Shown here in pieces: positions 1 to 64,000 of a DNA stretch of 64,000 bases. Within the stretch, counting starts at the first letter, position 1. Each line of letters begins with the position of its first letter. The notes under the pieces are model-generated. The model was not told the origin of the DNA. It saw only the letters and a list, made by a program, of their open reading frames with translations, and made no database searches. This stretch comes from Bacteroidetes bacterium HGW-Bacteroidetes-4 (GTDB lineage Bacteria > Bacteroidota > Bacteroidia > Bacteroidales > SZUA-534), in NCBI GenBank assembly GCA_002840905.1, contig PHDD01000010.1:1-64000 (forward strand). Reading direction: 5' to 3'. Made by a program: the position numbers and the translations under genes.

Positions 1-2490
1 GGGCTAATTCAGAATACAGCTGTTTTACTTACCTTAAGTATGCTCTACGATTATTCGTGGGCAAAAAACGAAAACAGTCACAGCTTGCGCTCAAAAATAG
101 TTGCCGGATTCATAATTGGAACAATAACTCTATTTCTGATGTGGACACCCTGGGTTCTGGCTCCCGGTATTACATTCGACACGCGTTCCATACTTTTATC
201 CATAAGCGGTTTATTTTTTGGTCCTACTCCAACCCTAATAGCCATGGCTATGTCGGCCATATACAGGCTTTATTTAGGAGGTGACGGACTGTTGATGGGA
301 CTATTTGTAATTCTTTCATCAGGATTTATAGGAATTCTGTGGCGGTATTTCAGGCCACAGTGGCGCCACGCAAAACGTCCGCTACTCGAATTATTGGCGT
401 TGGGCTTTATTGTACATGCTACCATGTTAACTGGAACAGTTCTATTACCTTCTGAAAAATCGTTCGAAACTTTTAAAACCATTGTACTGCCCTTATTTGC
501 CATTTACACCCCGGGAACCGTTTTACTGGGTTTGTTAATGATTCGACATACGCAAAACTGGGAAAACCGGAATGCCAAAGATCGGCTGCTCGAATCGCAA
601 CGCTGGTTTACAGAATTGCTTAAAAATATGAACCTGATGTCGGTGATTATCGACAAAAAAGGTATTATAACTTTTGCCAATCAATATTTTATAACCAATT
701 CAGGATATTCGTATTTTGAACTTATTGGCAGTAACTGGCTTGAATTACTGATACCTGAACGTGAACGCGGTGCAATGAGTGTTGCTTTCAAAACAATCCT
801 GAACGACAAACAAGAGTTTTTGCATCACGAAAATGAAATTGTAATTAAAAACGGAAATAAGCTTCTGGTTTCGTGGAATAACACCCTTTTGCGCGATCAA
901 AACGGACAAATAATTGGCATTGCCAGTATTGGCGAAATTATTCGTGAACAAAAACTGCTTGAACGCAAAAAACTACAGTTTGCTCACATATTGGAATCGA
1001 GTTTAAACGAGATTTTTGTATTTAACGCTAAATCGTTATATTTTAGCTATGTAAATTATGGGGCTTTAAAAAATCTGGGTTATAATCTGGAGCAGATAAA
1101 AGGCTATACACCACTCGATATTATGAAGGACTATGACGAAGATGCTTTTCAGCGCTTAATTGAACCTTTGGTATCGGGTAAAGAAAACATCCTGGTTTTT
1201 GAGACTATTTTTACTCGCATCAATGGAAGTTATTATCCGGTCGAGATTCACCTGCAATTGTTTGACGAAAAGCAGAATCAACTATTTTTAGCTGTGGTTC
1301 AGGATATCAGCGAACACAAAAAATATGAATTAGATTTGATTCAGGCCAAGCTAAAAGCCGAAGAAAGCGACAAACTAAAATCGATATTTCTGGCTAACCT
1401 GAGCCACGAAATAAGAACTCCGATGAATTCCATTGCCGGTTTTACCAATTTATTGCTCTTACCGGATGTACCAGCTGATAAAAAAGAACATTATGCTGAA
1501 ATAATAGAACAGTCGTTAAATAAATTGTTAATCATTATCAACAATTTGCTCGACATGTCGAAAATTGAGGCCAACCAGTTATCAATACATAACCAGGAGT
1601 TTGACTTAATTGCTTTACTAAAAAACACTAAAAAGCAATTTATGGTTCATGAATTAATGGCCATGAAACCCAAATTAACCCTGGAACTCGAAAACACCCT
1701 CGATATTCCTGAATTTAAAATTAATTCCGACGAAGCACGCATAAAACAAATACTTGATAATTTAATAAGCAATGCGTTAAAATATTCCCATGAAGGGAGC
1801 GTTCGCTTTGGGTTTAGCGTAGTTGAAAAATCGATGAGACTATACCTTCAGCTCCATGTTCACGATACAGGCATAGGTATTCCCGACGATAAGAAACAAC
1901 TGGTTTTTAAACGCTTTCGCCAGATTGAAGAAGATCAGTTTCACGAGGGAACCGGACTAGGCCTTAGCATTTCAAAAGGAATAGTGGAATTAATGGGGGG
2001 CGAAATATGGTTTGATTCAACACCGGGCAAAGGCAGTTCGTTTTATTTTACTGTTCCCCTGGAATCGAACCAAGCGGTAAATGAACGTAAACCAATAGTT
2101 ACAAAAATTAATCCGGATAAAAAAAACAGCAAAAAAATTCTGGTGGTCGAAGACGATTACAATTCCTATTTTTATTTGAAAGAGATTCTTGAATCTGAAG
2201 GCTTTGAAGTAATTCACGCAATTAACGGAACCGATGCGGTAAATTACACCTTTAAACATCAACCCGACGTTATTTTACTCGATATGAATATTCCTAAAAA
2301 GTCTGGTTTAGAATGTTTAAAAGAAATAAGGCAGCAAAACAAAAAAGTTAAGATTATTATACAAACAGCTTACGCCTACGATAACGAAGTAAATTCATGT
2401 TTTGCAATGGGTTGCAACGGTTATCTGCAAAAGCCTTTAAATAAACAGCATTTATTACAGGCATTAACCAAAGTTTTATCCGAAAAGTAA
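1..2490 (+). CDS. Hybrid sensor histidine kinase with LytS-type 5TM sensor (5' end outside window)
   Basis: The frame is open from base 1 through the ATG at 40, and the upstream codons read GLIQNTAVLLTLS, which fits the start of a LytS-type five-transmembrane domain. I therefore think the true start lies before the window. Numbering from ATG 40: membrane segments to about residue 170, PAS around 195-305, a second PAS around 315-425, HisKA with the phospho-accepting histidine in [11 protein letters not shown] (H456), HATPase_c with the N box NLISNALKYS and the G box GTGLGLSISKG, then a C-terminal receiver (about 700-816) with the phospho-acceptor in VILLDMNIP (D748). It should autophosphorylate and pass phosphate to its own receiver in response to an unknown signal. 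No DNA-binding output is fused and no separate regulator is adjacent. The metal pump that follows has its own promoter, so a link between them is only possible. Confidence 0.93.
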   Translation, partial: GLIQNTAVLLTLSMLYDYSWAKNENSHSLRSKIVAGFIIGTITLFLMWTPWVLAPGITFDTRSILLSISGLFFGPTPTLIAMAMSAIYRLYLGGDGLLMGLFVILSSGFIGILWRYFRPQWRHAKRPLLELLALGFIVHATMLTGTVLLPSEKSFETFKTIVLPLFAIYTPGTVLLGLLMIRHTQNWENRNAKDRLLESQRWFTELLKNMNLMSVIIDKKGIITFANQYFITNSGYSYFELIGSNWLELLIPERERGAMSVAFKTILNDKQEFLHHENEIVIKNGNKLLVSWNNTLLRDQNGQIIGIASIGEIIREQKLLERKKLQFAHILESSLNEIFVFNAKSLYFSYVNYGALKNLGYNLEQIKGYTPLDIMKDYDEDAFQRLIEPLVSGKENILVFETIFTRINGSYYPVEIHLQLFDEKQNQLFLAVVQDISEHKKYELDLIQAKLKAEESDKLKSIFLANLSHEIRTPMNSIAGFTNLLLLPDVPADKKEHYAEIIEQSLNKLLIIINNLLDMSKIEANQLSIHNQEFDLIALLKNTKKQFMVHELMAMKPKLTLELENTLDIPEFKINSDEARIKQILDNLISNALKYSHEGSVRFGFSVVEKSMRLYLQLHVHDTGIGIPDDKKQLVFKRFRQIEEDQFHEGTGLGLSISKGIVELMGGEIWFDSTPGKGSSFYFTVPLESNQAVNERKPIVTKINPDKKNSKKILVVEDDYNSYFYLKEILESEGFEVIHAINGTDAVNYTFKHQPDVILLDMNIPKKSGLECLKEIRQQNKKVKIIIQTAYAYDNEVNSCFAMGCNGYLQKPLNKQHLLQALTKVLSEK

Positions 2491-2602
2491 AACCGTAAAT
2501 TCAGGTTGCGCCATACAATACCAAATCCGATATTTTATCAAAAAATAATGGCTTAACAAAATAAAAAATCAGATTTACATTCTGTTTTATACTCACTTGT
2601 AT

Positions 2603-2610
2603 TAACTTTG
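2603..2610 (+). promoter_or_regulatory. Bacteroidota -7 promoter element upstream of metal efflux operon
   Basis: TAACTTTG matches the TAnnTTTG -7 consensus of the Bacteroidota primary sigma factor and lies 28 nt before the pump start codon. I see no clear TTTG -33 box at the expected spacing, so this is a moderate call. Confidence 0.5.
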
Positions 2611-2638
2611 AGGAACCAACAACTTAAACAACCACCTC

Positions 2639-5600
2639 ATGTTAGATAAGATTATCCGCTTTAGCATTGCCAATAAATTAATTGTGATTTTATTTACCTT
2701 ATCGGTGATTGCCTTTGGTTTATATTCCACGTTCAATATTCCTATAGGAGCCGTTCCCGATATTACCAACAATCAGGTACAGGTAATTACCACTTCGCGT
2801 AACCTGGCAACACAGGATGTGGAACAATTCATTACCTATCCGGTTGAACTTGAAATGGCTAACCTGCCGGGCGTTATCGAAATACGGTCGGTATCAAAGT
2901 TTGGATTGTCGGTAGTAACCATTGTTTTCGAAGATAACATGGGAACCTATTTGCCCCGCCAACTTATTGCCGAAAAAATAAAATCGGCTGCCGATAAAAT
3001 TCCCAAAGGATTTGGTTCGCCCGAAATGGGACCCATTAGCACGGGCCTGGGCGAAATTTACCAATACATACTTGATGTAAAACCTGAATATGCCGACCGT
3101 TATTCCATAATGGACTTGCGATCAATTCAGGATTGGATTGTAAAACGACAACTGGCAGGAATTCCCGGCGTGGTTGAGGTAAATACCTGGGGAGGTTACC
3201 TGAAACAGTACGAAGTGGCTGTTGATCCGAGCCTTTTAAAAACACGCAACATTTCAATCGCTCAGGTTTATCAGGCACTCGAAACCAACAACAGCATCTC
3301 GGGTGGAAGTTATATTGAAAAAGCCAACGAAAGCTATTTTATTCGTGGCGAAGGATTAACAAAAACCCTCGACGATATTGAAAACATTGTGGTTGCCAAT
3401 CAAAATGGTATCCCAATTCTGATTAGAGATGTAGGCAAAGTCAGCCACGGGCATGCCAACCGCTTTGGCGCCATTACCGCTAACGGCGAAGGCGAAAAAG
3501 TGTTGGGCCAGGTAATGATGTTAAAAGATGCCAATTCAGGCAAAGTTATTAACGCTGTTAAAACCCGTGTCGATGAAATTCAGAAAACCCTGCCACCGGG
3601 AATATTTATTAACGGATTTCTTGAACGCAGTGAATTAATTGGAAAAACCACCACAACTATCATTGAAAATTTAATATTGGGGTTTCTGATTGTAATTTTT
3701 ATTGTGATACTATTATTGGGAAATATGCGTTCGGGCCTGGTGGTGGCTTCAGTAATCCCTCTTTCCATGCTGTTTGCACTTTCATGCATGTATATTTTTG
3801 GCATCGATGCCAATTTAATGAGCCTTGGAGCCATCGACTTTGGAATTATTATTGACGGAGCGGTAATTATTGTTGAATACATTGCCTATCAATTAACGTC
3901 ACGCAGTCAGGAACTGAAACTGCTTAAACCTGAACAGCGACAATCATTCATCGACCAAATTAGCTTTAAGGGAGCATCAAAAATGATGCACCCGGCAATT
4001 TTTGGCCAAATTATCATCATCATTGTTTTTATTCCAATTTTATCCTTATCGGGAGTCGAAGGCAAAATGTTTAAACCCATGGCGCTTACTTTTACATTTG
4101 CGCTGATTGGTGCTCTAATCTTTTGTTTGACTTACGTTCCCGTGGCATCGGCCATGTTTTTACGACCAACAAGACAAAGCAAATACAACATATCCATCCG
4201 CCTGATGCAATGGCTTACCCAATTGTACAAACCCAGCATTGAATGGGCATTAAAGCATAAAAACATCGTATTAAGTTTGGCTATGGTTCTTTTATTAGCA
4301 ACTTTTGGTTTATTTGGCACCATGGGTGGAGAATTTGTACCCACTTTAGATGAAGGAGACTTTGTGATTCAACCGGTATTAAAAACAGGAACTTCGTTAT
4401 CAAAAACCATTGAAACCACCACACAAATTGAACGTATCTTAAAAACCTTTCCCGAAGTAGAGCAAGTGGTGAGCCGCATTGGAGCTGCTGAAATCCCAAC
4501 CGACCCCATGTCGATGGAAGAAAGTGACATTATTATAAAACTAAAACCAAAAAAACAGTGGGTTAGCACCGACAGTAAAGACCATTTAGCCGAACTATTT
4601 AAAGAAGCACTCAGCGTTATTCCCGGGTTGGAATACGAGTTTACCCAACCCATTGAAATGCGTTTTAATGAACTAATAACAGGGGTTAGAGCCGATTTGG
4701 CCATTAAAATTTTTGGCGAAGATTTGGATATACTCAGCCAAAAAGCATCTGAAATAAAAAAAGCCATAGAATCGGTCGAAGGAGCATCGGATATCTCGGT
4801 TGAAAAAGTAGCCGGATTACCGCAATTGCTCATTACCTACAAACGCTATCAAATTGCCAAATACGGATTAACAATTGAAGAATTAAACCAGATAATTTCA
4901 ATGGGTTATGCCGGGCTCGAAACCGGAAGTATTTTTGAAGGGGAAAAACGTTACGATTTGGTCGTCCGGTTTACTCCTGAAATCAGAAGTGATATAAAAA
5001 ACCTTGAGAAAGCTTATGTTCCACTGGCTAACGGCGAGTGCATCCCATTTTCGGAAGTTGCTGAAATTAAATTCACTCGTGGCCCGGCAAAAATTAGTCG
5101 CGACGATACCCGCCGACGAATTGTAATTGGAGTTAATGTGCGTAACCGTGATTTGGAATCGGTAGTAAACGATGTTCAGCAAAGAATAAATGCTCAGGTA
5201 AAACTACCTCCCGGTTACCTTATTGATTATGGCGGGCAGTTTGAAAACCTGCGGTCGGCCCGCCAAAGGCTTATGATTGCTGTGCCTGTTGCCTTACTGC
5301 TGATATTTATTTTACTGCATTTTGCATTTCAGTCGTTTATCGATGCCTTAATGATATTTAGTGCCATTCCGCTGGCTTCAGTCGGTGGAATACTTTTGCT
5401 CTGGTTACGAGGAATGCCATTCAGTATTTCGGCAGGAGTTGGCTTTATTGCTCTTTTCGGTATTGCTGTGCTGAATGGAATTGTGCTGATAGAGCATTTT
5501 AAAGAACTTAAACAACAAGGAATTACATCAGTTTTCGATCGCATTGTTTTGGGAACCACACAACGTTTAAGACCTGTTCTTTTAACTGCCGGTGCCGCCG

Positions 5601-5803
5601 CGCTGGGCTTTATTCCCATGGCCTTGTCAACAAACGCCGGAGCTGAAGTGCAACGCCCGCTGGCTACCGTTGTGGTTGGCGGATTGGTTACGGCCACCTT
5701 GCTCACTTTAATTGTGTTACCCGTATTGTATCAGTTGGTCGAAACCAAATTTCACAATCGGCAAATAAATAATGAAACAGAAACTACCATAGCGGATAAT
5801 TAA
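2639..5803 (+). CDS. czcA: CzcA-family heavy-metal efflux RND transporter
   Basis: The 1054-residue length is right for inner-membrane RND metal pumps, which use the proton gradient to push cations from periplasm or cytoplasm across the outer membrane with an adaptor and an outer-membrane channel. The start reads MLDKIIRFSIANKLIVIL, typical of the family, followed by a large periplasmic loop and membrane clusters near residues 340-530 and 870-1030. The TM4 proton-relay motif reads DFGIIIDGAVIIVE with D400 and D406. Two acidic residues here are the pattern of divalent-cation (Co/Zn/Cd/Ni) pumps rather than the Cu/Ag CusA pattern; the substrate remains inferred. The adaptor gene follows after 14 nt, so they form an operon. 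No outer-membrane CzcC/TolC-like gene is nearby, although it usually precedes the adaptor. Confidence 0.94.
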   Translation: MLDKIIRFSIANKLIVILFTLSVIAFGLYSTFNIPIGAVPDITNNQVQVITTSRNLATQDVEQFITYPVELEMANLPGVIEIRSVSKFGLSVVTIVFEDNMGTYLPRQLIAEKIKSAADKIPKGFGSPEMGPISTGLGEIYQYILDVKPEYADRYSIMDLRSIQDWIVKRQLAGIPGVVEVNTWGGYLKQYEVAVDPSLLKTRNISIAQVYQALETNNSISGGSYIEKANESYFIRGEGLTKTLDDIENIVVANQNGIPILIRDVGKVSHGHANRFGAITANGEGEKVLGQVMMLKDANSGKVINAVKTRVDEIQKTLPPGIFINGFLERSELIGKTTTTIIENLILGFLIVIFIVILLLGNMRSGLVVASVIPLSMLFALSCMYIFGIDANLMSLGAIDFGIIIDGAVIIVEYIAYQLTSRSQELKLLKPEQRQSFIDQISFKGASKMMHPAIFGQIIIIIVFIPILSLSGVEGKMFKPMALTFTFALIGALIFCLTYVPVASAMFLRPTRQSKYNISIRLMQWLTQLYKPSIEWALKHKNIVLSLAMVLLLATFGLFGTMGGEFVPTLDEGDFVIQPVLKTGTSLSKTIETTTQIERILKTFPEVEQVVSRIGAAEIPTDPMSMEESDIIIKLKPKKQWVSTDSKDHLAELFKEALSVIPGLEYEFTQPIEMRFNELITGVRADLAIKIFGEDLDILSQKASEIKKAIESVEGASDISVEKVAGLPQLLITYKRYQIAKYGLTIEELNQIISMGYAGLETGSIFEGEKRYDLVVRFTPEIRSDIKNLEKAYVPLANGECIPFSEVAEIKFTRGPAKISRDDTRRRIVIGVNVRNRDLESVVNDVQQRINAQVKLPPGYLIDYGGQFENLRSARQRLMIAVPVALLLIFILLHFAFQSFIDALMIFSAIPLASVGGILLLWLRGMPFSISAGVGFIALFGIAVLNGIVLIEHFKELKQQGITSVFDRIVLGTTQRLRPVLLTAGAAALGFIPMALSTNAGAEVQRPLATVVVGGLVTATLLTLIVLPVLYQLVETKFHNRQINNETETTIADN

Positions 5804-5817
5804 AACAGATTCAAATT

Positions 5818-6999
5818 ATGAAACCTATATTCCATAAAGCTAAAACAAAAGAACTGCCCTTTAAACTGACAATGCTACTTGCTTTTTTTATGGCTATAGC
5901 CAATTACAGTTGCTCCAATAAGCCGGCTGCTGATACAGAAACCAGACCGGAACCCGAAATGATTGAATCGACACTATTTGTGGATAGTAATCAAATTTCA
6001 GCGGGAGCTCTTAGCCTGGGGTATTTAAAATTGCATTCATTTTATGAACAAGTAAAATCGTCGGGATATTTTGAAGTAAAACCCAGCGACAAGGTAAGTA
6101 TTTCAAGCTACCTGGGTGGAACAGTTAATCAAATCAGCGTTAATCAGGGGCAGACGGTACAAAATGGCGATTTGCTTTTTACGCTTCAAACTCCTGATTT
6201 CATTAACCTCCAACAGCGGTTTATCGAATCAAAAAGTAAATTTGAATTTTTAGAGCAAGCCTACCTTAGGCAACAAAAACTTAACAGTGAACAGGTAACC
6301 TCTGATAAAGATTTACAGCAGTTAAAAAGTGATTACCTGACTGCACAGGCAAGTTATCTTGGTCTAATGGAGACATTAAAACTGTTGAATATTAATCCGG
6401 AAACAGTGGCCAGTGGTACCATTTTGTCTTCACTGGCATTTTACGCTCCCATTTCAGGTCATATAACCGAAATAAACATAAACAGAGGCTCCTTTTTAAG
6501 TCCCGAAATGACAGCAATGGAACTAATCAACACAAGAAATATGTACCTGAGGCTTAGGGTATTTGAAAAGGATGTTGCTTTAATAAAAAGTGGACAAACC
6601 GTTTGGATTGAACAGTTTGGCGACACAAAAACAATAACGGAAGGTTATGTTATGGAGATAAACCGGAAACTGTCGGAAACAAATGGTGCTGCCAACGTTT
6701 TTGTTGCATTAAGGGAGCCCCCAAAGCAAACACTAATTGCCGGATTGTATGTAAATGCGCTTATTAATGTTAACGAAACAAAAACAATGGCCTTACCCTT
6801 GAACTCGGTTGTATCGGTCGATGGCGTTGATTATATTTTAGTAAAAAAAGCTGACGAAAATGGCGGTTGGCTACTTGAAAAACATATGGTAGTTACTGGT
6901 TTATCGGATAATGATTACATTGAAATAATTAATAATCATTATTTTACAGAAGAAACATCTTTTGTAGTTTCGGGAGCGTTTAATCTAATTCAGGAATAA
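5818..6999 (+). CDS. Efflux RND transporter periplasmic adaptor (CzcB/CusB-like lipoprotein)
   Basis: This is the membrane-fusion partner of the preceding pump, bridging it to an outer-membrane channel. The N-terminus has a hydrophobic segment ending in a cysteine (ANYSC, about residue 32), so it is probably a lipoprotein anchored in the periplasm. A biotinyl-lipoyl-like half motif lies around residues 90-125 (GGTVNQISVNQGQTVQNGD), a helical hairpin around 130-190, the second half around 205-240 (FYAPISGHITEININRGS), then a beta-barrel and membrane-proximal domain to residue 393. No histidine-rich metal-binding N-terminus is visible. The gene order pump-then-adaptor is the reverse of the classical czcCBA order. 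The start codon is the first ATG after the pump stop. Confidence 0.9.
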   Translation: MKPIFHKAKTKELPFKLTMLLAFFMAIANYSCSNKPAADTETRPEPEMIESTLFVDSNQISAGALSLGYLKLHSFYEQVKSSGYFEVKPSDKVSISSYLGGTVNQISVNQGQTVQNGDLLFTLQTPDFINLQQRFIESKSKFEFLEQAYLRQQKLNSEQVTSDKDLQQLKSDYLTAQASYLGLMETLKLLNINPETVASGTILSSLAFYAPISGHITEININRGSFLSPEMTAMELINTRNMYLRLRVFEKDVALIKSGQTVWIEQFGDTKTITEGYVMEINRKLSETNGAANVFVALREPPKQTLIAGLYVNALINVNETKTMALPLNSVVSVDGVDYILVKKADENGGWLLEKHMVVTGLSDNDYIEIINNHYFTEETSFVVSGAFNLIQE

Positions 7000-7004
7000 C
7001 TTTA

Positions 7005-7046
7005 AAAAAGAAGAACCGGAAAAGATTTATCCGGCCCTTCTATAGA
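7005..7046 (-). terminator. Probable terminator of the MscS-family gene
   Basis: On the minus strand, downstream of the channel gene, CCGGA pairs with TCCGG around an A/T-rich loop and is followed by TTCTTTTTT. It sits between two convergent genes. In the plus direction the stem lacks a T-run. Confidence 0.45.
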
Positions 7047-7088
7047 AAAACAGTCGTTTTTTGCACGCCTGAAAAACCTTAAATGCTT

Positions 7089-8036
7089 TTAACTTTTGTT
7101 CTTATTAATAGCCTTTTGCAATTCGGAACTTTCCAGATTTAATTGCAGGGGTTTAATCTCTTCGCCCCAATAAAGGGTTATATGTGGGAACGGAATCTCA
7201 ATTCCATTTTCATCGAACCGTATTTTTAAGCGGCGGCGGTATTCCCTCGCTACCCGCCATTGATATGCGGGAACCGTTTTAATTCGCATTTTTATTACAA
7301 TGGCGCTGTCACCAAATTCATCCAATCCCATAACATCAACCGGTTCCAGAATTAATTGTTCCCACTCAGCATCAGCCTTTAACTCATCGCCAACCTGTTT
7401 CATAAGTTCCATTACATAATCAACATTCTCTTTATAAGCCACACCTATTCGCAGGTTTATTGCCGACCATTCTTTGGTCATGTTGGCTAAGGAATTGATT
7501 TTACCGTTTTGGAAAATATGAACTACACCTGAGAAATCGCGCAAGGTAATGGTCCGTAATTCGATTTGCTCCACCACTCCTTCAACGCCATCAATAATAG
7601 CAATATCGCCATTGCGTACCTGATTCTCAAGCAGTATAAAAAATCCGGAGATAAAATCGCGAACCAATTCCTGGGCGCCAAAACCAATCGCCAATCCTAA
7701 AATACCGGCACTGGCCAAAATAGGCCCTATGTCGACACCAAACTTCTTAAGAATTATCATCAGGTAAACTATCCAGATTATTATTTTTACCAAACCGCGA
7801 ATAATCCCGGTAAGAGTACGGATTCGCTTTTCAGCCTCCAGGGTATTTACTTTTTCGCTACGTTCAGCCCGATGAATTAAAACTTTGCGTAAGCGTTTAA
7901 TGGTGAAAAAAGAAAGCTTTGCCAGCACAAAAAATAATACGGTAACAAAAATAATTGAGGGCAGATCGCTTATGGTCCATTCAAGAAATTTAGTTAAAAA
8001 TTTATCCCAGTAAGCTCCTGTAATAAGTTCCTTCAT
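7089..8036 (-). CDS. MscS-family mechanosensitive ion channel
   Basis: This 315-residue protein should open under membrane tension and release solutes during hypo-osmotic shock. Three hydrophobic segments lie in the first ~140 residues (around 28-48, 80-98 and 105-130). The third carries the small-residue-rich pore helix (LASAGILGLAIGFGAQELV), as in MscS TM3, and is followed by RDFISGFFILLENQVRNGD, the start of the cytosolic beta domain. The C-terminal alpha/beta domain runs to about residue 290. Short N-terminal membrane part and length match simple MscS/YnaI-like channels. It converges with the efflux operon and lies just downstream of the arfB-like gene on the same strand (22 nt), so the two may be co-transcribed. 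Confidence 0.93.
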   Translation of the reverse strand: MKELITGAYWDKFLTKFLEWTISDLPSIIFVTVLFFVLAKLSFFTIKRLRKVLIHRAERSEKVNTLEAEKRIRTLTGIIRGLVKIIIWIVYLMIILKKFGVDIGPILASAGILGLAIGFGAQELVRDFISGFFILLENQVRNGDIAIIDGVEGVVEQIELRTITLRDFSGVVHIFQNGKINSLANMTKEWSAINLRIGVAYKENVDYVMELMKQVGDELKADAEWEQLILEPVDVMGLDEFGDSAIVIKMRIKTVPAYQWRVAREYRRRLKIRFDENGIEIPFPHITLYWGEEIKPLQLNLESSELQKAINKNKS

Positions 8037-8058
8037 AGCATATTAACTGTTTTAATGT

Positions 8059-8481
8059 TTAGTTCTCGGAATTTGGTTTTTTCCTTAAGCTCTTTTTAAT
8101 TGATAAGATTTTATTGCTTTCAATACGTTTCTTTATTGAAGTAATGCTTGGCTTGGTAGGTATACGTCTTTTTCGGGGTTTTAATGCTTTGTCAAGGGTT
8201 TCAAAAAAGCGGGAAATGGCAGCTTGTTTGTTTTGTAGTTGCGAACGGTCGTTCTTTGCTGTTATTAGCAATTCGCCCTCGAGCGTAAGCTTTTTGCCCA
8301 GTTTTTTAAATAAAATAATTTTTTGCTCCGGCTTGAGTACCTGGGAATCAACAATCCGAAAACGCAACTCAATTTTGGTGTTTACCTTATTCACATGTTG
8401 ACCTCCCGGACCACTACTGCGCGACGAGGTAAAAACCAGCTCATTCAATAATTGTTCTTTTTGTTCGGCACTTAATTCCAT
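8059..8481 (-). CDS. arfB: ArfB/YaeJ-like peptidyl-tRNA hydrolase (ribosome rescue)
   Basis: The protein carries the release-factor catalytic GGQ in the context SRSSGPGGQHVNKVNTK and a basic C-terminal tail (KKRIESNKILSIKKSLRKK). That combination is diagnostic of ArfB, which enters stalled ribosomes with its tail in the empty mRNA channel and hydrolyses the stranded peptidyl-tRNA. It lacks the codon-recognition domain of RF1/RF2. I chose the internal ATG (MELSAEQKEQ) because it gives 140 residues, the usual ArfB length. An in-frame ATG 13 codons upstream (start at 8520) is possible but adds a non-conserved extension. Confidence 0.92.
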   Translation of the reverse strand: MELSAEQKEQLLNELVFTSSRSSGPGGQHVNKVNTKIELRFRIVDSQVLKPEQKIILFKKLGKKLTLEGELLITAKNDRSQLQNKQAAISRFFETLDKALKPRKRRIPTKPSITSIKKRIESNKILSIKKSLRKKPNSEN

Positions 8482-8582
8482 AATATCAATTGTTATGGGT
8501 TCAGGTAACAAATATAACAATTTACAGGCTTCATTTTGATTTAAATATCAGCTTCAAATTAAAAATAATATCTTAACTCGGG

Positions 8583-9533
8583 TTAATTTATATTTTGAAC
8601 TAAATCGGCAACTATAGCCGATACCGGCCGAATGGATTTAATATTTTCGATGCTGGGACCTGCTACCCAAACATTCCGGTAAGTAGCACTAAATGCGGCT
8701 TTTTCCATGGTACGCATGCCCCGTTTAAAAATTATTTTTTTCACTTGTTTTTTAAGCCATTTATGCCTGTTTAACAAGCGTTCCAAAACATTAGCTTTGG
8801 TTCCAATGGCCTCAACATAGGGTGTTTTAATAACATGCAACGGTGAACCCGACATTTTATCGGTACTTACAATATCGGCAGCTCCATAAGTAAGCACAGC
8901 CTGTTTGTATTCGTCGGATACCCGGCATTCATTTGAGGCAATAAACACCGTTCCAATAGAAAGCCCGTCAGCACCGCACTGCAATGTAATAGCAACCTCA
9001 CCGGCGGTAGCTACTCCTCCGGCTGAAATTACCGGCAATTTGCAGTTTGTTTTAAGTAAATTAATTAAAGTTGCCGAATCCAGCTTTCCGGGATGCCCTC
9101 CTGCTTTGTTGTTTACGGCTATTAAAGCATCGGCACCTAAAGCTTCCACCTTTTGGGCATAATCCAAATCTACCACATCGCAAAAAACTTTAATGCCCTG
9201 TTTGTGACATTTCTCAATTACTTCTTTCGGATTTCCCAACGAAGTAATTACAAAAGCAACGTTTAACTCTATTAATGTTTTTAGCTGTTGCTGATATCCC
9301 GGATTCGATTTATTTACAATCAGGTTGATGCCAAAAGGTTTTTGAGTTTCTTTTTGGATACTTTCAATAGCCTGACGCAATTCGGCATCGGTTTTAAAGT
9401 TTAGCGCCGGAATTGCCGCAGTTATTCCCGATTTTAGCGCTTCAATTACCATGTTTGTGTTCGATACTAAAAACATGGGAGCCATAATAATAGGATATTC
9501 TATTGCGAGCATTCGGGTTAAAGCCGTATTCAT
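8583..9533 (-). CDS. Nitronate monooxygenase-like FMN oxidoreductase
   Basis: This is a TIM-barrel flavoprotein of the 2-nitropropane dioxygenase/nitronate monooxygenase family, which oxidises alkyl nitronates using FMN. Motifs: IEYPIIMAPMFLVS at the N-terminus, the histidine-bearing AGGHPG loop in mid-protein, SAGGVATAGEVAITLQCGAD and GLSIGTVFIAS for phosphate binding. Related members include enoyl-ACP reductase FabK, so the true substrate is not settled by sequence. The start chosen is the second ATG (MNTALTRMLAIEYP), because the frame upstream to 9572 adds 13 unconserved residues. It lies 40 nt downstream of the EFR1 gene on the same strand and may share its transcript. Confidence 0.85.
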   Translation of the reverse strand: MNTALTRMLAIEYPIIMAPMFLVSNTNMVIEALKSGITAAIPALNFKTDAELRQAIESIQKETQKPFGINLIVNKSNPGYQQQLKTLIELNVAFVITSLGNPKEVIEKCHKQGIKVFCDVVDLDYAQKVEALGADALIAVNNKAGGHPGKLDSATLINLLKTNCKLPVISAGGVATAGEVAITLQCGADGLSIGTVFIASNECRVSDEYKQAVLTYGAADIVSTDKMSGSPLHVIKTPYVEAIGTKANVLERLLNRHKWLKKQVKKIIFKRGMRTMEKAAFSATYRNVWVAGPSIENIKSIRPVSAIVADLVQNIN

Positions 9534-9611
9534 AATGGTAAAAGTTGCTTTTAAAATCAGCGCAAGATACAACTTAGCCTAATTGATTAAAAAAACATTT
9601 TAATAAAAACC

Positions 9612-10670
9612 TTAAAAAGTTTTTGGAGCCTGGTAACGTCGCCAGAATTTAAAATGAGTGAGCGATGTAAGAATAACCAGACGTTCGAACCAGCGATAAC
9701 GCATCAATCCATGCAAAAAACGGTAGGTAAAAAGCATCATCAACAAATATATCAGCGATGAAATCAAAAGGCTCAATAAACCGGAAAGCCAGGCAGGCTG
9801 TAATTGTTCAAAAAAACTATCGATTCCAAATTCCCCAAATAAACCAATCAACAGGGCCAGTTTTATTAAAACTAAAGTGCCTATTAAGTATCCGTGTGCC
9901 GTTTCAATTGCACGCTGGGGGCAAACATTCATGCAATGCATGCAACTCTCGCAACGGAACGTCCAGAATGGCCGTTTATCGACCCACTTTATGGCGTTTA
10001 CAGGGCATTCTTTAACACACAAACTACAATTATTGCAAGCACTACCGGCAACAAACGATTTGGCCAGAATAAAACGTCCCATAAGATAGTAAAGAACAGC
10101 TATAGGACTGATTAACAAATCCTGAATTAAATGGAACAATGCTCTGTGGTTTGATTTTCCTTCGATAAGTTGCCTGGCAAAGTGTGAAACCCTCGAGTAC
10201 CAATGCTCATAAATGCTTTCGACCACTTTACTTTTTAATCCCGGGTGCAACAAAATCCAGTTCGACGGCAAATCGACCGGATACATGCCCTGAATTTTGT
10301 AGCCTTTAAATAGAAGAATCAGCGCAGAAAGGTATTGTGCCGAGCCACTTAAGCCGGGCAAAAAAATACGGCCCAACTTCAATCCACCCCGCGTGTTTAC
10401 AATAAACACCCGGTTATTTAAAGCACGCGGAAAACGCAGTATAAAATGAAACATAAGGGGAACCATATTAAATCCGTGGGTTGGAGCTATAAAACCATAC
10501 AAAACATGCGCTTCAATGGGTTGGGCTAAGTGTTGTTCCCGATTGGCCAGATTGTACGATTCAACCGCCCACCCTTTATCTGTGGCAACTTTAAGTATCC
10601 ACCGACAAACATTTGCTGCATTCCCGGTACCGGAATAATAATAAATAACCAGTTTTTCAATCTGCTTCAT
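9612..10670 (-). CDS. EFR1-family flavodoxin/ferredoxin membrane protein
   Basis: Three parts can be read. Residues 1-170 are flavodoxin-like, opening with a phosphate loop (YYSGTGNAANV). Residues about 210-270 are a bacterial 2[4Fe-4S] ferredoxin with the two clusters CNNCSLCVKECPVNAI and CESCMHCMNVCPQRAI, each CxxCxxCxxxCP. The C-terminus has about three hydrophobic segments (about 258-280 and 290-335). This matches EFR1 family proteins, which are probable electron carriers linking flavin and iron-sulfur centres; the physiological partner is unknown. The downstream nitronate monooxygenase-like flavoprotein is a candidate partner by position only. Confidence 0.86.
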   Translation of the reverse strand: MKQIEKLVIYYYSGTGNAANVCRWILKVATDKGWAVESYNLANREQHLAQPIEAHVLYGFIAPTHGFNMVPLMFHFILRFPRALNNRVFIVNTRGGLKLGRIFLPGLSGSAQYLSALILLFKGYKIQGMYPVDLPSNWILLHPGLKSKVVESIYEHWYSRVSHFARQLIEGKSNHRALFHLIQDLLISPIAVLYYLMGRFILAKSFVAGSACNNCSLCVKECPVNAIKWVDKRPFWTFRCESCMHCMNVCPQRAIETAHGYLIGTLVLIKLALLIGLFGEFGIDSFFEQLQPAWLSGLLSLLISSLIYLLMMLFTYRFLHGLMRYRWFERLVILTSLTHFKFWRRYQAPKTF

Positions 10671-10864
10671 TAGAATTAACGCTTTGGAATTCTGTTGACA
10701 TTAGTAAAATACTCCGATTAAATGGTAACTGAATAAAAAAAGAGAACGGTATTTTAAAAGTCTATACCAAAGGTAACCTTTTTATTACACAACAATAATT
10801 ATAAAGAATATAGATTATAGTTCAAAAAACAGTACTTTCAAGCTTAATTTAAAAACTCAATCGT

Positions 10865-11104
10865 ATGGAACATGCAATTACTGCCGAAATTTCATTTTTT
10901 CCGCTGCAAAGCACCGAATTTAAAGAAGAAATAAACAAGGCTATTGAGGTAATTCGCTCGTTTAATCTGGAGTATCAGATAAGTTTACTTTCTACCACAG
11001 TAAAAGGTGAACAGGCGGTGATATTTAAAATGGTGTATAAACTTTTCAGCACCATGAGCGAAAACGGAAAATTTATTTTGAATGTGAAATATGCAAACTT
11101 CTAA
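10865..11104 (+). CDS. Small thiamine-binding (MTH1187/YkoF)-like protein
   Basis: A 79-residue protein beginning MEHAITAEISFFPLQ. The pattern of a strand ending in S-[FY]-[FY]-P-L, an amphipathic helix, then strands SLLSTTVKG and ILNVKY resembles the MTH1187/YkoF ferredoxin-like fold, which binds thiamine or its pyrimidine precursor in some members. The resemblance is to the fold signature only. It is isolated: the neighbour converges from the other strand, and no thiamine gene is visible. The 194-bp stretch upstream contains no clear promoter consensus that I can see. Confidence 0.6.
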   Translation: MEHAITAEISFFPLQSTEFKEEINKAIEVIRSFNLEYQISLLSTTVKGEQAVIFKMVYKLFSTMSENGKFILNVKYANF

Positions 11105-11136
11105 CTCAAGTTGCTTCGCTTCTGACCAGAACCGGT

Positions 11137-11700
11137 TTATTTGCGAACCAGTCCGCGTTTGTGTTTGGTTCGTGTAGGACCAAAAAATATTTCCTTGTTT
11201 ACAAAGCGAATGTTTTCGATGGTATAAATAGCATTGGGATTGTGGGCCTGAATGATTGAAATGGCATTGGTAATTTTTTTCCTTGTCACTATAACATAAA
11301 CAATGCCCACTTCACCTTTAGTACCTTCGGCTTTAATAAAAGTAACCCCAAAACCATCGTCTTTTAAATTTTCAACCAAATCGTGTGCATCGCGTTTGGT
11401 AATAACCCTGATGAGCTCGTGACCCAGTGCAAGTTTCTCCTCCAAAAGCATTCCAATGAGATTTCCCGTTGCAAAACCTGCGGCATAAGCAATGTAACAC
11501 ATCCAATTGTCGAGATTCTCAATAATTTTGCTTATGGCCAGAATCCAGATTAAGACCTCGAAGAATCCAATTATTGGAGCTACCTTTTTCATTCCTTTGG
11601 CAACCAGGATTATGCGAATGGTTCCCATACTCACATCGAGTATGCGGGCAAAGAAAATTAAAAGGGGAATAATTACATATGCATTATAATCGAATTCCAT
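11137..11700 (-). CDS. UPF0316/DUF2179 membrane protein
   Basis: The N-terminal half has about three membrane segments (YVIIPLLIFFARILDVSMGT, a second around residues 35-58 and a third around 65-85), followed by a cytosolic domain of about 90 residues (KLALGHELIRVITKRDAHDL onward) that fits DUF2179. Many family members have the same size, around 170-190 residues. Function is unknown; the C-terminal domain is shared with YitT-type proteins. The start chosen is the ATG giving MEFDYNAYV; an ATG six codons upstream (end 11718) is possible. The tail is basic (TKHKRGLVRK). Confidence 0.82.
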   Translation of the reverse strand: MEFDYNAYVIIPLLIFFARILDVSMGTIRIILVAKGMKKVAPIIGFFEVLIWILAISKIIENLDNWMCYIAYAAGFATGNLIGMLLEEKLALGHELIRVITKRDAHDLVENLKDDGFGVTFIKAEGTKGEVGIVYVIVTRKKITNAISIIQAHNPNAIYTIENIRFVNKEIFFGPTRTKHKRGLVRK

Positions 11701-11818
11701 TGCAGTATTTTTGTGCAAATATAAAGGAAATAGTAAGCCAAACCCAATAAAATGGGCTTACCTAATGCAAAACATAAAATATTGTTATTGCTTAAAAAAT
11801 TGGGTTAAAAAAACTTAA

Positions 11819-13267
11819 TCAAATTTTATACAACACCGCTTTCTGCAACAATTTATTTACCGTATCAAGTAGCTGCTCTTTTATGATGGGTTTGGTAATA
11901 AAAGCTGAGCATCCTGCTTCGATGGCTCGTTCTTTATCAACATCCATGGCATAGGCCGATTGAATAATAATTGGCAGGTTCGGACGCATTTTCTTAATTT
12001 TTTGCGTAGCGGTAATTCCGTCCATTCCGGGCATCTTAATGTCCATCAACACCAAATCAAAGGGTAAACCTTTTTTGCACCACTCCACTGCTTCAATTCC
12101 GTTTTTGGCATGCACTATCATTACATTGGGTTTTACCAGCAATTCGTATAGAAACAGGTAATTTACCTCCTCGTCTTCGGCAATTAAAAAAGTGTGGGTT
12201 ATAATCGGCTCTTCGGTAGTTTGCTCAGTGGGTAAGTGTTCTTTTAAATCTTCACTGCTTGGTTTCACGTAGGGAATGGTAAAATAAAAAGTCGTTCCTT
12301 TATTTTCTTCTGATTCAATATAAATAGTTCCTCCCAAAAGTTCAACCAGTTTTTGGGAGATGGCCAGTCCAAGTCCGGTACCTTTGGTATTGTTTTGCGA
12401 AGCAGCATCTTCAACCTGCCTGAAACGTTCAAAAATTACCTGATGCATGTGTTTTGGAATTCCGGTTCCGGTATCTTTAACAAAGAACTCAAGCATTTCG
12501 CCTTTTTTCTCATAACCAAAACTTATCTGCCCCTGATGGGTAAATTTAAAGGCGTTGCTGATAAGGTTATTCAGCACCTGCACCAATCGTTGTTTATCGG
12601 TAAAAATCAACGATTCCTCATCGCTTAGATTTTTGTAGGGGAAAATCGACAAGTTGTTTGAACGGGCCCGTGGTGCATAAAACGAAAACAGTTCGGTTAT
12701 CATATCGTTTACTACCACCGGGTGTTTGAACAAGGTTATCTGCCCTACTTCAATTTTTGAGATATCTAAAATATCATCAACAATGGTTAAGAGCTGTTTT
12801 CCGCTCTCAATAACAATGTTAGCATAACTTTTTCGCTTCTCCGGGCTAATATCATCCTGCACAATCAATTCCGAAAAACCAATTATTCCGTTCATGGGCG
12901 TGCGTATTTCGTGGCTCATGTTAGCCAGAAAGGCCGATTTAAGTTTATCGCTTTCTTCAGCTTTTTCTTTTGCTTTAATCAGTTCTTCCTGATAATTTTG
13001 CCGTTCAAACATGCGCCACATACTGTCCATCATAAGGGCAGTATGTTTTATGTCGGTATCGTTGTAGGGATGATTCTGACTTGCCAGGCATACCCAAACG
13101 GTTTCGTCGGCATTAACTTCGGTAGGCACCAGCATAAGGTTCTTAAGCGAAATACTTTGGCTAACCAATTGTTCAAGGATGCTCTCGTTAAAGGTAAAGC
13201 TGTTTCGGGTAATGGCTTTTTTATTTTTTAACAGATTCACTATCCAGGTTAAATGATTTTCGGCCAC
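11819..13267 (-). CDS. C-terminal part of amber-split hybrid histidine kinase (GAF end, HisKA, HATPase, receiver)
   Basis: This stretch contains the second half of a GAF domain (to about residue 95), a coiled linker [20 protein letters not shown], HisKA with the phospho-accepting histidine in [12 protein letters not shown], HATPase_c ([20 protein letters not shown]) and a receiver with the acceptor aspartate in LVLMDIKMP. It cannot be a sensible start: the GTG at 13267 falls in the middle of the GAF fold. The same frame continues upstream through 17 sense codons ([17 protein letters not shown]) to a single TAG at 13319-13321 that closes the preceding reading frame. Together they would make one protein of about 1128 residues. 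Either the gene is broken, or the stop is read through, or this half is made separately from an internal start. Confidence 0.85.
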
Positions 13268-13318
13268 ATTTTTTTTAAAAGCAGCAATGCGCTTTTCTGA
13301 TATTTTTGATTTGGAATG

Positions 13319-15205
13319 CTAATCGAGTTTAAGCTTGCTGGTAACATGATTGTAACGGAAAATCAAGCCCAAATCGCTTAACGTAAGTTTGAGTGTTTCT
13401 TCGAGTGCTTTATAAAACAAATCGTTGGCATTTTCGGGGTTTAATTGTGCAATTTCTATCATGCTTTCGAGGCGATCGTTATGCAGCTTTAACTCCAGTT
13501 CAATGTGTTTCTTTTCGGTAATATCCTGAACAATGCCATAACGTCGTATCAGGTTCCCCTTCTCATCGAACTTCAAAAATGCTTTTGAAAAAACGTACTT
13601 TACGTTATTTTTTGGAGTTATCACCCGGTATTCCCAATTGAACTCCGGAACTTTAGCTTCAACATTTTGCTTTACCGTATTAAAAAAATGTTCCCTGTCG
13701 TCGGGATGAATGGCTGTCATCAAATGATTAACAGTTACCGGAAAGTCGTAAAATTCATCAAAGAACACCCGATACGTTTCATAGGAACCCAGAAAAAGTC
13801 CTTCGTGTATCAAGGCTTCGTACCAACCAATTTTTCCGGCTTTTTGAATTTCGGAAAACCGGGCTTCGGCTATTTCTCCTTTCTGTTTTTCTTTGATTAC
13901 CTGCTCAAGATAGCTTTGTTTCTCAATTAGCTGCCAGATATTTTCCATCAGCAATTCGATCTGTTTCTGATATTTTACGTCTAAAGAACCTGTACTTTGA
14001 GGAATAAAACCCAAAACCAGTTGAATATTTGTTTCAGGCATTAAATTAAAACAAGCCAGGGGTTTGTTTTGATCTGCTATATCTTCGGGACAGCCTCCCA
14101 TAATCCGTTTAAGCAATTCCTGATCAGGTTCCAGTACTTTATATCCGGCGGGCAATCTGGTAGCCAGACTCTTAATGGATGCCTGCTGCTCTTTGTTTGG
14201 TATAAAATGCTCATTGGGGCTGCATAAAACACCTATACTGGTACCTGTATGGTAATTACTATAATACAAAAAACTTTTATTGCTATTAAAATAAGTTAGC
14301 AGACCAGTATTTGCCCTTATCATTAATTTTTCAATGGAATCAACCTTTATCGACCATAATTCCAAAAGCAATTCCAGTCGTTTGTTATGAAGTTCAAGTT
14401 CCATGTCGGCCTGACGGCGGCGGGTTATATCGGTAAATATGGTAGCAAAATACCCTTTTTGCGGACTGTATGCTCTAACCTCGTAGTACTTATTAAAATA
14501 AGCTGAAAAATTCGAAAAATTTAAGGGTTTGCCGGTAAGTGCCACCTGTCCATAATTTTGAATCCAATAGTCTTCGGTATCGGGCATTACCTCCTTTACA
14601 CTGCGGTTGATAACCTGCTCCTTCTTAAATCCGGTATGTATCTCAAAAGCGCGGTTTACATCAATAAAAAGATAATCGATGGGTTTGTTGGCGTCGTCAA
14701 CTATAATTTTGTGCAGGGCAAAAGCTTCATTCATATTCTCGAACACCAGTTTGTACTGATATTCTGTTTTGGTATGCAACTGCTTCATATCCATGTATTG
14801 GTTAATCTCACGCACAGCAGTTATTCGAAAAGCTTTTCCATCGATGGTGCAATTGTTTCCATAAATTTCAAGCCATATTTGCTCACCGTTTTTTAAACGA
14901 AACGAGGCGTGATACACTTCATCTCTTTTTATCCAGTTGCTTTTTATAAGATCCTGTTTGGTTTCCAGCGAAAACAAATCGACCGCATTTTTACCAATTA
15001 AATCAGCCCGTGGGGTTTGCAATACTTCGCACAGACGGTCGTTAACTTCAAAAACCAACCCATCGGTAGTAAAAATCGATACCCCTATCTTTAACTTATT
15101 AAATACTTTTTGATAGAAATCGTCGGCTCTTAAGGTTAATAAATCCAATTGTTTCTTTAGATTTTTTACTTCGTTAACAAGATCTTCGCTCGATGCCGAT
15201 ACCAT
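13319..15205 (-). CDS. N-terminal part of amber-split hybrid histidine kinase (PAS-PAS-GAF-like-PAS-GAF start)
   Basis: It is soluble, with no membrane segment or signal peptide. Reading from the start: a PAS domain around residues 15-130, a second PAS around 145-270, a GAF-like segment around 275-430, a third PAS around 445-570 with the closing motif YGIVQDITEKKHIELEL, and the first strands of another GAF domain (DLGLIFRYNHVTSKLKLD) where the frame is cut by TAG at 13319-13321. By itself it has no kinase or output domain. The missing parts follow at once in the same frame. No homopolymer or frameshift is involved; only one codon differs from an open frame. Confidence 0.85.
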   Translation of the reverse strand: MVSASSEDLVNEVKNLKKQLDLLTLRADDFYQKVFNKLKIGVSIFTTDGLVFEVNDRLCEVLQTPRADLIGKNAVDLFSLETKQDLIKSNWIKRDEVYHASFRLKNGEQIWLEIYGNNCTIDGKAFRITAVREINQYMDMKQLHTKTEYQYKLVFENMNEAFALHKIIVDDANKPIDYLFIDVNRAFEIHTGFKKEQVINRSVKEVMPDTEDYWIQNYGQVALTGKPLNFSNFSAYFNKYYEVRAYSPQKGYFATIFTDITRRRQADMELELHNKRLELLLELWSIKVDSIEKLMIRANTGLLTYFNSNKSFLYYSNYHTGTSIGVLCSPNEHFIPNKEQQASIKSLATRLPAGYKVLEPDQELLKRIMGGCPEDIADQNKPLACFNLMPETNIQLVLGFIPQSTGSLDVKYQKQIELLMENIWQLIEKQSYLEQVIKEKQKGEIAEARFSEIQKAGKIGWYEALIHEGLFLGSYETYRVFFDEFYDFPVTVNHLMTAIHPDDREHFFNTVKQNVEAKVPEFNWEYRVITPKNNVKYVFSKAFLKFDEKGNLIRRYGIVQDITEKKHIELELKLHNDRLESMIEIAQLNPENANDLFYKALEETLKLTLSDLGLIFRYNHVTSKLKLD

Positions 15206-15511
15206 ATTCCTCTTAAGATTGATTATTTATCTTTTTAAACACCACTAAGGTTCACAAGCTACAAAAAATATCATTATATAAACGTATGAGCCTATCAATA
15301 AAATTAAAAGTTGTTAACAAAACATATCCATAAAGGTTTTAAAGCTTACTTTTTAATGCAATTAAAGCAAAGAAATATGAATTATCTTTGTTCAAAAATT
15401 AAGCTATATTTTTGAAAATAAATATAAAACAAGCATGATTAAAATAATCCTTAATAACATCTGTCAGCCGACAGACAGTCACCTGACAATTAAAAACTAA
15501 ATTATAAACAG
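15206..15511 (+). promoter_or_regulatory. Intergenic region with a -7 element and a short inverted repeat
   Basis: The divergent spacer holds a perfect -7 consensus TATCTTTG at 15383-15390 facing the small lipoprotein gene, and a short inverted repeat CTGTCAGCCGACAG at 15461-15474 followed by related half sites (CAGTC, CTGAC). The repeat would lie in the transcript leader or act as an operator. No gene is visible here. Confidence 0.35.
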
Positions 15512-15943
15512 ATGAAGAATCTCTTTTTTTATTTAACCCTTGTAATCATTAGTGCCTGTTCCGGCAGCAGCACACAAGAGGTAATTGATACTGATCTTGC
15601 CTTTTCTGAGCTTTCGGCCAGTCAGGGAATGAATCACGCTTTTTTAACTTATGCACACGATTCGGCCGTAATGTTACGAAAAAACCACGAGCCAATTTTG
15701 GGAAGTAGAGCAATGCATGAACTTTTTAATGCGCCAGACAGCAGTTTTACCTTAACCTGGAAACCTTCGTATGCTACCATTGCCCAAAGTGGCGAATTGG
15801 CTTATACCTATGGTATTTATACACTTACAGCCGGACAAGACACAAGCTTTGGGACTTATGTTACCATCTGGAAAAAAACAGCTCAGGGATGGCGTTGGGT
15901 GCTCGATTCAGGCAACGCGGGATTGGGAATAAAAAACCAGTAA
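15512..15943 (+). CDS. Small lipoprotein with SnoaL/DUF4440-like (NTF2) fold
   Basis: The 143-residue product starts with a lipoprotein signal (FFYLTLVIISACSGSS, cysteine at about residue 16). The rest reads like a cone-shaped NTF2/SnoaL fold: helix with a repeated AFLTYAHDSAVMLR pattern, then strands ending in YVTIWKKTAQGWRWVLDSGN, a signature of DUF4440 proteins. Those proteins bind small hydrophobic ligands or act as isomerases, and no activity can be assigned here. It stands alone between a divergent kinase gene and a tRNA. Confidence 0.75.
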   Translation: MKNLFFYLTLVIISACSGSSTQEVIDTDLAFSELSASQGMNHAFLTYAHDSAVMLRKNHEPILGSRAMHELFNAPDSSFTLTWKPSYATIAQSGELAYTYGIYTLTAGQDTSFGTYVTIWKKTAQGWRWVLDSGNAGLGIKNQ

Positions 15944-16018
15944 TTGCTGCTAAAAACCCGGAGCAAATGTATTGTTTTGTGCTTTGCAAAAGTTTAGCAA
16001 ACTTAGTCTCCTGTTGCA

Positions 16019-16049
16019 TTTGCGAATGAAAAAAATACGGCTATATTTG
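16019..16049 (+). promoter_or_regulatory. Promoter for tRNA-Pro (TTTG-N19-TATATTTG)
   Basis: TTTG at 16019-16022 and TATATTTG at 16042-16049 are separated by exactly 19 nt, a full match to the Bacteroidota housekeeping promoter. It lies about 80 nt before the tRNA. Confidence 0.7.
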
Positions 16050-16127
16050 CAACTCATTTAAGAAATAACATACCGTTCTTTAAAACAAATAAAACCGCAG
16101 GGTTTATTCTTTACTTTCCACCAAATC

Positions 16128-16200
16128 CGGGGTATAGCGCAGTTGGTAGCGTGCCACGTTCGGGACGTGGAGGTCGGGCGTTCGAGTCGCCCTACCCCGA
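16128..16200 (+). tRNA. tRNA-Pro (anticodon CGG)
   Basis: The cloverleaf folds by eye. A seven-pair acceptor stem CGGGGTA/TACCCCG is followed by a D arm with AGTTGGTA in the loop, an anticodon stem CCACG/CGTGG around the loop TTCGGGA (anticodon CGG, reading codon CCG), a five-base variable loop, and a T stem GGGCG/CGCCC around TTCGAGT. The discriminator base is A and CCA is not encoded. A run of seven T follows almost at once and could end transcription. Confidence 0.95.
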
Positions 16201-16272
16201 CTTTTTTTCGAGCATAAATAAAGCTTTTGCTCTTCTGTTTTTTACTTATCTTGAGCCGGTAAAATCATTACA

Positions 16273-17385
16273 ATGAAACACTGTATCAGCGTTATACTTT
16301 TTCTGTGGCTTAGTATTGCGGCAACCGCGCAGGACAGTACGTTAACCCTGCTTTTTATGGGCGATATCATGGGGCACGATTCGCAAATAACATCGGCCCG
16401 ACAAACCGATGGAAGCTACAATTACCATCCGGTTTTTGAATACCTGAGTCCGCTTATTTCAGCAACTGATGTGGCCATTGCCAACCTGGAGGTTACTTTG
16501 GCCGGTCCTCCCTTTAAAGGTTACCCCCAATTTAGTTCGCCCGATGCCCTGGGACAGGCATTAAAAAACGCCGGTATTCATTACCTGGTTACAGCCAATA
16601 ATCACAGCATGGACCGGGGAAAAAAAGGACTTGAACGGACACTCGACCAGCTCGATTCGTTGGGTATTCAGCATACCGGAACGTTCCGTAGCCCTGCCGA
16701 AAAAACCAAACAACCTTTCCTTTGGATCGAACAAAAGGGATTTAAGCTGGCTCTTATCAACTACACTTACGGAACCAACGGCATTCCGGTGCATCCCGAT
16801 AATCATGTCAACCTTATTCATCGCGATTCGTTAAGTAGCGACATTGCCAAAGCCAAAGCAGCAAATCCCGACAAGGTAATTGTATTGTTGCACTGGGGAA
16901 GCGAATACCAACGGCAGCCCAATAAAAGTCAGACCGACCTGGCCAGCCACTGTTTTAATGCCGGAGCCGATATTATTATTGGTTCGCATCCGCATGTAAT
17001 ACAAAAAAGTGAATGGCACAGCGACAGCCTGAATAACGATAGCTTTATTACTTACTCATTGGGTAACTTTATCTCGAATCAACGAAAGCAATTTACCGAT
17101 GGCGGTCAAATGATAAAAATTACCTTACAACGCGATACAAATAATTGCTATATCAGCGAAAGCGGTTACCTCTTAACCTGGGTTTACACGCCGGTGGTAG
17201 AACAGAAAAAACATTTTTATATACTGCCCTGTGCCGAATACGAATTGAAACCGGAGTTTTTTGTCAGCCCGGAGCATTTCGAAAAAATGAAACTTTTTAT
17301 TGCCGATTCGCGAAACCTCCTGAACACAAACAACCATAAGGTACCCGAGTACCTTTTTTATCAGAACCAATGGATTAATCGATAA
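16273..17385 (+). CDS. CapA family exported metallophosphoesterase-like protein
   Basis: The protein has a signal peptide (first ~19 residues, ending ATAQ) and then the PGA_cap/CapA calcineurin-like fold. Metal-site motifs are LLFMGDIMGHD (about residue 27), AIANLEVTL, TANNHSMDRG, VLLHWGSEYQ and IIGSHPHVIQ. CapA proteins were first linked to poly-gamma-glutamate capsule; most homologues such as this one have no capsule genes nearby, so polyglutamate is not implied. It is likely a periplasmic or surface hydrolase. It begins 72 nt after the tRNA and may be followed in the same transcript by the membrane protein at 17439 (53 nt gap). Confidence 0.9.
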   Translation: MKHCISVILFLWLSIAATAQDSTLTLLFMGDIMGHDSQITSARQTDGSYNYHPVFEYLSPLISATDVAIANLEVTLAGPPFKGYPQFSSPDALGQALKNAGIHYLVTANNHSMDRGKKGLERTLDQLDSLGIQHTGTFRSPAEKTKQPFLWIEQKGFKLALINYTYGTNGIPVHPDNHVNLIHRDSLSSDIAKAKAANPDKVIVLLHWGSEYQRQPNKSQTDLASHCFNAGADIIIGSHPHVIQKSEWHSDSLNNDSFITYSLGNFISNQRKQFTDGGQMIKITLQRDTNNCYISESGYLLTWVYTPVVEQKKHFYILPCAEYELKPEFFVSPEHFEKMKLFIADSRNLLNTNNHKVPEYLFYQNQWINR

Positions 17386-17438
17386 TTTGATTTGGTCAGG
17401 TAGTTACATATGCCTAAATTAGTTGAAAAATTAGCTGT

Positions 17439-18278
17439 ATGCCATTTTTGAGCACTTCATTAAAAGTAAAATTGCTGCTCTTAGCTGCAATCTTTCCTGT
17501 GGCATTCAGCCTGATAGGCTGGTTTATTTCCAGCTTATATCAAAATACTGAAACCAGAGTTATTTATGCTGCCCTGGGGTTCGTACTCGGCATATTCTTT
17601 AGTTTTATATGTTTTAGGCGGAAGCTTTTTACCGTAGTGCTTTATCAGGCACCTATACCTCTTGCATTGTTCCTGCTTGCCTGGTGGTTTAGTCATGTGT
17701 TTACTTCGGGATGGCTTGCTTTATTAATTGGAGCCCTGTGGTTTTTAATCGGCATTTGGCTGAATAGCGAACTGGTGCTCCCTTATCAGTTTTATCGGAT
17801 AAAAAAGCGTTTTCTTGCACTCATCTACCTTTTCTTCTCCATAGCCATGCTGGGCTTTTTTATGGGCATTCCCGTTTTTAATCTGCTACTGGGTGTTCTG
17901 GCAGGTAACTACCTTTCCATTCGGGTGCTTTACCCCTACAACAGTAAAACAACCATTCAAAAAAACCTTGTTCAGGGAGCCTGGTTTACTGCACTAAGTT
18001 TACTGGGCATTACTTTGTTTGCCGGAATCATTGCGGTATCCGATTTGGAAAACTCGCTGCTTATGGCTCAACAACTGTTGCAGATTCAACTAAGTAAAAA
18101 CCTCTTTTTACTCTTACTGGCTCTGGGAGCTGTTTTTCTTACCCTGTTTCAGTTTGCACTTACCCTGTTTGCAGCACGTACCATGCTTAATTGGTGGCAT
18201 TACCGCCGCAAAAAGCTGATGAAAGAACGAATGAACCGGTTGGCACAGACTGGTAACTCCTCCACTACACTGATTTAA
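17439..18278 (+). CDS. Hypothetical polytopic membrane protein
   Basis: I do not recognise a family. The 279 residues contain about seven to eight hydrophobic segments (around 12-32, 40-58, 62-90, 90-112, 125-148, 150-165, 180-203 and 220-250) and a short basic cytosolic tail (WHYRRKKLMKERMNRL). There are no conserved charged residues in the membrane segments that would suggest a transporter. It follows the CapA-like gene on the same strand by 53 nt. Confidence 0.75.
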   Translation: MPFLSTSLKVKLLLLAAIFPVAFSLIGWFISSLYQNTETRVIYAALGFVLGIFFSFICFRRKLFTVVLYQAPIPLALFLLAWWFSHVFTSGWLALLIGALWFLIGIWLNSELVLPYQFYRIKKRFLALIYLFFSIAMLGFFMGIPVFNLLLGVLAGNYLSIRVLYPYNSKTTIQKNLVQGAWFTALSLLGITLFAGIIAVSDLENSLLMAQQLLQIQLSKNLFLLLLALGAVFLTLFQFALTLFAARTMLNWWHYRRKKLMKERMNRLAQTGNSSTTLI

Positions 18279-18354
18279 ATCAATTGCTTTAATATTTTTT
18301 AAGTATTCGGAGTAAAATACTTCGAATCAGTAAGCCGTTTGCCCGAAATAATTA

Positions 18355-18362
18355 TAATTTTG
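18355..18362 (+). promoter_or_regulatory. -7 element upstream of serB
   Basis: TAATTTTG fits TAnnTTTG and lies 21 nt before the chosen serB start. An inverted repeat AAGTATT/AATACTT lies just upstream (18301-18322). The -33 box is not clear. Confidence 0.4.
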
Positions 18363-18383
18363 CTTCCCTATAATACCAAAAAC

Positions 18384-19607
18384 ATGACCAGGCAAAAAGA
18401 AATTATTCTCATCAACATTTCGGGTACCGATAAACCCGGCTTAACTGCACAGTTAACCCAAATACTTTCGAATTATAAAGTAAACATCCTCGATATTGGA
18501 CAGGCAGTTATTCACGAAGAATTAAGCCTGGGCATTCTGTTCGAAGTTCCGGAAACTTCAGAATCGTCGCCCATTTTAAAAGATTTGTTATTTAAAGCTT
18601 ATGAGTTAAATGTGGCCATTCGTTTCAGTCCCATTAAAGAACGTAATTACGAAGAATGGGTATCGCATCAGGGCAAAGACCGTTACATTATCACCCTGTT
18701 ATCGCGCCAGCTAACTGCAGAACATCTGACCCGGGTTACCGCAGTTATTGCTGAACAGGGCCTTAATATCGATTACATCAGTCGGCTTTCGGGACGGATT
18801 CCCTTACTGGAAATAAACAGTCATACACGAGCTGTGGTTGAGTTTTCGGTGCGGGGCACGCCCCACAATTACGAAAAGATGAAGAAAGACTTTATTGCCA
18901 TTGCCGGTGAAATAGGCATTGATATTGCGTTTCAGGAAGACAACATTTACCGGCGCAACCGGCGTATGGTCTGCTTCGATATGGACAGCACGCTGATTCA
19001 GACTGAAGTAATTGACGAGCTGGCCATAAAAGCCGGCGTTGGTGAGCAGGTAAAACAAATAACCGAAAGTGCCATGCGTGGCGAGATCGATTTTACCGAA
19101 AGCTTTATTCAACGGGTTGCCCTGCTCAAAGGCCTCGACGAAAAAGTGATGAAAGATATAGCCCTTAAGCTTCCGCTTACCGAAGGTGCCGAACGCTTGT
19201 TCCTTACCCTGAAGCATTATGGTTATAAAACCGCCATCCTTTCCGGAGGTTTTACTTATTTTGGCAACCACCTGAAAAACAAACTGGGTGTCGATTACGT
19301 GTTTGCCAACGAGCTTGAGGTTATCGACGGAAAACTTAGCGGAAAACACAAAGGCGAAATTGTGGATGGCAACAAAAAAGCCGAACTCTTAAAACTACTG
19401 GCATTTAAAGAAGACATTCACCTGGAACAGGTTATTGCCGTTGGCGACGGTTCCAACGATTTGCCCATGCTTCAACTGGCCGGATTGGGCATTGCTTTTC
19501 ATGCCAAACCCAAGGTAAAAGCCACCGCACGGCATGCCATATCAAACATTGGCCTCGATGCCATTCTATACCTGCTGGGTTTCCGCGACAGGGATATTAA
19601 TTTTTAG
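18384..19607 (+). CDS. serB: Phosphoserine phosphatase with two N-terminal ACT domains
   Basis: It removes phosphate from phosphoserine in the last step of serine synthesis. The C-terminal half is a HAD hydrolase with the nucleophile motif CFDMDSTLIQTEVIDELA, motif II ILSGGFTYF, and motif III/IV VIAVGDGSNDLPML. The N-terminal ~190 residues hold two ACT regions (INISGTDKPGLTAQLTQIL and the second near residue 95), as in mycobacterial and Bacteroidota SerB2 proteins, where they bind amino-acid effectors. I chose the ATG at 18384 (MTRQKEIILINIS), giving 407 residues. The upstream ATG at 18339 would overlap the -7 element and adds an unconserved segment. Confidence 0.95.
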   Translation: MTRQKEIILINISGTDKPGLTAQLTQILSNYKVNILDIGQAVIHEELSLGILFEVPETSESSPILKDLLFKAYELNVAIRFSPIKERNYEEWVSHQGKDRYIITLLSRQLTAEHLTRVTAVIAEQGLNIDYISRLSGRIPLLEINSHTRAVVEFSVRGTPHNYEKMKKDFIAIAGEIGIDIAFQEDNIYRRNRRMVCFDMDSTLIQTEVIDELAIKAGVGEQVKQITESAMRGEIDFTESFIQRVALLKGLDEKVMKDIALKLPLTEGAERLFLTLKHYGYKTAILSGGFTYFGNHLKNKLGVDYVFANELEVIDGKLSGKHKGEIVDGNKKAELLKLLAFKEDIHLEQVIAVGDGSNDLPMLQLAGLGIAFHAKPKVKATARHAISNIGLDAILYLLGFRDRDINF

Positions 19608-19889
19608 CGGGTTCCGGGTTTCTTGTCACTAGATCACCGAATTACCGAATTACCGGCTATTAGCCCGCCAAGACGCTATGTCGCAACAGATGAATATTAA
19701 GGACCAATTGACTAAAACAAACTCTAATCAACAGCAGTCAATACAAAATGTTCCATGGAATTGTATTTATAAATATTTCGGTTTACTTCTAATCGTAATT
19801 CCTGGAATAACAACAAGAAACAAACAACGCAACTGGGTTTAGTGCCAACGATAGCCACCAGTGTGAGTCGTACTGAAAATTTAACATTA

Positions 19890-19997
19890 ATGATTATGAG
19901 GATTTTTGTAATTTTGATGAGTATTGTTGTACTCTTAATATTATCCTGTAAAATGGAAAATACAGACAATTTACCGACTGACAAGTATGCGACTTGA
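19890..19997 (+). CDS. Possible short lipoprotein or lipoprotein remnant
   Basis: A 35-residue frame starts MIMRIFVILMSIVV, runs on to a lipobox-like LILSC and ends 14 residues later. The leader is a convincing lipoprotein signal, but there is no mature domain, so it is more likely the remnant of a lost lipoprotein gene than a working one. It lies alone in the 690-bp space 19608-20297, in which I see nothing else firm. That space also has a short tandem repeat of ACCGAATT at about 19636-19652. Confidence 0.3.
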   Translation: MIMRIFVILMSIVVLLILSCKMENTDNLPTDKYAT

Positions 19998-20336
19998 CTA
20001 TTCAAAAAGTGAATTATTACAATAAAATCAGATATTCTGAAAAGTAATATCGAATTTACTTTTTCATGTTAAATGCCTCAAAAAATATTTTGGCTTTAAA
20101 TATAAAAATAGCAAAACACCGGTGCCCAACCCGCGCTCAAACTTCTTGTTCTACACTAAAACTCAAAAAAGACACCAAATAATTGACGTTTTATTTTCTG
20201 ACACCTGTTTACTTCAAAAAACAGCAACCCTTCCCAAACATTTCCTTCATTGGTACAATTATTGTAATGATTTCCAGCCTTTTGTTTCAATTTTTTAATG
20301 AAATTACCGTATAGTATTCATTTAAATTGTTTCGTC

Positions 20337-20816
20337 ATGGAAAATCGAATATCAATTACAATTCCTGATGAAGTGGTTAGCGGTTTTCAAACCAAGATGG
20401 ATGAGGCCATGGCATTAATCCAGCCTTTTCTGGTTACCGTAACCGACGAACAAAAAAAGTCGCTGCTTAAAATTGGAGACAAAACCACTGCATTTGTAAG
20501 CAAGGCTTTAGAGTACATCAAATCGTCCGGTGCCGAATACCTGATGAACTACATCGACCCCGTGGAATTTGAGAAAGACCAGGCCGCAGTATCTCAACTG
20601 CGTGTTATGCGAAACAGAGTGGCTCAGTTAAACCAAAGTCTGGAAGATACCCATGCTTTGGCCGCTAACGATGCTTATGCGCAAGCTTTGGCTTATTATA
20701 ACCTGGTAAAAAGTGCCGAAAAAGCCGGTCAGGCTAAAGCCAAAGCCATTTATGAGGACTTAAGCCAACGGTTTCCGGGGAGGGGAACCAGCCGTATCAC
20801 CGACAAAAATGCCTAA
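20337..20816 (+). CDS. Hypothetical protein, helical
   Basis: I do not recognise a family. From the chosen ATG (MENRISITIPDEVV) it is a soluble, mostly helical protein of about 159 residues. Its N-terminal ITIPDEVVSGFQTKMDEAMA pattern is seen in several short Bacteroidota proteins. The centre has long amphipathic helices (residues about 70-145) rich in Ala, Lys and Gln. An earlier ATG at 20298 would add 13 residues. It is followed by a strong terminator, so it is a single-gene unit. Confidence 0.7.
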   Translation: MENRISITIPDEVVSGFQTKMDEAMALIQPFLVTVTDEQKKSLLKIGDKTTAFVSKALEYIKSSGAEYLMNYIDPVEFEKDQAAVSQLRVMRNRVAQLNQSLEDTHALAANDAYAQALAYYNLVKSAEKAGQAKAKAIYEDLSQRFPGRGTSRITDKNA

Positions 20817-20819
20817 GAC

Positions 20820-20860
20820 GGCCCGGCCGGTAGCAGCTTAATTCGTGAACCGGCCCGGCC
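20820..20860. other. GC-rich stem-loop downstream of the 20337 gene
   Basis: GGCCCGGCCGGT and ACCGGCCCGGCC form a 12-base inverted repeat with one mismatch around a 17-base loop. It starts three bases after the stop codon and comes before the main terminator. It may protect the mRNA 3' end. Confidence 0.4.
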
Positions 20861-20870
20861 GCACTAAAAT

Positions 20871-20937
20871 AACCGGGTAAACAGGGGTTTTAAACGCGGT
20901 AATTTCACCAGGCCTCCTGTTTACCCGGTTTTTTTTC
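20871..20937 (+). terminator. Strong intrinsic terminator
   Basis: A perfect 15-base inverted repeat (AACCGGGTAAACAGG and its complement at 20916-20930) encloses a 30-base loop and runs into a stretch of eight T. It ends transcription of the 20337 gene. Confidence 0.85.
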
Positions 20938-20989
20938 TCGAATACCGGGCAGGCCAATTAAAATCCTAACCCTACACTTATTCGCAAAA

Positions 20990-21375
20990 GATTAGACGCA
21001 ATTACAGCCCTTTTGGGTCGAAAATCATAGCTTTTAATACTAAAAAGTAAGCTTTTTGTATAAAAATCATAGCTTTTGGTCTAAATTCAGCCCAAAAGGG
21101 GCAAAAAAGAGACCTTTTTGTACAAAAAAGAGACCTAATTGAATGAAAAAGAGGCTAATTTGCTTAAATTCAGACAAAATTAGGCAAAATTCATAGCTTT
21201 TTGTATGAAATTCATACCAAAAGGTACCAAAAAGAGGCAAAATTGCCTAAAATCAGACCAAAAGGTACCTAAATCGTACCTTTTTCTCTAAATTCAGACC
21301 TTTTGGTTTAAAATCAGGCAAAATTGCCTAAATTCAGGGAAATTTGCTTAAAAAAGGCAATTTTTACTTTAAAAT
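20990..21375. repeat. Helically phased A/T-tract array (degenerate ~21-nt tandem units); probable curved DNA
   Basis: About 35 short A- or T-runs (AAAA, TTTTT, AAATT and similar) lie at a mean spacing of about 10.3 bp by hand count from 21012 to 21363. The spacers between them reuse a few words: TCATAG, TTCAG, GAGACC, GAGGC, GGTACC and TTGCCT. Two tracts make a unit of 19-22 bp and about 18 units can be cut out, none identical. Small palindromes such as GGCAAAATTGCC recur. Stops occur in all frames, so it is not coding. Phased A-tracts are the known signature of intrinsic DNA curvature. The array sits between two terminators, with no gene reading into it. Its role is unknown. Confidence 0.8.
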
Positions 21376-21442
21376 AAGCCCAAATCACAGTACTTTTCCC
21401 TAAAAAACCCCCGAGTTAAGAATTAACGTACCGTGCAAAAAC

Positions 21443-21474
21443 AAAAAAAGCTGTTCCGTAGAACAGCCTTTTAT
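21443..21474 (-). terminator. Intrinsic terminator of the peroxiredoxin gene
   Basis: GCTGTTC and GAACAGC form a seven-pair stem with a four-base loop; on the minus strand it is followed by seven T. It lies 19 nt after the peroxiredoxin stop codon. Confidence 0.8.
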
Positions 21475-21492
21475 CGTATAAAAACAAAAAAA

Positions 21493-22125
21493 CTAGTTTT
21501 GCGACAGGTAAGCAGCAACCCCTTCCTGGGTGGCGCTCATGGCTTTTTCGCCCTTATGCCAGTCGGCCGGACAAACTTCGCCATTCTCGCGGAAGAACTG
21601 CAAGGCATCTACCATACGAATGGCTTCATCCACGCTGCGACCCAGCGGCATGTTGTTTACCACCTGGTGTTGTACCACACCGTCTTTATCAATTAAAAAC
21701 AGTCCGCGGTAAGCCTGGGGTGTTCCCACAAAGGTAATTTCGCCTTCGTCGGTGTACTCGTAGCTACCGGCCAAAACGCCAAAGTTCTCGGCAATGGTAT
21801 TGGCGGGGTCGGCTACCAGGGGATAGTTTACACCCTGAATGCCACCCTCGTTTTTTGGAGTTTGCAGCCATTTCCAGTGCGAAAATTCCTGATCGGTTGA
21901 GCAGGCTACCACAGCCACATCGCGTTTTTGGAACTCATCCAGTTTTGCCTGAAAAGCAATCAGCTCGGTGGGGCATACAAAGGTGAAGTCGGCCGGGTAA
22001 AAGAAAAAGATAACATCTTTTTTACCCAGGTATTGGTCCAATGAAAAATCACTTACAATGGTTCCGCCATTTATCACGGCAGTGGCATTAAATTTTGGTG
22101 CTTTTTTTCCAACTAAAATCGACAT
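21493..22125 (-). CDS. 2-Cys peroxiredoxin (AhpC/Prx1 type)
   Basis: It reduces hydrogen peroxide and organic peroxides in the cytoplasm. The peroxidatic cysteine is C51 in FTFVCPTELIAF and the resolving cysteine is C185 in NGEVCPADW, the arrangement of typical dimeric 2-Cys enzymes. Length (210 residues) and the tail ending in AAYLSQN fit the family; the GG and YL motifs linked to sensitivity to over-oxidation appear partly present (GGIQGVNYP, AYL). No AhpF or thioredoxin reductase gene is adjacent, so the reductant is not shown here. It is a single-gene unit with its own terminator. Confidence 0.95.
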   Translation of the reverse strand: MSILVGKKAPKFNATAVINGGTIVSDFSLDQYLGKKDVIFFFYPADFTFVCPTELIAFQAKLDEFQKRDVAVVACSTDQEFSHWKWLQTPKNEGGIQGVNYPLVADPANTIAENFGVLAGSYEYTDEGEITFVGTPQAYRGLFLIDKDGVVQHQVVNNMPLGRSVDEAIRMVDALQFFRENGEVCPADWHKGEKAMSATQEGVAAYLSQN

Positions 22126-22310
22126 AATGTTTATTTTTTTATGGTTATTAATTCTACTTTTATCGGCACAAAGAAAGGCATTGGAATGCGATGCGCATAA
22201 TTTTATGCATTTGTAAATTCTATAAGCATATAGAAAGGCTTTATAAGAACGGGTAAAGCAAACCGATGGATAAATAATTGTAATGTTAAATTGTTTAATA
22301 CGAGTGCTGT

Positions 22311-22787
22311 ATGAGGAAGACTACTTTTTTAAAATCGCTGAGCGAGATTGAAATTATTATAAAAAAATGTCAGGTATGCCATGTGGCCATGGTCGATCCT
22401 GCGGGAAAACCCTACGTGCTCCCCTTTAATTTTGGCTACAACGATGGAACGGTTTACCTGCACTCCGATTATAAAGGAAAAAAGATAGCTATCTTAAAGG
22501 ACAATCCTTCGGTGTGCATCAACTTTAGCACCGACCACGAAATGTTTCTGGCTCATGAGCAGGTAGCCTGTAGCTACGGCATGGCCTACCGTAGTGTATT
22601 GGTTTATGGCGAGGTGGAGTTTATCGAGGGCCGCGAAGCCAAGACCGAGGCCATGAATATTTTTATGAAACAGTATGTAACGCGCGATTTTACCTATTCC
22701 AATCCGGCCATCGACAATGTGTGTCTTTACAAGGTAAAAATTCAGGACTTTCAGGGCAAGATGTACCATCACGAAACGCTGGAGTAA
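22311..22787 (+). CDS. Pyridoxamine 5'-phosphate oxidase-like flavin protein (NimA-related group)
   Basis: A 158-residue FMN-binding split-barrel protein. Visible motifs are CHVAMVDPAGKPYVLPFNFG, the phosphate-binding stretch VYLHSDYKGKKIAIL and VCINFSTDHE. This group contains the nitroimidazole-reductase NimA and many uncharacterised flavin or haem binders, so a nitroreductase-like or detoxifying role is only a family possibility. True PdxH proteins are longer and have a different C-terminus. It is divergent from the peroxiredoxin gene (185 nt between starts), which would fit shared redox control, but no common operator is evident. Confidence 0.85.
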   Translation: MRKTTFLKSLSEIEIIIKKCQVCHVAMVDPAGKPYVLPFNFGYNDGTVYLHSDYKGKKIAILKDNPSVCINFSTDHEMFLAHEQVACSYGMAYRSVLVYGEVEFIEGREAKTEAMNIFMKQYVTRDFTYSNPAIDNVCLYKVKIQDFQGKMYHHETLE

Positions 22788-22878
22788 GCGCTGTTATAAA
22801 TGAACTACCGCGCAGCAGAACTGGCAAGGCATCAATAAATAAACATTTTTTCTTTCGATGCAGGTATCGAATTTAGTT

Positions 22879-23643
22879 TCACGAATAAATCATCTTTTTG
22901 GTCATCCCCCCGTCGATGGTCAGGTTCTGGCCGGTAATAAAATCGTTTTCCGGATGGCATAAATACAGACAAAGGCGGGCTATATCGGCCGGAGTTCCCA
23001 CACGCCGGCTAAAATGCTGGGCCTTATCTTCGTGGCTTAGCTCTTCGGGCTGGGCCTTATCTTCGTGGCTTAGCTCTTCGGGCTGGCCCGTATGTATCCA
23101 TCCCGGACTAATGCAGTTTACACTGAGGTTTTTATCCTGAAGGCTGGCCGCAAGTGCATGGGTAAGCGAAACCAATCCCCCTTTTGATGCAGCATAGGCT
23201 TCGGAGCCGGGCTCCGACATTAAATAGCGCGTTGAGGCAATATTGATTATCCGCCCGTAGGTTTGGGGTTTGCGCAAGCGGGCAAATTCGCGGCTGCAAA
23301 TAAAAGCCGACCGCAGGTTGGTGTTCAGAATCGTATCCCATTCGGCAACACTCAGCTCCAGCAGGGGTTTAAAAACCGAGATGCCTACATTGTTTATGAG
23401 TATGTCTAAACTTCCGAACTGTTTAGCTATAAATTGAAACAAATTGATAACCTCCGGTTCGCTGCTCATATCGGTTTTTACAAAATGCAGCCCCGCAATT
23501 TCAGCAGCCAGTTGTTTCCCCTTACTGCCGTCGATATCGGCAACTATTATTTGGCAACCGGCAGCACTCATTGCCGTAACAATTCCTAAACCAATGCCAT
23601 GGGCTCCGCCGGTAATTAATACGGTTTTATCTTTTAGTAGCAT
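22879..23643 (-). CDS. SDR-family NAD(P)-dependent oxidoreductase with 11-residue internal duplication
   Basis: A classical short-chain dehydrogenase: cofactor loop TGGAHGIGLG near the N-terminus, DIDGSKG after the second strand (an acidic residue that favours NAD), NNVGIS, the catalytic serine in IINIAS, and YAASKGG with the catalytic tyrosine and lysine, then ISPGWIHTG. Residues 191-212 contain the segment PEELSHEDKAQ twice in a row, encoded by an exact 33-bp direct duplication at 23017-23082. This is the flexible substrate-loop region before HFSRRVGTPADIA, so the enzyme may still fold. Substrate unknown. Confidence 0.92.
   Translation of the reverse strand: MLLKDKTVLITGGAHGIGLGIVTAMSAAGCQIIVADIDGSKGKQLAAEIAGLHFVKTDMSSEPEVINLFQFIAKQFGSLDILINNVGISVFKPLLELSVAEWDTILNTNLRSAFICSREFARLRKPQTYGRIINIASTRYLMSEPGSEAYAASKGGLVSLTHALAASLQDKNLSVNCISPGWIHTGQPEELSHEDKAQPEELSHEDKAQHFSRRVGTPADIARLCLYLCHPENDFITGQNLTIDGGMTKKMIYS
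23017..23082. repeat. Exact 33-bp tandem duplication inside the SDR gene
   Basis: Two identical adjacent copies of 33 bp (23017-23049 and 23050-23082), followed by four more matching bases. The unit is a multiple of three and keeps the frame. Perfect identity means a recent event or an active slippage site. Confidence 0.95.
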
Positions 23644-24226
23644 AATCTTTATTTTTTAATAAAATTAATATAACACTTTTTACTTTTCAAAGCTTTATTT
23701 TAGTTAATTGTTGTCAGGTAAATTATTTTATGTGAAATCAGGTGTTAGAAATAAGAAAGCAGACTTTCAGGTAGAATGGAGAATCAATTACGCTGAATAC
23801 TAACAAAACAACAAATCGGCTTCCAAAAAATGGCCATTGGAATCGAAACAATCACTTAGTAAGACCGGGAAGCTGAGAACTTGTTCGAAGATCACCCGGC
23901 CGCACTTAGGGATTGTAAAGATGTAAATGGTATTTTTTGGTGCCTTGACTTTTTTGCTTCGTTTTTGGGTCAAGCCAAAAATGAAGAGCCCAGCCGGCTT
24001 GAGGCGAAAAACAAACCCTATATTGTCTCATCATTACCAACCGCGCTGTATATAGGGAGTTAATGCAGTTTTATATATTTTTACCGGACACTAGCGATTT
24101 TATTTAACAATTAAAATGAACCATAGGGATGAATTTTTAACATGAAAAGGTGCGCATCCATTTTGGATTGGTTATTTTTGCTGTCAGTTCAAAAGTTTAC
24201 ATCCTTTATTGAAATATAAAAACCGG
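23644..24226. other. Intergenic region with a long hairpin, no convincing gene
   Basis: The main structure is a 12-base hairpin with one G-T wobble at 23957-23986: CTTCGTTTTTGG, loop GTCAAG, CCAAAAATGAAG. An overlapping inverted pair CTTGAC/GTCAAG is nested with it. A 60-codon frame at 23881-24063 crosses the hairpin and looks accidental. The hairpin could be a dispersed repeat, which copies elsewhere in the genome would show. Confidence 0.45.
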
Positions 24227-24234
24227 TAGATTTG
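24227..24234 (+). promoter_or_regulatory. -7 element upstream of the alkaline phosphatase
   Basis: TAGATTTG fits TAnnTTTG and lies 60 nt before the start codon. A second candidate, TATTTTTG, is at 24173-24180. I see no Pho box. Confidence 0.35.
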
Positions 24235-24294
24235 AACAATTTTAACCTTGAGTTTTTATAGAAAAAGCAAAACACTAATTAATACACGATACCA

Positions 24295-25716
24295 ATGAGA
24301 AAACTAATCTTTTTATTCCTGCTCAGCTCGCTGATTCTGGTTTCAGCCTGTAGCAACCAATCGGCAGCACCCAAAGCAAAATACGTCTTTCTGTTTATTG
24401 GCGATGGCATGGGTACCAACCAGGTATACTCCACCCAGTTATTTAAAGCGGCGCTCGAAGGCAAGGCCGACCTGGCTGAATTGAATTTTACCACCTTTCC
24501 GGTTCAATCGCACATGACTACCTATTCGGCAAACAGCCGGGTTACCTGTTCGGCAGCCAGTGGAACAGCCCTGGCCACAGGGAATAAAACCAATAACGGG
24601 GTTTTGGGGAAAGACACTTCGCTTACCATTAATTTTGAATCGGTGGCCGAAAAAGCTAAAAAAGCCGGTTTTAAAGTAGGTATCCTTTCCAGCGTGGGTA
24701 TCAACCACGCTACTCCGGGAAGTTTTTATGCACACCAGAATTCCCGGGGCATGTATTACGAAATTGCCAAAGAATTACCACTTAGCAGTTTCGATTACTT
24801 TGGAGGAGGTGGATTTATTAATCCCACCGGCCGCGACAAAAGCCTGCCCGATGCTTATCAACTGGCTACCGAGGCGGGTTATACCCTGGCCAATACAGTT
24901 GAAGCCATTAATTCCCTTAAAGCAGGCGACGAAAAAGTATTTGCCGTTAACCCGGGCATTTATCCCGGAGGCGATTTTTACTGGCGCATCGATAATAAGG
25001 AAGAAAGCCTTTCGCTAGCCCACTTTGTAAAGAAAGGGATTGAGTTATTGGCTAATCCGCAGGGCTTTTTTATGATGGTTGAAGGCGGAAAAATTGACTG
25101 GGCTTGCCACAGTAACGATGCCGCTGCCAGCATTCACGAAACGCTCGATTTTGATAAGGCTGTAGCCGAAGCCCTGGCTTTTTACCGGCAATACCCCGAT
25201 GAAACCCTGATAATTGTAACTGCCGACCACGAAACCGGCGGTATGATAGTGGGTAATGGCCATGAAGTGAATATGGGCCTGTTGCAGTATCAGAATATTT
25301 CGGCACAGGAATTTGGTCGCACCCTGGTTAATTTTAAGGAAAACAATCCGGGAGCTTCCTTCGATGAGGTGATGGCTCTGGTACAAAATCATTTTGGCCT
25401 GGACGATGCCACTAAGGGACTGGAATTAACTCCTGACGAAGTAAAGCTGTTTAAAACCGTGTATGCCGAATTGTTTAAAGGCGATAAGGGACTGAACCCC
25501 GATAAGGATTACCTGGCAAGCAATGAAACCCTTACCCTGCCCGATTTGGCACTCCGGGTTTTAAGCAAAAAAGCCGGAATCAGCTGGGCATCGAACGACC
25601 ATAGCGGAACGCCCGTACCGGTATTTGCCCTGGGACAGGGACAAAGCCATTTTAACACACGCATCGACAATACCGATATTCCCAAAATTGTGGGTAAGGT
25701 AATGGGCTTAGAATAA
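24295..25716 (+). CDS. Alkaline phosphatase (PhoA family) lipoprotein
   Basis: It hydrolyses phosphomonoesters outside the cytoplasm. The signal ends in a lipobox (LVSAC, cysteine about residue 19), so the enzyme is probably a lipid-anchored periplasmic or surface protein. Catalytic motifs: FLFIGDGMG (metal ligand Asp), TCSAASGTALATGNKTNN (nucleophilic serine), MMVEGGKIDWACHSNDA, IVTADHETGG (metal-binding Asp-His) and the C-terminal NDHSGTPVP (His ligand). The length of 473 fits PhoA-type enzymes. It is monocistronic with a clear terminator. Confidence 0.95.
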   Translation: MRKLIFLFLLSSLILVSACSNQSAAPKAKYVFLFIGDGMGTNQVYSTQLFKAALEGKADLAELNFTTFPVQSHMTTYSANSRVTCSAASGTALATGNKTNNGVLGKDTSLTINFESVAEKAKKAGFKVGILSSVGINHATPGSFYAHQNSRGMYYEIAKELPLSSFDYFGGGGFINPTGRDKSLPDAYQLATEAGYTLANTVEAINSLKAGDEKVFAVNPGIYPGGDFYWRIDNKEESLSLAHFVKKGIELLANPQGFFMMVEGGKIDWACHSNDAAASIHETLDFDKAVAEALAFYRQYPDETLIIVTADHETGGMIVGNGHEVNMGLLQYQNISAQEFGRTLVNFKENNPGASFDEVMALVQNHFGLDDATKGLELTPDEVKLFKTVYAELFKGDKGLNPDKDYLASNETLTLPDLALRVLSKKAGISWASNDHSGTPVPVFALGQGQSHFNTRIDNTDIPKIVGKVMGLE

Positions 25717-25782
25717 TTCCCTAACCTTATAAGCGAGGCATTTCATTCTCTCTGAGAATTTATGTTGCGGTATTAAAGTATA

Positions 25783-25812
25783 AAAAAACCCGGGTTTGCC
25801 CCGGGTTTTTTA
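25783..25812 (+). terminator. Intrinsic terminator of the alkaline phosphatase gene
   Basis: AAACCCGGG and CCCGGGTTT form a nine-pair stem around a short loop, followed by six T. Flanking A- and T-runs make it work in both directions, so it may also end transcription from the minus-strand gene at 25927. Confidence 0.8.
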
Positions 25813-25926
25813 TGATATGGGTTTTAGCTGTTACAAAACGATTATTTATAAACCGAAACCCCACACGAAGTAAAAAGGCCGACTCCAAATGAGCCAGCCT
25901 TTAAACTTACATACTATGGAAATTAG

Positions 25927-26922
25927 TTATGCGGCAACGGGTTTGTTCATACCCGCCCAACCTTTAATGGTTTGCATGGCTTTATCGAAAAACTCATCTA
26001 CTTTTTCATACTGGTAATTTCTCAGGTACCCAACAAGCGTTAAAATGGGTAGTCCAATTAAGGCCATCATCAGCAGGAACATGGCTATAATAACAATACC
26101 CATAATTTTAATAATTAACAAAGGTGAAATATCGGTGCCACCGCCCACAACACTGCCTGTCGATCTATCCACAATTTTATAATCCTCGGTAACCGGCAGG
26201 GCAATAAACAACCCCAGGAGGAAAAATATTAGTTTTTTAAGCCAACCAGCCCCCGTCATTATCACATGCATTTGCCGTTGTCGTTTGTTAATCAGGAATA
26301 CCGGAGCCAGCGTAGCTTTGTAGTATAATCCCACCATTATAAACCAGAATATTGCGGTACGGAAACTACCAAAAGCATTTCGGTTGGCGCGTTTTTTCAT
26401 TTCTTTCAGGTACTTGTCTGCATCCATTTCGGCCAGTTCTTTTGAGCGTTTTTCCTGTTTTTTAATGTATTTTTTACGTGCTTTTAAAACCGAATCGGGC
26501 GCCGTTGCCATTTCGGTCAGGTATTTCTCAACACGGGTAACTTCCATGTCGTAATTTTTTGCCGCCATTTCAACCGTATAGGTTTTCTTTGTTTTAAGGC
26601 TTGAACAACCGTCGTAAACAAAAAAGGCAGCAAAGGCAGCTACTATAATCATCAGCCATTTGAATCCCACAAACCTGCGTTCATAGGCTTCATCACAAAT
26701 GGCCTCGTACTGGGCTATTTCGTTAAGTAATTCCGGATCGGTAGGATCCAGTTTTCGTGCTTGCGCCATCAGGTCTTTAACGGCTTCCACTTCAGCTTTT
26801 GAACTCGGTTGTCGACCGCTGTCATCCATAGCTTCAACTGAAAAGGTGTAAAAAGCAGCATCCAAAATCTGCCTGACTTTTTCATTGGCATTTGGAGTGT
26901 TTGTTGGATTGTTCTCTTCCAT
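25927..26922 (-). CDS. Hypothetical multi-pass membrane protein with charged central domain
   Basis: I do not recognise a family. An N-terminal soluble segment of about 85 residues with a helical, TPR-like look (AQARKLDPTDPELLNEIAQY) is followed by one membrane segment (about 88-106), a highly charged helical region (about 135-190, rich in Lys/Glu), and about three more membrane segments (195-215, 228-248, 270-305). The tail is cytosolic. It stands alone, with 496 bp of apparently gene-free DNA upstream (26923-27418), which holds only A/T-rich sequence and a weak hairpin. Confidence 0.7.
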   Translation of the reverse strand: MEENNPTNTPNANEKVRQILDAAFYTFSVEAMDDSGRQPSSKAEVEAVKDLMAQARKLDPTDPELLNEIAQYEAICDEAYERRFVGFKWLMIIVAAFAAFFVYDGCSSLKTKKTYTVEMAAKNYDMEVTRVEKYLTEMATAPDSVLKARKKYIKKQEKRSKELAEMDADKYLKEMKKRANRNAFGSFRTAIFWFIMVGLYYKATLAPVFLINKRQRQMHVIMTGAGWLKKLIFFLLGLFIALPVTEDYKIVDRSTGSVVGGGTDISPLLIIKIMGIVIIAMFLLMMALIGLPILTLVGYLRNYQYEKVDEFFDKAMQTIKGWAGMNKPVAA

Positions 26923-27361
26923 AACGTTAATTTTAATTATATTGAATAATACAGTATGCTTTTATCAGTAGATAATATAAAAATCCGGGTTATATTGCCC
27001 TGTTAACCTGTTCTTCGGCTTTTTACGCCAACCTTTATATTTTACATGCTGGTAATGGCAAAAGCAAAACAGTAAAGCAAGTATATCAGGATTATTTACC
27101 TAATTATAAATCGTTTCTAAACTATTCGTACATATTTTATTGCAATTGGTTGGTTAAACTGCAATTCAAATATAATTATTTTTTTTGTAGAAATTTATAT
27201 TGTTAAACTTAAATTAGTATTCGATGCCATTTTGTAAACAGAAGTGCTATTTGAGTTGATTATTGTAAATAGCCTGCGCTGTTTTACCCGGTAAAAATTC
27301 AGACAATGTGGTTTATTGGTTTTAGATATACCTAAGTACAGCAAGGGAGGAAAAAATTAAG

Positions 27362-27396
27362 CCCTGCACCATTCCACCGGGACACATGCTGCAGGG
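27362..27396 (-). terminator. Possible terminator of the TonB receptor/DUF4249 operon
   Basis: CCCTGCA and TGCAGGG pair around a long loop downstream of the DUF4249 stop codon, followed on the minus strand by a T-rich run. The loop is long, so this is a weak call. Confidence 0.35.
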
Positions 27397-27418
27397 ATAT
27401 TATAAAAAAACTAATGCG

Positions 27419-28303
27419 CTATTTATTTTCACGTTGCAAGCCGCTAACGGTTACCGAGGCTTTGTTCCGGGTGTAAACCCTAAAAATACCCATGGCACCG
27501 TTCGATATATTGCCGGTTAAATTGGATGGTAAACCACCAAACATGGGATTGTATCCATAATAACCCGAAATGGCTGTGTTAATGTAGTTAAAATACGCCA
27601 AATCGATGTTCTCAATTTCCAGGGTTAACACATCGTTATTTTGCACCCATTCATCTTCTTTCTCATCGTTAAAATACTGACAATCGACTCCATTGATATA
27701 ATTACCATTAAACATTAAATCGTCGGTAGTCTGAAATTCATAAATAGAATCAGTAACCAGGGTATCGTTTTTCCAGGCGCGAAAATTGTAATAATTCCGC
27801 TCGGGCGGATCAAGGGCCCAGCAATTCAATGCCGTGGCTTCCCATTCGGGAATGTAGGTATATGTTACCGAGTCGATGCTTAAAGTTGCCGGCATGGTAG
27901 CTTCGGCAGTGTAAGTTTCGCTAATTCCATCGGAATTTATATCAATCTGGCTTATGCTGAGCCGATAGTTAGTATAGGGAACTCCGGCAAATACCGAATC
28001 GGAATAATAATAGCCCGGCAGGGTATCGTTTTCATAAAAATGAATCGTGGTATCGTTAAACGAAACCGCTACCAAAGCATCACTAATACGGGGATAATCC
28101 ACCTCATCAATCATTTTGGTCGTCGATAGTTTAACCCGATGTTGTTTGTGCTCGTTGGTAATGGTGGCATCAACTATCAACACTTTTTTATAGGTGGCCG
28201 GTTCCATATCGATGTATTCGGTACAGGCAGCCATCGATGCAAGCATCAGGATAAGCAAACCTTTGAGCTTTGTTTTTTTTATGTGAGTTTTAAAGGTATT
28301 CAT
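27419..28303 (-). CDS. DUF4249 family lipoprotein
   Basis: A 294-residue surface or periplasmic lipoprotein: signal LKGLLILMLASMAAC with the lipid-carrying cysteine at about residue 27, then immunoglobulin-like strands typical of DUF4249 (KVLIVDATITNEHKQHRVKL, near residue 40). DUF4249 proteins are found almost only next to TonB-dependent receptors in Bacteroidota, and this one starts 2 nt after the receptor stop. The likely role is as partner lipoprotein of that receptor; the ligand is unknown. Confidence 0.9.
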   Translation of the reverse strand: MNTFKTHIKKTKLKGLLILMLASMAACTEYIDMEPATYKKVLIVDATITNEHKQHRVKLSTTKMIDEVDYPRISDALVAVSFNDTTIHFYENDTLPGYYYSDSVFAGVPYTNYRLSISQIDINSDGISETYTAEATMPATLSIDSVTYTYIPEWEATALNCWALDPPERNYYNFRAWKNDTLVTDSIYEFQTTDDLMFNGNYINGVDCQYFNDEKEDEWVQNNDVLTLEIENIDLAYFNYINTAISGYYGYNPMFGGLPSNLTGNISNGAMGIFRVYTRNKASVTVSGLQRENK

Positions 28304-28305
28304 AC

Positions 28306-30669
28306 TTAAAAAGTTATGTTGTAAGTAATTGATGGAATAATAGAAAACAAATAAGTCATTTCGGCCTTTATGGTATTGCTTTCTTCGTCGCGCACAAAGT
28401 TTACGGCCCAGGGATTATGCCGCGCATAGGCATTGTAGATAGACAAATTCCATTCACTTTGCACTCGTTTATTGGGTTTTTCTTCACTTTTCCAGGAAAG
28501 ACCTAAATCGAGCCGGTGATAGTCGGGCATTCGTGCTTTGTTACGGTCACCAATGGCATAATAAGGCTGAATTACATTATCCATCTCGTAAAATCCGGCC
28601 GGAATGGTCATGGGAGTACCTGATGCATAAACCCAGTTGGCCGATAAGGACCATTGCCGGTTAAGTTGGTAATTCACTACCAGGGCAATATCGTTTGGTT
28701 TATCGTAAGGCGAGCGGTAAGAACTTCCGCCGTTTATCAGGGGAATATCGCGAATGGTTTTCGATAAAGTATAACTCAACCAGCCGTTAAGCTTTTCGAA
28801 ATTAAACTTTAACTGAAACTCGGCACCAAAAGCATATGATTCGCCAATGCGCAGTTCGCCATCAACTTTTTGATTAAGAAAAAGCTGGGCATGGTCTTTA
28901 AAATCGATGGTGTTTTGCATTTTTTTGTAATACACTTCCACCGAACTTTCAAGTTGATTGAGCCAATAATTTCGGAAATAACCAACTGCCACCTGATCGG
29001 CAATCTGAGGCCTTATGTTAGGGTTCGATGCCACCCAAATGTCGAAAGGCGTTCCCCCAGCACTGTTCGATGCCATGTGAATGTATTGTCGGGTACGGCT
29101 GTAACTGGCTTTAAGCGACGAAAGATCGTTTATCTGGTAGGTTATTCCCATACGGGGTTCCAGCCCCTGATAAACATTATATACTTTGCCGTTTCCAAAA
29201 ACCGTGCTGTCGATAGCATTATAATCAGTATCGTAATTATAAACAGTTCCCGGTCCCACGTTTTGGAATATCGAGAAACGCACGCCGTATTTCAGGGTGA
29301 GTCGCGGGGTAATTTCCTGCAGGTTGCTGCCGTAAACGCCCCATTCGATGGCCGAATTCTGAAATAGTTCGTATCGGTTAAATATTGATAGATCACCCAG
29401 GGGCTCAATCAATCCGGGTTTAAAACGGTGATAAACCGACGAAAATCCAAACTTAATGGTGTTCTCGTTATCGAGTAAAACGGTATTATCGAGTTTAAAT
29501 CCATAGTCCCTGATGTTCGAATTCCATACCATGCCCGATGCATCGTTAAATTTGGCAGAGGTTTGGTAACCGTAATCGCTGTAAATCAGGGTAAACTTTG
29601 AAGCAACATCTTCGCTAAAGGTATGGAGCCAACTGGCTGAACCGGCTGTGTTACCAAAACCAAACTCAAAATCTTTCTGCACAAAAGCATCTTTTCCGTT
29701 ATAAAAGTTAAACGATAAATTGTTCCGTGTATCAACCTTATGGTTTAGTTTGGCATTTATGTCGTAAAAATACAGTTTAACACCTTTCAGGTCTTCTTCA
29801 AAATTCTGCATCATCCACAGGTAAAGCTGTGCGTTAAACAGGCGGGTTCCCACAAAAAGGGTTGTTTTTTCGCTGCCCAGCGGACCATCGAGCGAAAGTC
29901 GGGTTGAAATGGTTCCAACTCCTGCGGAACCTTTCCATTTTTTATTGTTTCCTTCAGCCACCTTAATGTCGAGCAACGAAGCCAGTCGGCCGCCATAGGC
30001 AACCGGAATGTCGCCCTTGTACAACTCAATTTCCTTAATGGCATCATTATTAAACACACTAAAGAAGCCCAAAAAATGCGAGGCATTATAAATGGGGGCA
30101 TCGTCGATCAATATCAGGTTTTGATCCATGTTTCCTCCACGTACACTAAAGCCTGAACTACCCTCTGAGGTTGATTGAACGCCCGGTAATAATTGTATGG
30201 CTTTAATAATATCCACTTCGCCCATTAAGGCCGGAATCCGCCGTATTTCCTTTATTTTCATCTTTTCAACACTCATGGCGGTTCGGGTAATGTTTTCGTT
30301 TTTACGTTCACCGGTAATTAAAACATCCGCAATCCGTTTGGTATCCCGTTCCAGATAATAGGTTTTTGATACGGGCCCATTTACCTGAATTTGCTCGGTG
30401 CGGGTTTTATATCCAATGTATGAAATTTGTAACGTATAATTTCCCTTCGGAAGTTTTAACAAAAAAGTGCCATTTAAATCGGTAGCGGTTCCGGTTTTAA
30501 ATTCACTCACATAAACGGTGGCTCCGATTAGGGTTTCGTTCGATTCTTTATCGAGCAGGATTCCCTTAACGGGAAAGCTCTCCAAAAAATAGTCGGTGGC
30601 CATGGCTTTACCACCAACAATTCCAAGAACCAGGGTAAATACAATAGTTTTAAGGGTTAAAGGGTTCAT
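28306..30669 (-). CDS. TonB-dependent outer-membrane receptor with carboxypeptidase-like N-terminal domain
   Basis: It imports a ligand across the outer membrane using TonB energy. After the signal peptide comes a carboxypeptidase regulatory-like beta-sandwich (GILLDKESNETLIGATVYVS), then the plug domain with LLPGVQSTSEGSSGFSVRGG and IDDAPIYNASHF, then a 22-strand-type barrel to residue 787. The size is smaller than SusC proteins and no SusD homologue is present, so this is not a glycan-utilisation pair. The DUF4249 partner follows. No sigma/anti-sigma pair is adjacent. Substrate cannot be read from the sequence. Confidence 0.93.
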   Translation of the reverse strand: MNPLTLKTIVFTLVLGIVGGKAMATDYFLESFPVKGILLDKESNETLIGATVYVSEFKTGTATDLNGTFLLKLPKGNYTLQISYIGYKTRTEQIQVNGPVSKTYYLERDTKRIADVLITGERKNENITRTAMSVEKMKIKEIRRIPALMGEVDIIKAIQLLPGVQSTSEGSSGFSVRGGNMDQNLILIDDAPIYNASHFLGFFSVFNNDAIKEIELYKGDIPVAYGGRLASLLDIKVAEGNNKKWKGSAGVGTISTRLSLDGPLGSEKTTLFVGTRLFNAQLYLWMMQNFEEDLKGVKLYFYDINAKLNHKVDTRNNLSFNFYNGKDAFVQKDFEFGFGNTAGSASWLHTFSEDVASKFTLIYSDYGYQTSAKFNDASGMVWNSNIRDYGFKLDNTVLLDNENTIKFGFSSVYHRFKPGLIEPLGDLSIFNRYELFQNSAIEWGVYGSNLQEITPRLTLKYGVRFSIFQNVGPGTVYNYDTDYNAIDSTVFGNGKVYNVYQGLEPRMGITYQINDLSSLKASYSRTRQYIHMASNSAGGTPFDIWVASNPNIRPQIADQVAVGYFRNYWLNQLESSVEVYYKKMQNTIDFKDHAQLFLNQKVDGELRIGESYAFGAEFQLKFNFEKLNGWLSYTLSKTIRDIPLINGGSSYRSPYDKPNDIALVVNYQLNRQWSLSANWVYASGTPMTIPAGFYEMDNVIQPYYAIGDRNKARMPDYHRLDLGLSWKSEEKPNKRVQSEWNLSIYNAYARHNPWAVNFVRDEESNTIKAEMTYLFSIIPSITYNITF

Positions 30670-30896
30670 AAACTTATTCGTATGTTTTAAAGGTTAATTT
30701 TGTAGCTATTTCAACAAAAGCAACATAAAGACGATTTTATGTCCAAATAGTTGCGCTGGTTTAAAACTACCAGCAAATATTTTTATTTTATCGGCCATGT
30801 TAAAAAGTTATTCGATAAACCAACCGTTTTTACCGGCAAATAATGTATTTTGGCTTATGATAAATGGATACATGAATTTCGGAATTAAAAAAATTC

Positions 30897-32204
30897 ATGT
30901 ATTATTATATGATGAACAGAAAAAAGCAAGCTATGTTCTGTATTTCTGACCAAAAAACCGACTTTATTTTAAAACTACCGGCTGTTATATTATTACTGAT
31001 TTTAACTGTACTAACCAGCCAGGCTGCACGTGTTGATAACATTACTCAACAGGTGTTTTTCACCATCGACCAGGTTCCTTATGCAGCTTTTCAGGAAACC
31101 CTGTACAAACCCACCACACAAACTTATTCTAAAGGAAGTATGGCTTCGACCGGTTTTAACGAATCGCGGATTTCGGTTTATAATTTAACCAACGGAAGAA
31201 TTGTTGCACAAAAAAACATGGGCCGTATCGACAGCACCGAAGCTTTTTTGTTGTTGGGATACAGCCCTGGCCATTTATGGATTTACAGTACATCGTTTAA
31301 GTCAGGCCTGCAGTCGTTGCATCCCATAACTTTAGAAAAGAACCTGTCGCAGGCAAACATTTATGCCCGGCTTAGCCAGCCCATCGGCCGCTTTGCTGAG
31401 CCGGGCTGGCAAAAACTTGCCGATTATTATGCCTACAGTCAGGTGCAGCAAAAACTCATTGTTACCAATCAGGATGGGGAGCGTTTTTATATCGACCCCG
31501 ATAATTTTTGCCCCGAAAAGATTTCTGAAACGCTGGTTTTAAATCCGGTTTTTTCCGATTTTTTAAAGAATGCTGCAAATCTGAAAGACAAAACCTGGAC
31601 ATTGAAAGGATATGATGCCTTGAGCTTAAGCGATTCGGAAGCGGAGGATTACGGCCTTTCATTTACCCATGGTAAATTTATTATGGAACAAAATCCCCGG
31701 AATTTGTTAACCTACCAGCTAAACAGGCAGGAAAACCTGATGGAGCAGCTGGCAGCTTGGGAATCACGCAGCACATCGGAAAAAAAGGAACTACAGGTTT
31801 CCCGTTTAAAAAGTGAGTTGGAAGATACCAAACGAGAAGTGCAACTGCTGCTTACCGGCAAAAAACCAAACAGCATACTTTTGCAGGCAAGTCCCGAATC
31901 GTTTTTTATTTATTCGAGAAACGACGATACGCCTGAATCGCTAATCAGAATATCGAAAATACGCATAAAAAACTCGGGTAAACCAGAGTTGTTATGGGAA
32001 ACTGCTGTTCCGGGAATGTTTTATAATGTGGCAACAGCCCGGAATTCACGCATATTTAAACATTATTTTGGAGACTTTTCCCCTGAATTCAGTTTCCACC
32101 ACTTTGAAATGACAGGTAACCGGTTGATTGTAATTTATTTGATGCAGGTTTGTGCCATCGACACACAAACCGGAACTATTGAGTGGAGCTTTGTTTTAAA
32201 GTAG
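30897..32204 (+). CDS. Hypothetical exported protein with possible PQQ-type beta-propeller pieces
   Basis: I cannot assign a family. A hydrophobic export signal (ILKLPAVILLLILTVLTSQA) lies at about residues 24-43, after several possible start ATGs (30897, 30909, 30912, 30933); the last two give a more usual signal length. The mature part has repeated strand patterns such as RISVYNLTNGRIVAQKNMG and VCAIDTQTGTIEWSFVLK, which resemble blades that compare stored values, and a charged helical insert (about 285-325). It could be an envelope protein of the PA2928 kind, but I only see a similarity of style. Confidence 0.65.
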   Translation: MYYYMMNRKKQAMFCISDQKTDFILKLPAVILLLILTVLTSQAARVDNITQQVFFTIDQVPYAAFQETLYKPTTQTYSKGSMASTGFNESRISVYNLTNGRIVAQKNMGRIDSTEAFLLLGYSPGHLWIYSTSFKSGLQSLHPITLEKNLSQANIYARLSQPIGRFAEPGWQKLADYYAYSQVQQKLIVTNQDGERFYIDPDNFCPEKISETLVLNPVFSDFLKNAANLKDKTWTLKGYDALSLSDSEAEDYGLSFTHGKFIMEQNPRNLLTYQLNRQENLMEQLAAWESRSTSEKKELQVSRLKSELEDTKREVQLLLTGKKPNSILLQASPESFFIYSRNDDTPESLIRISKIRIKNSGKPELLWETAVPGMFYNVATARNSRIFKHYFGDFSPEFSFHHFEMTGNRLIVIYLMQVCAIDTQTGTIEWSFVLK

Positions 32205-32332
32205 CCAACCATCCGTTGTTATATAATATTAATTAATGTTAAGAAACAATTGCACTAAGCAACTGTTACTTATTGCAGTTAGTATTATGAACAAAAAGAA
32301 GTAATCGCACTTATAAAACCGGTAACCCCTGA

Positions 32333-32935
32333 ATGCTGAATAATAAAAAACTTATCGTTTATTTTGTAATAGCGTTTCTCATTCCATTAGCAGGTTTTTC
32401 GCAAGCCAGCCATCAGCAGTTTTTTGAAAAAAGCCTTCAGACTCAAAACACCGGTATGTATATTTTAGGCTCCTGGGCTTTGTTAAATATTACAACCGGA
32501 GCCTATGGCTGGAAAAATTACAGCGGTTCACAAAAGTATTTCAACCAGATGAACCTGTTTTGGAATACAATAAATTTGAGTATTGCCGGAATCGCGCTTT
32601 ACAATAACTATCACAGCAATTTTTCACTGCTAAGTCGGGCCGAAGTGCTTGCCAATCACACACGAGTCGAAAGGCTCTTTTTAATTAATTCCGGGCTGGA
32701 TGTAGTTTACATTGGAGCCGGTTTTTTATTAAAGCATTTTTCTGTTAAATACCCCGACAAAACCAACTTATTTACTGGATATGGCAATTCCGTAATCCTT
32801 CAGGGAGGATTTCTGTTACTTTTTGATGCGGTCTGGTATGGTATTATGCGCTCGCAGCGTTTGAGTTTTCTTACTTTGGGTGATGTTTCAATAATTCCAT
32901 CGCCCACAGGATTGTATCTCAGTTTAATGTTTTAA
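32333..32935 (+). CDS. DUF6992-like membrane protein
   Basis: The 200-residue product has a signal peptide or first membrane helix (LIVYFVIAFLIPLAGFSQA) and about four further hydrophobic segments. The pattern of GMYILGSWALLNITTGAYGW with a following QMNLFWNTINLSIAG resembles the DUF6992 family, whose function is unknown. It lies between a hypothetical exported protein and the decayed SDR gene, with no clear link to either. Confidence 0.65.
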   Translation: MLNNKKLIVYFVIAFLIPLAGFSQASHQQFFEKSLQTQNTGMYILGSWALLNITTGAYGWKNYSGSQKYFNQMNLFWNTINLSIAGIALYNNYHSNFSLLSRAEVLANHTRVERLFLINSGLDVVYIGAGFLLKHFSVKYPDKTNLFTGYGNSVILQGGFLLLFDAVWYGIMRSQRLSFLTLGDVSIIPSPTGLYLSLMF

Positions 32936-32978
32936 ATGAACGTACCTTAACCAATCATAAAATATCCTAATACAACCC

Positions 32979-34398
32979 ATGAAAATATTATTAACCGGTG
33001 CTACCGGATATATTGGAAAGAGATTACTCCCGGTTCTGTTAGCTCAAAACCATGAAGTAATATGTTGCGTTCGCGATTTAAAACGATTCGATGCAAATTC
33101 CTATCACTCGCCTAATGTTTCAATTATCGAAATTGATTTTCTGGAAAATGAAACTTTGAATAAATTGCCTCACGATATAGAAATAGCTTTCTATCTTATT
33201 CATTCCATGTCAGCAGCAGCAGATGAATTTTCTTAACTCGAAAAAACTTCGGCATTGAACTTTAAACAAGCTGTTGAAAAAAACCACTGTACAACAAGTT
33301 ATTTACTTAACCGGAATTTTTAACGACACGAAACTATCGAAACATTTGGATTCGCGAAAAAAAGTGGAAGAAATACTTAAGCAGGGTGCCTATCACTTTA
33401 CAGCCTTGCGGGCAGGTATTATTGTTGGTTCGGGCAGTGCCTCGTTCGAGATTATTCGCGACCTGGTTGAAAAACTTCCGCTTATGATAACTCCCAAGTG
33501 GTTAAATACACGCTCACAACCCATTGCCATCCGTAATGTTATCGATAACCTGAACGGGGTTATGATGAATCCTAAAGCATTTAACAAAAGCTTTGATATT
33601 GGTGGGCCCGAGGTATTATCGTACAAACAAATGTTGCTAAAATTTGCAAAAATCAGGGGTTTGCGTCGTTATATATTGACAGTACCTGTCATGACGCCAA
33701 AGTTGTCGTCGTATTGGCTTTATTTTGTTACCTCAACCAGTTATAAACTGGCGGTACATCTGGTAAACAGCATGAAAGTTGAAGTGATTTGCCAGAACAA
33801 CAACATCAGGGAAATTGTGGCAAGTCCTTTACTAAGTTACGCCGATTCAATAAGACTGGCTTTTGATAAAATTGAACAGCAGGAAGTGTTATTGAGCTGG
33901 ACCGACGCCCTTTCAGGGAAAACGCTTTCGAACGGTATTACAAAACTGATAAAAGTTCCCACCAACGGATGCTATTTCGAGATAAAAACCTGTGAACTGA
34001 ACGATGCCAACAAGGCCATGGAGAAAATCTGGCGTATTGGAGGTAAAAATGGCTGGTATTATGCCAATTGGCTTTGGAATTTAAGGGGTTTTATCGATAA
34101 ACTTTTTGGCGGTGTGGGTATTCGGCGTGGCCGCAGAAGCTCCGAAGACATTAAAGCCGGCGAATCGCTCGATTTTTGGCGCGTTTTATATGCCAACAAA
34201 CAAGAACAACGCCTGTTGCTTTATGCTGAAATGAAACTTCCGGGCTAAGCCTGGCTCGATTTTAAAATAGAAAACAAGCAATACATTCAAACGGCAACTT
34301 TTCGTCCATTAGGCTTATGGGGACGTTTGTACTGGTTTGCCGTACTACCTTTTCACACTTTTATTTTTATAGGACTCATGAACAAAATAAGCGCATAA
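32979..34398 (+). pseudogene. SDR/DUF2867-type NAD(P)-binding protein, broken by two stops and one frameshift
   Basis: The whole region reads as one protein of about 472 residues: a Rossmann start (KILLTGATGYIGKRLLPVLL), YLIHSMS, YLTGIF, RAGIIVGSGSASFE, and a C-terminal DUF2867 part. Three lesions are visible. An in-frame TAA at 33234-33236 follows DEFS. An A7 run at 33277-33283 has one base too many and shifts the frame within QAVEK/TTVQQ. An in-frame TAA at 34246-34248 follows LPG, and the same frame continues AWLDFKIEN to TAA at 34396-34398. Family members are about 480 residues. All three must be repaired to make the protein, so it is dead or the assembly is wrong three times. Confidence 0.88.
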
Positions 34399-34399
34399 C

Positions 34400-35069
34400 A
34401 TGGCATTTTATCAATTTAAACGGGAACAAATTATTCCTTCAAGCTTAAACGAAATCTGGAACTTTATTTCGAAACCCGAAAACCTTAAGAAAATTACTCC
34501 TCCTTATATGGGCTTCGAAATAACCAACCAGCCCGCCAGTGAGCACATTTATCCGGGTATGATTATCGCTTATAAAGTTAAGCCCCTGCCGGCATATAAA
34601 ACCACCTGGGTAACGGAAATTACGGCTGTTGAAAAAGAGCGATACTTTATCGACGAACAACGCATCGGCCCTTATGCCATGTGGCATCACGAACACCACC
34701 TTAAGCTTCATGAAAAAGGTGTGTTAATGACCGACATTGTTACATACAGCCCTCCACTGGGTTTTATTGGAGCACTGGCAAACAGGCTTTTTATAAAACA
34801 CCAACTCAATCAACGGGTATGAAACCTCATAGCATTCCGATAATAATCGGAATTGGAAACTTATTCCGCAGCAGACCTGCCCGAAGTTCAGATGGGCTGC
34901 GGAGAACCGGAGCATAGCGAAACTCGGTGAAGCCAATTATACCCTCCGACTTCATCGGGATTGTTCGACTTACAAATTTCAGTTCGCACACTCCTGAAAT
35001 CTGAGTCTCACGAATAAAATATTCAATTACCGCGTTAAAGCCCTCGAAGAATTATTTGGAACAATTTAA
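34400..35069 (+). pseudogene. SRPBCC-family ligand-binding protein interrupted by a 205-bp insertion
   Basis: The first 138 codons (34400-34813) read as an SRPBCC/START-fold protein (FKREQIIPSSLNEIWNFIS, YMGFEI, YSPPLGFIGALANRLFIKHQ). The frame then runs into foreign sequence and stops at 34820-34822 after two more codons. The expected C-terminal helix, IFNYRVKALEELFGTI, is found in the right phase at 35019-35069, immediately after a 205-bp insert. The protein made now lacks the closing helix of the fold. The gene starts one base after the decayed SDR, so the pair was an operon and both members are damaged. Confidence 0.85.
34814..35018. mobile_element. MITE-like 205-bp insertion
   Basis: This is the block between the two halves of the SRPBCC gene. 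Left end CGGGTATGAAACCTCATAGC and right end (reverse complement TCGTGAGACTCAGATTTCAG) are loosely alike, which suggests degenerate terminal inverted repeats. An internal palindrome ATTCCGAT/AATCGGAAT lies near 34840-34856. There is no coding frame and no transposase. No clear target-site duplication is seen, so the exact borders may move by a few bases. It could be a non-autonomous element or a member of a dispersed repeat family. Confidence 0.6.
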
Positions 35070-35093
35070 TACCATGTATTTCAGCAATCGGTA

Positions 35094-37067
35094 TTAATCC
35101 CCGTTCTTTTCCCGAATGTATCCTTTACGGAAAGCTACCAGGAGTTTTTCCAGGTCTTCAATTTCCTTGCGTAATTTGAAACCGATGTCGGTATCGCCCA
35201 CTCGCTTTCGCACATTCGATTTTTCGAGTATGCGGGAATCAGAAATAATATCAACCTCCTCTTCAATGGCTTTTTGCCGCGACTCAAAAGGTTCATGAGC
35301 AGCCAGCATGAGTCCGTACGAATTATAAATTAAGGTGTAACCGGCTATTCCTGTTTCGGGCTGATAGGCTTTGGCCATTCCCCCATCTATTACAATCATA
35401 CGTCCGTTGCCTTTTACCGGGTCTTCGCCTTTTTTAAGCTTAACCGGAACGTGACCATTAACTATGCGCGAGTCATTGCCTTCGAACCCAAATTCCTTTA
35501 GTATTTTCAGACTTAAATCCTCCTGATCGCGCAAGGTAAAGTAGGCATTCTTCTCCTCCACATGGGTTTCTTTATCGGTAATAAAGTAACGTTCAAAAGT
35601 AGCCATTTTGGTTTTGCCAAAAAGTGGAGAGTCGGGTCCGGGCCACAGGTAGTACATGTAATCGAGGCCTACACTGTCGTCGCCGGTATTGTTGCGGTAG
35701 TAATAGCATTGGCGTACAATTTCGTCGAATTTATCGAGCAGGGCCCTGCCGGAATAATACGAGCCTTCAATCTTCACCCGTTTAAATTCCCCTTCAGGTG
35801 TCATGGGAATGCACCCATGGTAGAGCAGGTTGGCATTATATTTAAGGTACATGCTTCCTTTATTGATTAAAAACTTCAAGTGTTTTTGTAGTTTCTGACT
35901 TTTAGTAAAAGAAGTTCTTATTCGCTCCATTAATTCCTGTTCCTGGGGCGTTAAACGATAAGGATCGGCCGGATCGATGGTTGGAAAATTAGTATCGTTC
36001 AAAGGATAGGTTTTGCGTCCGATTTTAACTGTTCCTTTCTGCAAATCCAACTGCTCCAGCAACAAACGATCGTCCATTTTAAAATCGGGGCGGCGTTTTA
36101 TCAATTGCCCTTCCAGTTTAAACTGGATGATGGAAATGGCTTTATGCATCTGGGCCACCATATAAATTTCATCGTCGTGATAACTTCGCTCGCCCGATAA
36201 TTTGGGTTTAAAAGGTTTGCATGGGTCGTCTTTATAAGTTTGCATAGCAAAGGTAGCCAATGGAATCAGGTTAATACCGTAAGCGTCTTCAACAGTGTCG
36301 AGGTTGTCGTAACGGGCGGCAATTCGAAGTAAGGTGGCTATCAAGGGAAGCGATCCCAGCGCAGCACCCATCCATACAATGTCGTGATTTCCCCACTGAA
36401 TGTCAATATCGTTGTAAGTCATCAGGCTTTCAATAATTAAATCGGGATGCGGTCCTCGATCGAAGATGTCGCCCACAATATGCAGCCGGTCGATGGTTAA
36501 TCTTCGGATAAGAGTACAAAGTTCCACAATAAATGCTTTGGCTCTGTCTGTACTAATTATAGTTTCGATAATGCCGTCGTAATAGTGTTGCTTGTTTAGC
36601 AGGTTTTCGTCTTCGTGCAATAATTCTTCAATAACGTAGGCAAAATCTTTGGGTAAGGCTTTCCGCACTTTTGAGCGGGTATATTTCGACGAAACCGAAC
36701 GACAAACCTTAATCAACCTATGCAGGGTAAGCTTAAACCATTCTTCCATTTCGGGTTCCCGGCGCATAATCCATTTGAGTTTTTCGTCGGGATAATAAAT
36801 AAGTGTGGCCAGACTGTTTTTTTCCGATTCACGAAGCGTGTCGCGAAAAATGTCGTTGATTTTACGGCGCACCACTCCCGATGCATTATTTATAAGATGG
36901 GTGAATGCCTCATATTCGCCATGCAAATCGCTGAGGAAATGCTCGGTTCCTTTCGGAAGACTTAAGATAGCACTCAGGTTAATTATCTCGGTACTGGCTT
37001 TTTGTATCGACGGGTATTGCTTCGCTAAAAGTTTCAGGTAGCGAATTTCGTCGTTTGTAAATTCCAT
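35094..37067 (-). CDS. fbp: Fructose-1,6-bisphosphatase class III
   Basis: It converts fructose-1,6-bisphosphate to fructose-6-phosphate in gluconeogenesis. The 657-residue length and the calcineurin-like metal motifs are those of the class III enzyme of Firmicutes and Bacteroidota: DLHGEYEAFTHLI (about residue 44), VGDIFDRGPHPD, WGNHDIVWMGA, and late in the protein NGHVPVK and IDGGMAKAY. This class is unrelated to the common class I enzyme. The gene stands alone; a TAATTTCG near 37093-37100 on the minus strand is a possible -7 element, one base off consensus. Confidence 0.96.
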   Translation of the reverse strand: MEFTNDEIRYLKLLAKQYPSIQKASTEIINLSAILSLPKGTEHFLSDLHGEYEAFTHLINNASGVVRRKINDIFRDTLRESEKNSLATLIYYPDEKLKWIMRREPEMEEWFKLTLHRLIKVCRSVSSKYTRSKVRKALPKDFAYVIEELLHEDENLLNKQHYYDGIIETIISTDRAKAFIVELCTLIRRLTIDRLHIVGDIFDRGPHPDLIIESLMTYNDIDIQWGNHDIVWMGAALGSLPLIATLLRIAARYDNLDTVEDAYGINLIPLATFAMQTYKDDPCKPFKPKLSGERSYHDDEIYMVAQMHKAISIIQFKLEGQLIKRRPDFKMDDRLLLEQLDLQKGTVKIGRKTYPLNDTNFPTIDPADPYRLTPQEQELMERIRTSFTKSQKLQKHLKFLINKGSMYLKYNANLLYHGCIPMTPEGEFKRVKIEGSYYSGRALLDKFDEIVRQCYYYRNNTGDDSVGLDYMYYLWPGPDSPLFGKTKMATFERYFITDKETHVEEKNAYFTLRDQEDLSLKILKEFGFEGNDSRIVNGHVPVKLKKGEDPVKGNGRMIVIDGGMAKAYQPETGIAGYTLIYNSYGLMLAAHEPFESRQKAIEEEVDIISDSRILEKSNVRKRVGDTDIGFKLRKEIEDLEKLLVAFRKGYIREKNGD

Positions 37068-37190
37068 AGTTTAGTGTTTAGTTTTAGCGTTACGAAATTA
37101 GAACTTAACACTAAGCTTCCCAAAAATGTTTCCTCCTAAAAACATGTTATGCAGAAGTTTCGGTTTATTTAAAATAGGGGGAGTGAATAA

Positions 37191-37275
37191 AACCCGCAGG
37201 GTTAAATTTAAATAGCTGTAGGTGTAACCTACGGAGTTGTTCGGTAAAGGTAACGGGAACCCATGGAATGGGTTC
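37191..37275. repeat. Element of three triloop hairpins
   Basis: Three perfect short hairpins with three-base loops follow one another: AACCC-GCA-GGGTT (37191-37203), GTAGGT-GTA-ACCTAC (37218-37232) and GAACCCAT-GGA-ATGGGTTC (37257-37275). They lie in the 391-bp space between fbp and the antiporter gene, which has no coding frame of note. Such regular spacing and loop size suggest a defined repeat element or structured RNA and not chance. Confidence 0.55.
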
Positions 37276-37372
37276 AATAATCCGTTTAGGCAAAATTGCA
37301 TGCTGTCCTGCGGAGGCCAAACCTTTTACCACACTTTATTTTTATCTGTTTGCGAACAATTCGCCATCAACA

Positions 37373-37403
37373 TTCGATTGCCCAAATATTTCCTGTATTT
37401 TTG
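37373..37403 (+). promoter_or_regulatory. Promoter for the cation/proton antiporter
   Basis: TATTTTTG at 37396-37403 fits TAnnTTTG. TTCG at 37373-37376 lies 19 nt upstream and is one base off the TTTG -33 box. The start codon is 55 nt downstream. Confidence 0.5.
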
Positions 37404-37458
37404 TGTACCCTGACCGGAGTTTCCGGAATGGTTTTTCAATTAATCCGCTAAACATAAC

Positions 37459-38934
37459 ATGAGTTTAACCATTGAAAATATTTTATTTGTAGGATCAATT
37501 TTACTGTTTCTGAGCATTATTGCCGGAAAAACCTCGTACCGTTTTGGGGTTCCCACATTGATTCTATTTCTTAGTGTAGGTATGCTGGCCGGCTCCGAAG
37601 GTATCGGTGGCATTCACTTCGACGACCCGTCGATTGCACAATTTATCGGTATTGTTTCGCTTAATTTTATCCTGTTTTCCGGTGGACTCGACACCAACTG
37701 GACTTCGGTTAAACCGGTACTCTGGCATGGAATTTCGCTATCCACCCTTGGCGTATTGTTTACAGCCGGAGGTCTGGGAATTTTTGTGTGGATTGTTACC
37801 GATTTTACCATCTATGAGAGCCTGCTGCTGGGCTCCATCATCTCTTCGACCGATGCGGCGGCAGTATTTTCCATTCTGCGCTCAAAAAGTCTGGCACTAA
37901 AGTCGCCTTTGCGACCGGCACTTGAGTTGGAGAGCGGAAGTAACGACCCCATGGCATACGTACTCACCATTGCTTTTCTGGGACTGGTACTTAATCCCGA
38001 CGCCAGCGCCTGGTCGCTGGTTCCCTTGTTCTTTCAACAGATGCTTTTGGGTGGTTTGCTGGGCTTTTTGTTTGGCAAACTTAGCAAGCTGGTTATTAAT
38101 CGCATCCGCCTCGATTTTGAAGCACTCTATCCCGTATTGGTTATTGCCTTAATGTTTATTACCTTCTCGGCAACCGATTTTGTCGGGGGAAATGGCTTTT
38201 TAGCCGTTTATATCTGTGCCGTATATCTGGGCAATCAGGATTTAATTCATAAAAAAACCATACTCCGCATGTACGATGGAATGGCCTGGCTCATGCAGAT
38301 TGTACTGTTCCTTACCCTGGGACTCCTGGTTAATCCCTCGCAGGTTTTTCCGGTAATGGGCATTGGTCTCTTGATTTCAGTTTTTCTGATTGTAATAGCT
38401 CGTCCGCTGGGAGTGTTTTTGAGTTTACTGCCTTTTAGGATGAAGCTGCGAAAGCGGGTGTTTATTTCGTGGGTAGGTTTACGCGGAGCTGTTCCCATTG
38501 TGTTTGCCACATATCCCCTATTGGCCGGCATCGATAAAGCACCCATGATTTTCAATATTGTATTTTTTGTAGCGGTAAGCTCAGTGCTAATCCAGGGTAC
38601 CACGCTTTCGGTGGTTGCCCGATGGTTACACGTTGCTTTACCCAACAAGGTTAAAATGCGTACTCCGCTTGAATCGTTTATGTCGGAAAGCCCAAAAGAA
38701 GCCATGCGCGAGATAACCATTGCAACCGATTGTGATGCCGTGGGTCGGAAAATTGTTGACCTGGCCTTTCCCAAATCGGCCATTATAGCCATGATTAAAC
38801 GGGGTGACCAGTATATTACTCCCAATGGTTCTACCAGCATTGAATCGGGCGATGTGCTTATTGTTTTGTCCGATTCACAGGAGGGTGTAAATAAAGTTAA
38901 TGAAATATTTACAACATCCATCGATTCCGATTAA
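37459..38934 (+). CDS. Potassium/proton antiporter (CPA1, NhaP2/CvrA-like) with C-terminal TrkA_C domain
   Basis: About 12-13 hydrophobic segments fill residues 1-395, with the CPA motifs SSTDAAAVFSILR and ELESGSNDPMAYVL (acidic pair in the transport core), and VGLRGAVPIVFATYPLL. The last ~85 residues form a TrkA_C-like regulatory domain (EITIATDCDAVGRKIVDLAF to SGDVLIVLSD), which in this family senses nucleotides or ions. It exchanges K+ or Na+ for protons across the inner membrane; which ion is used is not shown. Its 3' end contains a promoter-like sequence for the next gene. Confidence 0.93.
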   Translation: MSLTIENILFVGSILLFLSIIAGKTSYRFGVPTLILFLSVGMLAGSEGIGGIHFDDPSIAQFIGIVSLNFILFSGGLDTNWTSVKPVLWHGISLSTLGVLFTAGGLGIFVWIVTDFTIYESLLLGSIISSTDAAAVFSILRSKSLALKSPLRPALELESGSNDPMAYVLTIAFLGLVLNPDASAWSLVPLFFQQMLLGGLLGFLFGKLSKLVINRIRLDFEALYPVLVIALMFITFSATDFVGGNGFLAVYICAVYLGNQDLIHKKTILRMYDGMAWLMQIVLFLTLGLLVNPSQVFPVMGIGLLISVFLIVIARPLGVFLSLLPFRMKLRKRVFISWVGLRGAVPIVFATYPLLAGIDKAPMIFNIVFFVAVSSVLIQGTTLSVVARWLHVALPNKVKMRTPLESFMSESPKEAMREITIATDCDAVGRKIVDLAFPKSAIIAMIKRGDQYITPNGSTSIESGDVLIVLSDSQEGVNKVNEIFTTSIDSD

Positions 38935-38939
38935 CTTTG
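38908..38939 (+). promoter_or_regulatory. Promoter inside the antiporter 3' end, next to a start codon
   Basis: TAACTTTG at 38932-38939 is a perfect -7 match, with TTTA 20 nt upstream. The ATG of the next gene starts six bases later, so a transcript from here would be leaderless or nearly so. Confidence 0.45.
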
Positions 38940-38944
38940 TCGCC

Positions 38945-39325
38945 ATGAAACAAGCTGGCTTTTTTACCGGTTTCCCTGGAATTTTATTATTCGTCTACTT
39001 TTTGGTAGGCGGGTTAAATCCTCACGACCAGGCTTATTCAATGCATTACGGCGAGCAGGAAGCCGCCTGGGAATATCCAAACTATTTAAGTGCCGATGCC
39101 CTTCCATTATTCTTCTTTAATCCCGAAGCAGGCAATTTTGCGGTAAGTTTGAACAATCCTGAAACCCCAACATTCAAAGATTCATTTAAGGAATTGAAAG
39201 CCAGGGTTAAAACCATCAATTACCTGTTGGTTCAGCATAATTCCCGCTACGTAAGGAGTGCCCGCATACGCGTGCTTAAATTCCAGACCACCGACCGTAT
39301 TTTTCCTTTTCATTTTTTCTGGTAA
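38945..39325 (+). CDS. Hypothetical protein with N-terminal membrane helix
   Basis: From the ATG at 38945 (MKQAGFFTGFPG) the product has 126 residues: one hydrophobic segment (GILLFVYFLVGG, about 10-21) that could be a signal peptide, then a soluble part without recognisable motif, ending FPFHFFW. An in-frame ATG at 38900 lies inside the antiporter gene and is less likely. No homologue family comes to mind. Confidence 0.55.
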   Translation: MKQAGFFTGFPGILLFVYFLVGGLNPHDQAYSMHYGEQEAAWEYPNYLSADALPLFFFNPEAGNFAVSLNNPETPTFKDSFKELKARVKTINYLLVQHNSRYVRSARIRVLKFQTTDRIFPFHFFW

Positions 39326-39572
39326 CCATTTAACTTGTTTGGCAAATAGTGCTGGTTGGCTATAATAGCCAACAAACCTGGCACAGACTTTTGCCGCAAA
39401 AAGGTGCCAAAACCAAAAACTCGTTTTTGAAGATGCTTTTGTTTTGTTTTTTGCATTGTAACTAATTATGCATTGAACACAAAATATAGGGCTGTATTTG
39501 CTGAAACAGGTTTTTTCCGGTACCCGAAACTTTAAAAGACAATAATTTCAAAATATTTAAAAAAACATAAAA

Positions 39573-40058
39573 ATGGATACAAGTGTCATTGTTATAGGTA
39601 GTATTTTAGTAGCGCTTACTGTATTACCCATGGTACTTATAAGTCGCAGCCGCAAACAAAAAGCCCGGCTTTATTATCAAAAACTAACAACTGCGGCCCT
39701 GGCACAAAACAGGGAAGTAAGTCTTTACGAGGCAAGCGGTCGTATCATTATGGGAATGGATCAAAAAGCCAAAGCACTTTTTTACCTTAAACCCGAACAG
39801 GAAGCTGCTGAAATTCAGCACATCGATTTAAACACGATAACTGACTGTAAAGTGTTCAGAGTAACCCGGACCGTGGGTGAAAACGGAAGCCAACAGTCGT
39901 ACCTGGGGCAGCTTGGCTTGCGCTTTATTCCCCGCAAAAAAGCTGAACAGGAAAGCCGATGGGTATTGTACGATTCGGACGAGGACATGCAATTGAGTGG
40001 TGAACTTCAGTTTGCCGAAAAATGGGCCGGCCTGATAATGAACGAAATAAAGTCATAG
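39573..40058 (+). CDS. Hypothetical single-pass membrane protein
   Basis: A 161-residue protein with an N-terminal membrane helix (SVIVIGSILVALTVLPMVLI) followed by a basic stretch (SRSRKQKARLYYQK), so the rest faces the cytoplasm. The soluble domain has alternating strands (ISLYEASGRI-like, ITDCKVFRVTRT, LGLRFIPRK, RWVLYDSDED) that suggest a PH-like fold, but this is a guess. A terminator follows, and the 247 bp upstream contain no other gene. Confidence 0.65.
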   Translation: MDTSVIVIGSILVALTVLPMVLISRSRKQKARLYYQKLTTAALAQNREVSLYEASGRIIMGMDQKAKALFYLKPEQEAAEIQHIDLNTITDCKVFRVTRTVGENGSQQSYLGQLGLRFIPRKKAEQESRWVLYDSDEDMQLSGELQFAEKWAGLIMNEIKS

Positions 40059-40087
40059 GTTTAGGCTGCTGTTATGCACAACAAAAC

Positions 40088-40122
40088 CGGAAACCGGAAT
40101 TAGCTCCGGTTTCTGGGTTTTT
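40088..40122 (+). terminator. Intrinsic terminator after the 39573 gene
   Basis: GAAACCGGA and TCCGGTTTC form a nine-pair stem with a six-base loop, followed by TGGGTTTTT. Confidence 0.65.
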
Positions 40123-40419
40123 AAAACACTTTGAATAATTGAAAATAAATATGACTCCTTTAACCAATTTTCAGCCTAAATAAAGCAATCTTCAAAATTA
40201 GCTTTAAAAAATTACTTCAAAATTCAAATAACAAATCTGCAAGCTACCAAAGTCTGGTAACATGCCTTATAATAATTATTTATCAATTATTTACAACCAT
40301 AAATATTTTAAAAATAAGGTGGAATGAAACTTTCATAATACATTTTCATCTGTATTTGTGTTTTGCTTATGATGCTCGTTTCAAAATAATCAGTGAATCA
40401 TTTAGTTTTTGATTTTTCG

Positions 40420-41841
40420 CTACTCTGGTCTTAAACCTTTTTCCAACGGTAGTTCAATCCGTACCAAAGTTCCCTTTCCCAATTCCGATTCAAAAGAAAG
40501 CGTTCCCTGATGTTCTTCAATAATCCGGTAACTTATAGCCAATCCCAAACCAGTGCCTTTACCGGGCTCTTTGGTTGTAAAAAAAGGTTCGGTAATTCTT
40601 CCTAAGTTTTCAGAACTAATACCTTTTCCGGTATCTGAAATTTCGATACAAATTTTTTCCCCTGCATCCAATACCCGGGTTTTGATTGTTATCTGGCCTT
40701 CCGATTCCATGGCCTGAATAGCATTCGTAAGTATATTTATAAAAGCATGACCCAAATTGGCCATATTCCCTGTTGTCAGGCAGTCCTGCTGCACGTATTC
40801 TTTACGGATGTTTATGCCATCGCTAAGTTTGTTGCTCAACATTAGCAGGCAATTATCGAGTATGGAATGTACCGAACAAAGTTCATTCAAACCATGATGT
40901 TTCTGGTTGAACTGATTCAAGCTGTTAACAATAGCTGTGATTCGTTCCACACCGTTTAAAATACTGTCGAGTAAAACCGAAACCTCCTGATAGTAGTTAG
41001 CAGGGTATGTTTTAAAATGCTTTTCCAATCCCAAATAGGATCCCATTATAAAATTTAAGGGATTTTTAATTTCGTGGGTTACTCCGGAAGTTAATGTGCC
41101 TAAATAAGCCATTTTTTCAGCTTGAAATAATTGAGACTGGGTATCTTTCAAATGTTGCAGTGTGGCTTTTAATTCATTGTTTTGACTGAGAATGATTTCG
41201 TTTTTGTCGAACAATTCACTATTTGCTGTTTTCAACTCCTCGATGGCCGCGTTTAAATCGTGGGTTTTTTCCTGAACCAGTTTTTCAAGATTTTCCTTGT
41301 GGTTTTTAAGATCCTCGTGAAGCCTTGTATTTTGAATTGCCACTGAAAACTGATTGGCAATGGTTTGCCCCAGGGCTATTTCATGTTCACTATACGTTCT
41401 CGATTTATTACAAGTCCCCAGAATAAGTATACCCAAAACCTCTTCTTCTTGAATAAACGGAAAATACAAAATGCTTTTTAAATTGCGCATGGCTACTATA
41501 CTTTGTTCGGCCTGCGTTAAAGCCGTTTTAACCGTATCTGCAATTAAAACAGGTTTCGCTTCATTTATGGCTCTTTGAATGTGTGGGTGGTCGGCTAAAA
41601 AGGCCCGGCGTAATGCTACCGGCATATCAGGAGGTAACGCCGGAGTAGTTGCCCCCAAAAGCAATTCATTTTGCTCTTCGAGAACATAAATGGCCGCAGT
41701 CTCAATCTCGAGCAATTCAGACATTCCATCGCTTATTATTTGCAGTACCTTTTCAAATTCCAGCGTGCTGATAATATCCTGACTGATACGTATAAGAATA
41801 TTCAACTCCCGAAAACTTTGAGGATAAATAGATGACTCCAT
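40420..41841 (-). CDS. GAF-domain sensor histidine kinase
   Basis: A soluble 473-residue kinase. An N-terminal GAF domain (about 20-170) is followed by a long coiled coil (about 175-245), a HisKA-like dimerisation helix with the histidine in [17 protein letters not shown], and HATPase_c ([42 protein letters not shown]). The HEIKNPL form and the FFTTK motif place it in the NtrB/AtoS-like group. It has no receiver, so it needs a separate response regulator, and none is nearby. The 360 bp downstream (40123-40419) hold no gene. Confidence 0.92.
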
Positions 41842-41960
41842 GTTGGTTTAGGTTACTTTCAACCAAGTTACGCCATTTTATGCAGAAAAAGCAATTTCTT
41901 AGACATAAAAAATAAATACTGATTTCGAAGCCTTTAATTTGCTGCTATTACCTGCTTATT

Positions 41961-42134
41961 TCAAATTGTTTTTTCGAGGAGAAAAACCCGGGAATCGCCC
42001 GTTTCATTCATAATAAATCCATATTCCCGGCGAATGAATTCAAAAGTTGCTGTATTATAAAAACTTACATGAATTACATCATTAATGTAATACCAATTTT
42101 TGAAATCTTTAACCAACAACCAGGGTTCGGTCAT
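41961..42134 (-). CDS. Possible small protein
   Basis: From the ATG at 42134 it reads 57 residues (MTEPWLLVKDFKNWYYINDV at the start). The amino-acid mix is protein-like, with alternating hydrophobic and charged residues. A longer frame begins at 42209. No family or RBS is visible, and no gene flanks it closely. Chance cannot be excluded. Confidence 0.35.
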   Translation of the reverse strand: MTEPWLLVKDFKNWYYINDVIHVSFYNTATFEFIRREYGFIMNETGDSRVFLLEKTI

Positions 42135-42504
42135 AACAATTAAAAAACACCGGTTTTTACAAAATCCCAATTCGTTCTGTCTTTGCTTTAGGATAATAAA
42201 AATGTTCAAAACATGAGGTGGAAAAAATAAAATCGCTGTTACTTTGTGGCAGATTGGAAAAAAAGGTTCGTAATTATCGTAGCTAAATCCTTTCCTTTCT
42301 GTTAAGATACTCAGGGTTGGGTAAGGTACGCAACCGTAATCGAGCCCTCTATTGTTTTGGCGAAAACATAGTCAAAACCCGTTCCACAGCCCGATTTATA
42401 AACCCATGCATTAATGCTATTTAGCATTTTTAGTTATTTTTTCTGTTCTTCAAACAACATTAATGGCTCAACACTGTTTGCCTGACAGCAAAACAAAAGT
42501 ATTT

Positions 42505-43425
42505 ATGTTCACTAAAATTCTCCAAACCCTATTTAACCGGAATCTGATATTAATAGGTGCAATTATAGTAGGCTTGTTTTTCAGCGGCTTTGCCAACACC
42601 TTAAAAGATTATAATTTTTACATTCTTGCTGTGGTCATGACTTTATCGACCACCAGTATTTCGATGAAAGGAATGTTACCCATTTCCAAATCGATAAAAA
42701 ACATGGGCGCGGCCATTTTTCTGGGCTATTTTGTGTTCAGCAGTTTATTAATTGTGCTGTCGTGGTTTTTACTCGATAACAAATACCTTTTTTACGGCAT
42801 GGTAATTATTGCTGCATCGCCGCCCGGAGTGGCTGTAATTCCTTTTACGCACATACTTAAAGGCGATATGAATTATACCATGGTGGGAACACTTGGAACC
42901 TATCTGGCCAGCATAGTGCTGGCTCCGTTTATCATTACCCTGTTTTCTGATTCTGAGGGATTGGATTCTATGCAGCTTCTTATTATTATGGTTAAGGTAA
43001 TACTCATTCCATTTCTTATCAGCAGGTTGTTTTTATTCAAACCCATTTATGCGGTTGTCGAAAAAACAAGGGGTCACGTAGTTGATTTTGGATTTGCCCT
43101 GATTATTTACACCGCAGTTGGACTAAACCGTGATGTTTTTTTTGGAAATTTCGAGGTGCTGGCATTAATTTCCTTTATTCTTATACTGATGATGTTTGGA
43201 CTGGGAACCATTTATGAATGGGTAGCCCGCCGATTGAAGATTGCAACACCAAAATCGGTAAGCCAAAAACTTTTGTTAACCATAAAAAGTTCGGGGTTTA
43301 CCGCATCGGCTTCCATGTCAATTTTCGGACGCGAAGCGGCAATTCCTTCAGCCGTTCTGGCGGTTTTGGTTTTGGTTTATTTGCTTTATCTTAGCATCCG
43401 AAACGATTTAAAACAACAGCTTTGA
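42505..43425 (+). CDS. Bile acid:sodium symporter (SBF) family transporter
   Basis: The protein has nine to ten hydrophobic segments over about 306 residues. The core motif ASPPGVAVIPFTHILKGDM in the middle and SSGFTASASMSIFGREAA near the end match the two crossing helices of the SBF/ASBT fold, where sodium binds. Family members carry organic anions such as bile acids, pantoate or 2-keto acids; the substrate here is not known. The chosen ATG gives MFTKILQTLF; a start at 42463 adds 14 polar residues. The next gene overlaps its stop by 4 bases, so they are co-transcribed. Confidence 0.82.
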   Translation: MFTKILQTLFNRNLILIGAIIVGLFFSGFANTLKDYNFYILAVVMTLSTTSISMKGMLPISKSIKNMGAAIFLGYFVFSSLLIVLSWFLLDNKYLFYGMVIIAASPPGVAVIPFTHILKGDMNYTMVGTLGTYLASIVLAPFIITLFSDSEGLDSMQLLIIMVKVILIPFLISRLFLFKPIYAVVEKTRGHVVDFGFALIIYTAVGLNRDVFFGNFEVLALISFILILMMFGLGTIYEWVARRLKIATPKSVSQKLLLTIKSSGFTASASMSIFGREAAIPSAVLAVLVLVYLLYLSIRNDLKQQL

Positions 43426-44183
43426 AAATCACATTTTTAGGTACCGGTGCTTCGCATGGAATACCTGTAATAGGTTGCCATTGCGACATTTGTGAATCGG
43501 AAAACTCAAAAGACAAACGCCTGCGCAGCAGTTTGCTGGTCGAAAATGGTTCGCAGATATTTGTTATTGATGCCGGACCCGATTTCAGACAGCAAATGTT
43601 GCGCGAACAGGTTACACGCATCGATGCCGTTTTAATAACACATGAACACAAAGATCATACTGCCGGCTTAGACGATCTTAGAGCCTACAATTATTTAATG
43701 AATAAAGCCATGCGCATTTATGGCGAGGATAGGGTACTCAATTCCATAAAACAGGAATACGCCTACGTTTTTAGTGATGACAAATACCCCGGAAGTCCCG
43801 ATATGGAATTGCACCCGATAACGAACAAAGCATTTTCAATTGACGGACAGAAAATAATTCCCATCCAGATTTATCATAACCGGCTCCCGGTTTTTGGTTA
43901 CAGAATAAATAACATGGCCTACGTTACCGATGGCAAAACCATTCCGGAAACGGAAATTGAAAAACTACGGAATCTGGATATTCTGGTACTCAGTGCGCTG
44001 CGGGTAAAATCGCATGTATCGCATATGGGTTTAGACGAAGTGCTTGAATTGATAGAAAAGCTAAAGCCCAAACAAACCTATCTGACTCACATCAGCCACA
44101 AGCAATACAACTACCTCGATTTGGAAAAAATTTTACCGGCCAATGTACATCCGGCTTACGATGGATTGGTTATTCCGATTTGA
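43422..44183 (+). CDS. MBL-fold metallohydrolase (PhnP-like)
   Basis: A 253-residue beta-lactamase-fold hydrolase: KITFLGTGASHGIPVIGC at the start, a CxxC pair (CHCDICE) that may bind zinc, the metal motif ITHEHKDHTAGLDDLR and later AYVTDGKTI and HISHKQYN. These are signs of the PhnP subgroup, which cleaves cyclic phosphodiesters. No phosphonate gene is nearby. Translation probably starts at TTG in a TTGA overlap with the upstream stop codon. Its 3' end overlaps the convergent tilS gene by 14 bases. Confidence 0.9.
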   Translation: MKITFLGTGASHGIPVIGCHCDICESENSKDKRLRSSLLVENGSQIFVIDAGPDFRQQMLREQVTRIDAVLITHEHKDHTAGLDDLRAYNYLMNKAMRIYGEDRVLNSIKQEYAYVFSDDKYPGSPDMELHPITNKAFSIDGQKIIPIQIYHNRLPVFGYRINNMAYVTDGKTIPETEIEKLRNLDILVLSALRVKSHVSHMGLDEVLELIEKLKPKQTYLTHISHKQYNYLDLEKILPANVHPAYDGLVIPI

Positions 44184-45486
44184 GAACAATAACCTCGCGT
44201 GTTTTGCCGGTAACCTTAAACCGATCGTCGATTCTATGGCCCACCAACCAGGCAATCTGCTGTTTGCTTTCCATAATCCAGATTTTATCTTTGGTAAAAC
44301 GATCAATTTTTTGGTCGGTAAAAAAATCACTCAGTTTTTTCTGTTGTTTCATACCTAAAGGATAAAAACGATCGCCCCTGTTCCAATGCCTGAAAGTTAA
44401 GGGAAAGGAAAGTATAGAGGCGTCGAAACAACCCACCTGAGAATTTTTATCCATTACAAATTCGTTAGCTGGCAAAGCGCTGGCCTGAAGGGAGAAAGGC
44501 AAACCGCCCATATTATTTATATTATCAATGACAAATACTTCATTGTTAGTATCAACAGGCTCCACAATAAGTTGCGTTCTGTCGATTAGTAGTTGATGGG
44601 TTTCAGAAAAAAAGGTGCGTCCGGGTTCTGAATCAAGAGCTTTGAAAGTTTTGGAGACGGAATCGTAGCTAAATCCCATGGGCGAAAGCAACTCAAATAA
44701 AACAGTTGCTTTATAAGGAAGCTCCGAAAGCTTTAGCGCATCAATCAACAGGCGATTACCCGAATGCGAAATCAACTGTTCTTTTAGCTGTTCTACCTGA
44801 TTGTCATAAATGGAAGCTACATCCTGAAAATTAAGCAGGTTTTGAACCATTACCTGTTCAAAGGCCGGATTAATTGTTTTGAATGCCGGAATTATCTGAT
44901 GACGGATAATATTGCGCATGTATTGCAGAGAATCGTTCGAAGAATCGTGCCGGTAACTTAGGTTTTCCTGATTCAACAAAGCTTCAATTTCGTCTCTGTT
45001 CAAACACAAAAGCGGACGAACTACGTTCTGGTTTTTTGCAGAAATTCCGGTAATTCCTTTAATTCCGGTACCTCTGGAAAGATTTAACAGCAGGGTTTCA
45101 ATGGAATCGTTCAGGTGATGCCCTACAGCTATTTTGGTGTAAGCGTTTTGCTTGCATAATTCATAAAACCAATGGTAGCGCAGGTCGCGTGCAGCCATTT
45201 CAATAGAAATTCCCTGCTCTTTTGCATAAGTTCTTGTATCAAAAACGGTAAAATGTGCTTCCACCTGCCAATCGTGAACCAGCTTTCGGACAAAAGCTTC
45301 GTCCTCGACACTTTCGGTACCACGCAGCTTAAAATTACAATGAGCTGCATAAACCTTATAACCCAGTTTTTTTAATATAAAGAGCAAAGCCACCGAATCG
45401 GCTCCTCCACTAAGAGCTACAAGAATTTTATCGTTAAAACCAAATAAGTCCTGTTTACTGATATATTGCTTTACTCTTGTTAACAT
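44170..45486 (-). CDS. tilS: tRNA(Ile)-lysidine synthase
   Basis: It converts the wobble cytidine of tRNA-Ile(CAU) to lysidine with ATP, so the tRNA reads AUA; it is essential in most bacteria. The ATP pyrophosphatase loop LVALSGGADSVALLFIL is near the N-terminus, with AAHCNFKLRG, and VGHHLNDSIETLLLNLSRGTG further on; the C-terminal substrate-binding domain is present (FRHWNRGDRFYPLGM). The start MLTRVKQYISK was chosen because the frame upstream to 45552 adds 22 residues not found in the family. Confidence 0.95.
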   Translation of the reverse strand: MLTRVKQYISKQDLFGFNDKILVALSGGADSVALLFILKKLGYKVYAAHCNFKLRGTESVEDEAFVRKLVHDWQVEAHFTVFDTRTYAKEQGISIEMAARDLRYHWFYELCKQNAYTKIAVGHHLNDSIETLLLNLSRGTGIKGITGISAKNQNVVRPLLCLNRDEIEALLNQENLSYRHDSSNDSLQYMRNIIRHQIIPAFKTINPAFEQVMVQNLLNFQDVASIYDNQVEQLKEQLISHSGNRLLIDALKLSELPYKATVLFELLSPMGFSYDSVSKTFKALDSEPGRTFFSETHQLLIDRTQLIVEPVDTNNEVFVIDNINNMGGLPFSLQASALPANEFVMDKNSQVGCFDASILSFPLTFRHWNRGDRFYPLGMKQQKKLSDFFTDQKIDRFTKDKIWIMESKQQIAWLVGHRIDDRFKVTGKTREVIVLKSE

Positions 45487-45665
45487 GGCACTAAAATACA
45501 TTATTTTATGTGAAAAATAATTGGTAACCGCTTTTAGATTTTCGAAGTACAAGTGAAGGTAACCCCAAAAAAAATCCCGAATAATTCTCGGGACTTTTAG
45601 TTATATGCTTTTCAATATTTTAAACTGAATTAATGCATGTTCATTAAAAAAAAGCGTTTTGTTAA

Positions 45666-47069
45666 TTACTCCACCACAAATCGCTGATTCACAGAAACCC
45701 CTGCTCCAACCAATTGCAGCATATAGTTTCCACTTTTTAATTCACTCAATTCAACAGGCCATACACTGCCAGTGGCCGTTTGAGTTTCATATACCACAGC
45801 TCCCAGCATATTATAAATAGTAAGGGCAAGCTGTGCATCGGTACTTACAGGAACATCAACCTGAAAACTTCCTTTGTTTGGATTTGGAAATAAATTAACC
45901 TGTTGAACCAATTCATTGGGCAAACAGTTGCCATTGTTTTCACAATCTTTGGCCGATAAGGCCTGTCCCTGCCATATAACTTCAGTAGTCGAAAAATAAT
46001 GATTATCAGCGGTCCATGTTGTTAAACGGGCATCGTTTTGGTCAATTAATAGTCCGGCAAACTGGTGCATTCGGGCATTGTTATTAAAATCGCCTGACAC
46101 CAAACGGGTTTTTGCATTTAAAGCTTCATTGGAGCCATACCACCAGGTTTCAGGTGCTGCAAAACCTTTTTTATCGCGCTGGAAAACCATTACTGAAGAA
46201 CTGCTTTCATCGTACGCAAAAAGTGCAGCTACATTATCTGTATAACCATTGCCATCAAAATCGCCACTAACAATATTCCCTTTAGCTTTACCTGCAGCAA
46301 AACCAGCCTGGGCAAACCAGGTATAGGGCCAGTTAAATTTGTTTCCCTGGGTAGTCCAAACAAATGCTTTACAAAAATCATCGGAATAATCGTAAAGAGC
46401 GGTAATATCATCCACAAAACCATCCTGATCAAAATCTCCGGCTACAACTGTTCCCTGAATACGTGTAGCATTAAAGTCGTTGCCAACCCACCAGGTTCCC
46501 GGCCAGTTAAATTTTGAACCATCGGAATGCCAAACATAGAGTTTGGTTCTTTTTTGTTCGTAATCGTAAAAGGCGGCAATATCATCAACATAACCATCGC
46601 GATCAAAATCGCCTACAACCACAGTTTGATTTACCTGGTTGGCATCAAAATCGGCACCATACCACCAGCGCTGGGGAGTAAAAACATTATCATTATTTAT
46701 CCACACGGTAATACTGGTTTGGTTGTGACCTACTTCGTATATTGCTGCAATATCGTCACGGTAACCATCGTTATCAAAATCGCCCGACACAATTTTACCG
46801 TTGAGCGATTTGGCTGATAAAAAATCGAAGGGTAACTGACAATTGGCTTCCCGCTCGTCGACCCAGGCATTTTGATTCATCCAAAGGTTCAAAACAGGCA
46901 ATTCGCCTGAAGTATTGAAAGCAGCAATATCATCGAGCAAGCCATCATAATCAAAATCGCCAGCAACCATATTTCCACTTACACCAAAATAATTAGTCTG
47001 TGCTAAACTATTTAATGTAAATACACCAAATAGTAAAAAAAGTAAGATTTTTTGGCTTGTCTTTTTCAT
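45666..47069 (-). CDS. T9SS-secreted protein with FG-GAP-like repeats
   Basis: After a signal peptide (ILLFLLFGVFTLNSLAQ) come six repeats that start GDFDxDGxxDDIAAxY, for example GDFDNDGYRDDIAAIY, each with an Asp-rich loop of the calcium-binding FG-GAP/VCBS type; the sixth is degenerate. Five of them hold the D-x-D-x-D-G spacing. The C-terminal ~80 residues (LFPNPNKGSFQVDV, IYNMLGAVVY, LKSGNYMLQL) are a type A T9SS sorting domain, so the protein is exported and anchored or released at the cell surface. The start chosen is the second ATG (MKKTSQKIL); the upstream frame to 47180 has no signal features. No function beyond a beta-propeller-like secreted protein can be claimed. Confidence 0.9.
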   Translation of the reverse strand: MKKTSQKILLFLLFGVFTLNSLAQTNYFGVSGNMVAGDFDYDGLLDDIAAFNTSGELPVLNLWMNQNAWVDEREANCQLPFDFLSAKSLNGKIVSGDFDNDGYRDDIAAIYEVGHNQTSITVWINNDNVFTPQRWWYGADFDANQVNQTVVVGDFDRDGYVDDIAAFYDYEQKRTKLYVWHSDGSKFNWPGTWWVGNDFNATRIQGTVVAGDFDQDGFVDDITALYDYSDDFCKAFVWTTQGNKFNWPYTWFAQAGFAAGKAKGNIVSGDFDGNGYTDNVAALFAYDESSSSVMVFQRDKKGFAAPETWWYGSNEALNAKTRLVSGDFNNNARMHQFAGLLIDQNDARLTTWTADNHYFSTTEVIWQGQALSAKDCENNGNCLPNELVQQVNLFPNPNKGSFQVDVPVSTDAQLALTIYNMLGAVVYETQTATGSVWPVELSELKSGNYMLQLVGAGVSVNQRFVVE

Positions 47070-47240
47070 AGTATGGATATTTATATCATTAGAAATCTGC
47101 CTTGTAAAGTTGCAAAAAACTTCGCAATAAAGTAAACCTTTCGGTTGGAAAAATGTTCGTTCCCTTTTAATTTGGAACACATCAAATTGTTTATTTATTA
47201 TTGAAAATACTGATTACTACAGCAATATTCAGATCAGGAT

Positions 47241-48140
47241 TTAAGCTTGTTTTTTTCCAGCATCCAGACTTTTCATTAAAAAGGAAATGGCTTGTTCTGC
47301 CACTTCCGATTCCTGATGAATGGGACGTGCCAACAAAACCTCGGTAAACAGATTGTTGCGAACCATTTTTACAAAGCCCAACTCAGCATAAGGATGGTTT
47401 TTTACCACACTTTCGGGTACAATAGAAACACCCAATCCGTTGCGAACCAGTTGAATGATGGAATTTATGTTGTTCGATTCGTGTACCACATTGGGCGTAA
47501 AACCATACAACGCACAAATCTGCATCAGTGAATTGTGGTAATGAGGAGCAAAATCCTTATTGTAAAAGACAAAAGTTGCCGCCTTTAATTGCTCAATATC
47601 CGAATCCGATGCAATAGAAACCTGATTCTTATTATAAACTAACATATAATCATCGAAATACCACAATTGGGTTTTTATCATCAACGATTGCAAAGGAGCC
47701 CGCAATATGCCCAAATCGAGTTTACCTTGCTCCAACTCCAGTACCTGCCTTGCTGTTCCCAATTCAAAAAGTTTAAAACTTACATAAGGATATAAAGTGG
47801 ATAAATGCTGAATAAGTTCCGAAATAATGCCCCCAAAAGTAGAGCTTATGTAAGCTATACGAAACTCACCGCTGACATTATCAGCTATTTTCCGGGTTTT
47901 TAAGGTGATGCGTTCCAACAAAAACAGCAAATCCCTAACCTCACGCTCAAAATAAGTTCCTGCATCAGTTAACTCAACCCGCTTATTGGTTCGCTCCAGT
48001 AATTGCGCTCCAATTTCGGTTTCCAGTTCTTTTATTTGTCGGCTTAATGGGGGCTGTGATATAAAAAGTTTTTCTGCCGCTTTACTAAAATTGCGTTCCT
48101 CACAAACCCTTAAAAAATACCTAAGATGTCGTAATTCCAT
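47241..48140 (-). CDS. LysR-family transcriptional regulator, divergent from leu operon
   Basis: The N-terminal winged helix-turn-helix (LRYFLRVCEERNFSKAAEKL, ISQPPLSRQIKELE) and the 299-residue length are standard LysR; the rest is a periplasmic-binding-protein-like effector domain. It is transcribed away from leuC, with a long inverted repeat at its own start codon, so it probably represses itself and activates or represses the leu genes in response to a branched-chain intermediate. The effector is not readable. Alternatives such as a regulator of an unlinked target are possible. Confidence 0.92.
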   Translation of the reverse strand: MELRHLRYFLRVCEERNFSKAAEKLFISQPPLSRQIKELETEIGAQLLERTNKRVELTDAGTYFEREVRDLLFLLERITLKTRKIADNVSGEFRIAYISSTFGGIISELIQHLSTLYPYVSFKLFELGTARQVLELEQGKLDLGILRAPLQSLMIKTQLWYFDDYMLVYNKNQVSIASDSDIEQLKAATFVFYNKDFAPHYHNSLMQICALYGFTPNVVHESNNINSIIQLVRNGLGVSIVPESVVKNHPYAELGFVKMVRNNLFTEVLLARPIHQESEVAEQAISFLMKSLDAGKKQA

Positions 48141-48176
48141 TTTATCATACTTATTAAGTATTAATACATGATAAAA
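48140..48176. promoter_or_regulatory. Palindromic LysR-type operator between lysR and leuC
   Basis: A perfect nine-base inverted repeat, TTTTATCAT (48140-48148) and ATGATAAAA (48168-48176), encloses 19 bases with a nested half-palindrome ACTTATTAAGT. It abuts the start codon of the LysR gene and lies just upstream of the leu -33/-7 sequence, the usual place for LysR autoregulation and target control. Confidence 0.65.
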
Positions 48177-48182
48177 TAAGTC

Positions 48183-48214
48183 TTTTTAAATCATAAAAAC
48201 AAACACTACTTTTG
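48183..48214 (+). promoter_or_regulatory. Promoter of the leu operon
   Basis: TACTTTTG at 48207-48214 is a perfect -7 match, with a T-run (48183-48186) 20 nt upstream as a weak -33 box. It gives a 5' leader of about 130 nt before the leuC start. The operator overlaps its upstream edge. Confidence 0.55.
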
Positions 48215-48346
48215 ATAAATAATTAAACTATATTAAATAATTTAGCTACAATACATAGCTATATTGATTTTTTTAATTACAAATACAAATTTAATATAGA
48301 TTTATAATTAATATTTGTAAATAATTAACATTTAAATCATACTATT

Positions 48347-49726
48347 TTGGGAAAGACCTTATTCGACAAAGTTTGGGATGCTCATGTGGTACAATCGATA
48401 CCCGAAGGTCCCGATGTACTTTATATTGACAAACACCTGGTACATGAAGTTACCAGTCCGGTAGCATTTCTTGGGCTCGACAAACGAGGCATTAAAGTAT
48501 TCAGGCCGCAAAATACCGTGGCGACTCCCGATCATAACGTACCCACACTGAATCAGGATTTGCCTATTAAGGATAAGCTTTCGCGGATGCAGGTGGATAA
48601 ACTTACGCAGAATACTTCAAACCATGGAATTACCCTTTATGGTTTAAACCATCCATATCAGGGGGTAGTACACGTTATTGGCCCGGAACTTGGCATTACA
48701 CAACCCGGAATGACGATTGTATGCGGGGATAGCCATACGGCCACCCATGGTGCCTTTGGTTCGGTGGCATTTGGTATTGGCACCAGCGAGGTGGAAATGG
48801 TGTTGGCCACCCAGTGTATTATGCAACCCAAACCCAAAAGAATGCGCATCACAGTAAATGGCGAATTGGGTATAGGTGTAGGCGCAAAAGATTTGATACT
48901 TTATATTATTTCACAAATATCGGCCAGTGGCGGAACCGGTTATTTTATTGAATACGCCGGCGAAGCATTTACCACATTGAGTATGGAAGGCCGTATGACC
49001 GTATGTAATATGAGCATTGAATGCGGTGCCCGAGGTGGATTGATTGCCCCTGACCATACCACTTTTGAATACTTGAAAGATAAAAAATTTTCGCCCAAAG
49101 GTGCCGAATGGGACAAAAAGCTTGCCTATTGGAAAACCCTTTACTCCGATAACGATGCCATATTTGATAAGGAATTAACTTTTGATGCCAAAAATATTGA
49201 ACCGCAAATTACCTACGGAACCAACCCGGGTATGGGCATGGGAATTACCCAAAGCATTCCCGCTCAAAGCGATGCAACCTTTAAAAAAGCCCTGGAATAC
49301 ATGAAGGTAAAAGCCGGCGAGCCTATTCTGGATACACCGGTGGATTATGTATTTGTGGGAAGTTGCACCAATGGCCGTATTGAGGATTTGCGTGAATTTA
49401 CCCAGGCAATAAAAGGCCGAAAAAAGGCCGAAAACGTAACTGTTTGGATTGTTCCCGGTTCCAAGCAGGTTGAAAAACAAGCTATGGTCGAAGGTCTCGA
49501 TAAAATTCTGGCTGAAGCCGGCATTGAATTGCGACAACCCGGATGTTCGGCATGTCTGGCCATGAACGACGACAAAGTTCCTCCTGGTAAACTGGCGGTA
49601 GCCACAACCAACCGTAATTTCGAAGGGCGACAAGGGCCCGGTTCCCGAACCATGTTGGCCAGCCCGCTGACTGCTGCCGTTGCTGCCATTACCGGAAAAA
49701 TTACCGATCCAAGAATCTTTTTATAA
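48347..49726 (+). CDS. leuC: 3-isopropylmalate dehydratase large subunit
   Basis: With LeuD it isomerises 2-isopropylmalate to 3-isopropylmalate in leucine synthesis, using a [4Fe-4S] cluster. Cluster and active-site motifs are present: [33 protein letters not shown] and [13 protein letters not shown] (three cysteines). The start is probably TTG ([15 protein letters not shown]), which aligns with the usual LeuC start; no ATG is in the right place. The same fold in citraconate/citramalate dehydration would serve isoleucine synthesis, which matters given the upstream enzyme below. Confidence 0.95.
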
Positions 49727-49783
49727 AAATTACTATGAATCAGTCTCTAATATCCAAAGTCAAAATTCTAACATCTAAATCCC

Positions 49784-50380
49784 ATGTCAATCGATAAATT
49801 CACCACCCTAAAGTCTACCTGCGTTCCCATTCCCATTGAGAACGTGGATACCGACCAGATTATTCCCGCCCGTTTTTTAAAAGCTACCGAACGCAAAGGT
49901 TTTGGCGATAACCTGTTTCGAGACTGGCGCTACAACAGCCATAACCAACCCATTCCCGGTTTTCCTTTAAACAATCCGAAATACGGAGGGCAAATTTTAG
50001 TGGGTGGTAAAAATTTCGGTTCTGGTTCCAGTCGCGAGCATGCAGCCTGGGCTATTTACGATGCCGGATTTAAAGTAGTTATTTCCAGTTTTTTTGCCGA
50101 TATATTTAAAAACAATGCCCTTAATAATGGACTGTTACCGGTTCAGGTTTCAGCATCCTTTTTACAACTTATTTTCGACACGGTCGAGAAAAAACCGCAT
50201 ACCGAACTCCAGGTAAATCTCGAAAAACAAACTATTGAATTATTGGAAACAGGTACCAAAGAAACATTTGAAATAAATGCCTATAAAAAAGAATGCCTGC
50301 TTAAAGGTTACGACGATATCGATTATTTGCTCAGCATTAAAAACCTGATTGAAAACTACGAAAAGGAACGATCGGTTTAA
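49784..50380 (+). CDS. leuD: 3-isopropylmalate dehydratase small subunit
   Basis: A 198-residue swivel-domain partner of LeuC, with [13 protein letters not shown] near the start and the substrate-recognition loop [19 protein letters not shown]. It follows leuC by 57 bp, so both subunits would be made together. Start at ATG 49784 (MSIDKFTTL). Confidence 0.95.
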
Positions 50381-50436
50381 TTGTATCAGGCAACTGGCGA
50401 TGCAACTGTTAACAACAAAACAAAAAATAGAAGGCC

Positions 50437-51960
50437 ATGAAAATACTACTACTCGACACAACCTTACGCGATGGTGAACAAACCTCGGGCGTTTCATACA
50501 CCGAAGATGAAAAACTAAGCATCGCCAAAATCCTTATTGAGGATTTAAAAGTCGACAGGCTTGAGGTGGCATCAGCAAAAGTCTCGGATGGGGAATTCAA
50601 TGCGGTAAAAAAAATTACCAGCTGGGCAAAACGAAACGGTCACCTCGAAAAGATTGAGGTACTGGGCTTTGTTGATGGCGACAAATCGATAAACTGGCTT
50701 AAAGAATCCGGTTGCCAAGTTTTGAACCTGCTAACCAAAGGCTCGCTAAACCATTGCAAATACCAGCTACGAAAAGAACCCGATGAGCATATTGCCGACA
50801 TTAAAGCGGTTCTTAAGTTGGCCGAAACCAACAATATCCGGGTAAATATTTATCTCGAAGACTGGAGTAATGGCATGCGTCATTCCAGAAGCTATGTTTA
50901 TCATATGCTCGATGAACTAAAAGACACTTGTATAGACCGCTTTATGCTACCCGACACATTAGGGATCCTTAACCCGGACGAAACCTATGATTTTCTAAAA
51001 GAAACCAAAGAACGCTATCCAAAATTAAAATTCGATTTTCACTCTCACAACGATTACGATTTGGCCACTGCCAATGTGTTTGCAGCCATCAAAGCAGGTA
51101 TTGACTGCATTCACGGAACCATTAACGGCTTGGGCGAACGGGCCGGAAACATTCCTCTTTCGAGTGCCATAGCTGTGGTGCTCGATCATTTTAAATACCC
51201 GCTGAATGTAAATGAATCGCGGTTGAATTTTGTTAGCCGAATGGTTGAAATGTATTCGGGAATCCGCATTCCGCAAAACAAACCGCTGATTGGTGAAAGC
51301 GTTTTTACTCAAACCGCCGGCATCCATGCCGATGGCGACAGCAAAAAGAACCTGTATTTTAACGATTTACTTCCCGAACGTTTTGGCCGCAAACGCTCGT
51401 ATGCCTTGGGAAAAACATCAGGTAAAGCCAATATTAAAAAGAATCTCGAAGAAATGGGGATTGAACTCGACGAATTTTCAATGAAGAAAATTACCGACCG
51501 GATTATTGAATTGGGCGACCGCAAAGAAATGGTTACCCGCGACGATCTGCCCTACATTATTGCCGACGTGCTGAAAAGCAAAGCTATTGAAGAAAAAATT
51601 GAAGTCATAAATTACAATTTCAGTGCCGGAAAAGGATTAAAACCCGTGGCCTCGGTAAAATTAAAAATAAACGGGCATGGTGTTTTTGAAGAGCATGCTG
51701 CTGGTGATGGCCAATACGACGCTTTTATGCGGGCCATAAAAAGCATCTACATAAAGCTGAACAAAGTGCTTCCACGCCTGGTCGATTATTCCGTATCCAT
51801 TCCTCCCGGCGGACGCACCGATGCGCTGGTGCAAACGGTTATTACCTGGAATCTGGGTAAAGAATTCAGAACCCGCGGTTTGGATTCAGACCAAACCATG
51901 GCAGCCATTAAAGCCACCATTAAAATGTTAAACATGATAGAAAATTTTGAAAACCAATAA
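50437..51960 (+). CDS. 2-isopropylmalate synthase / citramalate synthase-family enzyme
   Basis: The 507-residue protein has an HMGL-like TIM barrel (LLDTTLRDGEQTSGVSYTED, the catalytic DTTLRDGEQ motif; FHSHNDYDLATAN; HGTINGLGERAGN) and the C-terminal LeuA dimer regulatory domain (VASVKLKINGHGVFEEHAAG, GRTDALVQTVITW). It condenses acetyl-CoA with a 2-keto acid. Substrate choice between 2-ketoisovalerate (leucine) and pyruvate (citramalate, isoleucine) cannot be read from the motifs. The first residues (MKILLLDTTLRDGEQ) lack the N-terminal extension of classical LeuA. It is the only enzyme of its class in the operon. Confidence 0.88.
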   Translation: MKILLLDTTLRDGEQTSGVSYTEDEKLSIAKILIEDLKVDRLEVASAKVSDGEFNAVKKITSWAKRNGHLEKIEVLGFVDGDKSINWLKESGCQVLNLLTKGSLNHCKYQLRKEPDEHIADIKAVLKLAETNNIRVNIYLEDWSNGMRHSRSYVYHMLDELKDTCIDRFMLPDTLGILNPDETYDFLKETKERYPKLKFDFHSHNDYDLATANVFAAIKAGIDCIHGTINGLGERAGNIPLSSAIAVVLDHFKYPLNVNESRLNFVSRMVEMYSGIRIPQNKPLIGESVFTQTAGIHADGDSKKNLYFNDLLPERFGRKRSYALGKTSGKANIKKNLEEMGIELDEFSMKKITDRIIELGDRKEMVTRDDLPYIIADVLKSKAIEEKIEVINYNFSAGKGLKPVASVKLKINGHGVFEEHAAGDGQYDAFMRAIKSIYIKLNKVLPRLVDYSVSIPPGGRTDALVQTVITWNLGKEFRTRGLDSDQTMAAIKATIKMLNMIENFENQ

Positions 51961-51963
51961 ACT

Positions 51964-53016
51964 ATGAAATTTCATATTGCAACCCTGCCCGGCGACGGAA
52001 TTGGCCCGGAAATAGTAGAACAGGCTATAAAAGTGCTAAAAGCCATCGAGAAAAAGTATAATCACATATTTATCTTTGAGGAGGCACCGGTTGGAGCCAT
52101 TGCCATTGAACAAACCGGCAATCCATACCCCGAATCCACCCATGAATTGTGTATGAAAGCCGATGCCGTGCTTTTTGGAGCCATTGGCGATCCCAAATAC
52201 GACAACAATCCCAAAGCCAAAGTACGTCCCGAACAAGGATTACTGGCCATGCGCAAAAAACTGGGATTATTTGCCAACATTCGTCCGGTGGTTACTTTTC
52301 CATCACTGCTTGATAAATCTCCATTAAAACGAGAATTGGTCGAAGGGGTTGATTTTGTAGTTGTCCGTGAATTAACGGGAGGCATCTATTTTGGGCAACG
52401 CGGACGCTCGGAAGATTTAAATACGGCTTTCGACACCTGCATTTACACACGCGATGAAGTGGAACGTATTTGCCGTTTGGCTTTCGATTACGCCATGAAA
52501 CGCAACAAGCGCCTGTGCGCGGTTGACAAAGCCAATGTACTGGAAACCTCACGTTTATGGCGTGAAGTAATGCAGGAACTTACCCCCCAATATCCCGAAG
52601 TAACTGTTGATTATATGTTTGTTGACAATGCGGCCATGCAGCTTATTCAATGGCCCAAAAAATTCGATGTAATGGTGACCGAAAACATGTTTGGCGATAT
52701 ACTTAGTGATGAGGCCAGCGTAATTACCGGTTCCATGGGCATGTTGCCATCGGCTTCCATAGGTTTGCATACTTCGGTGTTCGAACCCATTCACGGTTCT
52801 TATCCGCAAGCAGCCGGAAAAAACATAGCGAATCCCTGCGCTACCATCCTTTCAGCTGCCATGCTTTTGGAATCACTGAATTTATTAACCGAAGCCGAAA
52901 CTGTTCGTCAGGCAGTTACCGATTCGCTAAACGAGAATTTTGTTACTGAAGATATTGATAAAAATGTAGCCAAAAAGACCAGCGAAGTGGGCGACTGGAT
53001 TGCCTCAAGGATATAG
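51964..53016 (+). CDS. leuB: 3-isopropylmalate dehydrogenase
   Basis: It oxidises and decarboxylates 3-isopropylmalate to 2-ketoisocaproate with NAD. Motifs: [14 protein letters not shown] at the N-terminus, the substrate loop [25 protein letters not shown], and the cofactor region [20 protein letters not shown] with [18 protein letters not shown]. The length of 350 residues is usual. The gene follows the synthase with 3 bases between, and a terminator ends the operon. Confidence 0.96.
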
Positions 53017-53039
53017 AATTATTTCACGTTAAACTTATT

Positions 53040-53075
53040 AGCCTTGCAGCTTAGTTGCAGGGCTTTTTCTTTTTC
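53040..53075 (+). terminator. Terminator of the leu operon
   Basis: AGCCTTGCA and TGCAGGGCT form a nine-base stem with one wobble, followed by TTTTTCTTTTT. It lies 24 nt after the leuB stop. Confidence 0.7.
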
Positions 53076-53084
53076 CTACTTTTG
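53054..53084 (+). promoter_or_regulatory. Promoter of the methyltransferase gene
   Basis: GTTG at 53054-53057, 19 nt, then TACTTTTG at 53077-53084. The -7 match is perfect. It overlaps the leu terminator and lies 22 nt before the start codon. Confidence 0.55.
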
Positions 53085-53106
53085 TATGTTTAATTAAATT
53101 TAGACT

Positions 53107-53724
53107 ATGTTGTTTGATGCTGCTGCACAGAATTGGGATTCTGATCTTCAAAAAGTAGAAAGAGCCAAGGTTTTGGCTCAATACATTTCGGATTTTGTTC
53201 AGGGGAAAAACCTGAATAAAGCACTGGAGTTCGGTTGTGGAACCGGTTTGTTGAGTTTCCATTTAAAAGATGCCTTTCCTTTAATTGATTTGGCCGACAC
53301 TTCGGAAGGAATGATTGAGGTGTTAAAGAAAAAAATCAGTGATAATTCCCTGAGCCATTTTAAGCCCATCCTGCTCGAAGCAAAACCTGCTTTTCAACCT
53401 GCTGCATACGATATGGTGTATTCGCTGATGACCCTGCACCACATCGAAAACCTGGATGCAGTATTTAACGATTTTTATCGGATGCTAAAACCCGGAGGTT
53501 ATCTTTGCATTGCCGATTTGGTTAAAGAAGATGGCGATTTTCATAATTCAGAAGACAGCAAACACGTACATCATGGATTTGAGAAAGAGCAACTGCTTAA
53601 ACAACTTAAGGTTCATGGTTTCGAAGAAATGGTTTTTCAGGAATTTTTTTTCATAAATAAAACCACAGAGCAAGGCAAGCAAAAAAACTTTCCCTTGTTT
53701 TTTCTGATAGTTCAAAAAACCTAA
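53107..53724 (+). CDS. Class I SAM-dependent methyltransferase
   Basis: A 205-residue Rossmann methyltransferase: motif I ALEFGCGTGLLSFHL (the glycine-rich SAM site), acidic residue in DLADTSEGM, motif II/III YDMVYSLMTLHHIENL and LKPGGYLCIADLV. The PGG loop and HHI motif match the UbiE/BioC-type group. The substrate cannot be told from the sequence. Confidence 0.88.
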   Translation: MLFDAAAQNWDSDLQKVERAKVLAQYISDFVQGKNLNKALEFGCGTGLLSFHLKDAFPLIDLADTSEGMIEVLKKKISDNSLSHFKPILLEAKPAFQPAAYDMVYSLMTLHHIENLDAVFNDFYRMLKPGGYLCIADLVKEDGDFHNSEDSKHVHHGFEKEQLLKQLKVHGFEEMVFQEFFFINKTTEQGKQKNFPLFFLIVQKT

Positions 53725-53784
53725 ATGAAGAATTACATCCATTAAAGTTTCTAAGTAAAAACCAGATTTAAAATAATAAAGAAA

Positions 53785-54489
53785 ATGCAAGGCAAACTAT
53801 ATCTGATTCCCATAACGCTTGGCGAGAGTAGCATTGAGCTGGTTATTCCTGCCGAAGTCAGAACAGAAACCTTAAAAATAAGGCATTTTATTGTCGAAAA
53901 CGTACGTACTGCCCGGCGTTACCTGCGCAAACTCGATCCGGTTTTTCCCATCGACGAAACGCAATTTTTTGAACTCAACAAACACACTTCGCCCGAACAA
54001 ATTGGAACCTACCTGAAACCCATTCATCAGGGGTTTGCTATGGGCGTAATTTCTGAAGCCGGAGTACCCGGAGTTGCCGATCCCGGTGCCGATGTGGTGG
54101 CATTGGCTCACAGCCAAAACATACAAGTGGTTCCATTTGTAGGGCCTTCGTCCATTTTGATGGTAGTGATGGCTGCCGGACTAAACGGCCAAAACTTTGC
54201 TTTTAACGGCTATCTTCCCATAAAACCCAACGAACGTGCATCAGTTATTAAACATTTGGAAAAACGCTCGCAAACGGATCACCAGTCGCAACTTTTTATT
54301 GAAACACCTTACCGTAATGCGCACCTGTTAAACGATTTAATGCAACACTGCCATTCTTCGACCCGCTTATGCATTGCTGTTGACATAACCTTGCCCACGG
54401 AATTTATAAAAACCGACACCATTGCCAACTGGAAAAAACAGTTACCCGAAATTAACAAACGTCCCGGAATATTTATGATTCAAGGCTAA
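53785..54489 (+). CDS. Tetrapyrrole methylase-family (RsmI-like) SAM-dependent methyltransferase
   Basis: A 234-residue protein of the precorrin/uroporphyrin methyltransferase fold. Typical signs are KLYLIPITLG at the start, SEAGVPGVADPGADVVALAH and VPFVGPSSILMVVMAAGLNG, which match the RsmI subgroup that 2'-O-methylates C1402 of 16S rRNA. Classic RsmI is about 280 residues with a C-terminal winged-helix-like part; this one is shorter, and the C-terminus diverges. It is therefore an RsmI-like paralogue with an uncertain substrate. It may share a transcript with the preceding gene (60 bp gap). Confidence 0.82.
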   Translation: MQGKLYLIPITLGESSIELVIPAEVRTETLKIRHFIVENVRTARRYLRKLDPVFPIDETQFFELNKHTSPEQIGTYLKPIHQGFAMGVISEAGVPGVADPGADVVALAHSQNIQVVPFVGPSSILMVVMAAGLNGQNFAFNGYLPIKPNERASVIKHLEKRSQTDHQSQLFIETPYRNAHLLNDLMQHCHSSTRLCIAVDITLPTEFIKTDTIANWKKQLPEINKRPGIFMIQG

Positions 54490-54673
54490 ACAAAGACTTT
54501 CGTTTTAAACCTTTTAAAGTAAAGATTGTTTTGTTTCTACCGAATTCAGAAATGAGTAAAACAAATATTTTATCTATTCATTGATTCCGACCTATTTTCC
54601 AAAAGCTACAAATATTATCGAATATAAAAACTAAAATATTTAATTTACTTAGGAATTTTCACCAGGCAATAAC

Positions 54674-54681
54674 TATATTTG
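54674..54681 (+). promoter_or_regulatory. -7 element upstream of add
   Basis: TATATTTG fits TAnnTTTG and lies 22 nt before the start codon. The -33 box is not clear. Confidence 0.5.
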
Positions 54682-54703
54682 CTAAATTTTTCAAACTACA
54701 TCT

Positions 54704-55762
54704 ATGAAGAAACTAAGCCGAGAATTTATACACAGCCTCCCGAAAGCAGAACTGCATTGTCACCTCGATGGCTCGATGCGCGTACAAACCATTATTGATT
54801 TGGCTAAAGAACAGAAGGTTAAGCTACCCAAAGAAAGCGTTGAAGAGTTGACCAATTACCTGGCAGTTGGCATGGAATGCCAAAGTCTGGAAGAATACCT
54901 GCGCCCGTTCGATGTTACTTGCTCAGTTCTACAAACCAAAGAGGCATTAATACGTGCCACTTACGAACTGGCTGAAGACTGCGCCGATGAAAACATCTGG
55001 TATCTTGAGATACGCTTTTCACCTATTTTGCATGTTAAAAAAGATTTGAAATTAACCCAGGTGATTGATGCAGTGCTTGAAGGCAAACACCGTGCTGAAA
55101 AAAATTTTAACATAAAAATTGGAATCATTATTTGCAGCCTGCGCCACACCGATCCTAATATTTCCTTAACACTTGCTGAACTGGCCGTTGCTTATAAAAA
55201 CCGGGGCGTATTGGGATTCGATTTGGCTGGAGCCGAAGACGGATTCCCAGCAAAAGACCACAAAGAATCATTTTTCTTAATTATAAATAACAACATTAAT
55301 ACCACCGTACATGCCGGCGAAGGATACGGTCCGGAATCGATTCATCAGGCTATCCACTTTATACGGGCCAATCGCATTGGTCATGGTACACGTTTACGCG
55401 AAGACGGCGACTTGCTAAATTATGTAAACGATCACCGGATTCCTTTGGAAATGTGCATCACATCAAACGTACAAACCAAAGCAGTTCCATCGTTCGAAAA
55501 CCATCCGGTTAAATTTTATTTTGATTTGGGTATCAGGGTAACTTTAAACACCGACAACCGCCTGATTTCGAAAACTACGTTAACCGATGAATACATGTTA
55601 GCCATTGAAAAATTTGGGTTTACTTTGGATGAATTAAAGTATTTGATTTTGAATGGATTCAAATCGGCATTTTTGCCGCTTAAAGAGAAAGTTGAATTGA
55701 TTCATAGAGTTACCAGAGACCTGGAAGAAAAAGGATTGATTATTAAACGCGACTACATTTAG
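54704..55762 (+). CDS. add: Adenosine deaminase
   Basis: It converts adenosine to inosine and ammonia in purine salvage. The metal-dependent hydrolase barrel shows LPKAELHCHLDGSMR (HxH zinc ligands), TTVHAGEGYGPESIHQA (His and catalytic Glu), IGHGTRL (His), EMCITSNVQT and LNTDN (Asp). Length 352 fits the family. It ends in a terminator that also lies inside the convergent neighbour. No other purine gene is next to it. Confidence 0.95.
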   Translation: MKKLSREFIHSLPKAELHCHLDGSMRVQTIIDLAKEQKVKLPKESVEELTNYLAVGMECQSLEEYLRPFDVTCSVLQTKEALIRATYELAEDCADENIWYLEIRFSPILHVKKDLKLTQVIDAVLEGKHRAEKNFNIKIGIIICSLRHTDPNISLTLAELAVAYKNRGVLGFDLAGAEDGFPAKDHKESFFLIINNNINTTVHAGEGYGPESIHQAIHFIRANRIGHGTRLREDGDLLNYVNDHRIPLEMCITSNVQTKAVPSFENHPVKFYFDLGIRVTLNTDNRLISKTTLTDEYMLAIEKFGFTLDELKYLILNGFKSAFLPLKEKVELIHRVTRDLEEKGLIIKRDYI

Positions 55763-55780
55763 CAAAAGATATTATTAAAA

Positions 55781-56545
55781 TTAAAACGTGCCCTGTGCAC
55801 GTTTTTTTTTGTCTTTAAAACTGGCAAATAGGGCTGCTCCTATTAATCCGGCATTATTAAGCAGTTGTGCCGGCACCATTGGCGTTTTAACGGTAACAAA
55901 TTCACTGAATTTTTCCATTTTTTTGCTGGTACCACCGCCAATAATAAACAAATCGGGATTAAATATTTTTTCGTAGTATTTTAGCGATTCATTAAAACGC
56001 TTACCCCACTGTTTCCAGTTTAATTCGGCTTTTTTTCGAACCGAATCGGAACTGTATCGTTCCACGGTTTTCTTTTTAAATTCCAGATGTCCCAATTCGG
56101 TATTGGGCATTAAAACTCCCTGATTAAACAAAGCGGTTCCAATTCCGGTTCCTACCGTAATCATCATTACCAAACCATCAACCCCTTTTCCGGCACCGTG
56201 ATGCATTTCGGCCAGGCCTGCAGCATCGGCATCGTTTACGGCAAATACCTTACAGCCGCTGCGCTCCGAGAGCATGTCATCGATGGGAATACCAATCCAC
56301 GAATCGTCAATATTAGCTGCCGAATGTACCATTCCGTGCTGAACTACAGCCGGAAAACCAACACCCACCAAACCTTTCCAGTTAAAATGCTGAATTAAAT
56401 CGTAAATGGTAGCTGCAAGAGCCTGCGGAGTTGCCGGTTGGGGTGTGTCGATGCGATGCCGTTCCGAAAGGAGTTCGGCGGTTAGTGTATTTACCAGTGC
56501 TCCTTTTATTCCTGAACCTCCTACATCGATACCCAAAACTTCCAT
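55781..56545 (-). CDS. ppgK: Polyphosphate glucokinase (ROK family)
   Basis: It phosphorylates glucose, using polyphosphate and often ATP. The ROK-type phosphate loop [15 protein letters not shown] is at the start, [12 protein letters not shown] holds the catalytic Asp, and [14 protein letters not shown] and [11 protein letters not shown] are the PPGK subgroup signatures. The length (254 residues from the chosen [13 protein letters not shown]) fits. An upstream ATG at 56599 would add 18 residues. Its last codons lie inside a terminator hairpin. ROK sugar kinases or regulators are the main alternative, but the lack of a HTH and the ELGHLE form favour PpgK. Confidence 0.88.
55783..55810 (+). 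terminator. Terminator of add, overlapping the ppgK 3' end
   Basis: AAAACGTGC and GCACGTTTT form a nine-pair stem with a five-base loop, followed by T. The same hairpin encodes the last residues of PpgK (AQGTF) on the other strand and may act in both directions. Confidence 0.7.
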
Positions 56546-56641
56546 AGACGGATAAGTTATTTGTTTTAAGAACCCTTCAAAGGTTTTATTGTTCATCAAA
56601 AGAATAGTATGTTGTTACTTTCATCTGTTTAGATTAAATTA

Positions 56642-56836
56642 TCAATGGTCAGATGGAACATCCATAAAATAATCAGGCTCGGGTGTTTTAAACTCGTTCA
56701 TCATGGATGTTTCATTTGGAAAAAAAATGCAGATGTACATTACAAACAAATTAACTAAGGATAAAAGTAAAAAAATAAAACCAAACAGCCGGAGCCATTT
56801 GGTTTTAATATCTAAGGAATTCCATTGAAAACCCAG
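56642..56836 (-). CDS. Possible small single-pass membrane protein
   Basis: A 64-codon frame in the gap between the MATE and ppgK genes. It contains one clear membrane helix (FGFIFLLLSLVNLFVMYICI) and an acidic tail (EFKTPEPDYFMDVPSDH). There is no ATG before the helix, so it would need a CTG start (56836). It begins just after the MATE stop, so translation could be coupled. A non-coding origin is possible. Confidence 0.3.
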   Translation of the reverse strand: MGFQWNSLDIKTKWLRLFGFIFLLLSLVNLFVMYICIFFPNETSMMNEFKTPEPDYFMDVPSDH

Positions 56837-56844
56837 TTTTCAGA

Positions 56845-58284
56845 TTAAACTTTTTGCTCTTTCCATTTGCCGAGTCTAAAAAAGTATAAGGCCAATAAGC
56901 TCATAAACGATTCGGCAATAATAATGGCATAAAAAACACCGCGTTGTTCCAAACCAAGCGACATGGCTAAAAACCAGGCCAAAGGTATTTCTACCATCCA
57001 AAAGGCAATAAAATTAAAGAGTGTTGGCATTTTGGTATCGCCTGCCCCGTTGAACGATTGCACCATCACCATGCCCAGCCCATAAAATACGAAGCCATAC
57101 GAAACAATGCGCAAACATTCGGAACCAATTCTTATAAGAACAACTTCGTTGGTAAACAGGCGAATAAACCATTCGGGAAACAGAATAAATAGAATGCTCA
57201 TTAAGCCTAAAAAAATCATGTTTACAAACGACACCTTCCATACCGACGATTCCGCACGATCAGCACGGTTGGCTCCCAGGTTTTGTCCCACCAGCGTAGC
57301 CGCCGCATTGCTTAAACCCCACGAAGGCAATAATAAAAAGATAACTATCCGAATGGCAATGGTATAGCCGGCAATGGCTTCGCTGCCAAAATTCGAGATA
57401 ATGCGAATCATAAATATCCAACTGGTGGTGGCAATAAGCGATTGCCCGATACCTCCGGCTGAGATATTAATCAGGTGCATAATTTTTTCCCAGTTAATCC
57501 GGAATTTAAGTCCGTTCAGGTTAATACGTCCCGAGCCCCGGAATAAAATGTACAGTTGATAAACTACGGCCACTCCCCGACCAATGTTAGTTGCTATGGC
57601 TGCACCAACAATTCCCATTTCGGGGAAAGGACCCCAACCAAAAATCAACAAGGGGTCGAGAATCAGGTTCAGTCCATTGGCCAGCCACAAAACGCGCATG
57701 GCAATGGCTGCATCGCCTGCCCCACGAAAGATGGCGTTGTTTATAAAGAGCAACATAATAACCAGGTTGCCCCCAAACATCAGCGTTGTATAGCTGCTGT
57801 AGTTGTTTACAATTTCGGTCGAAGCTCCCATAGCGCGAAGCAAATCTTTGGCAAACACCATTCCTGGAACAGCAATCATTAAGGAAACAATTACTCCGGT
57901 AATAATGGCCTGGTACCCTTCGGCACTGGCTTCACGCTGACGCTTTTCACCAATACGCCGCGACACCAATGCTGTGGTTCCCATAGCAAAGCCAAAGGCA
58001 ATAGCATATACCAGTGTCAGTACCGACTCGGTAATGCCCACCGTTGCCACCGCATCGGCTCCTAATTTTGAAACAAAGAAAATATCGACTACTGCAAAGA
58101 TGGATTCCATTATCATTTCAAGCACCATGGGTATGGCCAACAGAAAAATGGCTTTGCTAAGAGGAATCTGGGTAAAGTCGCGGTCAGATCCTGAAACCGC
58201 TTCCCAAAGAAAGTTTTTTAGCCGGTGGAAGGTATTCCCCGCCTGTTCGGTTTTGTTGGTTGTTTTATGGTAATATTCGGTCAT
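56845..58284 (-). CDS. MATE family efflux transporter
   Basis: The 479-residue protein has twelve hydrophobic segments in two similar halves, with the MATE start (IPLSKAIFLLAIPMVLEMIM) and the motif MGTTALVSRRIGEKR in the first half, and GLSNAAATLVGQNLGANRAD in the second. It exports drugs or metabolites in exchange for Na+ or H+; the substrate is not known. Its start codon overlaps a short leader ORF (below). Confidence 0.93.
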   Translation of the reverse strand: MTEYYHKTTNKTEQAGNTFHRLKNFLWEAVSGSDRDFTQIPLSKAIFLLAIPMVLEMIMESIFAVVDIFFVSKLGADAVATVGITESVLTLVYAIAFGFAMGTTALVSRRIGEKRQREASAEGYQAIITGVIVSLMIAVPGMVFAKDLLRAMGASTEIVNNYSSYTTLMFGGNLVIMLLFINNAIFRGAGDAAIAMRVLWLANGLNLILDPLLIFGWGPFPEMGIVGAAIATNIGRGVAVVYQLYILFRGSGRINLNGLKFRINWEKIMHLINISAGGIGQSLIATTSWIFMIRIISNFGSEAIAGYTIAIRIVIFLLLPSWGLSNAAATLVGQNLGANRADRAESSVWKVSFVNMIFLGLMSILFILFPEWFIRLFTNEVVLIRIGSECLRIVSYGFVFYGLGMVMVQSFNGAGDTKMPTLFNFIAFWMVEIPLAWFLAMSLGLEQRGVFYAIIIAESFMSLLALYFFRLGKWKEQKV

Positions 58285-58414
58285 GTTGTTTTCGTTTATA
58301 CTTTTTTATACATCGGTATCCAGTCACTTGAGCTGTTAAACAAGCAGTTTCGTTGTTAAAGCCATTGTCCACAAGGGTCACATCGATAAACGGTAAGGTA
58401 ACGATCGTTTTCAT
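58265..58414 (-). CDS. Possible leader ORF of the MATE gene
   Basis: A 49-residue frame (MKTIVTLPFIDVTLVDNGFN at the start) with an unusually strong Shine-Dalgarno GGAGGA 7 nt before its ATG, something not seen elsewhere in this window. Its stop overlaps the MATE start by 20 bases, so translation of the exporter could be coupled to it. It could be a regulatory leader or a chance frame. Confidence 0.35.
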   Translation of the reverse strand: MKTIVTLPFIDVTLVDNGFNNETACLTAQVTGYRCIKKYKRKQHDRILP

Positions 58415-58490
58415 AATAAATCCTCCGATTTAATTGGTTAAATAAAAAATGAATAAATAATTTGGGAAATGTTAACGCAATATCAGACTA

Positions 58491-58552
58491 TGTACCTAAC
58501 AGCTTTTAGGCACATCGGCAAACACAGTTGATATAGTCGTTTTAATTTTCAT
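58491..58552 (-). promoter_or_regulatory. Leader peptide and hairpin in the MATE 5' region
   Basis: On the minus strand an 18-residue ORF (MKIKTTISTVFADVPKSC) ends at 58496-58498 within a hairpin made of TGTGCCT and AGGTACA (58491-58514). A peptide that stops inside a stem is the layout of attenuators. It lies about 80 nt before the larger leader ORF. No function is shown. Confidence 0.35.
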
Positions 58553-58634
58553 GATGCACAAAATAAAAACATATTTTCTGAACCACCAAATTTATTTTAT
58601 GGTGGCGTTATAAAAAAGTAAAATACCGGTAACA

Positions 58635-58684
58635 GCAAACAAAAAAGGCTTACGGGTTTCCTTTTAAGTGGAAACCGGTAAGCC
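58635..58684 (-). terminator. Terminator of the ABC-F gene
   Basis: GGCTTACGGGTTTCC and GGAAACCGGTAAGCC form a stem of 15 bases with one mismatch and an eight-base loop; on the minus strand TTTTTTGTTTGC follows. Confidence 0.8.
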
Positions 58685-58708
58685 GCTATTTATAAATTAT
58701 TTTTTTAT

Positions 58709-60337
<1,629 letters not shown>

Positions 60338-60387
60338 TTAATAATTTGTTACCAACCCCGCGTGGGATATTTGAGGGCGCAAACTTA

Positions 60388-60395
60388 CAAAAATA
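60388..60395 (-). promoter_or_regulatory. -7 element of the ABC-F gene
   Basis: On the minus strand TATTTTTG fits TAnnTTTG and lies 65 nt before the start codon. A possible inverted repeat is nearby. The -33 box is not evident. Confidence 0.4.
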
Positions 60396-60718
60396 TTTTG
60401 GAATTGCATTACCTTTTATAATCCTTTAAATTCACACAATTATTAAGGCAATGAATTGATTCGAAAAAACCATAATTATATTAATAATCAGGATAAAAGC
60501 ATTTACACAGATACAGTTTCACTTACCCAATTTATTAAGGCATTTACATTGAAGCCTAAAAAAAAGCTATACTTTTTTATATCGGAAAATTGAATGAATC
60601 TTTCCAAATATTTTTGTTCAATGAGTCGGTTAATTTTTCAGAGTAAAAGGTTGTAACTACACTTTATTTTGTGCGACTAAATGAATGTTCTAAATTTACA
60701 AACCTTAAACCGACCAAA

Positions 60719-61669
60719 ATGAGTAAACTTACCCGAAGGACATTTATTAAACAGGCATCGGTACTGGGATTAGGCTCTATGGTGCTTCCTGGCATCTTGT
60801 TAAAAAAAACCAGTGCATTAACAGCACAAAACCTGCCCGACATTGCCATTATTGAAGGAACCCGCATTTTTGAAAACACCCTGCTGGCTGTTGAACGACT
60901 GGGAGGCATGTCGCGTTTTGTAAAAAACGGGCAAAAAGTGGGCTTGCTTATTAATTCCGATTTTGAGATTCCGGGTGTTTATACCCACCCCGATGTTTCG
61001 CTGGCGGTGGTAAAAATGTGTTTCGATGCAGGAGCATCAGAAGTAAGCTGCCTGCAATGTGTAATTTCCGAATACTGGGAACGCTCGGCTCACAAAACCG
61101 CTATGGAACCCTACCTGACCCGGCTGGGTAACGAAACCCTGAATCGGTTTCCGGCCAAATTCGAAAACGGCGGATTTGTTAAGAAAGAGATCATTGGAGC
61201 CAAACACCTTAAAGAAATAGAAGTAGTTGGAAAACTTTTCGAAGTGGATGTACTTATTAACCTGCCCATAGCCAAACACCACGCCACAACCCTGTTTACA
61301 GGTGCCTTGAAGAATATGATGGGGGTAAATACCCGCGCTACCAACGTAACTTTTCATCTGAATGGACCAAAACGTAACGACCCCGTTTATCTGGCAGAAT
61401 GTATTGCCGATCTGAACCGTTTTCGACCGGCTGATTTAACCGTAATGGATGCCACAAGCTACCTTACCAGCAATGGTCCCAGTGGTCCGGGTGAAACTGC
61501 CGAAAGCAATAAGATACTGGCTGGTACCGATATGGTGGCCATCGATGCGCTGGGCAGCAGCTATCACGGTTACAGTTACGAAGATATACCCACCCTGGCT
61601 GCCGGTGAACAGGCCGGACTGGGAACCGCAAACTACCATAACCTCAAAATTCACGAAGAAAAAGCCTGA
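60719..61669 (+). CDS. DUF362 domain protein with Tat signal
   Basis: The N-terminus has a twin-arginine signal (SKLTRRTFIKQASVLGLGS), which predicts export of a folded protein that may carry a cofactor. The rest (LINSDFEIPGVYTHPDVSL, LPIAKHHATTLFTGALKNMM, GTDMVAIDALGSS) matches DUF362, proteins often fused to or next to iron-sulfur proteins; this one has no CxxCxxCxxxCP cluster of its own. The chosen ATG is the one before the Tat motif; the frame open to 60671 (GTG) lacks it. The 395-bp region upstream has a -7-like TATTTTTG at 60609-60616. Confidence 0.85.
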   Translation: MSKLTRRTFIKQASVLGLGSMVLPGILLKKTSALTAQNLPDIAIIEGTRIFENTLLAVERLGGMSRFVKNGQKVGLLINSDFEIPGVYTHPDVSLAVVKMCFDAGASEVSCLQCVISEYWERSAHKTAMEPYLTRLGNETLNRFPAKFENGGFVKKEIIGAKHLKEIEVVGKLFEVDVLINLPIAKHHATTLFTGALKNMMGVNTRATNVTFHLNGPKRNDPVYLAECIADLNRFRPADLTVMDATSYLTSNGPSGPGETAESNKILAGTDMVAIDALGSSYHGYSYEDIPTLAAGEQAGLGTANYHNLKIHEEKA

Positions 61670-61674
61670 CACTT

Positions 61675-62502
61675 ATGATGCGTTTATTCCTGTTGACTTA
61701 TTTATTGCTAAATGCTTTCCTGCTGCAAGCAACAAGTATTCACGGTCTGCTGCCCGAAAATAAATCTTGTGGCGACTGGCTCGTGGTGGGACAAACCGAA
61801 TATTACGCCAGCGACGAGCTTTACTTTTTAATCAACGGGGGAGCCGACCTTTATCTCGAATATGGTTTTAAAGAGGTGGTGGCACAAAGCTATCAGAACA
61901 ATGTCAATGAGAAAATCAGTGTCGAAATTTATAATATGGGTAGCAGCGAGGCTGCGTTTGGTATTTATAGTCTGAGTAAAAGTCCGCAGGGTGAAACAGC
62001 AAACCTGGGCGACTTTTCGGTAAAAACATCGAACTCCCTGCTGTTTACTTCCGATTCGTACCTAGTGCTGATGCGCAGTGCAGCAGCCAGTGCTACGGTG
62101 CGCGAAGGTTTTTGCCTGCTGGCAGAAAGCATCCTACGAAAAAATCCAGCCGAAGGAAATATACCTGCCCTAATTGAGCACCTGAAACTGAATGCTAATG
62201 ATGTGCGCTATTTACGTGGCCCCATTGGGTTAAGCTCAGTTTATTATTTCGATGCCGCTAATTTGTTTCAGGTGGAGGAAGCTCTTGCTTACCAACAAGG
62301 CGATACCACCCTGCTCTATTTTGCCTACAATGAAGCACAAAAAACGGTCGAAGTTTTTGAACATCTAAAAAAGATGTTGCCATCGAAAACAAAGTTTACC
62401 CTGCTTGAAAGTCAGGCATCGGCTTTTAACCTGAAGGATAAAAAAGAGCGCACCCTGTTTTTTACCCTAAAGCAAAATGCGATACAAGTGGCTCTTAACT
62501 AA
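61675..62502 (+). CDS. DUF6599-like exported protein
   Basis: A 275-residue protein with a signal peptide (LFLLTYLLLNAFLLQATS) and the pattern YFLINGGADLYLEYGFKEV with EIYNMGSSEAAFGIYSLSKS, which I recognise as the DUF6599 style. Function is unknown. It starts 5 nt after the DUF362 stop, so the two are an operon and are probably exported partners. Confidence 0.78.
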   Translation: MMRLFLLTYLLLNAFLLQATSIHGLLPENKSCGDWLVVGQTEYYASDELYFLINGGADLYLEYGFKEVVAQSYQNNVNEKISVEIYNMGSSEAAFGIYSLSKSPQGETANLGDFSVKTSNSLLFTSDSYLVLMRSAAASATVREGFCLLAESILRKNPAEGNIPALIEHLKLNANDVRYLRGPIGLSSVYYFDAANLFQVEEALAYQQGDTTLLYFAYNEAQKTVEVFEHLKKMLPSKTKFTLLESQASAFNLKDKKERTLFFTLKQNAIQVALN

Positions 62503-62571
62503 GCACAATACCTAATTATTAAATGGATTTCAGCTATTGAAACAGATACTATTTGTTTTTTGCATCACCTT

Positions 62572-62626
62572 AAAGGTTAGGTTTGCAGCTTTAACCTGAT
62601 TTGTTTATTTTTTACCGGTAAATTTG
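62572..62626 (+). promoter_or_regulatory. Weak terminator hairpin and a -7 element
   Basis: AGGTTA and TAACCT (62574-62596) form a six-pair hairpin followed by a T-rich run, a weak end for the DUF362 operon. TAAATTTG at 62619-62626 is a perfect -7 match for the next gene, with a TTTG 15 nt upstream, closer than the usual 19. Confidence 0.4.
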
Positions 62627-62688
62627 TGTTTTTAACAGTAATTTTATACTTTTAATCGTCTTTTATTCAATCATTAACACATTAAATT

Positions 62689-63138
62689 ATGGCCTTAAAA
62701 ATTAAAATCGACATTACGGTCGATACCGAGCTTTTAAAAGCCAGGTATCCCAAGGGTGGTAATATTAGCGACCACAACATTATTGACATGGTTCAGGATC
62801 AAGGTAAATTTGAATACCAGGACGGGAATCGCGATAAGCTGATTTCCATTGTCAGTCCCGGCTCGTCGTTGAAGTGGAAAATCAAAAGCAAACAAAAAGG
62901 GGTGAATCTCGATTTGTTGGATTACGTGGATTTGGACGGTAATATGAGTAAGGTATTTAAATCTAAACCCGGTAAAGCAGGAACAGACGATGAGTACGAC
63001 GGTGCAATAAAGGCCGATATAGGACAAAAAAGCATAAATACCCGCTACGCATTTAAGTTCTGTATTAAAAACGAGTCAGCAACCACCTGGACCTGGGATC
63101 CTGGCGTGGATGTTCCTTTTCCTCCCGTGGTGCCTTAA
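62689..63138 (+). CDS. Small protein with possible AidA/PixA-like fold
   Basis: I am not sure of the family. The 149-residue cytosolic protein begins ALKIKIDITVDTELLKARYP, with an IIDMVQDQ-type strand and PGSSLKWKIKSKQKGV, which looks like the start of AidA/PixA inclusion-body proteins. The resemblance is limited to the beginning. It ends VPFPPVVP. It is a single-gene unit with its own -7 element. Confidence 0.6.
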   Translation: MALKIKIDITVDTELLKARYPKGGNISDHNIIDMVQDQGKFEYQDGNRDKLISIVSPGSSLKWKIKSKQKGVNLDLLDYVDLDGNMSKVFKSKPGKAGTDDEYDGAIKADIGQKSINTRYAFKFCIKNESATTWTWDPGVDVPFPPVVP

Positions 63139-63506
63139 GTCAACGAGCAATGGCAATTAGCAATTAACAATTAGCATGATAGAGACTGGTAAGTAAGTTG
63201 CTGGTTGCTATTGCTTTGAGTTTTGAGTTTTTGAGTTTATAATTTTGAGTAATGTCGGAAGAACAGAGAACAGAAGGGTACCCTATGATTATGCTGGGTG
63301 ACTCTGTGTCATAAATTTATTAAAAATATTACATAACCTCTAAGTAGCCCGCAGTCATCAAAAGACAGCACTCAGGTTTTAGTATGATACCTAATAGATT
63401 AGTTTCCAAAAATAAAAAACAGAAAACCAGACAAAAGTCATGTTTTTTGCGTGTTGGGTGATTGGGTAAATTGTTTTATCTTCGGTTTTTATTTATTCAA
63501 CTACCT
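63139..63506. other. Intergenic region with simple direct repeats
   Basis: A short tract of CAATTAGC-like octamers at about 63154-63177 and a GAGTTTT-type repeat at about 63218-63238. A -7-like TATCTTCG lies at 63478-63485, before the TPR gene. No gene is visible. Confidence 0.4.
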
Positions 63507-64000
63507 ATGAAACCATACCGCTTTTATATTTTAGCGATTCTTCTTATTGTCTCTGCCTTAAGCTTAAAGGGAAATAATGAACTAAGGAATACTTTTAAAG
63601 AAATTTACCAGAAAGCCAACAGTGAGAACAATAAGGAAAAAGCCTTAAAATATGCTTTTGATGCCTACGAACTGGCTAAACAAATGAATAACGACACCCT
63701 GATAGCCTCAGGGCTTGTTGTTATTAGTAACAATTATAAATCGTTGGGGAATTACGGGCAGGCACTAACTTATGCCCTGCTGGCCGAACCTTTTTATCAA
63801 AAAATTAACGAAACTATGGGTTCTGCCATGATAGCCACCCACATTGCCGGCATCTATTTTACCATGGAAAACTTTGAACCTGCAATTAGTTACTACCATC
63901 GGGCCATGCAAATTAAAACCGAATACATTGCCCTCACCCTGGCCATCTATATTAACTTGAGCGAAATTTACCGGCAAATGCAATTCTACGACAGTGCACT
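63507..64000 (+). CDS. TPR-containing exported protein (3' end outside window)
   Basis: The frame is open from ATG 63507 to the right edge (164 codons). A signal peptide (FYILAILLIVSALSLKG) is followed by repeated helix pairs typical of tetratricopeptide repeats (AFDAYELAKQMNNDTLIASG; YGQALTYALLAE; FEPAISYYHRAMQI). In Bacteroidota such a start often belongs to a TPR-linked histidine kinase or HTH regulator, but the domain that decides this lies outside. The shadow frame on the minus strand is ignored. Confidence 0.85.
   Translation, partial: MKPYRFYILAILLIVSALSLKGNNELRNTFKEIYQKANSENNKEKALKYAFDAYELAKQMNNDTLIASGLVVISNNYKSLGNYGQALTYALLAEPFYQKINETMGSAMIATHIAGIYFTMENFEPAISYYHRAMQIKTEYIALTLAIYINLSEIYRQMQFYDSA

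Follow-up and report, generated by a model that had tools for sequence, protein, structure and literature searches.

A-tracts that recur in phase with the helix bend DNA. In prokaryotes, A/T-tracts at the helix period are found as a general periodicity and in clusters, and are thought to bend the DNA and to aid nucleoid compaction (PMC3940949, PMC4060949); the clusters are weak statistical signals, short, and often near 11 bp. BIME-2 are extragenic gyrase-binding repeats, and the arms of the gyrase motif known from E. coli and phage Mu carry a phased 10-bp variation in G/C (PMC6379681). BrickBuilt of Porphyromonas gingivalis is a minisatellite within a MITE and is present in 19 copies; its units measure 23 nt and it has IS5-like terminal inverted repeats (PMC4596501).

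The array described here occupies 20990-21400 (unstranded) of the window, i.e. the whole 64,000-nucleotide stretch of DNA that was analysed, and it resembles each of these systems in part. Loosely like BrickBuilt, it belongs to the Bacteroidales, is intergenic, is built from imperfect tandem repeats that each span about two helix turns, occurs in many lengths at several loci of one species and seems to have partly shared ends (PMC4596501); unlike BrickBuilt, whose 23-nt units are much more uniform and whose copies number 19, it has very diverse units of 20-21 nt, four copies and phased tracts. Terminal inverted repeats were sought at the array and not found, so it resembles BrickBuilt in build but cannot be filed there. 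As in prokaryotic A-tract clusters, the spacing of the A/T-tracts equals the helix period (PMC3940949, PMC4060949); unlike those clusters, the element here is a single array of 410 bp in which each tract keeps its place at 10.33 bp, and it is a member of a repeat family. It can be likened to BIME-2 and strong gyrase sites as an extragenic repeat with phased 10-bp variation; BIMEs are built of REP palindromes, whereas the array has no REP-like stem common to all units, and a BIME/REP assignment was rejected. The periodic An/Tn clusters (PATCs) of C. elegans are likewise long, non-coding, helix-phased runs of A- and T-tracts without fixed words, but they are eukaryotic and concern germline expression, and common descent with the array is not expected (PMC7725773).

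Phasing and predicted curvature

A lattice fit places 40 four-base A/T cores in the array, two to a unit, spaced 10.33 bp apart on average (sd 0.57), with single intervals of 9-12 bp, almost always 10 or 11. The first-pass annotation had counted about 35 tracts spaced at about 10.3 bp over some 350 bp, in two-tract units that reuse a small set of words; its count was borne out, with the array running slightly further, to about 21400, and the units are real, at a length of 20-21 bp. The lattice score, which requires just four A/T bases per step, is 159.6 of 160, against 136.5 ± 2.6 (maximum 143.2) in 300 shuffles. A Fourier comparison with shuffled sequence, set beforehand, gave a peak at 10.3 bp with a power of 80, against 7.7 ± 3.1 (maximum 27.6) in 2000 dinucleotide-preserving shuffles. 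When the 64-kb window was scanned by 200 bp, the array reached about 50 and all other places stayed below 22; peroxiredoxin loci from other species, about 0.7 Mb in all, showed no comparable phasing. The helix-phased A/T-tract array is real, and since its A-tracts repeat in phase with the helix it is phased A-tract DNA.

A simple A-tract vector model, in which each A-tract contributes 18 degrees and the helical repeat is 10.3-10.5, puts the predicted curvature of the array at 319-343 degrees per 200 bp and that of a related copy on contig C17 of the same genome at 281-309. The predicted maximum elsewhere in the genome, for which all our genome-wide statements on curvature rest on a 459-kb sample, is 169-185 degrees per 200 bp, about half that of the array; the maximum in the loci of relatives is 172 degrees. 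The Bolshoy dinucleotide wedge model also ranks the array first (417, against 189 elsewhere in the window). The strong curvature proposed in the first-pass annotation is supported as a prediction by both models, by which the DNA would form a nearly closed coil of about one turn per 200 bp and would work like phased-A-tract bent DNA.

One of the two tract slots in each unit is filled interchangeably by TTTT (9), AAAA (3) or A/T-mixed cores (8), and core G/C is zero. Such exchanges leave the A-tract bend unchanged, yet they require several simultaneous transversions. They may be a weak sign of constraint on the tracts, suggestive only, since the fitting procedure favours A/T cores and the units were possibly mixed from the start.

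Four copies, the two long ones differing by whole units

A BLAST comparison of the array with its own genome (4.32 Mb, 42 contigs) found relatives at three further loci, about 60 to 300 bp long, on C17 (78% over 185 bp, E 6e-34), C30 (80%, 76 bp) and C7 (87%, 45 bp). All four loci are intergenic, their units are diverse at 20-21 nt, and the one on C17 is, over about 300 bp, a phased array in its own right. The array had at first been taken for a lone new element; the genome in fact carries four related copies, of which it is one, and other Bacteroidales have arrays that are designed alike but worded differently. A 31-bp match at 2343-2373 falls within a coding frame of 816 aa and was taken as chance. 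Adjoining the C30 copy is a separate low-complexity stretch of TTAGAC, TTAAGAC and GCAAGAC words (L010 3985-4070), and beside the same copy (L010 4232-4474) is an open 81-codon fragment, without a Pfam match, that resembles the terminal piece of a disrupted gene.

The right-hand part of the array (21310..21391, + strand) is common to all four copies by BLAST and alignment, and the stretch at 21249..21347 (+ strand) is shared with the C17 copy free of mismatches except for gains and losses of whole 20-bp units. The full alignment of these two long copies consists of stretches of perfect identity broken by indels of 20, 20 and 124 bp, equal to one, one and six units: each copy lacks one 20-bp unit that the other has, and a 124-bp block (12 turns) of the window array is absent from the C17 copy. 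Whole-unit gain and loss keeps the helix phase without selection, so that the kept period alone is no evidence of selection. The earlier statement that selection keeps the period while the words drift therefore holds as a description, and its inference of selection is weakened by these indels.

Our preferred reading, to which we give a probability of about 0.6, is that the array is a dispersed, degenerate two-turn minisatellite making strongly curved DNA, the curvature being predicted. Two-helix-turn units of 20-21 bp, each with two A/T-tracts, would have been amplified in tandem and copied into four or more intergenic loci of the host genome, and the arrays lengthen and shorten by whole units. 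Growth and shrinkage in such steps leaves all tracts on one helix face and would so bring the DNA close to a closed coil.

A sizeable chance, somewhat short of even, goes to a neutral origin, in which a two-turn unit was duplicated, spread by slippage and was tolerated outside genes and transcripts, with the curvature idle. Phase then comes for free from the whole-unit indels, and the confinement of the sequence family to one species fits as well, but differently worded units all retain their A/T cores, with T4, A4 and A2T2 exchanging in one slot, and neutral decay should have hit the tracts with G/C as often as the spacers, a weak objection given that the fit favours A/T cores.

Arrays with other words, and gene context

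Sequence relatives of the array were absent from 40 closely related genomes, three of them from the same genus, and from 393 genomes of the order, where a single 26-bp match is attributable to chance. The array was also unmatched in plasmids, in phages and, searched by one exact 21-mer, in viral contigs, and an origin from any of these was rejected for want of a match.

The design itself was searched for with a W/S lattice pattern of 11 tracts and at most three mismatches; an earlier 9-tract pattern was too loose and matched mainly ordinary A/T-rich sequence. The 11-tract pattern has no match in 48 Mb of simulated sequence; of the 393 Bacteroidales genomes, 228 have it, usually with one to three matches apiece. 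Real genomes exceed the simulated null, and many of the matches are single and unremarkable; in one high-count genome, G146, the matches listed looked like plain A/T-rich sequence. Those of the stronger loci that were read are genuine degenerate arrays, intergenic, with 10- or 20-21-bp units and entirely different words: CCCACTATATTTGTCCAATTG x14 and CAAATACAGTCGTATTTGTAC x9 in G337, CCATAAAATAAGTTTATGACG x15 in G169, CTTCCCAAAATGCGCAGTTTA x8 in G322, and 10-bp units such as TATTTCAATTG on several contigs of G407, where the arrays are real and some are weakly phased. The search of the genome and its relatives that had been set beforehand yielded three further host copies and, in other Bacteroidales, the same design in other words. 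The best free-fit periods of these look-alikes are 10.0-10.6 bp, at loci preselected for such a period; as the pattern searches select a period of 10.3 bp, they cannot prove a preference for it.

We note some further arrays: (i) A second array in the host genome, unrelated to the window family, lies at L156 (G000:C15) 1531-1706, with ATCAACGGGGATAAATGCCTG-like 21-bp units phased at 10.6 bp. (ii) The G407 arrays of about 10-bp units are dispersed over contigs C84, C147, C383 and C341 (L320-L323), with the words TATTTCAATTG, AAATAAATAG and GTACTTCAATT and with varying strength of phase. (iii) Three neighbouring 21-bp arrays of different words lie at L205 (G169:C91) 1-92, 474-540 and 579-883. Arrays of 21-bp units abound in both G169 and G337, and not all of them are A/T-rich.

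An independent tandem-repeat survey covered about 1.6 Mb of the window's genome and a dozen others. The commonest intergenic unit was 21 bp (13 of the 35 arrays that were 50 bp or longer), a preference that is suggestive only, since 10 of the 13 arrays come from the G169/G337 group, which was chosen for its pattern matches. Several of the surveyed 21-bp arrays, e.g. GCTAGACCTGTTCTGGCTAAA x13 and CCGAGCGGAGTCGACCGGTCG x6.7, have no A/T phasing. Given this and the survey's 21-bp peak, the two-turn unit seems more general than A/T-phasing among Bacteroidales arrays, and the unphased arrays speak for the neutral origin.

On the left of the array, a 172-aa ORF without a Pfam match (20298..20816, + strand) reads toward it and is followed by an inverted repeat (20 nt, T8 tail) that looks like a terminator (20866..20935, + strand). 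On the right, an AhpC/TSA peroxiredoxin gene (21493..22125, - strand) also reads toward the array and ends in an intrinsic terminator, a 12-bp hairpin with a T-tail (21445..21472, - strand); the host is a Salinivirgaceae-like member of the Bacteroidales, and the nearest named relatives of this peroxiredoxin are in the Salinivirgaceae and Marinilabiliales. Each of the six frames of the array contains at least eight stops, with a longest open run of 59 codons, which rules out a coding origin; the units are diverse and there is no fixed repeat, whereas a CRISPR array would have near-identical repeats with unique spacers. The first-pass annotation was right on all three counts, in placing the array between two terminators and in calling it neither coding nor CRISPR. 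Further along the window, a short-chain dehydrogenase gene contains a 33-bp tandem duplication (23016-23093; 2.4 copies, 95%) that repeats the peptide PEELSHEDKAQ.

At each of the four family copies, the closest ORFs of 100 aa or more are convergent, for which p is about 4e-4 given 177 convergent gaps among 1222 in the genome sample. The status of the C30 copy is doubtful because of the adjoining + strand 81-codon fragment, and counting three of four copies as convergent gives p 0.011. Insertions hurt least in convergent gaps, a point in favour of the neutral origin, and arrays of other families are mixed in placement, not mainly between convergent genes. The host genome has seven matches to the HU family (PF00216). 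Positive supercoils gather between convergent genes (PMC8360656), and E. coli gyrase has a preference for DNA in which G/C varies in a phased 10-bp pattern (PMC6379681). The convergent placement may reflect tolerance, or it may reflect a role in handling positive supercoils, as could be hypothesized from the mapping of gyrase and GapR in E. coli (PMC6379681, PMC8360656).

Selection for such a role, with the array as a curved-DNA element that gyrase or HU would use between convergent genes as a wrapping site or a topological buffer, comparably to BIME-2 in E. coli, strikes us as rather unlikely, and on present evidence as less likely than a neutral array. The extreme predicted curvature, the convergent placement of the family copies, the location between two terminators, the likeness to the gyrase motif with its phased arms and the recurrence of the design with other words in other Bacteroidales would all fit it; that similar arrays are not generally convergent, and that the family occupies just four loci, would not.

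Ends of the repeat and possible role

The tail TTTTTACTKTAAAATAMGCCC of the right-hand part (21310..21391) is common to the C17 and C30 copies, and the repeat has its right end there; the tail TTTACTGTAAAATACRCCCTTTGCT is exact in C30, has one mismatch in C17 and is degenerate in the window copy. The left end is only partly alike, in two copies. These shared ends, together with copy-number differences like those of BrickBuilt, are what a non-autonomous mobile element of the MITE/BrickBuilt type, with leader and tail around a minisatellite, might leave, but we think such an element improbable: there are only four copies, neither long copy has terminal inverted repeats of at least 8 bp (a comparison of the ends of the window copy, C10, and of the C17 copy gave no inverted 8-mers), and no target duplication was found for the family, nor an empty site in relatives. 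The peroxiredoxin/PNPOx pair is kept in relatives and the 172-aa gene on the other side of the array is not, so that an empty site could not be shown.

An RNA-level element, i.e. an array of small hairpins, is very improbable, for although the single strand folds better than shuffles (z -3.9 as DNA, -4.0 as RNA) and at every second tract the two flanks show more complementarity than re-paired controls do (38 against 30.1 ± 4.0, p 0.04, a weak effect), folding is inflated by inverted word use within the array (the inverted repeats are units of the same array, 72-87% complementary), both flanking genes terminate before it, and the Rfam models run against the window matched only a tRNA.

Returning to the two-turn minisatellite, the array lies outside both transcripts, between terminators, and is closed in six frames; transcription of it is therefore improbable, and any role it has is likelier to be as DNA than as RNA. 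If it is active at all, its position between convergent genes would suit a DNA element, most likely a site for wrapping or pinning by gyrase or HU where positive supercoils gather.

To our knowledge, the weak A-tract periodicity of bacterial genomes has been debated for decades without a discrete element to test it on. These arrays are compact, of known place and length, and available in related and unrelated wording; their phase can be broken or deleted, which would allow a test of whether the shape of intergenic DNA matters. If slippage alone makes them, the mutational process would favour a two-turn unit length, which is also informative. An element selected for its shape is the more interesting reading. 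In its widest form, which we regard as doubtful, Bacteroidales may repeatedly evolve intergenic arrays of one- or two-turn units with genome-specific words under selection on DNA shape, for wrapping or supercoil buffering, and not on sequence, and the window array would be an extreme case.
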